DNA from: a virus
IMG/VR virus record: IMGVR_UViG_3300048102_000104
Location: 1-36,304 of that record
Strand: one strand, 5' to 3'
DNA length: 36,304 nt
Made by a program: the position numbers and the translations under genes. This document shows positions 1 through 36,304 of the stretch, piece by piece. Every line of letters starts with the position of its first letter. The first letter of the stretch is position 1. The notes below the pieces were generated by a model. The model was not told the origin of the DNA and did no database searches. It saw only the letters and a program-made list of their open reading frames with translations.

Positions 1-150
1 CGCAACCTGGCCGTGAAGCTAGTACGCACAGCTGACCTGATCCGTAGCCGTTTCTATAAAGGACATCGTCAATGGATTGAATGCCAGTCCTCAGGTATCG
101 AGAGTAATCTACTTTACCTGTAACATCCTTAAATGTTTGATCAACAATAG
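1..150. repeat. Left copy of the 150-bp terminal repeat (assembly circularisation overlap)
   Basis: Bases 1-150 match 36155-36304 at 149 of 150 positions; the only difference is C at 127 against A at 36281. The repeat lies inside a single helicase reading frame that becomes continuous when the ends are joined. This fits a circular or circularly permuted genome cut at an arbitrary point, rather than a functional terminal repeat placed between genes. The mismatch changes helicase codon 161 from Asp (left copy) to Tyr (right copy). Confidence 0.9.
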
Positions 151-607
151 TTTGTAGAGTATCTCTTGTAGGAGTCAATGATGCTATGGAGTCGCACTGA
201 CCCTGTATAGAAGTAAGGATCTCCTCGGAGTCCTTACCCTCCTGTAGACCGTCCTTGATTATCAGCGAGAGACGGTGAAGGTTCCGTGATTTGTAGGACT
301 CCACCATGTCATCCGTGATTCCCTTGAAGTGCAACTCACTGAGTCCTGAGTCATGCGTGGACCAGACCGAGCTAGCATCAAGTCCCTTCTGACCCTTGGA
401 CATATCCGTGAACAGGGACATCGTGCCAAGGATAACTCCCTTGGAGTCCAGCTTGCACATAGTCTCCCACATTGTGCGGGTGTCGTGAGCCGTAAAGAAG
501 TCAGCGTTGATGCCGGACTCCTTTGCTTCGTTCAGTAGGGCATTGCAGCCATCGTTTATCTCAGCCTTCAGGATTGTCCCCAGAAGGCTTTTCTCTAGTT
601 CCTTCAT
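1..607 (-). CDS. dnaB: Replicative DNA helicase, DnaB-like (N-terminal part; continues at the right end)
   Basis: This is the first ~202 codons of a 428-residue DnaB-family helicase, which unwinds the fork as a ring hexamer. The ATG at 607 overlaps the TGA of the upstream gene (ATGA), so translation is probably coupled. This part carries the small helical N-terminal domain, a linker, and the start of the RecA-like ATPase domain. It reads into the Walker A loop (ASRPGCGKT), which is completed at 36155 and below. Joining 607-1 to 36154-35475 gives exactly 429 codons with no frameshift. The N-terminal domain matches the DnaB plan but is not obviously a primase; no zinc or TOPRIM motifs are visible. 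Codon 161 is Asp here and Tyr in the right-hand copy. Confidence 0.93.
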   Translation of the reverse strand, partial: MKELEKSLLGTILKAEINDGCNALLNEAKESGINADFFTAHDTRTMWETMCKLDSKGVILGTMSLFTDMSKGQKGLDASSVWSTHDSGLSELHFKGITDDMVESYKSRNLHRLSLIIKDGLQEGKDSEEILTSIQGQCDSIASLTPTRDTLQTIVDQTFKDVTGKVDYSRYLRTGIQSIDDVLYRNGYGSGQLCVLASRPGC

Positions 608-858
608 ACTTGTGATATGAGGAAGCAGGGTGTCCTGTCACCTACCCATGCGCCTATTTGGTTGAAATCAAAGTATTCGACGGCCTCCTCTTCGGTCATG
701 CCATCGGCGATCATTTGGTCAATGACCTTCGCCTTGTCGTAGCATACAATGGGGTTCTGTCCTATTCTTTCTACGACCCCTGCAATGCAGTCATCAAAGC
801 CGTCCATCTTTAGTAGCGGTTCTCCCGCGTCAATGTATCCTTGTAGTAATTCGTTCAT
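604..858 (-). CDS. Conserved phage hypothetical protein, 84 aa
   Basis: Function unknown. I recognise the type: a small acidic protein found widely in phages, with a GFDD-x-IAGVVER segment near residues 20-32, a YDxxKV segment, and a C-terminal GAWVGDRTP block. The family has no established role that I know of. It lies directly upstream of the helicase and overlaps its start by 4 nt (ATGA), so the two are probably co-translated. Upstream, the GAACCAA leader motif (reverse complement at 864-870) sits 5 nt before the ATG. No Shine-Dalgarno is visible. Confidence 0.85.
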   Translation of the reverse strand: MNELLQGYIDAGEPLLKMDGFDDCIAGVVERIGQNPIVCYDKAKVIDQMIADGMTEEEAVEYFDFNQIGAWVGDRTPCFLISQV

Positions 859-869
859 GGTAATTGGTT

Positions 870-1076
870 CTAGTTATTGATTCGTGGATACCACTGGTCC
901 TTACCCTGCATTACCCATTCTTCTAGGTAAGCTAGGTCCTCGGAGTAAAGTGGTTTGTTAGAGGTGATGGAAGTGAATCCATCGAATCGACCGTATGGGT
1001 CAATCAGAAACTTAACAACAACATCGCAGGACTCTGCCTTCTCGTTGTCCATGTTGAGCATATAGGTATAGTTCAT
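870..1076 (-). CDS. Hypothetical protein, 68 aa
   Basis: Unrecognised small acidic protein with no membrane segment. It is preceded by an A/C-rich leader holding the GAACCAA motif (reverse complement at 1093-1099) and by a strong leftward terminator at 1116-1144. It therefore seems to start a new segment of the leftward arm, unless that terminator is read through. Its stop lies 11 nt from the next start. The start is supported by the leader and by the lack of room for anything longer. Confidence 0.7.
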   Translation of the reverse strand: MNYTYMLNMDNEKAESCDVVVKFLIDPYGRFDGFTSITSNKPLYSEDLAYLEEWVMQGKDQWYPRINN

Positions 1077-1115
1077 AGTGTTTTTGTTTTTGTTGGTTCA
1101 TGTAATTAAAGAAAT

Positions 1116-1144
1116 AAAAAGGGGAGAGGTGTTACCCCCTCCCC
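1116..1144 (-). terminator. Rho-independent terminator, leftward
   Basis: In leftward RNA, GGGGAG (1144-1139) pairs with CTCCCC (1126-1121) around a 12-nt loop, followed by five U (1120-1116). It lies 18 nt beyond the stop of the 88-aa gene and before the leader of the 68-aa gene. No good promoter is visible between it and the next start, so partial readthrough or RNA processing is likely. Confidence 0.8.
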
Positions 1145-1161
1145 TTGACAACCAATCAACT

Positions 1162-1428
1162 TTAAAAAGGATCGTCCCCAATGGGAGCCGCTGTGGGCTG
1201 GTCTGGGATACCGCTTCTGCGATATTGCTCTGGCTGTTTGTCCTCATCGAGACGAGTCAAACGGATGTTCATAACAGGGCCAGCTTGGCTCTGGTTCTTC
1301 CAAGCCGCCGCACGGTACTTGCCCGGCGCAGTGACTTCTAGTGTTCCTGTGGCGTGAGGCGATGAATCGGACTCACGTTTGCTTTCTGGGAATAAAACCC
1401 CAGTGTTTTCGTTGTTGTATTTTGGCAT
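1162..1428 (-). CDS. Small ssDNA-binding-like protein with an SSB-type acidic C-terminus, 88 aa
   Basis: Opens with YNNENTGVLFP followed by a predicted small beta domain (T-GTLEV, YRAAAWKNQS, GPVMNIRLT). This layout resembles DUF736-type small phage proteins found beside recombination genes. The last residues are IGDDPF, close to the DDDIPF tip with which bacterial SSB recruits partners. It follows the ERF gene by 11 nt and is closed by the terminator at 1116-1144. Inference: it coats ssDNA, or hands it to the ERF annealing protein, using the tail to contact host SSB-binding proteins. Family membership is from memory of the pattern, not a search. Confidence 0.6.
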   Translation of the reverse strand: MPKYNNENTGVLFPESKRESDSSPHATGTLEVTAPGKYRAAAWKNQSQAGPVMNIRLTRLDEDKQPEQYRRSGIPDQPTAAPIGDDPF

Positions 1429-1439
1429 TGTATTATTGG

Positions 1440-1916
1440 TTAGAATTCAAAGTCAGCGTCAGCGTTGGCTGGCTGGCTTATCTTCTTGGTTTGTGTTGTT
1501 GGCTTCTTGCCGTGATTGTTAGTAGCATCAGCGTCCTTTGTATCGTCGATAGCAAAGAGTCCATTGAGTGCATACTTACGAGCGTAAGAGCTAGCTGACC
1601 CAGTAATCTGTGAGTCATCCATACCCTTGCGAGTCTCTGATTCTCTGGCGAATCCATTTGCCTGGATGGTGTATTCACCGCCTTCGGTGCAAGCTAGCAC
1701 CGCCATGGCCTTGACGTAAATACGTCCACCTACTTCGACTACATCGTCAGTAATAACAAGCGTACAATTCCACTCAGCGAGTAAAGGTTTGACAGCTGTT
1801 AGTATATCTTCAGCGGAACGGTAAGCGTACCCGCCGAACTTATTGGTCTGCCCCTTCGGAGCTTTGAGGGATGACTGAATCCCTTTGAGTTTTGAATGAA
1901 TATTCAATTTATCCAT
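1440..1916 (-). CDS. erf: ERF-family single-strand annealing protein
   Basis: ERF recombinases of P22 type bind ssDNA and anneal complementary strands, often circularising or rescuing phage DNA. The 158-aa protein shows the family core: FGGYAYRSAEDILTAVKPLL (about 28-47), a beta section with VGGRIYVKAMAVL, and the signature GSASSYARKYAL-NGLFAIDD (about 107-126). A flexible Lys/Thr/Gln tail ends in acidic-aromatic DADFEF, also reminiscent of an SSB tip. It overlaps the endonuclease VII gene by 8 nt and is followed by the small SSB-like gene. With the exonuclease at 3286-4065 it makes a Red-like pair, fitting recombination-dependent replication. Confidence 0.92.
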   Translation of the reverse strand: MDKLNIHSKLKGIQSSLKAPKGQTNKFGGYAYRSAEDILTAVKPLLAEWNCTLVITDDVVEVGGRIYVKAMAVLACTEGGEYTIQANGFARESETRKGMDDSQITGSASSYARKYALNGLFAIDDTKDADATNNHGKKPTTQTKKISQPANADADFEF

Positions 1917-2349
1917 GTTTATGTTTAGTTAGTTCACGGAATAGTTTGGTTCGTTCCGAGGCATTAGAACATTCCATGAGTTGTTTTCGTTTCGCCCCTA
2001 GATCTACTAAAGTGGCCTTCTGCTTTTCGGATGTCAAGCCCTTAAATTTTTTTGTAAGTTGAGTCAGTCCCACGGGGTGCAATACATCCAATTGCTCCTG
2101 CTCCAGGTAGTCCGCGATGCCGCGTAGCACTGCGGGTAAATGACCTTGGCTGATCTGACATCTGCGATAAGCAAAGTTCTCAATCTTACCCAACAAGGCG
2201 TTGCCCACCCTTGATACGACACCACGGACCATACCGGATTGGTGGCTATGATCTACCACCCAGTCCGATGTCTTTCGCAGTATCAGTGGACAAGTTTTGG
2301 GCTGATGTTTGACCCTCCAGTCCTTTAGTTTATTTTGTGGTAGATACAT
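1909..2349 (-). CDS. Recombination endonuclease VII-like Holliday junction resolvase
   Basis: Matches the T4 gp49 (endonuclease VII) core: DHSHQSGMVRGVV (from D33) followed by GNALLGKIENF (N50). These supply the catalytic Asp and Asn of the His-Me finger fold. The enzyme cuts branched DNA, debranching replicative concatemers before packaging. Odd feature: T4 endonuclease VII binds zinc with two CxxC pairs. Here only Cys20 remains near the first position, and the second pair is replaced by Ser/Arg/Gly (VVSRVGN), so the zinc site looks lost. The C-terminal ~80 residues are helical and basic. The start overlaps the preceding coiled-coil gene by 20 nt. Confidence 0.82.
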   Translation of the reverse strand: MYLPQNKLKDWRVKHQPKTCPLILRKTSDWVVDHSHQSGMVRGVVSRVGNALLGKIENFAYRRCQISQGHLPAVLRGIADYLEQEQLDVLHPVGLTQLTKKFKGLTSEKQKATLVDLGAKRKQLMECSNASERTKLFRELTKHKHG

Positions 2350-2515
2350 CTAGCTCCGTGAGTAAAGCCTTCAGGGCGTTCTTCTCTTGCGTTAAGTTCT
2401 TACGCTGCTCCGTCATCCTTTCGATTCTGAAGGACAGAGTCCGTGATTCCTGTCGGATCATATCGATCCTAGTCTGTATTCTTTCGACGTTACTTTCTAC
2501 TTGTGTCATGCTCAT
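2330..2515 (-). CDS. Small coiled-coil protein, 61 aa
   Basis: Function unknown. Nearly the whole protein from residue ~5 is a heptad-patterned, charged helix (VERIQTRIDMIRQESRTL...), predicted to be coiled coil. A longer frame begins at 2551, but the ATG at 2515 lies 1 nt past the preceding stop (TAATATG) and avoids a long overlap, so I prefer it. No Shine-Dalgarno; translation probably reinitiates. It sits between a PD-(D/E)XK-like protein and endonuclease VII, so an accessory role to a nuclease is conceivable but unproven. Confidence 0.65.
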   Translation of the reverse strand: MSMTQVESNVERIQTRIDMIRQESRTLSFRIERMTEQRKNLTQEKNALKALLTELDVSTTK

Positions 2516-2516
2516 A

Positions 2517-2987
2517 TTATTTTTTGAAGGGACGGAGTTGGCTCTGCTCAAGTGCGTAACCCTTTCCGTAACCTAGATCCTTTATGTTCTTTTTGTTTAT
2601 TAGTTCCTTCTTCCAGCACCATCCAACCAACTTTACAGTCCAACGATCCGGCGTGATGCACATGATATACATGTCCACATCGGGGTTGTCCTTGAGGGTT
2701 GCCAGTAGCTTTCCGAGGGCGTGGTGAGTGCTTTTGACATCATAGGAGTAACCGTTCATTACCCCATCGGCTGACCCAGTGCGAGGGCTGAGGCCGAGAT
2801 CAAAGAATACATTCAAGTGCTTGGCTACCGCATACTCAGCGGTAACGCCTTGGGCATCTATATCTAGCCCGGCCATGTCAGTCTTCTTCATGTCCTTGAT
2901 GTTGTTGCCCCTGGACAGCACGGACCGTAGGTGTCCTACGTGCTGGCACATCATGACTTCGTCGTCAGTTAAATTAATCTCAATCAT
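2517..2987 (-). CDS. Putative PD-(D/E)XK-fold nuclease-like protein, 156 aa
   Basis: The arrangement E51 (VTAEYAVAKHL), D74 (SADGVMNG), then D83-V-K85 (SYDVKST), followed by a strand with MYIMCITP and a VKLVGW strand, fits the restriction-endonuclease-like core. No specific family is recognised, and the assignment rests on motif order alone. The ATG at 2987 overlaps the upstream TGA (ATGA), so I prefer it to the longer start at 3014. It may act on phage or host DNA alongside the Cas4-like exonuclease and endonuclease VII in the same operon. Confidence 0.55.
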   Translation of the reverse strand: MIEINLTDDEVMMCQHVGHLRSVLSRGNNIKDMKKTDMAGLDIDAQGVTAEYAVAKHLNVFFDLGLSPRTGSADGVMNGYSYDVKSTHHALGKLLATLKDNPDVDMYIMCITPDRWTVKLVGWCWKKELINKKNIKDLGYGKGYALEQSQLRPFKK

Positions 2988-3283
2988 TCCGTGATTCCAT
3001 TTTTGTATGAACATGTGTCAGTAAGTTTGCGTTCTAGATTAGCCAAGGCCCTCCATGCTACCTTGTCCCAATCTTCTTCGACCATGTGTCGAATAAGTGC
3101 GTCCAGTTCGTCAGCGGATTTATCCATGTCCCAGTGTAGTGGCTTGTCGGGATGATGCTGTTGGTTGCCTTGGTAGCTACAGTGAGACACGGCGGCTAGT
3201 GCGTGAGGAAAGTATTTAATAAGGCCAGAATACATTGGGTAAGTCTTACGGGCCTTAGCGTCAGTTGGTAGTGCTTTATTCAT
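2984..3283 (-). CDS. dATP/dGTP diphosphohydrolase-like domain protein (DUF5664-type)
   Basis: The 99-aa protein matches the pattern of a small phage family named dATP/dGTP diphosphohydrolase (N-terminal), formerly DUF5664. Seen here: KARKTYPMYSGLIKYFPHAL, VSHCSYQGNQQHHP, PLHWDMDKSADELDALIRHM and a C-terminal KVAWRALANLERKL. Such proteins are thought to shape the purine dNTP pool during infection. Because no PurZ-like synthetase is present, I do not infer diaminopurine DNA. It is translationally coupled to the next gene through ATGA at 2984-2987. The leader upstream is A-rich without a Shine-Dalgarno. Confidence 0.8.
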   Translation of the reverse strand: MNKALPTDAKARKTYPMYSGLIKYFPHALAAVSHCSYQGNQQHHPDKPLHWDMDKSADELDALIRHMVEEDWDKVAWRALANLERKLTDTCSYKNGITE

Positions 3284-3285
3284 AG

Positions 3286-4065
3286 TTATTGTTTTACGAC
3301 GGGTTGCATTCTTAGCATCCAGAAAAGGTTAGCCGCAGCTTTGGCTACACGGATACCCCACTGGCTCTCTTCATCCGTCCACTCGTAGTGCATATGTTCT
3401 GCTGTCTCGCAGTCCACAATGACGGATCTTATCTTGGGTAGGTAAGGTAACTTCTGTAGGTGCATCAGCATAAATGCTTCAATGGCTAGCTGACAGCAGT
3501 CCTTCTGGTATCGCTTAGCCTTACCCTTAGTATTGATACGGCACTTGTAGTCCGCGAGAAAGATTCTGGAGTCCTTGATGCCAATGAAGTCAACGGAGCC
3601 AGCAATCTTGATGCCCCCGTGGCTGACTATCTTTTCGCAGCCCAAGGCTTGGACACTGTTCTCATCGATCCATTCCAGAAACGGCATGGCCCACTTGTCC
3701 CAGCATGACTTACCTGGGTGTTCGTCAATGCCCAACACGTGGTGGTTTATCATACGCTCTATGGTTCCGTGAACCGATGTTCCGAACTCATGCGATGGTA
3801 TCAACTCACCATCCTTCGGGTGCGGTCTAGTTCCGTAGACCATCTCTGCAAGACTAGCCCAAGGCAGGTCTGGATGCTCTCTGGCTAAGTCCGTCATCAT
3901 CCTTGGCTTGTAGACTTCATCAAGGAACGAGTCCTTGACTATGCCCAGCACCGTCGTGACCGATGGGTAAACATCTGCTCCAGCTTTACGAGCCTGTGCA
4001 GGAGTCCCCACCTCGGCCTCAAACTGAGGCTCCGATGGGTTCTGGCAGTTATAGAAGTGACTCAT
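3286..4065 (-). CDS. Cas4/RecB-like PD-(D/E)XK exonuclease
   Basis: The 259-aa protein has the full RecB/Cas4-type nuclease signature: YPSVTTVL near residue 33, His99 in GTSVHGTIE, Asp159 in AGSVDFIGI, Asp172-Tyr-Lys174 in LADYKCR, and Gln192 in CCQLAIEA. These coordinate metal and place the scissile phosphate. No four-Cys Fe-S cluster is evident. In phages such enzymes resect double-strand ends to make substrate for annealing proteins, here the ERF at 1440-1916. The start overlaps the upstream stop by 4 nt (ATGA), so the gene is coupled to the 125-aa hypothetical protein. Confidence 0.88.
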   Translation of the reverse strand: MSHFYNCQNPSEPQFEAEVGTPAQARKAGADVYPSVTTVLGIVKDSFLDEVYKPRMMTDLAREHPDLPWASLAEMVYGTRPHPKDGELIPSHEFGTSVHGTIERMINHHVLGIDEHPGKSCWDKWAMPFLEWIDENSVQALGCEKIVSHGGIKIAGSVDFIGIKDSRIFLADYKCRINTKGKAKRYQKDCCQLAIEAFMLMHLQKLPYLPKIRSVIVDCETAEHMHYEWTDEESQWGIRVAKAAANLFWMLRMQPVVKQ

Positions 4066-4439
4066 AGTTCCTCTTGGTCGAGGATAAAGTTGAGTCCATC
4101 GCGGAGTGCATCGAGGTCAGAGCATTCGGCCTTCTCGTAGTCCTGAGTGCATAGAGTCCCACCGTCATCGGTCATGATCACTAACGTCTTGCTATCTGGG
4201 CTTACTATGTTGTCCACGAAACAAGTCCGTAGGTGTCTCTGCGCCATTAGCGCAAGTAGTTGAGTGTCACTGCGAGGCTCTAGCTCGGTCTGGATCGGCA
4301 TAATGTATTGATCCCCAGCTTCAAGTTGTCCGATGCGAGCATCAGAGAATCTGCCACGGAGTCCCATGGCTGATACGATTTCATCTTTAGGCAGACCCAC
4401 AGCGGGTCCATCTGGATAGGTGTGTATTTTTATTTTCAT
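4062..4439 (-). CDS. Hypothetical protein, 125 aa; first gene after the leftward promoter
   Basis: Not recognised. Mixed alpha/beta, acidic and cytosolic, with no membrane segment or clear motif. It is the first gene downstream of the sigma70-like promoter at 4589-4618 and the 21-bp repeats, with a GAACCAACTAA leader element (reverse complement beginning at 4448). It overlaps the exonuclease start by 4 nt. Position suggests a promoter-proximal role in the replication operon, possibly DNA-end handling with the exonuclease; that is context only. Confidence 0.75.
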   Translation of the reverse strand: MKIKIHTYPDGPAVGLPKDEIVSAMGLRGRFSDARIGQLEAGDQYIMPIQTELEPRSDTQLLALMAQRHLRTCFVDNIVSPDSKTLVIMTDDGGTLCTQDYEKAECSDLDALRDGLNFILDQEEL

Positions 4440-4496
4440 ATGTTTAGTTGGTTCGTTTTATGTAGGCACAACTTTACTTAAAAATCGTGCAGGAAA

Positions 4497-4559
4497 ATTC
4501 TAGTAACAGGTTGGATAATTCTAGTAATATGGTGGATCATTCTAGTAACATGATGGAGT
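4497..4559. repeat. Three tandem 21-bp imperfect direct repeats (iteron/operator-like)
   Basis: Copies at 4497-4517, 4518-4538 and 4539-4559 all begin ATTCTAGTAA and keep a GGTTGGA/GGTGGA/GATGGA core. The period of 21 bp is two helical turns, so a protein would meet each copy on the same face. They lie between a strong leftward promoter and the first gene it would express, within the predicted 5' leader. Reading them as codons gives stops in the relevant frames, so a peptide repeat is unlikely. Confidence 0.85.
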
Positions 4560-4588
4560 ATACGATTAACATAACTTACATCGGATTT

Positions 4589-4618
4589 TATATAGGCATA
4601 CCCCTTTTTATATGTCAA
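4589..4618 (-). promoter_or_regulatory. Strong sigma70-type promoter, leftward
   Basis: On the minus strand, a perfect TTGACA (4618-4613) is followed by an 18-nt spacer and TATATA (4594-4589). The predicted start near 4582 gives a ~140-nt leader containing the three 21-bp repeats. It would drive the replication/recombination operon. This indicates reliance on host RNA polymerase, as no phage polymerase gene is present. Confidence 0.75.
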
Positions 4619-4657
4619 GTAGAAGTTTGTAAGTGATTCAAGTTCAACGACATTTAG

Positions 4658-5134
4658 TTATCTTACACGCTTGTCAGTATGAGGTAAATTCAGCCTTCCC
4701 TTAGCCGCGTAGTATTGATTCAGACTGATCGTGCTGTCCTTTACAATATCCTTGAGATGTCCGTGACCCATGCGGACTAGCTTGTGTATCCTCTTGGCTT
4801 CATCGTTTATTCTTTGTGTAATCTCGGACCTCTTAGCCTTCAGACTCTTGGGGCTGTAGATACCACGCCTGACCGCCAAGTGGCGCAGTGCCTCTGGTCT
4901 ACCTTCCCACGGAGTCCCTAGTGCGGCTTCGGGCCAACTCATTTTCTCCTGCTCGACTCGTTTGATTACTAGCGATAGCCAGTTAGCCTCAGCCTCTGGA
5001 TCGACGCAGATTTTTTGCCTGCTCGGTCTACGTTCTACGCCATCGGTAATGTCCGCAGTCTTGAGGAGTTCGTGATATTTTTCTGTCATGGACTGGCAGA
5101 AGGCCAGGGTGGATCGTGCTGATTCGTTATACAT
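4658..5134 (-). CDS. Hypothetical protein with a possible helix-turn-helix end, 158 aa
   Basis: Unrecognised. It is basic and helical; the region around 60-95 (VEQEKMSWPEAALGTPWEG...) and the C-terminal stretch (LKDIVKDSTISLNQYYAAKGRL) resemble DNA-binding helix-turn-helix layouts. It might be a regulator or replication-initiation accessory acting on the adjacent 21-bp repeats 100 nt downstream; this is inference from position. It overlaps the 66-aa gene by 8 nt. About 40 nt follow its stop before the leftward promoter, with no clear terminator. Confidence 0.7.
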   Translation of the reverse strand: MYNESARSTLAFCQSMTEKYHELLKTADITDGVERRPSRQKICVDPEAEANWLSLVIKRVEQEKMSWPEAALGTPWEGRPEALRHLAVRRGIYSPKSLKAKRSEITQRINDEAKRIHKLVRMGHGHLKDIVKDSTISLNQYYAAKGRLNLPHTDKRVR

Positions 5135-5327
5135 ATTTAGTTTTTTTTAGTTGTTTGTTTAATATTTCTTGTGTGGATGTATAGTAGTTACATAGCTGAT
5201 CGATGCTCATGTCATCGAGAGGAACAAAATCTTCGTCCCATCTCTCATACTTCTGTCGGTAGGTCATGAGCCTCCGCATGTCTTCTGTTTTTTCATCAAT
5301 TGTTTTTAGGTATTCTTCTATGTTCAT
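5127..5327 (-). CDS. Hypothetical protein, 66 aa
   Basis: Unrecognised small charged protein, mainly helical (EEYLKTIDEKTEDMRRLM...), probably partly coiled coil. It ends in a Lys-rich tail overlapping the next gene by 8 nt, so the two are likely coupled. Upstream there is a TAACAATATG start context and an inverted repeat CTGCGC/GCGCAG (about 5343-5365). The region up to the terminator at 5406 is A/T-rich and might contain a weak promoter (minus-strand TTGGTA, 17 nt, TATTAG). Confidence 0.65.
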   Translation of the reverse strand: MNIEEYLKTIDEKTEDMRRLMTYRQKYERWDEDFVPLDDMSIDQLCNYYTSTQEILNKQLKKTKYV

Positions 5328-5405
5328 ATTGTTAGTTGTTTCCTGCGCTTGATCGTATCGCGCAGTCTCGTTTGAATGCTAATAAAATTAATAGCCTTGT
5401 CTACC

Positions 5406-5436
5406 AAAAAAGCCCGCACCGGTGAAGGTGCGAGCT
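5406..5436 (-). terminator. Leftward terminator T1 of the small-gene cassettes
   Basis: Leftward RNA forms AGCUCGCACC / GGUGCGGGCU with a 6-nt loop, then six U. One pair is a U-G wobble, which would be a C-A mismatch on the other strand, so the hairpin is built for leftward transcription. It lies 6 nt after the stop of the 33-aa membrane protein gene. Confidence 0.85.
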
Positions 5437-5442
5437 GGTGAA

Positions 5443-5544
5443 TTAGAAGTGCATTCTGTAAAGGCCGTGGCAAATGCCAATAATGGTCGTGATTACGCTA
5501 ACGGCTACACAGATGACAAAGATTTGATCGTCGGATAGTTTCAT
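5443..5544 (-). CDS. Small single-span membrane protein, 33 aa
   Basis: A 33-codon frame: short charged N-terminus (MKLSDDQ), then an uninterrupted hydrophobic helix (IFVICVAVSVITTIIGIC) and a short polar tail. The ATG overlaps the stop of the 41-aa membrane gene (ATGA at 5541-5544), which supports a real coupled pair. A dedicated terminator follows immediately. Function unknown: membrane micro-proteins of this type can block superinfection or disturb host membranes, but nothing here proves it. Confidence 0.6.
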   Translation of the reverse strand: MKLSDDQIFVICVAVSVITTIIGICHGLYRMHF

Positions 5545-5666
5545 AGATAGTGCATGATGATTGATACCGCTAGCAGTAAGCCCGCGATGATGATGCTCCA
5601 GAATACGATGAACGCACTCTCCTCCTGCTTGTCTGTTTTGACTAGCTTGTTGGTTTCTTTTTTCAT
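5541..5666 (-). CDS. Small single-span membrane protein, 41 aa
   Basis: The 41-aa frame begins MKKETNKLVKTDKQEES (basic, cytoplasmic-like) and continues into a hydrophobic helix (AFIVFWSIIIAGLLLAVSII). The start is backed by the GAACCAA leader element (reverse complement 5677-5683) and the hairpin at 5694-5708. Its stop overlaps the start of the 33-aa membrane gene by 4 nt. The two proteins may form a hetero-complex in the inner membrane. No family is recognised. Confidence 0.65.
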   Translation of the reverse strand: MKKETNKLVKTDKQEESAFIVFWSIIIAGLLLAVSIIMHYL

Positions 5667-5693
5667 GGTTAGTTTATTGGTTCTTGTTAGTTA

Positions 5694-5708
5694 TAAGCAG
5701 TGTGCTTA
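5694..5708 (-). promoter_or_regulatory. Intercistronic hairpin (TAAGCA / TGCTTA, 3-nt loop)
   Basis: Perfect 6-bp inverted repeat with a GTG spacer (CAC in leftward RNA), between terminator T2 and the GAACCAA leader of the 41-aa gene. The counterpart at 6110-6124 has a different stem but the same loop. Confidence 0.6.
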
Positions 5709-5713
5709 CACCC

Positions 5714-5742
5714 AAAAAGCCCGCACCGATTAAGGTGCAGGC
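5714..5742 (-). terminator. Leftward terminator T2
   Basis: Leftward RNA pairs GCCUGCACC with GGUGCGGGC (one U-G wobble in the same place as T1), followed by five U. It lies 12 nt after the stop of the 108-aa gene. Confidence 0.85.
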
Positions 5743-5753
5743 TGAGGGTTAAG

Positions 5754-6080
5754 TTACGCTTCCAGTGCGTCCCACTTGTCCATCCATGCAGTCCACGCAT
5801 CGTCGGACTCCTTGAGGGTTTTAGCGGGTATGTCTTTCGAGTTACCGAAGTCATAGATAGTAGCCGAGGCCTCGTTGCCGATGATGACATAGGCGGTGAT
5901 GCCATGCCCGTCTTTGTTGAAGGACAGTGAGCCTTCCTCGGTGCCAAGCACCCAGTCTACGGCTTCTGTCGTGGATGGATTTTTGATGCGGTCTTCACCG
6001 TCGCTAGCTGAAACTAGCTTGAAGCCTGCAACCTCTTGGAAGTGGATGAAGGAGCGAAGGACTTTATTATAATCGGTCAT
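5754..6080 (-). CDS. Hypothetical protein, 108 aa
   Basis: Unrecognised acidic soluble protein, Trp/Asp-rich near the C-terminus (DDAWTAWMDKWDALEA). The frame extends upstream to 6131 through the terminator and hairpin region, but the ATG at 6080 sits just after the GAACCAA leader as in the neighbouring cassettes, so I choose it. It is flanked by T2 downstream and the hairpin/T3 module upstream: one self-contained cassette. Confidence 0.7.
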   Translation of the reverse strand: MTDYNKVLRSFIHFQEVAGFKLVSASDGEDRIKNPSTTEAVDWVLGTEEGSLSFNKDGHGITAYVIIGNEASATIYDFGNSKDIPAKTLKESDDAWTAWMDKWDALEA

Positions 6081-6109
6081 AGTATTTATTGGTTGGTTCT
6101 TGTTAATTT

Positions 6110-6124
6110 GACGGAGTGTCCGTC
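6110..6124 (-). promoter_or_regulatory. Intercistronic hairpin (GACGGA / TCCGTC, 3-nt loop)
   Basis: Perfect 6-bp inverted repeat with the same GTG spacer as 5694-5708 but an unrelated stem, which is what covariation under RNA-structure selection would give. It lies 10 nt from the T3 A-run (leftward U-run) and just before the leader of the 108-aa gene. Confidence 0.6.
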
Positions 6125-6129
6125 TACCC

Positions 6130-6159
6130 AAAAAGCCCGTAGCTGGGTAGCTACGAGCT
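6130..6159 (-). terminator. Leftward terminator T3
   Basis: Leftward RNA pairs AGCUCGUAGC with GCUACGGGCU and then has four to five U. The upper stem (GUAGC/GCUAC) differs from T1 and T2 (GCACC/GGUGC) by compensatory changes, while the U-G wobble near the base is kept. It follows the stop of the 75-aa gene by 6 nt. Confidence 0.85.
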
Positions 6160-6165
6160 GTTGGA

Positions 6166-6393
6166 TTACAGGTCTTCGGATAGTTCGTTCAGCAACTGCT
6201 TTGCTCTTGAATACCCTACACCCTCGTGGATTTTGTTATGCGTCTCCATATACTCCTGCAAGAGGGTATCCATGACGTATTCAATAATCTCTGATTTCTC
6301 ATGACAGCTACGCTCGCTGTCATCGAGTGCATTGATGTTGGCAATAGCCTCAGGGAGACTGTTCATGGCGGTTTTTACTCCGTTTAGTATCAT
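6166..6393 (-). CDS. Hypothetical protein, 75 aa
   Basis: Unrecognised, acidic and helical, with no membrane span. It forms the second cassette of the leftward accessory block: variant leader (AAACCAA, reverse complement at 6403-6409) 10 nt before the ATG, and its own terminator T3 after the stop. Likely an early host-modulating protein by position only. Confidence 0.65.
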   Translation of the reverse strand: MILNGVKTAMNSLPEAIANINALDDSERSCHEKSEIIEYVMDTLLQEYMETHNKIHEGVGYSRAKQLLNELSEDL

Positions 6394-6423
6394 AATATTT
6401 GATTGGTTTATGTTAGTTAATTT

Positions 6424-6440
6424 GTAAGCGGATTGCTTAC
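6424..6440 (-). promoter_or_regulatory. Intercistronic hairpin (GTAAGC / GCTTAC, 5-nt loop)
   Basis: Perfect 6-bp inverted repeat between terminator T4 and the leader of the 75-aa gene, in the same relative place as the hairpins at 5694 and 6110. Confidence 0.6.
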
Positions 6441-6446
6441 ACCCAG

Positions 6447-6478
6447 AAAGCCCGCACCAGATGGACTGGATACGGGCT
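6447..6478 (-). terminator. Leftward terminator T4
   Basis: Two-part stem AGCCCG/CGGGCT and CCAG/CTGG with a small internal loop. The tract after it in leftward RNA is weak (UUUCUGGGU). It is 5 nt beyond the stop of the 72-aa gene. Confidence 0.75.
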
Positions 6479-6483
6479 GTGGA

Positions 6484-6702
6484 TTACTCCGAGAAGAGCT
6501 TGCGAGATACGTCTGCGGCAGAGGCTTTCCATGCCTCCCAACTGACCAAAGCACCGCAACCTTTTTCCCAAGTCTCGGGTTGGTCGTCGAGTGCCGCGAT
6601 CTGCTCGCAGTATTTCTCGATTGCGCTGATGACCACAATTTGGTTCAGTGGTGAGCCGAAGTTCATTGCGTCAGTTACTTTTTCTACGTTTGATTTACTC
6701 AT
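6484..6702 (-). CDS. Conserved phage hypothetical protein, 72 aa; first leftward gene
   Basis: The segment MNFGSPLNQIVVISAIEKYC (13-32) resembles small phage proteins with an F-GSP-x-Q-x(4)-AIxKY pattern that I have seen in many siphoviral and podoviral early regions; their function is unknown to me. The protein is soluble and helical. Leader: GAACCAA (reverse complement 6711-6717) 8 nt before the ATG. It is the first gene of the leftward arm after the divergent region, so it is probably among the earliest expressed. Confidence 0.72.
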   Translation of the reverse strand: MSKSNVEKVTDAMNFGSPLNQIVVISAIEKYCEQIAALDDQPETWEKGCGALVSWEAWKASAADVSRKLFSE

Positions 6703-6734
6703 GTTTTTGATTGGTTCTTGTTATTGGCTCTCCT

Positions 6735-6915
6735 CATTTACAGCGGCTTGAGACGCTCGCAGAGTGCGGCTGAGTTACCAATCTATGTCCCACTTACTAC
6801 GTCATCAGACCCTCTGGGTTTCACCCCGAGGAAGGTAGCGTTTGGACTGTCAAGGAACGGGAACTGCGGCCGCATACTACCACGGCTTCCCTAATCCACG
6901 CGAGGTTTTTTTTCC
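6735..6915 (-). ncRNA. Structured 5' leader or small RNA candidate in the divergent region
   Basis: No reading frame of credible length fills this ~180-nt stretch on either strand, yet it is rich in inverted repeats. Examples: CCTC-GGGT / ACCC-GAGG at 6811-6831 with a 3-nt loop, and GGGAA (6859-6863) with TTCCC (6887-6891) enclosing GCCG/CGGC (6869-6872, 6883-6886), plus smaller hairpins near 6742-6772. If the leftward promoter at 6922-6950 is real, the region is a structured leader upstream of the 72-aa gene. An independent rightward RNA ending at the T-run 6906-6913 is the alternative, but that run lacks a good stem. No known RNA family is recognised. Confidence 0.4.
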
Positions 6916-6921
6916 ACATAA

Positions 6922-6950
6922 ACTATGGATTAGCAGTAACTCGTTGACAA
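6922..6950 (-). promoter_or_regulatory. Candidate leftward promoter, back-to-back with the rightward one
   Basis: Minus-strand TTGTCA (6950-6945), 17-nt spacer, CATAGT (6927-6922). The -35 matches the sigma70 consensus at 5 of 6 positions and the -10 at 4 of 6. Its -35 overlaps the rightward -35, so the two would compete for, or share, polymerase. Confidence 0.45.
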
Positions 6951-6973
6951 TCAATGAAATTTAAATGTAATTA
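6944..6973 (+). promoter_or_regulatory. Candidate rightward promoter of the structural arm
   Basis: Perfect TTGACA (6944-6949), 18-nt spacer, TAATTA (6968-6973), in an A/T-rich stretch. It points towards the terminase genes, giving a ~470-nt leader that carries the repeats and inverted repeats described below. Confidence 0.5.
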
Positions 6974-7027
6974 TTTTCCGTGATAACGTAGAATCCTCTC
7001 CGATAAGCACCCTTAAACAGCTACCTT

Positions 7028-7138
7028 ATGACATCCGTGGATGGCCGAATCATAGCACTGAATCTGGGACTGAAAGATGGCACTGAATCCATCTCGCTGA
7101 TTGAGAAGAAAAAGGCTCCTCACATGAAACTGGACTGA
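7028..7138 (+). CDS. Possible 36-aa protein in the leader before the terminase genes
   Basis: ATG at 7028 opens a 36-codon frame (MTSVDGRIIALNLGLKDG, then a charged Lys-rich end). No Shine-Dalgarno, no homologue recognised, and its stop lies within the 10-bp tandem repeats. It could be a leader peptide or chance. Confidence 0.25.
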   Translation: MTSVDGRIIALNLGLKDGTESISLIEKKKAPHMKLD

Positions 7139-7171
7139 GCCGAGCTGAGCCAGACTAAGCTAGACTATGCA
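7132..7171. repeat. Four tandem 10-bp imperfect repeats upstream of terS
   Basis: GGACTGAGCC, GAGCTGAGCC, AGACTAAGCT and AGACTATGCA follow one another without gaps, one helical turn each. A G-rich tract of 14 bases (7183-7196: five G, A, two G, A, five G) follows. This non-coding, base-skewed block just before the terminase genes is a candidate pac/cos recognition region or a protein-binding array. Confidence 0.6.
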
Positions 7172-7248
7172 AGCGCATGCTAGGGGGAGGAGGGGGTCAG
7201 CAACGCGTGCGCCGCTAGATATATGTATCATCCAACGCCCCTTTAAAA

Positions 7249-7294
7249 AATACAAGCCTCATGGGGCTTACTATCCGAATCGTCCCCTTGTATT
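7249..7294 (+). promoter_or_regulatory. Long inverted repeat enclosing a hairpin, in the terS leader
   Basis: AATACAAG (7249-7256) pairs perfectly with CTTGTATT (7287-7294). AAGCC/GGCTT forms an inner hairpin with a 6-nt loop (7255-7270), whose first two bases overlap the end of the outer arm, so the two are probably alternatives. No U-run follows on the + strand, so it does not look like a simple terminator. The remaining ~155 nt to the terS start show a TTGACA at 7416 without a good -10. Confidence 0.5.
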
Positions 7295-7451
7295 ACTCAG
7301 TGAGGTTACTGCTCTAATGCTCCTTTGTTCCAGCGGAGATTCCGGATTCTATGTGGCACGAAAACACGTGTCAAGCATAAAATCCAATTATTTTTGATCC
7401 AGACGAAAGTAATCCTTGACATTTATATAAGTGCTTGTCATCAAGGACATA

Positions 7452-8024
7452 ATGAGTGCAATAAATCCTAGCCCTGAGGAGATGCGACTGGACCTAATGG
7501 CCAGTATATCTGAGAGTATTCAGGCGGTCAGCAAGGAGAAGGAGGCCATGAAGGTCAATAGTCTAAGCCGTGCTAACCCAGGGAAGGTGGCTGAGATACT
7601 TTATCACTACGCCATGGGCGAGACTCAGACCAAGATGGTAAAGAAGTACAAGTTCAGTCGAGATACTGTGATCTCAGTTCTAACAGATTATGCGGACCAC
7701 ATAGGGAAGTTCCGAGAGGTAACTGGCCGACTAGCGGCCAGGAACTACTTGAACCTGTCCTCACTGGAAGAGGACCTCATTGAGAAGGTCCGTGGTAGGT
7801 TAGAGGGTGATCCGGAATTTGAGGTATCATTCCGTGACCTAAAGGAGCTATCCATAGCTAAAGCAAATGCGGGACGGGAGGCTTTGACTGCTAGAGGTGA
7901 AGCTACACAGATCACGGAAGATAGGAAGGTATTCACACAGGATGACTACGAGGCTACCATCAAGGCAGCGAGGGCCAGGATACAGGAAGCTAAGACAATA
8001 GAGGCAGAGGTTAAGGATGCCTAA
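7452..8024 (+). CDS. terS: Terminase small subunit (probable)
   Basis: The 190-aa protein directly precedes the large terminase region and has a central helix-turn-helix (EILYHYAMGETQTKMVKKYK, then FSRDTVISVL) like TerS DNA-recognition domains. A helical middle would oligomerise, and a charged tail could contact TerL. TerS binds the pac/cos site and regulates the motor. A GTG at 7431 gives a longer frame, but the ATG at 7452 has AAGGA spaced properly upstream and is preferred. Its end overlaps the next gene by 8 nt. The assignment rests on position and the HTH rather than recognised family signature. Confidence 0.72.
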   Translation: MSAINPSPEEMRLDLMASISESIQAVSKEKEAMKVNSLSRANPGKVAEILYHYAMGETQTKMVKKYKFSRDTVISVLTDYADHIGKFREVTGRLAARNYLNLSSLEEDLIEKVRGRLEGDPEFEVSFRDLKELSIAKANAGREALTARGEATQITEDRKVFTQDDYEATIKAARARIQEAKTIEAEVKDA

Positions 8025-8268
8025 GTCAATCACGGATTCTAGCTATGACCCGATCTATGATCAGATCCGAGGGATACTCGGAGAGCATTTTGAAAATTAC
8101 TGCTTCATAGTCATGAACGAGCAGGGTGAACTATTTTATGATTACAATCACCTGCCAGCAGGTAGGATGCTTTTGCATGAGATGCAGAAGGAACTTAGTG
8201 ACGGTGGCATAAGCTTGGAGTGGGAATTTGAGAATGACCCAGATGATCTTGAGGAAGAAGAAGAATGA
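8017..8268 (+). CDS. Hypothetical acidic protein between the terminase subunits, 83 aa
   Basis: Unrecognised. Predicted alpha/beta fold (YCFIVMNEQGELFYDYN, then a helix LLHEMQKELSDG) and a very acidic tail ending in five Glu. Overlaps terS by 8 nt and terL by 4 nt (ATGA), so it is co-translated with the packaging genes and could modulate the terminase. Similar small acidic ORFs are common at this position in phages. Confidence 0.75.
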   Translation: MPKSITDSSYDPIYDQIRGILGEHFENYCFIVMNEQGELFYDYNHLPAGRMLLHEMQKELSDGGISLEWEFENDPDDLEEEEE

Positions 8269-9914
8269 CCATTGAGTTCACAAAGCACCCGGCCCTAGAA
8301 GCCCCTACCGATGAAGAGATAGTTATTCTAGGTGAGTCAGATCCCAAGCTTTTGGTTCAGCTGCACGAGGCTCACGAGGGTAGGATTCAGTCAGCTGAGG
8401 AGGATCCACTGCGTCACGGATTTGAGCTAAGTGGCTGGAGCCGGATGCGGGATGCCTTAAAGGACTACGACGAGGTCATTACCTTTGGCGGGAACAGAAG
8501 CGGGAAGACGACGGGATGCGCCAAGATGGTGATGGAGGCCGTGACCGAGAACATGGACGGACACGTGGTATGCTTCAGTCAGAATGCGGACACGTCCATA
8601 AAGGTACAGCAGGCTGCAGTATGGGAGATGATGCCTAGGGAGTTCCGCAGGAAGACCAAGAGTATCGATGGTTACATAAACTTCAGTATGCAGAACGGGT
8701 TCACGGGTAGTTCCTTTATCTTCCCGGACACTAGGACTAGGGTGGACTTCAAGACTTATACTCAGTTCAGTAATAACCAAACCATCCTAGAAGGTTTTGA
8801 GTTCGGTTTCCGTAACCCTACGGGAATGAATATAGGAGCCTGGCTGGACGAATACCTAGGGGATGCTGCTTTGGTAAACACCCTACGCTTTCGTCTTGCG
8901 ACCAGAGATAGTAAGATGCTTTTGGGATTCACGCCTATTGATGGGTACACGCCATTCGTTTCGGATTACCTCAAGGGAGCCGAGACTCTCGAGACTAAGA
9001 CTGCCTCTTTGCTGGACGGCGAACAGGTTCCCGTGATTCAATACAGCCCCGAACGAGATGCTGGTGTTGTTTACCTGCACTCCGACGAGAATCCCTTTGG
9101 CGGTTATGACCGCATAGCCAAGGACCTAAAGAACGCGAACCGTGATACGATCATGGTCCGTGCTTACGGATTACCTACGAAGTCAATGACTTCACTGCTA
9201 CCGAACTTTAGCCCAGAGGTCAATGTCCTAAATAGTACACCGAACAAATACGACATGACCTTTCCTGACAAGGAGTCCTTGACCTGGTATCAAGTAGTTG
9301 ACCCCGCCTTTGCCCGGAACTATGTGGCGATATGGGCAGGTGTCTCACAGGACGAGGAGATATTTATACGCAGGGAGTGGCCGGACAGAGATACCTACGG
9401 AGAGTGGGCCTTGTTCGGTGACCCGAAGTGGCGCAAGGGTCCAGCCTCAGAGAAGATAGGCTACGACGTAGAAAGATACTGCGAACTGTTTGAGGATATT
9501 GAAGAGGAGCTAGGTATCGAGGTCACGGAACGTATAGGTGACTCCAGGTTCTTTGCTAAGGAGAATGAAAATAATGTTGATCTATTTACGGCTTTTTACG
9601 ATTTTGGCATGAATTTTACACCGTCGGACGGACAGCAGGAGGGCATAGGTAACACAAGCCTGGACGATTGGTTCTTCTATAATCCGAACTACGACCTTGA
9701 TCCCGCCAACAGACCACGGTGCTATGTGCATGAGGACTGCGGGAATCTTATTGAGAGCATGATTAATTACAACGCTGCTGGTAAAGCGGACGAAGCACTC
9801 AAGGACTTTTTTGACCTCATCCGTTATTTGCGAATGTCAAATGGTGGTATGGGTCCGGACTACTTTGCATCCTCCGATATGGGGATCACCAGAAAACAAC
9901 AAGGAGGATACTAA
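8265..9914 (+). CDS. terL: Terminase large subunit (packaging ATPase/nuclease)
   Basis: TerL translocates DNA into the prohead and cuts the concatemer. The N-terminal ATPase has Walker A GGNRSGKT (75-82) and a Walker B-like AWLDEY (about 191-196, with D-E). The C-terminal RNase H-like nuclease is marked by VVDPAFARNYVAIW (about 343-356), giving the first catalytic Asp. Length 549 aa is normal. The start is in a GA-rich run (GAGGAAGAAGAAGAATG) that also codes the end of the 83-aa gene. The stop overlaps the next ATG (TAATG). Which headful or cos class it belongs to cannot be told without a tree. Confidence 0.93.
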   Translation: MTIEFTKHPALEAPTDEEIVILGESDPKLLVQLHEAHEGRIQSAEEDPLRHGFELSGWSRMRDALKDYDEVITFGGNRSGKTTGCAKMVMEAVTENMDGHVVCFSQNADTSIKVQQAAVWEMMPREFRRKTKSIDGYINFSMQNGFTGSSFIFPDTRTRVDFKTYTQFSNNQTILEGFEFGFRNPTGMNIGAWLDEYLGDAALVNTLRFRLATRDSKMLLGFTPIDGYTPFVSDYLKGAETLETKTASLLDGEQVPVIQYSPERDAGVVYLHSDENPFGGYDRIAKDLKNANRDTIMVRAYGLPTKSMTSLLPNFSPEVNVLNSTPNKYDMTFPDKESLTWYQVVDPAFARNYVAIWAGVSQDEEIFIRREWPDRDTYGEWALFGDPKWRKGPASEKIGYDVERYCELFEDIEEELGIEVTERIGDSRFFAKENENNVDLFTAFYDFGMNFTPSDGQQEGIGNTSLDDWFFYNPNYDLDPANRPRCYVHEDCGNLIESMINYNAAGKADEALKDFFDLIRYLRMSNGGMGPDYFASSDMGITRKQQGGY

Positions 9915-10285
9915 TGAAAATTAAATTAACTGAGTTCGCCGAATATCACGATACTGACTTCGACGAAGCTCTAAAAATAGCTAACGAAAAACTACCGCAG
10001 GAATACATCAGCGGTAAAGGTAAGAACACTTGGATCAGCCCAGAGGGGCAGGATATACTGTGCGACGGTATGTTCATCAACGAAATAATCCCTAAACACT
10101 TCAGGGGCAAGGTGTTATCAATTTGTCCGAATCCTAGATTCAACATGGTTCACTTCGTAGAGATTGGAAAGAAGGTTCCAGTTCTATTGCCTAACAGGTT
10201 AAAGGACAGATTCTTAGGTAAGGTAATCTGTTTTGAGGTAATCGAATCCGAGACAGGGGTCAGCTATCGTTATGTCAAAGGTTGA
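9914..10285 (+). CDS. Hypothetical protein with a possible winged-helix N-terminus, 123 aa
   Basis: Not assigned. The N-terminal half (a helix with FDEALKIANEKL, then GKGKNTWISPEGQDILCDG) resembles small HTH modules in which a helix is followed by G-KG-x-NTWI-x-EG. The second half is beta-rich (SICPNPRFNMVHFVEIGKKV), perhaps an OB- or SH3-like fold. It has one of the few strong Shine-Dalgarno sites in the genome (AAGGAGG, 6 nt before the ATG), so it should be well expressed. It overlaps the 88-aa gene by 14 nt. Confidence 0.72.
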   Translation: MKIKLTEFAEYHDTDFDEALKIANEKLPQEYISGKGKNTWISPEGQDILCDGMFINEIIPKHFRGKVLSICPNPRFNMVHFVEIGKKVPVLLPNRLKDRFLGKVICFEVIESETGVSYRYVKG

Positions 10286-10538
10286 TAGAACAAAGATATT
10301 TTACGGACGGAACCTTGGGACTGGCGAGATCGAGGACGAAAACCTGACTCTGGATTACAAATGGAACCAGCAGAACAGGGATCGCCTCATAATGTGGGAG
10401 ACTTTTAAGCGGTACGTAAAGCATGAGTCCAAAGTTCCCATGACTAACATAGAGTTATGTGATAAGATAGGCAGTTCTAGGACTCATCTTGCTAGCATGA
10501 TTCAACTAATAAAAGATAGACTAAATGCAGAACGATAA
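10272..10538 (+). CDS. Hypothetical protein, 88 aa, upstream of portal
   Basis: Unrecognised basic protein. The C-terminal half (NIELCDKIGSSRTHLASMIQ) looks like a helix-turn-helix: helix, SSRTHL turn, recognition helix. It overlaps both neighbours (14 nt each side). It may be a late regulator or packaging accessory. Similar small HTH ORFs occur near portals, but I cannot name a family. Confidence 0.65.
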   Translation: MSKVDRTKIFYGRNLGTGEIEDENLTLDYKWNQQNRDRLIMWETFKRYVKHESKVPMTNIELCDKIGSSRTHLASMIQLIKDRLNAER

Positions 10539-12615
10539 TATTTCAAATGCTCTTACCTACGTGGGCAACGAGCCGGACATTAAAACACTCCGCTTTGCTT
10601 ACGAGCAAACAATAACGGAGCTTGAAGCATATTTTGATTTATGTCGTACGAGCTACGACGACCGCCGTAACTGGTGGCCAGGCAAGAGCCGCGATCACCG
10701 CAAGCATGGCGCGGACGCATTCCCTTGGGAAGGTGCTAGCGATAGTGAGTGCCATCTTATTGATGAACGCATTACGAAACTTGCATCCCTATTTATTTCT
10801 GCACTCAAGAGGGCTAACGTCAGAGCGTTCCCCGTGGAAAGTGGAGACATTGCTCGCAGCAAACTAGTATCAGGTTTCCTCAAGTGGATGATACGATCCG
10901 GATACATCCCCCGCTTTTACAGGGAGATGGAACTAGGTGCTAACTACCTGCTAGAGCGTGGACTTCTAGTCACCTACGTTGGGTGGCATATGGAGGATCG
11001 CTCCTTTGAGCAAGAGATTGATCTACAGCAGATTGCACAGATGTCCCCAGAAATATTTCAAGCTGTGGAGCAAGGTGAGAACGATGAAGAACTCATCCTA
11101 CTTATGCAGCAAGTTTTTGACGGCGTTACAGAAAAACGAGCAAAAGCCGCACTCAAGGATCTACGCAAAAAAGGAATCGCGAAACTGCCCGTAGTGCGTC
11201 GTCAAATTAATTGCCCCGAAGTCAAGACCCTAGCACCTGACGGTGACTTTGTCTTCCCCCCTTATGTTACTGACCCGCAACGCGCACCGTATTGTTTCTG
11301 GAAAACGTATTATACTCCACAGGAATTAGAACTCAAGGTAACAACCGATGGTTGGGACCAGGACTTCGTGGACATAATGATCGAAAGATACCGAGGCGTG
11401 AACATTGACAGCCTTGAGCGATACGAAGAGGGCCGTCGCAGCATGAGCCTAACGGACACTGCATACGAAGCTGATGAACTTATTGAAATTGTTTACGGAT
11501 ACCAGAGACTAATCAACGAAGAGGATGGCTCCGAAGGAATTTACTGCACAGTATTTCATAAGAACTTTGATGGAGATGATGGCACTGGGACTCCCGGATA
11601 TGCAAAGTTCGAACTACTTAACGGATACGAAGACTATCCAGTAGTAGTGACACGCTTGTCCGAGGACACTAAGCGTCTCTATGATGTATCCACCGTTCCC
11701 AGTATTCTTCGTGGTATTCAGAACCAAGTAAAGGTAGAGCGTGATTCACGGATTGACCGCAATAGCCTAGCTACTCTGCCTCCTATCCTGCACCCAGTAG
11801 GTCAAGCACCTAATGACTGGGGACCAGGTCGTATGATTCCATACCGCCGTAAGGGTGATCTGGACTTCGCTCCGACTCCTGCCTATAACCAAGGTTCGCT
11901 TGAGATGGAACAAACACTAATCAATCAAGCTGACAGGATGATTGGACTGGATCCGAATGACCCTATGTCTCAATCCAGACAGCAGTTCATGGTTGATAAG
12001 TACCTAAGCCACGTATCCGAGGTGATCCGTATGGCTTACAAGTGCTTCCAAAGATTCGGACCCGATGAGGTCTTCTTCCAGGTTACTGGTATCCCTGATC
12101 CTCAAGTAATGAACAAGGGAAACCCGAACGAGAACTTTGACATCATGATTAACTTTGATGTGCTTGACAATGACCCAGAAACAGTAGAAAAGAAACTACA
12201 AGGGTTCGTTGCATTGAATCAACTCAATGTAAATAACCGTATGAATATTGATGGATTACTTGATATTGCAGCCGCAAGCATTGATCCAGTCATGGCTGAC
12301 GCGGTTCTACAACCTGCACAAGATGCTCAACAAGAGATGGTTAAGAATGTTACCGATGATCTTACAAAGATTTTTGCAGGTATTGAAATGCCAGCCCGTC
12401 CTACAGGCGCGCAGATTGCTATGCAAGTCATTCAGCAATACGCCCAGCAGCCAGACATCCAGCAACGCTTGCAGCAGGACGAAGCATTCCGGGGACGCAT
12501 GGAGAAATACCAGGGTCAGTACACCTTCCAGATGCAACAAGCTCAGAACGCTCAGATTGGTAGAGTCGGCACAGCCCCTGCACAGATGGGTAATGTTAAC
12601 ACTCAGAATATGTAG
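10525..12615 (+). CDS. Portal protein
   Basis: The dodecameric vertex ring through which DNA enters and leaves. At 696 aa it is in the range of P22-type portals rather than the ~535-aa T7 connectors. Recognisable features: early W-rich segment (DDRRNWWPGK), PFPVESGD-like wing region, the conserved PPYVTDPQRAPYCFWKTYYT stretch (about 251-270), and a Gln/Ala-rich C-terminal helix (after residue 630) that would form a barrel inside the capsid. It lies immediately after the terminase block and before lysozyme and scaffold. The start overlaps the 88-aa gene by 14 nt. Confidence 0.88.
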   Translation: MQNDNISNALTYVGNEPDIKTLRFAYEQTITELEAYFDLCRTSYDDRRNWWPGKSRDHRKHGADAFPWEGASDSECHLIDERITKLASLFISALKRANVRAFPVESGDIARSKLVSGFLKWMIRSGYIPRFYREMELGANYLLERGLLVTYVGWHMEDRSFEQEIDLQQIAQMSPEIFQAVEQGENDEELILLMQQVFDGVTEKRAKAALKDLRKKGIAKLPVVRRQINCPEVKTLAPDGDFVFPPYVTDPQRAPYCFWKTYYTPQELELKVTTDGWDQDFVDIMIERYRGVNIDSLERYEEGRRSMSLTDTAYEADELIEIVYGYQRLINEEDGSEGIYCTVFHKNFDGDDGTGTPGYAKFELLNGYEDYPVVVTRLSEDTKRLYDVSTVPSILRGIQNQVKVERDSRIDRNSLATLPPILHPVGQAPNDWGPGRMIPYRRKGDLDFAPTPAYNQGSLEMEQTLINQADRMIGLDPNDPMSQSRQQFMVDKYLSHVSEVIRMAYKCFQRFGPDEVFFQVTGIPDPQVMNKGNPNENFDIMINFDVLDNDPETVEKKLQGFVALNQLNVNNRMNIDGLLDIAAASIDPVMADAVLQPAQDAQQEMVKNVTDDLTKIFAGIEMPARPTGAQIAMQVIQQYAQQPDIQQRLQQDEAFRGRMEKYQGQYTFQMQQAQNAQIGRVGTAPAQMGNVNTQNM

Positions 12616-12643
12616 TATTGTTTTATTAACAAATACTTACACA

Positions 12644-13171
12644 ATGGCTGATAACAAAACACCCTCACAACTCGCCCAACAGCGAGTCCGCGAACAGCGT
12701 TCACAGAATTACTACGACATGCTCTCCCTTAATGAGGGCAATAAGTCCACGGTCTACAAGGACAGTAAGGGCATTCCGCATATAGGTATCGGCTTTAATC
12801 TTCAAGATGCTGGTAACCGCAAGTTCCTAAAGCGTGAAGGCATTGACATCAATGAGTTATTTGATGGCAGGAAGTTAAGCGAAAACGAAATTAGGACCCT
12901 ATATAACTACAGCCTAACGCAGGCGTTTAAGGACGCTCAGTCCTATGATCCTAACTTTGCCAAGAGACCCGAAGCAGTTAAGATGACGCTAGTTGATATG
13001 GCATTTAATCTTGGTTCAACAAAGCTAAATAAATTTGTGGACATGAAGAAGGGTCTTATGAATAATGACTACAATATGGCGGCTGATGAAATGGTTGACA
13101 GTAACTGGTACAAGCAGGTAAAGTCCAGGGGTCCTAGAATGGTAGACGTAATGCGTTCCGCAGCAAAATAA
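12644..13171 (+). CDS. GH24 (T4-type) lysozyme with His in place of the catalytic Thr
   Basis: Cleaves the MurNAc-GlcNAc bond of peptidoglycan. Residues 29-53 align without gaps to T4 lysozyme 9-33: E31 equals E11 (acid), D40 equals D20, and H46 stands where T4 has T26 (YKDSKGIPHIGIGFNL). The C-terminal lobe has VDMAFNLG. Length 175 aa is close to T4's 164. No signal peptide. The frame extends upstream to 12248 inside the portal gene, but the ATG at 12644 fits the domain and the intergenic gap. Its place between portal and scaffold, far from the membrane cassette at 20.4 kb, is unusual. It may be the endolysin or a virion-borne muralytic enzyme. Confidence 0.88.
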   Translation: MADNKTPSQLAQQRVREQRSQNYYDMLSLNEGNKSTVYKDSKGIPHIGIGFNLQDAGNRKFLKREGIDINELFDGRKLSENEIRTLYNYSLTQAFKDAQSYDPNFAKRPEAVKMTLVDMAFNLGSTKLNKFVDMKKGLMNNDYNMAADEMVDSNWYKQVKSRGPRMVDVMRSAAK

Positions 13172-13172
13172 T

Positions 13173-13391
13173 ATGAATATCCAAGACGACATAAAGACAC
13201 TTCATAACTACGAGGCTTTTGCTAGGTTCATGAAGATGGTTCATGACCTCAGAGAAGAGGCTATCGAGGAACTGCACGAAGCTAGCAGTGACAATATTCA
13301 ACAAATATCCGGACGGATCATCACCTACGATCAGCTTTTACAACTATCAAGCTGGCAGGAACTAAGTGTCCGTCACCGTGAACATTTCTAG
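13173..13391 (+). CDS. Hypothetical protein, 72 aa
   Basis: Small helical acidic protein (IQDDIKTLHNYEAFARFMKM..., then ISGRIITYDQLLQL). I recognise the pattern as a conserved small ORF found next to head genes in short-tailed phages, without known function. It begins 1 nt after the lysozyme stop and is followed by an intergenic space with an inverted repeat. Confidence 0.75.
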   Translation: MNIQDDIKTLHNYEAFARFMKMVHDLREEAIEELHEASSDNIQQISGRIITYDQLLQLSSWQELSVRHREHF

Positions 13392-13393
13392 GC

Positions 13394-13423
13394 TGAACAA
13401 CAACTGTTCACCTATGTTATATT
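13394..13423 (+). promoter_or_regulatory. Inverted repeat plus extended -10 before the capsid genes
   Basis: TGAACA-ACAAC-TGTTCA (13394-13410) is a perfect 6-bp inverted repeat. Eight nt later comes TGTTATATT (13415-13423), matching an extended -10 (TGn + TATATT). No -35 is evident. The layout suggests a regulated promoter for scaffold and capsid, or alternatively an RNA hairpin in the operon message. Confidence 0.4.
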
Positions 13424-13461
13424 AACGTATCGCAATCTCTCGGCGTAAATGAGTGGAACTT

Positions 13462-14568
13462 ATGACAGATGAAATCACGACTGCTGACTCTGGGGCAGAT
13501 CAAATACCAGTGGACAATACTAATATATCCGTAACGGATTTTGCAAATCGTCGATTGGGCGAGATGAAATCTCAGCAAACCGCTGAGACAGAATCAGAAC
13601 CAGTTGCCGAAGAGCCAACGGAAGAGACACCCGAAGAGGTCATTGAGGAGACTGAGGAAACTCAAGAAACTCAAGAGGTCGAAGAAGGTGAACCAGAAGT
13701 TGAATCAACATCCGAGGATGTTCTTTCACAGATTGATTTGGACAACGCGTCCGAAGAGGAACTACGGGAACTAGCTGATAAGTTAGGCAGTAAAGCTGTG
13801 GCACGTTTTGGGGAACTTACCGCAAGACGAAAGACAGCAGAAGAAAAACTGGCTAAACTAGAGGCTTCGCTTCAACAGCAAAACCCCCTTGAGTCAAAAA
13901 AGAAAATAGAAAATAACCCATTTGGGGATTTAGATTCTATCGAGAGCCTTCAATCCAAGGCTGAAGAGGTAGAGCAAATAGTCAACTGGGCTGAGGACCT
14001 TCTTTTTGAAGGTGCTGACTATGCGGCTGACGATGTCATTACTGAGATCGAAGGCAAAGAAATGACGAAAGCGGAAGTCCGTAAATCCTTACTACAGGCG
14101 CGTAAGGCTCAGAAGACCTTTCTTCCTGATCAACTTTCTAAAATACAAGCCAAAGAACAGGCTGCAAATATGGAAGTTGCTTTCAAGCAGAGAGCGAAAG
14201 AAGAGCTATCCTGGCTAGAAGGTGAAGACAATGATGTACGCAAACAATACGAAGCTACAGTGAACGATGCTCGTTTTCAAAAGATGAAAGAGATCGTATC
14301 AAAAGAAGCTCCGGATGTTGCGGGTCAATTAGATTACTGGTTCGCTCACGCAGCAAACAGTATCTATGGTCGTAAACCTGTAGCCGAAAGTAAGCCAAGC
14401 ATGAAACTTACACCACCCAAGGGTGCGACAACAAGTAATGCAAACGCTGCTACGTCCCCATCAAGAACTGCAAAGGCACTCAAGGAACTGCAAAGTCAAT
14501 TTCAAAAATCGGGTAACGCTCGTGATTTTGCCGCACTTAGAAAACTACAAATGGCCTCTCGCCGTTAA
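13462..14568 (+). CDS. Capsid scaffolding protein
   Basis: Directly upstream of the major capsid gene, with the composition expected of a scaffold: very acidic Glu/Thr-rich disordered N-terminal third (EEPTEETPEEVIEETEET region, about 45-80), then long charged coiled coil (KTAEEKLAKLEASL and KAEEVEQIVNWAEDLL), and a basic C-terminal end (AKALKELQSQFQKSG...RKLQMASRR) suited to bind capsid protein. It would fill the prohead and be released before packaging. A GTG start at 13453 is possible; I prefer ATG 13462. Length 368 aa. Confidence 0.85.
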   Translation: MTDEITTADSGADQIPVDNTNISVTDFANRRLGEMKSQQTAETESEPVAEEPTEETPEEVIEETEETQETQEVEEGEPEVESTSEDVLSQIDLDNASEEELRELADKLGSKAVARFGELTARRKTAEEKLAKLEASLQQQNPLESKKKIENNPFGDLDSIESLQSKAEEVEQIVNWAEDLLFEGADYAADDVITEIEGKEMTKAEVRKSLLQARKAQKTFLPDQLSKIQAKEQAANMEVAFKQRAKEELSWLEGEDNDVRKQYEATVNDARFQKMKEIVSKEAPDVAGQLDYWFAHAANSIYGRKPVAESKPSMKLTPPKGATTSNANAATSPSRTAKALKELQSQFQKSGNARDFAALRKLQMASRR

Positions 14569-14588
14569 CTCATTAATAATTAAATACA

Positions 14589-15596
14589 ATGTCATTCTCA
14601 AATACATTCGATACTACAAATACAGGTTCGGGTGTCTCCAATCGCGAAGACTTGACTGATGTCTTGACTATCCTCGCTCCCGAAGAGACTCCTATCCTTT
14701 CGTCTGCTAATAAAGAACGCGCCTCCGCAACTAATGTTGAGTGGACTGTTGACAGCCTTTCGGCTCCACAGACTACTGGCATTTCCGAAGGTGCTGATGT
14801 TACAGCATTCACTGACAAATTCGCTGGTCGCGCTCGCCTTGGCAATCGCGTTCAAAAATTCCGCCGTGACTACATGGTTTCTGATCTGCAAGAAGCAGTT
14901 GATTCCGTAGGTCCTGCAAAAATTGCACAAGCTGAAGCTAAAGCTATCCGTGAGCTAAAACGTGACGTTGAAGCTACACTAGCTGGCACTCAGGATTCAA
15001 GCACAGAAAACGGTGCAGGTACACCTAATGCCCTTCGTGGTCTTGGTGACTGGCTCGATTCTGCTGGTCCTGCTGATGTCCCTGCGGCATTCCGCACACC
15101 TGCTGGAAGCATTCACGCAACTGGTACTAACTTCTCGGAGTCAGTTCTTAATGATCTCATTAGCTCTATCTTCCGCGTAACTGGTTCTGCAAACAACCTT
15201 ATGCTTGTTGCTGACACAGCACTTCGCCAAGTTATTGCTGACTTTGCTCGTCTTGACGCAGCAGGTGCAGCAGGAGCTAACGTAGGTGTTCGCTCAGTAA
15301 ACTACGATGGTAACAGCAGCTCAATCAAACTATCCGTTGATCTTTATCAAAGTGACCACGGTGTTGTTTCAATCGTAAACGGCAACCCTGACTGTATGCC
15401 AGCCGTAACAGGTGGTACTGCAAATGGTGCTGGTTACCTTGTTAACCCTGAGTACTACGGTGTTCACGAGCTTATCCCAATGGGAAGCACTCGCCTTCCA
15501 AATCTTGGTGGCGGTGAGCGTGGTTTCGTTGACTGTGCATTAACACTAGGTGTTTACCACCCAGGCGCACACGGTTACATCCAAGCAATTACCTAA
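14589..15596 (+). CDS. Major capsid protein, SU10/DUF5309-type HK97 fold
   Basis: The 335-aa protein shows the pattern of SU10-like capsid proteins: VEWTVDSLSAP (about 50-60), RARLGNRVQKFRRDYMVSDL and then the helix AIRELKRDVEATLAGTQ (the spine-helix region), followed by a beta-rich P/A-domain half with YQSDHGVVSIVNG and the Gly-rich end GAHGYIQAIT. It forms the icosahedral shell. Leader is A/T-rich without a Shine-Dalgarno (TTAATAATTAAATACAATG). It is followed 26 nt later by the likely decoration protein, and both end at the strong terminator at 16095. Confidence 0.9.
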   Translation: MSFSNTFDTTNTGSGVSNREDLTDVLTILAPEETPILSSANKERASATNVEWTVDSLSAPQTTGISEGADVTAFTDKFAGRARLGNRVQKFRRDYMVSDLQEAVDSVGPAKIAQAEAKAIRELKRDVEATLAGTQDSSTENGAGTPNALRGLGDWLDSAGPADVPAAFRTPAGSIHATGTNFSESVLNDLISSIFRVTGSANNLMLVADTALRQVIADFARLDAAGAAGANVGVRSVNYDGNSSSIKLSVDLYQSDHGVVSIVNGNPDCMPAVTGGTANGAGYLVNPEYYGVHELIPMGSTRLPNLGGGERGFVDCALTLGVYHPGAHGYIQAIT

Positions 15597-15622
15597 CCCT
15601 TAACTAAAGGAGATATAATATA

Positions 15623-16081
15623 ATGGCTAAATTAACCGTAAATGAATTAAGTGGTGATTTCACTCACGTGCTTACTCTATCCGCTCAAGACATCGTTAAC
15701 GCAAGCACTAACCAAACTGTCTGGGGACAAATCCCAGCTGGTGGTGCAGTTGACGTTGCCTTCGCTGTTGAGTCCGTAGCTCTTGTTGGAGCTTCTGACA
15801 TCACGCTTGAAGTTGGTACTGGTACTGATGACGACACACTTATCGATAGCTTCGACATCGACGCTAACGCAGGTGCTACTGCATACAACACTGGAACAGA
15901 CTTCATTCAAAGCAATGGAGACACAACAGTTAAAGCAGGAGCTTCTCCTGTTGCTGGTTCTGGTGGTGCTGCTGCAACCAACCTTATCTATAAGTTTGGT
16001 GGCACAGTTGCTAACCTTACTGCTGGTGAAGTTATCATTGGTGTTCGTGTATTCGACCCAATGCGCTTCTCTGCAAGCTAA
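15623..16081 (+). CDS. Probable capsid decoration/stabilisation protein, 152 aa
   Basis: Immediately follows the capsid gene, is Ala/Gly/Thr-rich and beta-stranded (VDVAFAVESVALVGASDITL, IIGVRVFDPMRF), and carries the best ribosome-binding site in the window (AAAGGAGATATA, like the T7 gene 10 leader). Such an abundant protein in this place is most often a head decoration or fibre-base protein. No family is named with certainty. The transcript ends 14 nt later at a strong terminator. Confidence 0.65.
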   Translation: MAKLTVNELSGDFTHVLTLSAQDIVNASTNQTVWGQIPAGGAVDVAFAVESVALVGASDITLEVGTGTDDDTLIDSFDIDANAGATAYNTGTDFIQSNGDTTVKAGASPVAGSGGAAATNLIYKFGGTVANLTAGEVIIGVRVFDPMRFSAS

Positions 16082-16094
16082 TTAAATTCTGGTT

Positions 16095-16121
16095 GGGGGG
16101 CTTCGGCCCCCCGCCTTTTTT
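16095..16121 (+). terminator. Strong rho-independent terminator after the capsid genes
   Basis: GGGGGGC-TTCG-GCCCCCC with a UUCG tetraloop, then GCC and six T. Rightward and very stable. It lies mid-operon between head and tail genes, so it probably reduces downstream tail expression relative to capsid, like the T7 terminator after gene 10. Confidence 0.95.
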
Positions 16122-16124
16122 AAT

Positions 16125-16433
16125 ATGGATATAATTGTTCCTAACCTAAAGCGGTACTCTGACGGCGAGATTGATCGCGCCTTCATGAATGAGATCACAA
16201 ATGGTTTCAAGTTAGAGCGAGAAACCGAACAACAAAGGGTTGCAGGTGCAGCCAAAGAAGCTAAGAAACTAAAGGGGACAGTTCACCCAGTTCTTGGCAA
16301 ACCAGTTGCTAGTATCCCACCAAGGGAATACTTTCGACTAATCCAGAAGTACGGTCAAGAGACTGTGCATTCTAAAGAATTTTTAAAGTACTACAATAAG
16401 AAGTTCCCGGAACTTACTCCAAACAAAATCTAA
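16125..16433 (+). CDS. Hypothetical protein, 102 aa
   Basis: Basic helical protein of a type common beside tail adaptors in short-tailed phages (IDRAFMNEITNGFKLERETE; HPVLGKPVASIPPREYFRLIQKYG). The VLGKPVASIPPREYFRL segment is recognisable, but its function is not known to me. It starts 3 nt after the terminator U-run and overlaps the adaptor ATG by 1 nt (TAATG). Confidence 0.75.
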   Translation: MDIIVPNLKRYSDGEIDRAFMNEITNGFKLERETEQQRVAGAAKEAKKLKGTVHPVLGKPVASIPPREYFRLIQKYGQETVHSKEFLKYYNKKFPELTPNKI

Positions 16434-17461
16434 TGCAGACCAGAACCTACGGCGATCTTTTTAAGTTAATCCAATCCCTAGCTGGTGTTGGATCCTTTGC
16501 TCCTACGGAAGCGGATGATGTAGCTAATCTCATTAACCGCAGGTTTTTACAAGCATTTAACGAGAGTCCAATCTGGCCTCGATATTTAGTTACCTCTGAG
16601 GAGCGTGATATTATTTCATTAAATATTAGCGGTCTAGGAGCAGGAACCTCATCGGATTCCTCATCTGTAGTAAATGGAAACTATATTTTGCTCGGACAAG
16701 ATGATGGAGCAAATGGAGCAGTCGCTGGAACTAATGTTTATTATAATCCTGATGTAGGAAATCTAAATGCTGGTACTACTGTCATATATAAAAGATCAAG
16801 CACGAGTCGATGGGAAATTGAAAGCGGTGGTCTTGTTTCCATAAATGCAGATGGTACAATTTCTGTGCAAGCAACTGCTGGTGGTAGCGCAGTTACACTT
16901 TTAGTTGAGGCCGATACTCAAAAGAAAGACAACCCATCCGAGGTTGTGACTTGGACTTTAACAGCCGCTAATCTATCTGGCACTCCATTAATTGTAGACA
17001 AACAGATGATTCCTTATGCCCAAACGGGCAGAAATACTATTGGTAGCTTCAATCGTATTCATCGAAAAAAAGCATTTCTAAATCAGTCCTCTGTTGAGTA
17101 TGACTTCTTTGTAGATTTCGATGGTGCTAATATTTTAAATATTACTAGCACGACTGACAACTCAGCATTTGTTACTTACAAGAAGCAGTTCACTCCGTTT
17201 ACGATTACTGTTTCTAATCCAGTTGTTGTAGCGGACTTTACCGACAGCACGGTTGAGGTCCCTGCTGAGTTCTTTGCTTACCTTGCTCACGCAACCTATG
17301 CTGACTTCCTTCGTATGGACGGGCAGACTGACAAGGCATTTGCCGAGGAAAACACAGCCAGTGTTGCCCTAGCACTGGAACTTGAGAAGGTTGATATAAT
17401 CTCTAATAACAATACCGTAAACAAACGGTTCTCCACTTACGTAAATCGGCAGTCTCGATAA
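16433..17461 (+). CDS. Head-to-tail adaptor / tail tubular-like protein with an inserted beta domain
   Basis: The first ~55 residues (YGDLFKLIQSLAGV...EADDVANLINRRFLQAFNES) and the last ~75 (EVPAEFFAYLAHATYADFLRM, then a helix with FAEENTASVALALELEKV) form the helical core seen in phage adaptor/tubular-A proteins that sit under the portal. Between them, roughly 60-180, lies a Gly/Ser/Thr-rich beta region (NGNYILLGQDDGANGAVAG..., RWEIESGG) not present in the minimal fold, perhaps an Ig-like decoration. Length 342 aa. It is first in the tail block and overlaps its upstream gene by 1 nt. Confidence 0.72.
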   Translation: MQTRTYGDLFKLIQSLAGVGSFAPTEADDVANLINRRFLQAFNESPIWPRYLVTSEERDIISLNISGLGAGTSSDSSSVVNGNYILLGQDDGANGAVAGTNVYYNPDVGNLNAGTTVIYKRSSTSRWEIESGGLVSINADGTISVQATAGGSAVTLLVEADTQKKDNPSEVVTWTLTAANLSGTPLIVDKQMIPYAQTGRNTIGSFNRIHRKKAFLNQSSVEYDFFVDFDGANILNITSTTDNSAFVTYKKQFTPFTITVSNPVVVADFTDSTVEVPAEFFAYLAHATYADFLRMDGQTDKAFAEENTASVALALELEKVDIISNNNTVNKRFSTYVNRQSR

Positions 17462-17471
17462 TAACCCCCTG

Positions 17472-17480
17472 TGATATAAT
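17472..17480 (+). promoter_or_regulatory. Possible extended -10 element just before the duplicated 86-aa gene
   Basis: TGATATAAT is an exact TGn-TATAAT. Transcription would begin within a few nt of the ATG at 17489, giving a nearly leaderless message. No -35 is seen. Other leaders here are also A/T-rich, so chance is a real alternative. Confidence 0.3.
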
Positions 17481-17488
17481 ACACAACT

Positions 17489-17749
17489 ATGGCAAGTTCG
17501 AGAAACAATGCGCTGGAGTTCAGCTCGGTAGGTTCAATAGTTATTAATCCAGCTGACGGTGCAACTACTGGAACGTTCGGAGCTATCCAGTTCCTGAAGG
17601 ATTCTGAAATAGATGATATTATTGGTACTAATATATCTAATGACGACTTGAGTAAACTTCAAATACCCTATGGAGCAGGCAGTATTTTATATGGTAACTT
17701 TACTAATATAAGTCTAGCCAGTGGCCTAGCACAACTACATAAGGTCTAA
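17489..17749 (+). CDS. Duplicated small structural-type protein, copy 1 (86 aa)
   Basis: Unknown function; soluble and beta-rich with a G-x-I-x-YGNFT motif near residue 62 that I associate with small virion or fibre-linked proteins. The first 38 residues are 36/38 identical to copy 2 at 17811-18071. The middle (39-58) has diverged, and the ends (YGNFT..., QLHKV) are conserved again. It lies between the adaptor and the large fibre, so an attachment or knob role is plausible. Confidence 0.78.
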   Translation: MASSRNNALEFSSVGSIVINPADGATTGTFGAIQFLKDSEIDDIIGTNISNDDLSKLQIPYGAGSILYGNFTNISLASGLAQLHKV

Positions 17750-17754
17750 TAAGA

Positions 17755-17808
17755 ATGTTTTTAGAAGGCTATCAACTCATAGGACTATACAATCAAGGTA
17801 AAATATAA
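17755..17808 (+). CDS. Possible 17-codon micro-ORF between the duplicates
   Basis: ATG-TTT-TTA...ATA-TAA encodes MFLEGYQLIGLYNQGKI and almost exactly fills the gap between the two 86-aa genes (starts 5 nt after one, ends 2 nt before the next). No Shine-Dalgarno and no homologue recognised. It could be a remnant of a third gene or chance. Confidence 0.2.
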   Translation: MFLEGYQLIGLYNQGKI

Positions 17809-17810
17809 TT

Positions 17811-18071
17811 ATGGCAAGTTCAAGAAATAACGCACTGGAGTTCAGCTCCGTAGGTTCAATAGTAATCAATGCTGCTGACGGCGCAACCGCTGGTACGTTT
17901 GGAGCTATCCAGTTCCTAAAGGATTCAACTCTCTCCGCACTAGTTGCTACTAATGTAGAAAATTCTGCCGATCTCCTTACATCCTTTGGAGCAGGTACAA
18001 TTATATATGGTAACTTTACTTCCGTAACCGTAAGCGGTGCTGGCAGCTTAGTGCAACTACACAAGGTCTAA
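17811..18071 (+). CDS. Duplicated small structural-type protein, copy 2 (86 aa)
   Basis: Paralogue of the gene at 17489, of the same length. The first ~130 nt are alike at the DNA level with mainly synonymous changes, whereas the centre (LSALVATNVENSADLLTSF) is different. The product ends GSLVQLHKV. Its stop is 1 nt before the ATG of the 709-aa fibre. Two copies may form a hetero-oligomer or give alternative specificities. Confidence 0.8.
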   Translation: MASSRNNALEFSSVGSIVINAADGATAGTFGAIQFLKDSTLSALVATNVENSADLLTSFGAGTIIYGNFTSVTVSGAGSLVQLHKV

Positions 18072-18072
18072 T

Positions 18073-20202
18073 ATGCATATTAGCCTTGACTCAGCCCTGG
18101 GTCAGCAGCGTAGGCTGAACTCAGTAGGAGAGAGCATCACACAGATTGCTCCTGATCCTGCGGCGGCATACAGCCTCCGTAGTCTTACTGGTGGTGATCC
18201 CAAGGTTGTGCGTGTGCGTAGAGCAAGCGACAACCACGAGCAGGACTTCACAGCGTCTGACGTATCTTCTGGTGCGTTGCAGGACTTTGTAAACGCTCAA
18301 GTAGTAGCACCTCTGGACATACAGGCACTGAGTGCAACGGGCCGTGATGGTGACTTCTTGATTGCCAAGGCGGCTTACTCACTTCGCAGCCTAGGAACAC
18401 GTCAGGCTACCTTAGCGGCTACTGGAGACACCGTAGCCCGTGCTAATGGCAAGTTTGTATGTCAAGTGCGTCGTGATTCTGACGATGCCTTGAAGTCCTT
18501 TACAGCGACTGAGATTACTGATGGAACGCTTGTTGATTTTGTTGGTCTTATACCAAACGGCGTGTTTGCCAATACGGGATATGAGTCCTTCACTAATGCT
18601 TCTGAAAGCGGCTTTACTGCATCTAATACAGGTTCAACTGGGTTTGCTATCTCTGATATAGCAGACGGAGGTAGCGGAAACGTAATCAATGTTTCTTTTG
18701 ATATAAGTATTACAAATGGCTCTCCATCGATTTCTCTTAGAAGTTCATTAGCTGGAGGATCCCTCTCTTCAAATTCCTCAACTTATACAAGTTCTGGTTC
18801 TTACACAGCTACACTTACAGCTACTGGAAGTTATGTAGGAGTTGGCTTTACTGAAGGTGATGCTCCTTCAAACTTTACTGTTTCTAATTTTAAAGTTCTC
18901 GGAAACGGCTTTGTTAAAACTTGGTATGACCAAAGTGTAACCACGCAAGCAGGAGATACAGCAACAGGTAATCACGCAACTCAAGCAACTGCTGCGGAGC
19001 AACCTAAGATTGTTAGTGCAGGTTCCTTAATTACAGGAGGGGGTATTGCCTTTGACGGTTCTGATGACCAGTTGGATTTTACTGCACTTAATGCTACTGA
19101 CCTTGCTATCTTTAGTGTTCTGAAGTTTGATTCAGTTTCTGGTCAAGAAAGAATACTTGGTGAAGATAGCACCAATAGCGAAGGCTTTGGTATTGCCAAT
19201 GCAACAACAGCTTTTTTCAGAGCCAATGGTGGCTCTTCTAATTCACCTGCATTAAATGCTACTGTATCAACTTCAGGCGATTTTCTTTATTCTGCAAATA
19301 GGGCATCTAATACTTTAGGGTTTTTTACCAATGGAGTTGCTTCTGCTACGGCTACAAATAGCGATGCCTTCAAAGCAAACAGTATTGGTGGCTCAACAAA
19401 TCCTATTGATGGAAACCTTAAGGAAATTGTTATTTACGAGACTGACCAAACAGACAACCGTGTAGCCATTGAAGCTAACATCGGTGAAGTCTACAGCATT
19501 GACCTACCATCTGGTGTAGACCCAGGGTTTGACCAAGTGGACGGCTTTGTAGAGACTTGGTATGACCAGTCAGGTAATGGCAATAATGCCGTGCAAGCAA
19601 CTGCTTCATTACAGCCCAAGATTGTAAATGCTGGGTCTTTGCTCGCAGATGGCATTTTGTTCGGAGCAAACATAAATCTTCCGCTTTCAGGAACAGGATT
19701 AGATATATTTAAAAATGTAGCGCACGGAAATATCTTTAGCGTAATTAAACCTTTGGATACTGGCACTAGCGGCGACAGATATTTTAGTGCAGCTAAAAAT
19801 ACTGGAACAAGTGCTAGGTTTCTTTTTGGAGATTCTCAAGACACAAGTGCTGCGTTTAGAATTGGCGGTAGAGCATTGGATGGAGATAGCTTTAGTGATG
19901 AAGAAGGCACAACTACTCATAGCAATGCAGTTTCTCTTCTAACAGGATTTATTAATTATGGAACTAAGACTGGCACATTGTTTTTGAACGGTTCGCAGAC
20001 AGACACAGCTACACTGTCAAATATGACGGCTGGCAACACCTCCGATACATCAAGTGCTTTGGCTGCTATAGGTGATTTGCAGTCTTCTGGTGCGCTTACT
20101 GCTGACTTTAATGCCAAGGAAATGATTATTTATAATACTGATCAATCCTCTAACCGCACAGCCATTGAAGCTAACATAATAAGCCATTACGGAATATCAT
20201 AA
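18073..20202 (+). CDS. Large tail fibre/appendage protein with repeated lectin-like domains
   Basis: Probable receptor-binding appendage, 709 aa. Order: N-terminal anchor (MHISLDSALGQQRRLNSVGE); two repeats with AAYSLRSL and VRRxSD (about 34-80 and 98-155) of the arabinofuranosidase-B-like type; a carbohydrate-binding-module-like segment (about 165-272, Ser/Thr-rich); then two concanavalin/LamG-type domains (about 276-475 and 490-709). The last two start with GFVxTWYDQS and end with an NRxAIEANI helix. The two lectin-like halves are internal duplicates. No enzymatic triad is evident, so I favour glycan binding. Confidence 0.82.
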   Translation: MHISLDSALGQQRRLNSVGESITQIAPDPAAAYSLRSLTGGDPKVVRVRRASDNHEQDFTASDVSSGALQDFVNAQVVAPLDIQALSATGRDGDFLIAKAAYSLRSLGTRQATLAATGDTVARANGKFVCQVRRDSDDALKSFTATEITDGTLVDFVGLIPNGVFANTGYESFTNASESGFTASNTGSTGFAISDIADGGSGNVINVSFDISITNGSPSISLRSSLAGGSLSSNSSTYTSSGSYTATLTATGSYVGVGFTEGDAPSNFTVSNFKVLGNGFVKTWYDQSVTTQAGDTATGNHATQATAAEQPKIVSAGSLITGGGIAFDGSDDQLDFTALNATDLAIFSVLKFDSVSGQERILGEDSTNSEGFGIANATTAFFRANGGSSNSPALNATVSTSGDFLYSANRASNTLGFFTNGVASATATNSDAFKANSIGGSTNPIDGNLKEIVIYETDQTDNRVAIEANIGEVYSIDLPSGVDPGFDQVDGFVETWYDQSGNGNNAVQATASLQPKIVNAGSLLADGILFGANINLPLSGTGLDIFKNVAHGNIFSVIKPLDTGTSGDRYFSAAKNTGTSARFLFGDSQDTSAAFRIGGRALDGDSFSDEEGTTTHSNAVSLLTGFINYGTKTGTLFLNGSQTDTATLSNMTAGNTSDTSSALAAIGDLQSSGALTADFNAKEMIIYNTDQSSNRTAIEANIISHYGIS

Positions 20203-20438
20203 TGCTCTATCTAATATACGCAAGCAAGGAAGCCGCCATTGAACGAGCCGACGAGGAAGGCAAGGAGATTGGCTTTGATTACTGGATTGAAGACAATGAT
20301 GTAGGCACACGCTGGCTTACTTACCCTGCCGAGACTATTGACCACACCTGGGCATTGGACGTAACGGACTACGACCTTGATGATTCCGAGAAGGCATCAA
20401 CCGTTAATCACTACACACCCCTGCCTGACGAAGACTAA
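20202..20438 (+). CDS. Hypothetical protein after the fibre, 78 aa
   Basis: Acidic, aromatic-rich protein (YLIYASKEAAIERADEEGKE; TRWLTYPAETIDHTWALDVT). Overlaps the fibre stop by 1 nt. Placement and size resemble small fibre-associated chaperones, but no chaperone motif is seen. The WxxDVTDYDL end is typical of related small phage ORFs of unknown role. Confidence 0.72.
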   Translation: MLYLIYASKEAAIERADEEGKEIGFDYWIEDNDVGTRWLTYPAETIDHTWALDVTDYDLDDSEKASTVNHYTPLPDED

Positions 20439-20443
20439 ATGCT

Positions 20444-20608
20444 ATGCAAGATATTATATACAGATCAACAATCGGAACAGGAGGCTTTATCGCTACCATT
20501 GAACTAGCCCCAGTTAACGAAGTTCTTGGCTTTGCCGTTGGTCTAGCAACCTTCATCTATATGTCCGTATCCGCAATCAAGGTAATCAAGGAACTAAGAA
20601 ACAAATGA
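20444..20608 (+). CDS. Small membrane protein, 54 aa (holin-cassette member)
   Basis: A 54-codon frame with one long hydrophobic helix (VLGFAVGLATFIYMSVSAIKV) after a short polar N-terminus, and a basic tail KELRNK. The TGA overlaps the next ATG (ATGA), so it is coupled to the 131-aa membrane protein. First of three consecutive membrane proteins; likely part of the lysis set, though not alone proven a holin. Confidence 0.68.
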   Translation: MQDIIYRSTIGTGGFIATIELAPVNEVLGFAVGLATFIYMSVSAIKVIKELRNK

Positions 20609-21000
20609 CCCCTGAACTCATAGCAATGATTGGAGGAGGAGCCTCTGGTTTTATCTTCAAACTGATTGGACAGCTTGTCGCTAATCAGCAAGGCACTGTG
20701 GACGCTATGATCAAGAAGCAGTCAGCCGCTGACGAAAGCCACCAGAAAGCCTCTACAAGGGGCGGTGAGTGGGTCAGGAGGGTCATAGTATGCACTGTCC
20801 TGTTTGCGGTCGTTGTAGCCCCCTTTTTGTTGGCTCACAGCCCAGAGGGAGTTACCGTAGGGCAGGAGACATCTTCCTTCTTTGGTTTATTCAAGGGAAT
20901 CAAGTATCAGACCCTCAATGGTTACCTTATACTACCAGAGGTTCGTCAAACAGTTCTAGCCATTGTCGGATTCTACTTCGGCTCCTCAACCATTAAATGA
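20605..21000 (+). CDS. Putative holin-like membrane protein, 131 aa
   Basis: Three hydrophobic stretches: LIAMIGGGASGFIFKLIGQL at the N-terminus, VIVCTVLFAVVVAPFLLA (about 60-77) preceded by WVRR, and a C-terminal TVLAIVGFYFGSSTIK. A charged helical loop (IKKQSAADESHQKASTRGGE) separates the first two. I know similar proteins annotated as holins or unknown membrane proteins near phage tail genes. Overlaps the genes on both sides by 4 nt (ATGA twice), as lysis cassettes do. Its lysozyme partner would be the distant gene at 12644. Confidence 0.65.
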   Translation: MTPELIAMIGGGASGFIFKLIGQLVANQQGTVDAMIKKQSAADESHQKASTRGGEWVRRVIVCTVLFAVVVAPFLLAHSPEGVTVGQETSSFFGLFKGIKYQTLNGYLILPEVRQTVLAIVGFYFGSSTIK

Positions 21001-21152
21001 ATGAAGTTTTACAAATCATTGCATCCCTCTGGCCTATCGGCATTGGCGTTATTACGCTCATCATCGTGCTAGCCCGGATGCACTACAACCTAGAAGCCCT
21101 TACAGAAAAGGTAAAAGTCCTATTCGATTTTCACAATAAAAGAAAGAAATAA
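20997..21152 (+). CDS. Small membrane protein with a short coiled-coil tail, 51 aa
   Basis: One N-terminal membrane helix (IIASLWPIGIGVITLIIVLA) followed by an amphipathic helix (NLEALTEKVKVLFDF) and a basic end. This topology is common for holin-accessory or spanin-like micro-proteins. It starts at ATGA shared with the previous stop. A second ATG at 21001 is in another frame and goes nowhere. Third gene of the membrane cassette. Confidence 0.65.
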   Translation: MNEVLQIIASLWPIGIGVITLIIVLARMHYNLEALTEKVKVLFDFHNKRKK

Positions 21153-21154
21153 TT

Positions 21155-21442
21155 ATGACCGAAAAAGAAAGAAAAGCTAAGGCTGCGGAGCTAGCAGCAA
21201 GAGCTAAAGACCTTCAAAGAAGAATGTCGGAGCAAGCAGTTAGAAAAGAATTTAAACGTCAGCTTCAAGCATCTGATCCAAAGGCGGCCTCTGCTATGGC
21301 TCAATTTAATGTCAGAAAACGTGCCGGTGAGTCCGCTGCTGATATTGCAGAAAGTTATTCGCCCCAACAAAAGGCGGCTATGAGGCGCAGTATTGAAGCT
21401 GCTGACGCATTTAGCAGAAAACTAATTGATAAAAAGAAATAA
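21155..21442 (+). CDS. Basic helical hypothetical protein, 95 aa
   Basis: Nearly all helix, rich in Ala/Lys/Arg/Glu (ERKAKAAELAARAKDLQRRM), probably coiled coil; no membrane span. It has a TAATTATG start without a Shine-Dalgarno. It leads the run of small basic proteins up to 22978, and may belong to the virion or pack with DNA. Confidence 0.65.
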   Translation: MTEKERKAKAAELAARAKDLQRRMSEQAVRKEFKRQLQASDPKAASAMAQFNVRKRAGESAADIAESYSPQQKAAMRRSIEAADAFSRKLIDKKK

Positions 21443-21444
21443 TT

Positions 21445-21543
21445 ATGAAGTGCTGCATCTGCAAAACCAAAGACAAATTTATCTGTAAGGTAAAATCTCT
21501 CGCATCCAAGCTCGTAGCTTGGGTTAAATTAATAATCAAATAA
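21445..21543 (+). CDS. 32-aa Cys-rich micro-protein
   Basis: MKCCICKTKDKFICK carries four Cys in 14 residues, a potential metal site, followed by an amphipathic/hydrophobic helix (SLASKLVAWVKLIIK). It starts 2 nt after the previous stop with the same AATTATG context as its neighbours, which makes it more credible than its size suggests. Function unknown. Confidence 0.45.
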   Translation: MKCCICKTKDKFICKVKSLASKLVAWVKLIIK

Positions 21544-21553
21544 AGGAATAATT

Positions 21554-21691
21554 ATGCCAAAGGGAAAAGGAACATACGGAAGCAAAGTAGGTCGTCCATC
21601 TAAAGCTGCTAAGGCTAAGGGGATGAAGAAGATGGCCCCAAGAGGCTTTAAGAAAACACCAAACAAACAAATGGCTAAGAGAAAGAAGTAA
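21554..21691 (+). CDS. 45-aa Lys/Arg-rich micro-protein
   Basis: MPKGKGTYGSKVGRPSKAAK... then RGFKKTPNKQMAKRKK: strongly basic, Gly/Pro-containing and disordered, with no hydrophobic core. It has an AAAGGA Shine-Dalgarno 7 nt before the ATG. The MPKGKGTYGxKxGRP opening is a familiar pattern in small phage structural or DNA-associated ORFs. The stop overlaps the next ATG by 1 nt. Confidence 0.6.
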   Translation: MPKGKGTYGSKVGRPSKAAKAKGMKKMAPRGFKKTPNKQMAKRKK

Positions 21692-21831
21692 TGCCATTTA
21701 GCAAATACAGTCCAAAACAAAAGAAGATAGCTAGGGTGGCTGCACCTCGTAATAAGATTACGGAGGCTGACTTCAAAGTATTAAGGAAATCAAATGCACA
21801 GGAAAATACTAACCGTCGCAAGAAAGCTTGA
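21691..21831 (+). CDS. 46-aa basic micro-protein
   Basis: MPFSKYSPKQKKIARVAAPR then NKITEADFKVLRKS. I recognise the KKxAxVAAPRxKITxADFKxLR pattern from many phage genomes, where it has no assigned function. It starts on the shared A of TAATG and ends 38 nt inside the next gene, in another frame. Confidence 0.65.
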   Translation: MPFSKYSPKQKKIARVAAPRNKITEADFKVLRKSNAQENTNRRKKA

Positions 21832-21916
21832 GCAAGCATCGAAGGCTCACGCTGGTCAAGCGAAGGTTCTTAAATCAATTGTAAAGAATGCCAAAAAAAG
21901 CAAAAAGCGGGGGTAA
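21794..21916 (+). CDS. 40-aa basic helical micro-protein
   Basis: HRKILTVARKLEQASKAHAG then QAKVLKSIVKNAKKSKKRG. A single amphipathic basic helix of the type LTVAxxLxxASKxHAxQAxxL, seen in other phages next to the 46-aa protein family. It overlaps the previous gene by 38 nt and the next by 29 nt in different frames. Supported by pattern and conserved neighbourhood rather than by an RBS. Confidence 0.55.
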   Translation: MHRKILTVARKLEQASKAHAGQAKVLKSIVKNAKKSKKRG

Positions 21917-22058
21917 GATATGTCCAGCAGGTAAGGCCTGGGCGAGACGGACGTTTGACACGTATCCGTCCGCTTATGCTAATATGGCTGCATCTAAGTA
22001 TTGCAAGGATCCGAACTATGCAAAGAAGTCTAAGAGTGCAAAGCGTAAAAGAAAATAA
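21888..22058 (+). CDS. 56-aa conserved basic phage protein (KICPAGKAWA type)
   Basis: Contains KICPAGKAWARRTFDTYPSA followed by YANMAASKYCKDPNYAK, a highly recognisable small phage protein found in many aquatic tailed phages. Two Cys and a dense Lys/Arg tail (KKSKSAKRKRK) suggest nucleic-acid contact, but its role is not established. It begins inside the 40-aa gene and its stop overlaps the next ATG (TAATG). Confidence 0.75.
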   Translation: MPKKAKSGGKICPAGKAWARRTFDTYPSAYANMAASKYCKDPNYAKKSKSAKRKRK

Positions 22059-22300
22059 TGTCTCAACTAGCACAATGGAGAAAACAGAACTGGGTAAGGA
22101 TAGGAACTGATGGATCTATCAAGGGACCTTGCGGAACGTCGAAAGATAAGAAAAACCCTGACCGTTGCCTGCCTAAGAGAAAGGCTCTCAGCCTCACGAA
22201 GGCAGAGAGAGCAAGCACAGCTAGAAAGAAAAAGAAGGCAGGAGCAAGAGGAAAGACAGTCGTAGCCAACACACCCCGAGCAAAGGTAAGAAGTAAATGA
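22058..22300 (+). CDS. 80-aa conserved basic phage protein (WVRIGTDG type)
   Basis: QWRKQNWVRIGTDGSIKGPC then GTSKDKKNPDRCLPKRKALS, with LTKAERASTARKKKKAG in the tail. This is a well-conserved small family in phages, usually found next to the KICPAGKAWA protein. Two Cys (GPC, DRC) might bind metal. Very basic; likely DNA- or virion-associated, not experimentally assigned as far as I know. Confidence 0.75.
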   Translation: MSQLAQWRKQNWVRIGTDGSIKGPCGTSKDKKNPDRCLPKRKALSLTKAERASTARKKKKAGARGKTVVANTPRAKVRSK

Positions 22301-22533
22301 GGAAGGAACACAAGAGCAAGCAAGGAGGACTTACCGCTGCTGGTCGTGCCTACTTCAAGCGCAAGACGGGTGCAAACCTCAAGGCTCCGGTCACGGAATC
22401 CAACCCCAAGGGCAAGAAGCTAGCCCGAAAGAAATCATTTTGTGCCAGAATGTCTGGCGTTAAAGGTCCAATGAAGGACAAAAAAGGAAGACCAACACGG
22501 AAGGCACTAGCCTTGAAGCGTTGGAAATGTTAA
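22297..22533 (+). CDS. DUF6321-like small basic protein, 78 aa
   Basis: Pattern GGLTAAGRAYFKRKTGANLK then KKSFCARMSGVKGPMKDKKG, ending RPTRKALALKRWKC, matches what I know as DUF6321, shared by phages and some giant viruses. Function unknown. Overlaps the upstream gene by 4 nt (ATGA). The invariant-looking RPTRxALAL and K-W-K-C end argue for a folded, selected protein rather than a random basic ORF. Confidence 0.75.
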   Translation: MRKEHKSKQGGLTAAGRAYFKRKTGANLKAPVTESNPKGKKLARKKSFCARMSGVKGPMKDKKGRPTRKALALKRWKC

Positions 22534-22552
22534 TAATTCAATAATTAATACA

Positions 22553-22978
22553 ATGAGAAAAGAAAAATTCCGTCGCGGTACAGCGGCATATCGTCTGGCA
22601 GAGGCTCAAGGTCGTTTGCCCTCACAAATAGCAGCAAAGAAAAAAACTGCAACAGCTGCTCCTAAAGCAAAAGCCGATGCTCCTAAGTCAAAGGCTGTTA
22701 AGAAAGCAGCCGTGAAACGAACACCTAGTGGTCGTAAGGCAAAACCTGCGACGGTCAAAAAGTCTGGCGGCGGTCGTGGCAAGGGCGAGCGTCTAGTCAG
22801 CATGAAGCCTGTTAAGAAATCAGGCGGTAGCCGCAAGGGTTCATCGGGTACAACTAAAGGATCCAAAACATCCCCAAAGGCTACAACACGTTCTAATGCT
22901 AGAACTGGCAAGGGCAAGCAATCTAGGGACACCAAGCTATTTAGCGGTAAGTTTACATCCAGAGGTAATCGTCGTTAA
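22553..22978 (+). CDS. Histone H1-like Lys/Ala/Ser-rich protein, 141 aa
   Basis: After a short ordered start (MRKEKFRRGTAAYRLAEAQG) the protein is a low-complexity tail of K, A, S, G, T, P and R (KKTATAAPKAKADAPKSKAV, then GGGRGKGERL) with almost no hydrophobic residues, like eukaryotic H1 tails and bacterial histone-like proteins. It could neutralise packaged DNA, or bind host DNA after injection. It closes the chain of basic proteins and precedes the tail nozzle gene by 3 nt. Confidence 0.72.
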   Translation: MRKEKFRRGTAAYRLAEAQGRLPSQIAAKKKTATAAPKAKADAPKSKAVKKAAVKRTPSGRKAKPATVKKSGGGRGKGERLVSMKPVKKSGGSRKGSSGTTKGSKTSPKATTRSNARTGKGKQSRDTKLFSGKFTSRGNRR

Positions 22979-22981
22979 TTA

Positions 22982-25276
22982 ATGCAGGAGTACAGGTCAT
23001 ACGCTAGCTTAGATGACCGCATCCTTAATGACGGGGATGTAGGCTTTGTTGGGTTCAACAATAGGCTTAGACCTGATCAGCTACAGGGCGGGATGCTAGC
23101 TGATGCCCAGAACGTTCGCTTTGATCGCAACGGTGAAGCACAGGTCCGCAAGGGTATCGAGGTCATTGAGGCCCCGTTTGCCGTAGGTGGTACTGTCCTT
23201 CGACTGCCTACTACAGCAGAGATTGATGATGGAGTCACGGCTTTGCTTCCTACGACTATTGAGTCAGCTACCCTTGTCGGTGCTGACAATCAGGCTAACA
23301 TTATTATCAATGACCCAGCGGTTGATCCCGGTCATACATTTGTAGCTACTAATGCTGTAACTGTAGAGGGTCTAGGCTTTTCTACAGTTGATCCTAACGG
23401 ATTAAAAACTTTAGTTTCCGTGACTGATAACGGAGATACGAAGACGTTAAAATACGCCCTAACGGGTTCCAACGAAACTTACACAGCCCCGATTGTCCTG
23501 CCTCAACAATTACCATTTACCTTGAATACCAATACAACACAGGCCGTTGTTGGGTTCAATATGGTCCTTGACCAAGGGGCAGTCACCGAGGTCTATGCGA
23601 GTACTGATTTCAGTGACCCCAATGAGAACGCAAGTCAGTACATCCTTATCGCCTCTAATCTGAAGGTTGTTGCTAAGAATCTAGCGACGAACGCTACCGT
23701 AGATATTGCTTATCCAGCTGGCGAAACTGTGCCGCCTGAATCATCAATGCTCCAAGCATTCAACAAGGTGTTCATCTTCCGCAAGGGTCAAGTAGCCCTG
23801 GAATGGGATGGTTCGTTTAGCGGAACCCCTGCGTTTACTAAAGTAGCCAGCGGAACCTATACGCAGCCCGTGGTCATAGTAACTCCAGCTAGCGGCTTTT
23901 CTATAACTAATAATGTAGCAACCGTCGATTTAGGTGCTGGTACACACGGGTTAGCTGTAGGAGATACAATAACCTTATTGGAATCTAATAGTAGTGGATT
24001 GACGGTCGGTGATGATTTTGTGGTATCAACCGTTGTTGATGCAAACGAATTTAAATTCTTTGTCAATTCTCCTGATGTTGCTACTCATACTGGGACAGTT
24101 CCAGAATTTTCAAAAAGAGTATCCGTAGGTCTTGGGTTCACCCATATGCCAGCCCCAGAGTTTGCTGTATATCATCAGCGTAGGTTGGTCATGCCGTTTC
24201 AGTTCTCGGTCGATGCAAGTGCGAACTCATATACATCAAGGGGAATCATAGATGAGGTCATTGCTTCAGATATTCTTGACTCCGACACCTATGACCAAAT
24301 CTACGCTCAGTACAGATTCAACGCAGGTGAAGCTGACTTCACTGTAGGGCTGCACTCCTTCTCCGAGGACAACCTGATGGTCTTCAACCGTAACAGCATT
24401 CACCTAATATCTAACACAACGTCCCTGCAAGCGGCTAGCACTAAACTACTGACCGATGAGGTTGGTTGCGTAGCCCGTCAGAGCATCCAGCAGGTCGGCA
24501 GTCAAGTTATATTCCTGTCCGACAATGGTGTTTACAGCACTCAGTTCTTTGATGAATACAATCTCCGTGGAACGGAGACTCCTCTGAGTGAACCCATTAA
24601 CAAGACAATTAAGAGAATCAACAAGGATCAGAGTAGCCAGGCCGTAGCCGTTTACTTCGACAATCGTTACTTCATTGCCGTGCCTCTTGATGATGCACTT
24701 CGCAATAACGCTATACTTATCTACAACTTCTTGAACAAACAATGGGAGAGCATAGACAATGTTGATAGCACGGACTGGGACATCGATAACCTAATAGTTG
24801 CTGGTGAAGGAAGCAAGCGGGGTGTTTACGCTATTAATCGACTAGGCGGCATCCACAAGGTAGATGCCCGGTTACAGGGCGATGACTTGATTAATGTAAG
24901 CATTGGAGGTTCTAATGAAACCAAGACTGTTAAGGGAAGCATCACTACTCGTCAGTACACCTTTGGCAACATGAGCAGAAAGAATTGGAAAGAGTTCCAG
25001 ATGCACGTAGAAAGTAGTGCAGATAATACCAGCAACTTTGACCTATCGGCTGAGACAGAGAACCCAGACGGGACCTTTACCCTAGGAACTCTTACTAGCT
25101 TCAATGGAAACGCTAATCTGCCGAAGGCAGAGGATGTGTCCATACGTGGTAGAATAGGTAACCGCAGAGGTCACGGAATTCAATTTACAGTAAACAATAC
25201 ACAAGGACGACCAAGAATTAGGTCACTACAAACTCAAGGATCAACCTCCTTTAGATCAACACAGAAAGCAGAATAA
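22982..25276 (+). CDS. Tail tubular/nozzle protein (gp12/tail-tube B type)
   Basis: Large (764 aa) beta-rich protein opening with DDRILNDGDVGFVGFNNRLR, then LADAQNVRFDRNGEAQVRKG, the hallmark beginning of tubular/nozzle proteins of short-tailed phages. The central part contains inserted beta domains (for example IVTPASGFSITNNVATVDLG, about 296-315), and the C-terminal propeller region has DNRYFIAVPLDD and IYNFLNKQWESID. It forms the distal tail tube and seals DNA. Its stop overlaps the next ATG by 1 nt. Confidence 0.82.
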   Translation: MQEYRSYASLDDRILNDGDVGFVGFNNRLRPDQLQGGMLADAQNVRFDRNGEAQVRKGIEVIEAPFAVGGTVLRLPTTAEIDDGVTALLPTTIESATLVGADNQANIIINDPAVDPGHTFVATNAVTVEGLGFSTVDPNGLKTLVSVTDNGDTKTLKYALTGSNETYTAPIVLPQQLPFTLNTNTTQAVVGFNMVLDQGAVTEVYASTDFSDPNENASQYILIASNLKVVAKNLATNATVDIAYPAGETVPPESSMLQAFNKVFIFRKGQVALEWDGSFSGTPAFTKVASGTYTQPVVIVTPASGFSITNNVATVDLGAGTHGLAVGDTITLLESNSSGLTVGDDFVVSTVVDANEFKFFVNSPDVATHTGTVPEFSKRVSVGLGFTHMPAPEFAVYHQRRLVMPFQFSVDASANSYTSRGIIDEVIASDILDSDTYDQIYAQYRFNAGEADFTVGLHSFSEDNLMVFNRNSIHLISNTTSLQAASTKLLTDEVGCVARQSIQQVGSQVIFLSDNGVYSTQFFDEYNLRGTETPLSEPINKTIKRINKDQSSQAVAVYFDNRYFIAVPLDDALRNNAILIYNFLNKQWESIDNVDSTDWDIDNLIVAGEGSKRGVYAINRLGGIHKVDARLQGDDLINVSIGGSNETKTVKGSITTRQYTFGNMSRKNWKEFQMHVESSADNTSNFDLSAETENPDGTFTLGTLTSFNGNANLPKAEDVSIRGRIGNRRGHGIQFTVNNTQGRPRIRSLQTQGSTSFRSTQKAE

Positions 25277-25980
25277 TGGCAAGATTTGTAACAGGCAAAA
25301 CATTTGGAACAACCGAGACGGTAACGGCAGCTTTGCTCAATCAGGCTGTCAATGACGCTGCAATATCAACGGACTCCGTGGACAATTCTACAATAGAAGT
25401 AAATTCTAATGCGCTTCGATTAAAGGACTCCGGTATAACAACTGCTAAGATTGCAGATAGCTCAAGCAAAACAACTGGTGTAACCTTTGCTAAGATGCAG
25501 CACATCAGCACAGCCAAGGTGCTTGGTCGGGCTTCTGCTAGCGAAGGAGACGTAGAAGAGGCATTTGATTTCAAGGATGAAGATGATATGTCATCCAATA
25601 GTGCTACTGCACTAGCGTCTCAACAAAGCATTAAGGCTTATGTAGATTCAGTTACAATAGGTATCAATCAAACGTGGCAGGCAGTTACTCGTGTTATAGA
25701 TGACACTACAGAATACACTAATAGTACAGCAAAACCAATAACCGTTCTAGTAAATGCTAGATACTTAGATGTAGGGAATGCTGATGACCTTCAGGTTTAC
25801 ATGAGAATTAAACCCAGTGGAGGTTCTTTTCAGACTTTACCTCTCATAGACCAGCTAGGTTTTAGTGGATATTCTTCTGACACAGGCAGTGCTATTATTC
25901 CGCCCGGTTCTACCTATAAGTTTGTTCAAGGTACTGAAGGTCCTACTATTACAAGTTTTCAATTTTATGAATTAAGGTAA
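25276..25980 (+). CDS. Tail fibre/appendage protein, paralogue 1 (234 aa)
   Basis: N-terminal ~125 residues share with the gene at 26019 the elements GKTF, LNQ-V, G(I/A)-x-x-A-x(2)-GIT, and a SIKxxV helix typical of phage fibre repeat domains (LASQQSIKAYVDS). The C-terminal ~105 residues form a different beta sandwich (TWQAVTRVIDDTTEYTNSTA...) that may be the tip. It follows the nozzle protein, the usual place for T7-like fibre genes. Exactly the same length as its paralogue. Confidence 0.75.
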   Translation: MARFVTGKTFGTTETVTAALLNQAVNDAAISTDSVDNSTIEVNSNALRLKDSGITTAKIADSSSKTTGVTFAKMQHISTAKVLGRASASEGDVEEAFDFKDEDDMSSNSATALASQQSIKAYVDSVTIGINQTWQAVTRVIDDTTEYTNSTAKPITVLVNARYLDVGNADDLQVYMRIKPSGGSFQTLPLIDQLGFSGYSSDTGSAIIPPGSTYKFVQGTEGPTITSFQFYELR

Positions 25981-26006
25981 TGAATCCTCTCCTTCAATCA
26001 CTTTAA
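25980..26006 (+). pseudogene. Nine-codon remnant of the start of the 160-aa gene (duplication scar)
   Basis: ATG-AAT-CCT-CTC-CTT-CAA-TCA-CTT-TAA encodes MNPLLQSL and stops. The intact gene at 26733 begins ATG-AAT-CCC-CTC-CTG-CAA-TCA-GTT-CAA (MNPLLQSVQ), so 23 of 27 bases match, with changes mainly at third positions. It lies directly behind the first fibre, exactly as the intact gene lies behind the second fibre. This is best read as the junction left by tandem duplication of the fibre gene. Confidence 0.75.
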
Positions 26007-26018
26007 AGGTTTAATAAT

Positions 26019-26723
26019 ATGGCAGTAATAACATCAGGAAAAACATTTGCTAACGGCGAACAGCTATCGGCAGACAAACTTAATCAAGTAATCACGGCGG
26101 CGACCTTTAATCAAGCGGACGCTGTTGATGGCAGTACGATGACCCTCATTGGCGGTGCAATCGCAGTAGCTGATAATGGCATTACCTTCTCCAAGCTAGC
26201 AGATGTTATTGACGATGACACAATGGCTACGGCTAGCTCTACTAAATTAGCGACTTCCGAAAGCATTAAAGAGTTCGTAACTGTTAAACAAAGAACACGG
26301 GTATCTAGCACTACGCCGCTTACAATAACAAATGTCATTCCTGCGGACGATACAACTCCCTTGGTAGGTGAAGGAACTCAAATCCTAACAACTTCATTTA
26401 CTCCTACGTCTACGAGTAATAAAATTGAAGTACAATTCAACGGTTTATTAGCTAATGCTTCAGCAGGAGGCGAAACGGTAATAGCTTTGTTTGAAGGCAG
26501 CACCTGTGTAGGAGCAAGATGGATAAGCCAATCGTCATCAGGAACGGCTATTTCTTCTTTACAATTTCAATTTACTCCATCAAGCACAGATGCGGCAACC
26601 TATAGTCTGCGAGTTGGTCCAGGAGCAACTGGCACTTCTTTCGTCAACAAAGACAATGCTTCTGCTTTTACGCTCGGAGATTTAATGGAATACAGTATGA
26701 CTGTTCTTGAAGTAAAATCTTAA
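26019..26723 (+). CDS. Tail fibre/appendage protein, paralogue 2 (234 aa)
   Basis: Paralogue of 25276-25980 by N-terminal pattern (ITSGKTFANGEQLSADKLNQ; DNGITFSKLADVIDDDTMAT; LATSESIKEFV). DDDTMATAS...SESIKxFV is a classic phage fibre shaft motif. The C-terminal half (about 105-234) is a beta domain unlike paralogue 1 (TSFTPTSTSNKIEVQFNG). Different tips on related shafts suggest recognition of two receptors or a heterotypic fibre. Confidence 0.75.
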   Translation: MAVITSGKTFANGEQLSADKLNQVITAATFNQADAVDGSTMTLIGGAIAVADNGITFSKLADVIDDDTMATASSTKLATSESIKEFVTVKQRTRVSSTTPLTITNVIPADDTTPLVGEGTQILTTSFTPTSTSNKIEVQFNGLLANASAGGETVIALFEGSTCVGARWISQSSSGTAISSLQFQFTPSSTDAATYSLRVGPGATGTSFVNKDNASAFTLGDLMEYSMTVLEVKS

Positions 26724-26732
26724 TAATTTAAA

Positions 26733-27215
26733 ATGAATCCCCTCCTGCAATCAGTTCAAATAGCGTTGCAAAATGCTACACAGAAAGAAGCCATTGACTT
26801 TATTAATAAGGTCGTGGATTTCTGTATTGAACACGAGAACGGGAGAGTACTAGAGGGATGGCCAGAGGATCGGATGCAGTTACTCATTGCTTATCATTTA
26901 GCCAAGCATACCTTCCTGTGCGAACAGGACGAAGAAGGTAATATACAAGGTATATTTATGTGGTATAATTGCAACGAGGACGACGGATGGCCCTTTGTTC
27001 AGAACTGGGAGGCCGATGACCCCGAAGGTAACGCAATATTTATGGCCTTCTTATTCGCAGAAAGTACCGATACCTTTAAACGACTTACACAGAACTTTAT
27101 TATCAAATGCCCCGAAGTCATGCAAAAGAAACTACTGGGCGTAAGATACAGAAATCAAAAACCTACTAAGGTTGAGTACACACCTAAATTATTTAACAGA
27201 ATACTAAGCATATAA
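26733..27215 (+). CDS. Hypothetical protein, 160 aa (possible acetyltransferase-like fold)
   Basis: Unassigned. The arrangement of a helix (DRMQLLIAYHLAKHTFLCEQ), a strand pair (GNIQGIFMWYNC) and a second helix after NAIFMAFLFAESTDTFKRLT, with LLGVRYRNQKPTKVEYTPKL at the end, is reminiscent of small GNAT-like proteins at the gp13 position of T7-like phages. I see no clear acetyl-CoA P-loop. It lies between the fibres and the ejection proteins. Its first seven codons are duplicated at 25980. Confidence 0.65.
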   Translation: MNPLLQSVQIALQNATQKEAIDFINKVVDFCIEHENGRVLEGWPEDRMQLLIAYHLAKHTFLCEQDEEGNIQGIFMWYNCNEDDGWPFVQNWEADDPEGNAIFMAFLFAESTDTFKRLTQNFIIKCPEVMQKKLLGVRYRNQKPTKVEYTPKLFNRILSI

Positions 27216-27219
27216 TATT

Positions 27220-28116
27220 ATGGGAGGCAAAGGAAGATCATCACCACCACCACCGCCACAAGTTGACCCAGGTGAGTCAATGGGCGAATACTTATTCGGT
27301 AAAGGCTTTAGCGATTACCAAGGCGTTACTGACCCTCGATTGCAGGACAAGTTACTTGCCGCTGAACGAAGGAATCGTCCCGAATACACGGCACTGGAGC
27401 TTGCGGACATTGAGACAATGGCATTCGGTCGTGATGGCCAAGAAGGACTTGTCCAGTTACTTGGTAGACAAGCAGAAGAGTCCGGCGAAATACAGAGAAG
27501 AGAACTCCAGAGGCAACGTGAAGCCGACGTAGGTGCGTTAGAAGAATTTGCACCACGTGCTGTAGAGGCTTTCCGTTCCGCTGATCCACGTAGCGCAGCC
27601 CTAGCTGATGCAGCCCAACAGCAAGCCCTTGGACTTTTTAGTGAAGCTGGAGGTCCATTGTCCCCAGAACGCCGCCGATTGGCAGAACAGGCTGCTCGTG
27701 CTGGTTCACTATCCCGTGGTCGCATTGGAGATGAATCCTCGGTTGCCTCTGAAATACTTAATCGTGAACAGTTCAGATCCGGTCTTCGTCAGGAGGCAAG
27801 ACAGGCTGGTGCTGGTGCATTTGGTATGCAGCGTCAAATGGCGGGTGATCTGGGTAGTGCTATTCTTGGTCGTCCTTCAGCGGCTATTGGTCTAGGTGGT
27901 CAAGTTCTAGGACAGGCACAGCAAGGCGCAGCAGGTCAAATGGGACCTCAGCTATTTGATCCTAACGTAGGTATCAACATGGCTCTGCAACAGCGATCAC
28001 AGGACATTAATTACCAGGGTGCAATGGCTCAGGCTGGTGCTGCACGGAGTGCTGGTAGGAGTTCAATGTTTGGTTCAATTGCAGGTGGACTATTAGGTAA
28101 CACAGGTTTATTTTAA
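27220..28116 (+). CDS. Probable internal virion/ejection protein (gp14 position), 298 aa
   Basis: Begins MGGKGRSSPPPPPQVDPGES, a Gly/Pro lead typical of short-tailed-phage internal proteins. Then come long Arg/Glu/Ala/Gln helices (EIQRRELQRQREADVGALEE), a PLSPERRRLAEQAARAGSL segment, an Ala/Gly/Gln-rich half (QVLGQAQQGAAGQM) and a small Gly-rich hydrophobic end (SIAGGLLGNTGLF). Such proteins form part of the trans-envelope channel during DNA ejection. Assignment by composition and order. Confidence 0.7.
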   Translation: MGGKGRSSPPPPPQVDPGESMGEYLFGKGFSDYQGVTDPRLQDKLLAAERRNRPEYTALELADIETMAFGRDGQEGLVQLLGRQAEESGEIQRRELQRQREADVGALEEFAPRAVEAFRSADPRSAALADAAQQQALGLFSEAGGPLSPERRRLAEQAARAGSLSRGRIGDESSVASEILNREQFRSGLRQEARQAGAGAFGMQRQMAGDLGSAILGRPSAAIGLGGQVLGQAQQGAAGQMGPQLFDPNVGINMALQQRSQDINYQGAMAQAGAARSAGRSSMFGSIAGGLLGNTGLF

Positions 28117-28128
28117 CAATTAAAGAGT

Positions 28129-28752
28129 ATGGCATTTCAAGCAGGATCAACAATACGCCCAGAACTGGGTAACGCGGACTACAGTGGCTTTGCAAGGGCC
28201 GCAGAGATACGGGCTAATAGTCAAGCACAGCTAGGCTCGCAGCTAGGTGCTGCCATCGGCGGTGCAATCGCTGCTAGTAAACAAAAAAAACAAGAGAAGG
28301 CGTTAAGCGAACAAGCGGCTAATCTGGTATTTAGTTTTGCGAATGCTAATCCTGAAGCTGGTAAACAGCTTGGTATTGAAACTTTGGACGATGCAAAGGT
28401 GGTAGTCAAAACACTGGGAGGTGCAAAGCCTACACTTGGATTGCTCATGGAGCTTCAGCCATCTCAGCAAGAGGACCCAACGACATCGACACAGATGATA
28501 TCGATTGGTCGTATGCTAGAAAGACCTGAGTTCTCAAACATTGAGTTCGACGAGACGGGTAAGGCATTCATGAAGGTTCCTAATAAAGACACCTTCAATC
28601 CATTTGACTCAAAAAGAATCCCCGCCCCGGAGTCAATAACAAGTATGCCTGGATTTAAGGATTACGAAGAATCCAGAAGAACTGTTCCAAAGGTTGATAC
28701 AAATCAATTACCAGACCTAGATAGCGACGATCCAATCCTCATCTTGCAATAA
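28129..28752 (+). CDS. Probable internal virion/ejection protein (gp15 position), 207 aa
   Basis: Begins MAFQAGSTIRPELGNADYSG and then a small-residue-rich helix (AQLGSQLGAAIGGAIAASKQ) that could insert in or cross a membrane. The rest is soluble and acidic. Position between a gp14-type and a giant gp16-type protein suggests an ejection complex subunit. It is shorter than the T7 gp15 (747 aa), so the analogy is positional only. Confidence 0.6.
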   Translation: MAFQAGSTIRPELGNADYSGFARAAEIRANSQAQLGSQLGAAIGGAIAASKQKKQEKALSEQAANLVFSFANANPEAGKQLGIETLDDAKVVVKTLGGAKPTLGLLMELQPSQQEDPTTSTQMISIGRMLERPEFSNIEFDETGKAFMKVPNKDTFNPFDSKRIPAPESITSMPGFKDYEESRRTVPKVDTNQLPDLDSDDPILILQ

Positions 28753-28778
28753 GTATACCTACAAGGTATGATGTCATT

Positions 28779-31700
28779 ATGGCGATTACGGAATTAGAGT
28801 TTGCCGAAAAGGTCAAAAGTAAGTATCCTCAGTACAAGGATATTGATGATACGGAGTTAGTCTCCCTGGTCCTTGACAGGTATCCGGAGTACAGCACTCA
28901 GCTAGGCGAGAAGGAATACAGCAAGAACCTTCTTACTAACAGTGCAAAGACATTGGTATCCGGTGGTGTCCAGGCCGTAATCAATGCAGGTGCTGGCATG
29001 ACTCAGTCCTATTCTATGCTGCTCGGAGATAAGAGCGACACATCAGAGGAGGCTGTCGAGGAGTACGCATCCCAACGTCGAGTACAGCAACGCAGGGGTG
29101 GTAGCCGTATGGCGAAAGGTAAGATCCTTGCTCACCGTAAGCGTAAGAACGAAGTCATTCAGTCACTGAACGAGAACTCTCACCGTCTTCGTACAGTAGC
29201 TAACGGCGTTGACGAACAATTTAATATTGATCCTGAGTTTGCTAACTCTTTTGGGGGCCAGGTCCTCAAGGGCTTTGGTCAGATGATAGGTAACATTGGG
29301 GCGGCTGTCGTAGGTACAGCCGTTGCCGGACCCGTTGGCGGTGTAGCTGCCGCAGTAGGAACTATTGCACCACAGATGGTCAGTGAAGCTGTCAGTGACT
29401 CCGAGTCCACACTAGGTAAATCCTACATGGATATGACCGAGGAAGAGAAGGACCAAGTAGCACTAGCTACCGCAGGGTATGCGACACTTGGAACTGCCTT
29501 GGAGTTCGCACCCGTGGCTAGAATACCTTGGGTCAAAAACTTTCTTAGAGGTAAAACAAAAGTAGCAGCAGGAGTATTGAAAAGTCCTAGCGTTCGTCGC
29601 GAAATAGCTAAGGGCTTTGCTGCTGAAGGATTCACGGAAGCTGCACAGGGACAACTGCTGGACAGCCTAGCTAGGGCCACGTTTGACGATGACCGTGAAC
29701 TAATGTCATGGGACGTTCTGCGCCAAAGGTTCAATGAGTTCGCCGTAGGCGGTATCGTTGGTGGCGGCACCAGTGGTGGTATTGCGACTGTACAAAAGGC
29801 AGCACGCGGTGAGCTATTCAAGCCGAAGGAAACAAAAGAAGTCCAGACGGACGGGACTAAGAAAGAAGTCTTTGAAGTTACTTACACGGACCAAAACACA
29901 GGTCAGCCAGTAAGCATAGAGATTGACGCAGAAAGCCAGGAGGAAGCGACAAGGATAGCAGGAGAACGTTTGACGGAGTTAGCTTCAGAAGGCACTATCG
30001 TTGCACGGCCCAAGCCTGCGCCTGAGCCTGTGACTCAGCCTGAGCCAGGTGTTACTGTAGAGGATGAGCCTACCGAAGTTGTTGCTGAAGAAGTAGTTGC
30101 TGAAGAGGTTATACCCGAAGCAGAGCAAGCAGAACTACAGGAGGAGTTACAGGAAGAGGTATCGGAACCCGAACCTGCACCTACTCCTCAACCAGAACCC
30201 GTTCAGGAGGTTGACTCCGAGGCAGTCAAGGAACAACAGGACACTATTGATGACTCCGAGACTCGTATTGCTGACTTGCAGTCAGAGATAGAGATTGAGA
30301 AGAGCAACATAAAGGAGGCTAGAGCTAAGAACAAACAAGAGATTGCTGCTGTCCGTAAGTCCAAACTATCTAAAGAAGAGAAGACTGAAAAGATAGAGGA
30401 CCTCAAGGCATCGCTCCAGGACGAAGTCGATGACATCAACGGAAACATCGGCATCTACAAGGAAGAGATGTCCGGGTTCAAGAAGGATCTACGAAAGGCT
30501 AAGAAGAAACTAGCTGGGCTACAACCGAAAGAAGTAACAGCCGGGGCTGCTCCCGTAACTGGTAAGCCAGCTAACGTGGCTTTGACTAAAGTGGAACTTA
30601 AATGGTTCAATGAATTATTAGAAAACAAAGTTAATCGAGAAGAACTTTTAGAAGAAGTTCCATCTTTAAAAATCGTTGATGGTAAACTTTCTGTAGAACC
30701 GCAGGATGCCGCGAAACTTGATGACTTTGTATTTGAGTCCAGCATACTTGATGGTCTAGGCACTATACCCCCTCGTATGAGGAAGTATCAATTCTACGCA
30801 CCCTTTTATACTTTACCATTAACAGATGAGAGAATCCAGGAGCTTGACGATCAATTTAGTCAGGCATTTAGAAGCCCAGACATTACAAGCGACGAAGTCC
30901 TTACGAATGAGCAAGTGCAAGAGGGTGTTGAGTCCGAACACGGGGCCACGGTAGAAGGAGACATTGATGGTGATGTGTTTGCTGGGGCTGCTCCAGTTGC
31001 TGCACCTAGTCAACAAGCTGCACCTATAATTACCAGAGCTTCATTGGCTGGTAAAAAACTTTTTGCTTACTTCTCGGATAGAACCAGAGTTGGAACGTAC
31101 ACAGGGATCAATCCTGATAGCGGTATAAGTATAGATTTGCAGGGTGGACCTATGTATCCATTCATGGGTAACAACAAAGAGAATAAGGCTGGCTGGGCCT
31201 TTAGTTCTGAAGGTATGTTTACTCGCTTTCTTAATAGAGTTAAGAAAACGGATGGCATTGGTCTGGTTACCTTGTACTCAAAAGAAAACCTTCGGGCTAA
31301 TCTGACATTCCTAAAAGCATATGTAGCCGAAGTTAAATACGCTATTGCACAAGGCACTATTACTGAGCAAAGATTTTTAGAAGTTGCAAACAACCTGAGA
31401 GAATCCGCGGTTCAGTCAAAAAGGAAGACAGGTAAATCATTAGATAAGCCATTTGAAAGCATAGAGGATTTTGAAAAAGGTCTTGCTGATTCAACTTTTG
31501 ATGTTCGTGCAAATGCATTTTTTGCATTCAGTCCTGACAAAGCTGGAACTAACAAAGGTCAAAAAATTGGTGTGGATAAGTTGGTTGACGAAGGCTTTCC
31601 AAACATTTCAACAATTATTGATTTGTTTGCGGACCCATCCCTTGATGGACTTGAGGCAGGAACTATTGTGTCAGCGGTCCAGTTTGATCAAAATCAAGAC

Positions 31701-34700
31701 GGGCCATCGACCGCTACTACACTGGGTGTTGATGAACACCTTAGTTATAAGGTTGTAATTAAAGGTGAGGGTCTAGGCTTCTTCTCTGATCCAGTTCTTG
31801 TATCCGATGTTATACCCGGCAGGGGAAGGACTCGCAGAAACATAACTAGAAGTGCTGAAACATCGATGGCTGATGTTGAGTTCCAAGCGGATGAAGTTGC
31901 AGCACAAGCCGCATCGACAAAACCCGGTGATACAACGGAGATACGTTCAGTAGTCCGTGACGCGATGAAAATTCGCACTATACAGCGTTACTTTACAGAA
32001 ACGCTAGTAGAGGACGGTGTCTACGAGACCGGATCCTTAGAAGAAATCAACGAAAAGGTAAGTGACTTTGCCTTACTAAAGGAAGCTGAATATCTTTTGG
32101 ACTTTGCTGAAACCTCATCAGAGAAAGGCAAAATTCAATCCTTGATAGATACGCTGAAGGCTATAAGGGCAGAAGATACAAGACCCCGAACAACACTCGA
32201 TGAACAGATTGAAGCATTTGCACCCTTCGGCAAAAGTATTACAAGCAGAGAACAGTTAAGGGACTTTGTATTTAGTTTTTCTCCTATATCAGAGAAACTT
32301 GGTTTCAAAATTAATCCTAAAAGGTCAGGACATGAAGCTAGATTTTCCTCTAACAACAATGCAGTAGAAATAGTTTTCCCTAAACTGTATCGAAGAATAT
32401 CAGAAGCTCTGGACTTACAGGCTAGAGGCAGGAGAACAGGCACTGGTTTTGTTACTGCCATGATGCGTGAAGAAATTATTCACGGAACCGTATACCAAGT
32501 ATTAAGAAAAAAAGGTATTGAAGATACTCAATCCTGGTATGAACAACTCGGCAGAGATTTAACTCAGGCCCAAAGGAATGAAGTCAACGATGTATACAAC
32601 ATAGAGGAAGGCTATAAGGGATTTGAAGATTTTGGTTATGGCACTGAATTCGCACGGATGATTATACAGCGCGGCTTGTATGGCAACGTAACCGAGGCGT
32701 TTACTAGCTTAAATAAAGGAACGGCTTATGATAAAATGGTAAGACTGCTGAAGTCAGTCCAAGCCTACATAACTAAGGCCCTTAAGGGTGAAGTGACTAC
32801 GAACCCTGAGGCTGCGGGAGTAATCATGGAAGCAGCAAGGCTTTTAGAATCAGTTGACCCAGAAGCTAGATTAGTAAACCAGAAGGTCGTAAATGACTCA
32901 TTAGCTTTTTCGGTAGATGTAAGTCCAAATGCTGAGGTTACCTCAGAGCAAGTTGCTGAGTCCGGAAAACCACCAAGCGAAAAGAAACTTAACATTAACT
33001 TTGCTAGGAAGTATCTGCTCACGGTTAGTTCGTTGCTGAACTCCATTCACCCTAGACTAAAGAAACTTGTTAGGGATTACTACGGTGCTATACAGGGAGA
33101 GGTGCTGGACTACCAAAAGCGGGTGGCTCCATTCTTCAAGAAGTATCGTGGTATTAAGAACGCCGAGGACCGGAAGAGACTGAAGCAGTTACTGTCATAC
33201 AGCCCAGTAGAACAGGAGGGCGTGGACCCACTAATAGAAGAGAGGGACGCGTTACTTCGTAAGTATGATTTGTTCAATGACTATCAACTAGAGATACGCC
33301 CTGTCCTTAATGAGCTATACAATAGGTTAGGCAACGAAGGTATTATGATAGGGTTCCTTGAGCAGTACTTCCCTCGCTCAATCAAGGATCTCGACAAGGT
33401 AAAGAACCGTGCAGGTAAAGAACTAAGGGATGCGTTCCGTGAATTTATTAAGGCACGAAACAAAAGAATAGAAGATGCACGAAAAAGAATCCAGGAAGGT
33501 AATCCACGTTCTGGAGATGTAGAACTATCTAAGGAGACAACTATTCAAATAGGTAACGAGAAGACCGCTGCACTGGAGGCGCAGCAGTGGGATCAATTTA
33601 CACGAGGCTTCAACTCAGAAGGAAGAAGAAACCTACCGGGTAACTTTTTATCCAGAACAGAGGAGTTAAACGTTATACCTGAAAACTTACTGGACGCTTA
33701 CGAGGATCCCGGTGCAGCCATGGAGCGATACATTTACAATGCTGTATCTGCCATACAGACCACTAAACTTATGGGAAGTAAGTTTGCTAACGTGCCTGAG
33801 GGACTCAAGGTTCCACCAGCAAGTGAGCTAGGTTTACTTATACAGGAACTAAGGGCTAACGGGGAGATCTCCATGGAGGATGCCGACGGCACTGTGCCTG
33901 ATATATTCGCCATGATACTCAGCCCTATGCAGGTTGAGAATATGTTCTTTCAATTAGCGCGGACCTTTGGTTACGGGACCCTCCTGGTGGAGTTCACTTC
34001 AACACTGTCTCAGTTATATGACCTTCCGTTTATCATGCTGGACAACGGTATCTTTGGAACTGCGGTTGCTATGTTTGGACCTAGACTCAAGGGCGATGAC
34101 TTCGGCATTGACACACAGCAAGTCAGTGCTGAGTTTGCTTCAGATAATAGAGTCCTAGAGAAGGCCGTCCGTCTTGGACTCCGGGCTACTGGGTTCACAA
34201 AACTGGACCAGGTAATGAAGGAGACTAACCTGACTGCTAACTACAACCGTTACAGAAAGTTAGCTCGTGGGTATTTCAAGGATCGTAATTCTGCTAACTC
34301 TAAGAAGTTTGTAGCTGAGTTAACTTCTATGGGTTACAGCGAGCAGGAGCAGACACAGCTCATTGCGGATCTCAAAAAAGGTGACAGGGACTCAGCCTAC
34401 ATCCGGACCCTGTTGTTCAACAAGTTATCCGAGACTCAGCCGTTGACAAAAGCTGAGATGGCTCTGGGCATTGTAGGTAATCCGAACCTAAGATTTACGG
34501 TGGCGATGAAGTCATTCATGATCAAGCAACTTAACTTTGTTAGGGACCGTATGATTAATGAATTCATTGATGGCGTGAGGACTGGTGACGCAAAGAAAAT
34601 AAGGAAGGCATCGAATGACATGGCCTTGCTGATGACCTTCATGCTTCTGATAGGATTACCAGTGGACGCACTCAAGGACTTCTTGGCCGGTAGACTAGGA

Positions 34701-35033
34701 TACATGAGTGACTACCTGTTCAACGGCGTATTCCGTATTGCTGGTGTCAGCAGATACACAGCCTACCAAGCTCGCAAGGAGGGTGTAGGACAGGCTGCAT
34801 TTGATTATGTTACACCGGTTGCCATACAGCAGTTCGTTGATATGACCAGCGAGGTGGGGCGTGTCGCACGAGGAGAACGTGCAATTACAGAGAGTAAGTT
34901 CGTTACATTACTGCCGTTCTCGGATGTTATAAATAGAATCTTTGGTTTCCAAGAGGGGCGTGAACGTAAGGAGTACATGCGTAGGATAAAGGAGGGCGAG
35001 CGTCCCTTCATAGTACCGCCTGGAGCTTTATAG
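28779..35033 (+). CDS. Giant internal virion / polyvalent ejection protein, 2,084 aa
   Basis: Largest gene (17% of the genome). N-terminus: a short helical module (FAEKVKSKYPQYKDIDDTEL) common in phage polyproteins. A Gly/Ala/Val hydrophobic region follows at about 157-205 (GNIGAAVVGTAVAGPVGGVA), then an acidic Pro/Glu linker (about 405-487), coiled coil (484-584), and a globular middle with MREEIIHGTVYQVLR (about 1228-1242, a degenerate zincin-like EExxH). The end (LLMTFMLLIGLPVDALKDFL, about 1949-1968, then SDYLFNGVF and SRYTAYQAR) resembles the C-terminal domain of phage large polyvalent proteins (LPD38-like). Likely ejected with DNA, as T7 gp16. No transglycosylase motif is seen. Confidence 0.75.
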   Translation: MAITELEFAEKVKSKYPQYKDIDDTELVSLVLDRYPEYSTQLGEKEYSKNLLTNSAKTLVSGGVQAVINAGAGMTQSYSMLLGDKSDTSEEAVEEYASQRRVQQRRGGSRMAKGKILAHRKRKNEVIQSLNENSHRLRTVANGVDEQFNIDPEFANSFGGQVLKGFGQMIGNIGAAVVGTAVAGPVGGVAAAVGTIAPQMVSEAVSDSESTLGKSYMDMTEEEKDQVALATAGYATLGTALEFAPVARIPWVKNFLRGKTKVAAGVLKSPSVRREIAKGFAAEGFTEAAQGQLLDSLARATFDDDRELMSWDVLRQRFNEFAVGGIVGGGTSGGIATVQKAARGELFKPKETKEVQTDGTKKEVFEVTYTDQNTGQPVSIEIDAESQEEATRIAGERLTELASEGTIVARPKPAPEPVTQPEPGVTVEDEPTEVVAEEVVAEEVIPEAEQAELQEELQEEVSEPEPAPTPQPEPVQEVDSEAVKEQQDTIDDSETRIADLQSEIEIEKSNIKEARAKNKQEIAAVRKSKLSKEEKTEKIEDLKASLQDEVDDINGNIGIYKEEMSGFKKDLRKAKKKLAGLQPKEVTAGAAPVTGKPANVALTKVELKWFNELLENKVNREELLEEVPSLKIVDGKLSVEPQDAAKLDDFVFESSILDGLGTIPPRMRKYQFYAPFYTLPLTDERIQELDDQFSQAFRSPDITSDEVLTNEQVQEGVESEHGATVEGDIDGDVFAGAAPVAAPSQQAAPIITRASLAGKKLFAYFSDRTRVGTYTGINPDSGISIDLQGGPMYPFMGNNKENKAGWAFSSEGMFTRFLNRVKKTDGIGLVTLYSKENLRANLTFLKAYVAEVKYAIAQGTITEQRFLEVANNLRESAVQSKRKTGKSLDKPFESIEDFEKGLADSTFDVRANAFFAFSPDKAGTNKGQKIGVDKLVDEGFPNISTIIDLFADPSLDGLEAGTIVSAVQFDQNQDGPSTATTLGVDEHLSYKVVIKGEGLGFFSDPVLVSDVIPGRGRTRRNITRSAETSMADVEFQADEVAAQAASTKPGDTTEIRSVVRDAMKIRTIQRYFTETLVEDGVYETGSLEEINEKVSDFALLKEAEYLLDFAETSSEKGKIQSLIDTLKAIRAEDTRPRTTLDEQIEAFAPFGKSITSREQLRDFVFSFSPISEKLGFKINPKRSGHEARFSSNNNAVEIVFPKLYRRISEALDLQARGRRTGTGFVTAMMREEIIHGTVYQVLRKKGIEDTQSWYEQLGRDLTQAQRNEVNDVYNIEEGYKGFEDFGYGTEFARMIIQRGLYGNVTEAFTSLNKGTAYDKMVRLLKSVQAYITKALKGEVTTNPEAAGVIMEAARLLESVDPEARLVNQKVVNDSLAFSVDVSPNAEVTSEQVAESGKPPSEKKLNINFARKYLLTVSSLLNSIHPRLKKLVRDYYGAIQGEVLDYQKRVAPFFKKYRGIKNAEDRKRLKQLLSYSPVEQEGVDPLIEERDALLRKYDLFNDYQLEIRPVLNELYNRLGNEGIMIGFLEQYFPRSIKDLDKVKNRAGKELRDAFREFIKARNKRIEDARKRIQEGNPRSGDVELSKETTIQIGNEKTAALEAQQWDQFTRGFNSEGRRNLPGNFLSRTEELNVIPENLLDAYEDPGAAMERYIYNAVSAIQTTKLMGSKFANVPEGLKVPPASELGLLIQELRANGEISMEDADGTVPDIFAMILSPMQVENMFFQLARTFGYGTLLVEFTSTLSQLYDLPFIMLDNGIFGTAVAMFGPRLKGDDFGIDTQQVSAEFASDNRVLEKAVRLGLRATGFTKLDQVMKETNLTANYNRYRKLARGYFKDRNSANSKKFVAELTSMGYSEQEQTQLIADLKKGDRDSAYIRTLLFNKLSETQPLTKAEMALGIVGNPNLRFTVAMKSFMIKQLNFVRDRMINEFIDGVRTGDAKKIRKASNDMALLMTFMLLIGLPVDALKDFLAGRLGYMSDYLFNGVFRIAGVSRYTAYQARKEGVGQAAFDYVTPVAIQQFVDMTSEVGRVARGERAITESKFVTLLPFSDVINRIFGFQEGRERKEYMRRIKEGERPFIVPPGAL

Positions 35034-35038
35034 TAAAA

Positions 35039-35070
35039 GGGGCTGCCCCGGAATAACACGGAACAGCCCC
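35039..35070 (-). terminator. Convergent-region terminator A (leftward U-run)
   Basis: GGGGCTG (35039-35045) pairs with CAGCCCC (35064-35070). In leftward RNA four U follow (35038-35035); in rightward RNA only C and A follow. It begins 5 nt after the stop of the 2,084-aa gene, so it may also end rightward transcription weakly. Confidence 0.8.
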
Positions 35071-35085
35071 CAAGGACTAAACAAA

Positions 35086-35111
35086 AGTGCGGACCATGAA
35101 AAAACCGCACT
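35086..35111 (-). terminator. Convergent-region terminator B (leftward U-run)
   Basis: AGTGCGG (35086-35092) pairs with CCGCACT (35105-35111) around a 12-nt loop. In the leftward direction CCGCACT is followed by TTTGTTT. It would stop transcription coming from the helicase and HNH genes. Confidence 0.78.
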
Positions 35112-35154
35112 GCGCCTAGGATTACTCCTTCGGCTTACCTTGTATTTATACTAT

Positions 35155-35176
35155 GAACCAACTAACACACGAACCA
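35155..35176 (+). other. Orphan rightward copy of the GAACCAA leader motif
   Basis: GAACCAACTAA (35155-35165) is identical to the leader of the leftward gene starting at 4439. A second GAACCA follows at 35171. Here it points rightward and no convincing gene follows, only an 11-codon ORF containing it (ATG at 35153). It may be a relic of a transposed leader or a binding site that works in either orientation. Confidence 0.45.
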
Positions 35177-35197
35177 TTTGTGTGGTAGAATAATTAT

Positions 35198-35216
35198 AAC
35201 ATAGGTGTCCTATGTT
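35198..35216. promoter_or_regulatory. Palindrome AACATAGG-TGT-CCTATGTT between the converging arms
   Basis: Perfect 8-bp inverted repeat with a 3-nt spacer, followed rightward by TTCTGTC. It could be a weak rightward terminator for the structural arm (the last two stem T plus two more make only a short U-run) or a dimeric-protein operator. It ends 5 nt before the HNH stop. Confidence 0.5.
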
Positions 35217-35221
35217 TTCTG

Positions 35222-35473
35222 TCAAGAGGAATGCTCCAGCCTGTGGCAATTTGCACATAAAAGTTCGCACTTCTCTAGCTCCTCAATGAACTCCTGGCGG
35301 TTGCCTGTTCTGGCGAAGTCTCTGATGGGTCTTAACTTCTCATACTCGGGCAGGTGATGGCAGTCAAATTGAACTGCCTTGCCCTTGAATCCGCACTCAC
35401 AGCAGACATAGCCACCGAAAAAATCCTCAATGATTTTATGGTAACGAACTGTCCGCTTCTGGGATGGGGTCAT
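35222..35473 (-). CDS. HNH endonuclease, 83 aa
   Basis: Zinc-supported HNH module: CCEC (about 24-27), FDCHHLPEYEK with the catalytic His pair (about 36-46), and C-terminal KCELLCANCHRLEH with CxxC-H. HNH enzymes nick or cut DNA. In phages they serve packaging or act as free-standing homing endonucleases. The ATG at 35473 follows the helicase stop by 1 nt, and is preferred over a longer start at 35548 that lies inside the helicase gene. It is the last gene of the leftward arm and runs into two terminators. Confidence 0.85.
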   Translation of the reverse strand: MTPSQKRTVRYHKIIEDFFGGYVCCECGFKGKAVQFDCHHLPEYEKLRPIRDFARTGNRQEFIEELEKCELLCANCHRLEHSS

Positions 35474-35474
35474 A

Positions 35475-36304
35475 TCAAATGAACTGCGAGTAATCCTCCA
35501 TCTGCTGAGTGCCTTTGTTAAAGAGTATTCGGCCTTGAGTGTATCCAATACCCTCCCTCTGTTTGGCTAGAGTCCAGCGGACGTAGTCAGTCCCCTGTTC
35601 CCTCTCTGATAGTGTCTGCCACAGGAATATAATACTGTCAGCGTCCTGCTCCAAGGCTCCACTCTCACGGAGGTCGGACATGATAGGTGATCGGTCATCC
35701 CTTTCGGATTCACGGTTCACCTGCGCCAGTAACAGGACAGGTATATCTAGGTCCTTGGCGAGTAGCTTTAGCTCACGGCTGATCTCTGCGACCTGTTGCT
35801 CCCTGGATATGTTCTTAGACATAGGCTTTATGAGTTGGCAGTAATCAATAATGATTCCATTTACGTTGTGCTTCCTGTGCATACCTCTGGCAGTTGCTAG
35901 TATGTGGTCCAGTTGATATACGTTGTCACGGATCCAGCAGTTCCAACCCTTCACGGTTTCGGTAGTCTCCCGCAGTGTCTGCATCTTGTCCTCCGGGGCT
36001 AGCCCGTCCTCAAACCTACGCATATGTAGACCTGACTTGATGCTGAAGATACGCTTCATTATCTGGTTAGCACCCATCTCAAGATTAAAGAGAAGCACAC
36101 CGTTACCAGTCGTGCATACGTTCTTCAAGAAGTTCAAGGCGTAGGCAGTCTTGCCGCAACCTGGCCGTGAAGCTAGTACGCACAGCTGACCTGATCCGTA
36201 GCCGTTTCTATAAAGGACATCGTCAATGGATTGAATGCCAGTCCTCAGGTATCGAGAGTAATCTACTTTACCTGTAACATACTTAAATGTTTGATCAACA
36301 ATAG
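35475..36304 (-). CDS. dnaB: Replicative DNA helicase, DnaB-like (C-terminal part; N-terminal part at 1-607)
   Basis: Carries the RecA-like motor with all DnaB motifs: Walker A SRPGCGKTAYALN (across 36155), LFNLEMGANQIMKR (H1a), IIIDYCQLI (Walker B), LLLAQVNRESERDDRSPIM followed by SDLRESGALEQDAD (H3, sensor region), and LAKQREGIGYTQGRILF (arginine finger region). A shorter TTG-initiated frame at 36137 lacks Walker A and is not a separate gene. The protein loads at the fork and would recruit the host primase and polymerase, as none is encoded here. It is followed by the HNH gene after 1 nt. Confidence 0.95.
   Translation of the reverse strand, partial: IVDQTFKYVTGKVDYSRYLRTGIQSIDDVLYRNGYGSGQLCVLASRPGCGKTAYALNFLKNVCTTGNGVLLFNLEMGANQIMKRIFSIKSGLHMRRFEDGLAPEDKMQTLRETTETVKGWNCWIRDNVYQLDHILATARGMHRKHNVNGIIIDYCQLIKPMSKNISREQQVAEISRELKLLAKDLDIPVLLLAQVNRESERDDRSPIMSDLRESGALEQDADSIIFLWQTLSEREQGTDYVRWTLAKQREGIGYTQGRILFNKGTQQMEDYSQFI
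36155..36304. repeat. Right copy of the 150-bp terminal repeat
   Basis: Duplicate of bases 1-150 with A at 36281 where the left copy has C at 127. Within the helicase frame this reads Tyr instead of Asp at codon 161. See the left copy for interpretation. Confidence 0.9.

Follow-up and report, generated by a model that had tools for sequence, protein, structure and literature searches.

A repeated intercistronic RNA block with an interchangeable element before tiny early genes of uncultured viruses

The leftward early arm and its relatives

The window, meaning the whole stretch of 36,304 bases analysed here, is an IMG/VR virus record classed as linear. Its rightward structural arm encodes a terminase (44 bits to the large-subunit PHROG), a major head protein, and a 2084-aa protein; the leftward arm encodes an Erf-like annealing protein, an exonuclease, endonuclease VII, and part of a DnaB-type helicase. 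Tiny early genes, in the window (minus strand) and in its relatives, are preceded by a block whose parts stand in the order terminator, UUUYUGGGU linker, 17-nt hairpin, SD-less A/C-rich leader, and AUG.

A preliminary description of this DNA had reported a recurring three-part block, and all of its parts were found on the minus strand where it had placed them. The three terminators it counted are present; the window has four, the one at 6478-6449 being an extra variant with UUUCU. The first three window terminators are followed by GGGT, the 17-nt hairpin, and an A/C-rich leader running to the ATGs at 6393, 6080, and 5666. The last block (5436-5328) begins with a terminator, lacks the canonical hairpin, and belongs to a different, "terminal" block type before ATG 5327. 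The features of the arm are as follows.

6874..6950 (-): candidate early promoter region; the register -35 CTTGACY / -10 TANTAT is conserved in relatives
6904-6899 and 6879-6874 (-): window -35 CTCGCG and -10 TAGTAT in the conserved register
6950-6922 (-): TTGTCA-17-CATAGT, an additional promoter-like site in the head region
6785..6853 (-): RAGATH-24 RNA (Rfam RF03049), close to where the early transcript would begin
6724..6781 (-): type-P1 twister ribozyme (Rfam RF03160), where later genes carry the hairpin
6703..6723 (-): first-gene leader GAACCAATC, A/C-rich
6484..6702 (-): small early gene encoding 72 aa, whose homologues in relatives have a terminator and hairpin ahead of them in place of the twister
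6449..6478 (-): block 1 terminator-like hairpin, differing in sequence from the others and ending in the weak U-tract UUUCU
6424..6440 (-): slot hairpin GTAAGC-AATCC-GCTTAC of block 1, after linker GGGT at 6444-6441
6394..6423 (-): leader TAAACCAATC of gene 6393-6166
6134..6159 (-): terminator-like hairpin of block 2, upper stem GUAGC/GCUAC
6109..6125 (-): slot of block 2, after linker GGGT at 6129-6126, with hairpin GACGG-ACACT-CCGTC at 6124-6110
6081..6108 (-): leader GAACCAACC of gene 6080-5754
5718..5743 (-): terminator-like hairpin of block 3, upper stem GCACC/GGUGC
5693..5709 (-): slot of block 3, after linker GGGT at 5713-5710, with hairpin TAAGCA-CAC-TGCTTA at 5708-5694
5667..5692 (-): leader GAACCAATA of gene 5666-5541
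5411..5436 (-): terminator-like hairpin of the terminal block
5328..5410 (-): terminal block, with a U-rich-loop hairpin (5395-5378), a CTGCGC/GCGCAG hairpin (5365-5343), and a leader

Two tiny ORFs of 41 and 33 aa (5666-5443, minus strand) overlap by ATGA, and each apparently has a membrane segment. In the late arm a GGGGGGCTTCGGCCCCCC hairpin with a T-run (16095-16124, plus strand) ends right at ATG 16125, another terminator-to-start arrangement, and positions 4492-4572 hold 21-nt tandem repeats of the TTCTAGTAA type.

A terminase search gave 80 loci. By terminase, Phage C75C1 (71%) is the only named relative; its genome is circular and 39.5 kb long, and its leftward arm, read through, contains no such block. 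Comparison of the window region with named phages by blastn gave no match. The block pattern GGGCTTTYTGGGTR-N15-40-AACCAATC matches 43 viral contigs, and the same pattern reversed, used as a control, matches none. In 84,980 cellular genomes it has three scattered, unrelated matches, about the number that would be expected by chance (some three, by our own estimate), and these point to no host. Canonical blocks occur in 74 of the fetched loci, which is more than the number of distinct viruses, because some contigs are represented by two overlapping stretches. Within any one locus the blocks always share a strand, and a homologue of some window protein is encoded by 73 of the 74 loci. Recurrence of the block by chance is excluded. 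The carriers are a family of uncultured viruses of bacteria, probably marine to judge by an impression from the sample series. Since GGGT formed part of the search pattern, its conservation is partly due to selection of the matches; it is nonetheless found in nearly all such terminators of the loci selected by terminase.

Folds of the terminator and the slot hairpin

Among 140 terminator stems, 119 have a 5'U-G pair within the six basal pairs, a wobble that works only in leftward RNA. The 1x1 mismatches in these stems are A-A and G-G, never A-C, and perfect stems have a mean energy of -16.3 kcal/mol. The earlier argument that wobble pairs reveal the strand therefore stands for the terminators and fails for the short hairpin, in which wobbles do not discriminate strand. 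An extended terminator stem, with GGGU paired to an upstream ACC, was considered; its pairing was weakly above control (0.77 versus 0.71), and it is not relied on.

The hairpins align without gaps after GGGT. In 70 distinct hairpins, which were chosen for pairing, the covariation score is 0.450 against 0.111 +/- 0.017 when shuffled (0/500), standard pairs fill 88.6% of cells (66.9% shuffled, 27-44% slid), and both-side changes occur in 75 cells. With no choice for pairing, 93 distinct slots are 81% paired, compared with 62% when shuffled. Pair 4-14 occurs as AU (45), CG (15), GC (5), and UA (5); A3-U15, G5-C13, loop A7, and pyrimidine 10 are invariant or nearly so, and the loop, ANNYN, is variable. 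A hairpin of at least 4 bp is present in the slot of 141 of 142 blocks (mean z -3.4). Blocks outside the canonical register fold too, into a 7-bp GTAACCC hairpin followed by GCGCC/GGCGC or an 11-position GTAAGCAGGTC hairpin, and further off-register slot hairpins have the stems GTCCGGAC, GCCGG, and GCCCG.

The covariation of the aligned slots, together with their similar spacing, shows that the RNA fold is under selection. The preliminary description had proposed RNA-level structure with compensation and had named covariation and conservation in related phages as its check; the score of the 70 hairpins, the 74 loci, and the natural swaps with a tRNA-like domain or twister described below all support this. 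At two loci (L016:7551 and L018:4547, both minus strand) a slot is followed by about 80 nt lacking an ORF, possibly an RNA gene; comparison of this element with Rfam gave no credible match.

Elements exchanged in the slot

The head of the operon carries a RAGATH-24/type-P1 twister pair that was absent from the preliminary description. RAGATH-24 scores 64.5 bits in the window, above its gathering score of 45.3. The twister, directly before the first-gene leader, scores 53.5 bits (E 5e-10), below its gathering score of 67.2; its core is conserved with GGUAA, and its stems covary in relatives (CTCA/TGAG, TGTA/TACA, CCCA/TGGG, and ATCA/TGAT). Twister ribozymes cleave themselves between U and A (PMC5408937), and cleavage is predicted at U6777^A6776. 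Rfam finds one or both of these RNAs in L029, L034, L041, L060, L087, L091, L107, and L118; a pattern flags 23 of 25 distinct heads as twister, and one more (L056) is twister-like by eye. The first gene behind the pair differs between phages. In the heads of L016, L021, L034, and L118, RAGATH-24 has a variable insert of at least 100 nt in which the segments GACTCCGACCTCGGATG...CTTGCGGATATATG are conserved; it looks like an additional structured domain. In the literature collection searched, no relevant paper on RAGATH-24 or type-P1 twisters in phages was found, and few biological roles are known for the twister and RAGATH RNAs of bacteria and phages.

In some cassettes and terminal blocks of relatives, and nowhere in the window, the slot holds, instead of the hairpin, a tRNA-like domain of the tmRNA type that is 66-67 nt long; its places are as follows.

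L041:7382-7448, L096:11453-11519, and L101:12078-12144 (-): tRNA-like domain, Rfam tmRNA
Terminal blocks of L004, L008, L016, L025, L029, and L034: tRNA-like domain

Rfam scores this domain as tmRNA with 53-70 bits, above the gathering score of 47; it has an acceptor stem with G3-U70, a T-arm, a CCA end, and a TTCGAC D-loop region, and it lacks a tag region. The terminal block holds a 67-nt copy in 11 of 21 distinct relatives, about 24 nt ahead of the ATG. RNase P acts on tRNA-like domains; this one is a predicted substrate of both RNase P and AlaRS, and possibly a trans-translation decoy. Longer mini-tmRNA-like elements of 78-81 nt were seen in other viral contigs (L129:655-732, L130, L131, L138, L139, L154, and L159), none of which ARAGORN calls as tmRNA.

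L113 and L096 agree in terminator, linker, leader end, and gene; the slot alone is exchanged, holding a hairpin in the former and the 67-nt domain in the latter. The same gene stands behind a hairpin in L034 and behind the tRNA-like domain in L041 and L101, and window gene 6702, behind the twister, has homologues in L110, L120, and L086 behind terminator and hairpin. From element to ATG the distance has a median of 26 for the hairpin (n=100) and is mostly 16-25 for the twister and mostly 23-34 for the tRNA-like domain; the three folds come to an end at some 21-26 nt ahead of the AUG. Comparison of these loci shows that the three element types interchange before the same genes.

The genes themselves are modular: the 144 cassette ORFs, whose median length is 76 aa, group into 84 families, those with at least three members are each found with 2-5 kinds of hairpin arm, and cassette genes and hairpins have been recombined. 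Such variety, with an Erf-like protein and an exonuclease encoded nearby, would be expected if the block were mainly a recombination and insulation cassette, composed of an ordinary strong terminator that stops read-through and a generic ribosome-landing 5' UTR and kept in repeated form for the shuffling of accessory genes. We consider this quite unlikely, however, because the fold of the RNA is under selection, as its covariation and similar spacing show, because exchange with a ribozyme that cleaves itself suggests RNA processing, and because transcription of the downstream genes would be left unexplained.

Expression of the early array and comparison with known systems

The leaders consist of 54% A and 2% G and are unpaired at 0.83, compared with 0.72 for shuffled tails; an SD-like 4-mer is found in 0 of 127 leaders, as against 11 of 30 rightward window genes. 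The GAACCAA-type leader of the preliminary description is indeed present (as AAACCAA or GAACCAA) but is not specific to the block, the same type standing at the block-less genes 858, 1428, and 4439 and at gene 6702 behind the twister.

Promoters were scored with a generic E. coli sigma70 matrix. By this matrix, which may not suit the host, blocks score 4.67 against 5.24 for shuffles (n=128) and 17 heads score 7.5 against 6.3. The best match in most of the 17 heads lies in one register, CTTGACY-16/17-TANTAT, in which the -35 of the window is degenerate (score 1.5). In 11 complete arrays, 29 promoter-like sites are sense and 41 antisense. No RNA polymerase was recognised with Pfam in the large proteins of the window or of Phage C75C1, although a divergent one may escape recognition, and the annotation of that phage contains none, so the host polymerase is assumed. 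The spacer that surrounds the hairpin was weighed as the place of a sigma70 promoter, since some blocks read TATAAT or TACAAT after the stem; this was rejected because others read TCGAAC and because block scores lie below those of shuffles. An N4-type promoter was considered too, with no such polymerase recognised.

One possibility offered by the preliminary description was a new kind of compact promoter in every block. An unusual sigma factor or an N4-like hairpin-dependent polymerase would then make the cassettes independent transcription units, as the good terminator ahead of each block and the -10-like motifs in a few blocks might suggest; the PeSL (promoter early stem-loop) cassettes of T4-like phages are promoter-plus-terminator units according to PMC4503421. 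We regard autonomous promoters as very unlikely here, given the missing sigma70 signal of the 128 blocks, the absence of a sense excess in the 11 arrays, the lack of a recognised polymerase, slot sequences that vary with pairing alone conserved, and a 67-nt domain tolerated between U-run and leader in some blocks. The other possibility offered, that the transcript is processed or antiterminated at these points, gains from the covariation and the natural slot swaps, and the interpretation as a whole is partly supported.

Our preferred explanation, for and against which we find the case evenly balanced, is that the block is an intercistronic RNA punctuation module with an interchangeable 5'-end element in a polycistronic early transcript. 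Host RNA polymerase would transcribe the early operon from one head promoter (about 6874-6950). In the first half of each block, a terminator-type 3' hairpin would close the upstream message; in the middle, the slot would form or protect the 5' end of the next message by means of a structured element, usually the small covarying hairpin, at the operon head the type-P1 twister, and in some cassettes and the terminal block a tRNA-like domain cut by RNase P; and on the last part, the unstructured SD-less A/C-rich leader of about 21-26 nt, ribosomes would start. Transcription would read through the terminators, which may be leaky or antiterminated, possibly via RAGATH-24, and the RNA would be cut at or before the slot. 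The plain hairpin may be the minimal form, giving 5'-end stability or protection and keeping the leader open, and the repeated module would offer homology for cassette shuffling by the phage Erf-type annealing protein.

Repetition, covariation, similar spacing, the missing promoter signal, and element interchange are shown at the level of sequence, and an RNA-level 5'-end function is the most economical reading because three unrelated folds occupy one place, two of them known or predicted RNA cleavage elements. A 5-6 bp hairpin by itself is no known processing site, which counts against the model where 5' ends at hairpin blocks are concerned.

The weak point of the model is the passage of terminators: perfect stems with U5 would be expected to stop much transcription, so read-through must be assumed, and complete arrays have 3-7 terminators (11 arrays) ahead of the replication genes with no obvious internal promoter. 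In L098, RAGATH-24 is followed at once by a block of terminator, GGGT, hairpin, and leader (L098:611, plus strand), which stands ahead of all genes in place of most of the twister, so that antitermination or an unseen promoter is needed. This arrangement would suit processive antitermination, with RAGATH-24 and/or each slot hairpin acting on polymerase like HK022 put or lambda nut RNA, as would the start of RAGATH-24 close behind the early promoter and, since the first gene varies between phages, the lack of a constant N-like protein in first position. We think this explanation unlikely: the slot hairpin is replaceable by a twister or tRNA-like domain and so is less likely to bind polymerase or N specifically, its loop varies, and the literature collection searched gave no experimental data on RAGATH-24. 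That RAGATH-24 itself is a put-like, cis-acting antiterminator close behind the promoter is a guess. Doubtful is the fullest form of the punctuation model, in which twister, mini-tmRNA domain, and plain hairpin would be functionally equivalent in a plug-in 5'-end slot. One antiterminated early transcript would then be divided by them into monocistronic mRNAs that need no SD, and RAGATH-24 would let polymerase pass the terminators.

The nearest analogue of the block is the PeSL cassette of T4-like phages (Arbiol 2010; Comeau 2014; both via PMC4503421). As far as that account describes them, PeSLs are likewise repeated terminator-bearing cassettes between tiny variable early genes, linked to gene shuffling; terminator stem-loops between early genes (140 folded) and shuffling of the flanked genes (84 families among 144 cassettes) are found here as well. 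An early promoter inside the cassette is not (4.67 versus 5.24 shuffled; 29 sense versus 41 antisense sites), and the block differs further in belonging to another phage group and in having, relative to PeSLs as described there, a second structured slot that exchanges with a ribozyme or tRNA-like domain.

Likeness to twister and RAGATH-24 rests on the Rfam matches at the operon head, the covarying stems, and the conserved GGUAA core; the twister scores below its curated threshold, and, in the cassette array that the pair heads, simple hairpins stand at this place in the other members. The tRNA-like domain of relatives resembles tmRNA (RF00023) in its CCA and G3-U70, and differs from it in measuring 66-67 nt in all, in having neither tag reading frame nor pseudoknots, and in its placement in an mRNA leader. 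As at the RNase III/RNase E intercistronic sites of T7-like phages, hairpins between early genes would give discrete mRNAs, but here there are two short hairpins with a U-rich linker, and cleavage is putative. Unlike lambda nut/boxB, with its conserved boxA and protein-binding loop, the slot has a variable ANNYN loop and is replaceable; the position of RAGATH-24 fits a cis antiterminator RNA such as HK022 put, and it may have a role in antitermination.

The occurrence of twister-P1/RAGATH-24, a stripped-down tmRNA domain, and simple hairpins at one position before the same genes leads us to propose for them a role in mRNA 5'-end definition and protection. Slot interchange suggests a plug-in way to clean gene starts from one long transcript, which, if true, would be a natural counterpart of the ribozyme-plus-hairpin insulators of synthetic biology.
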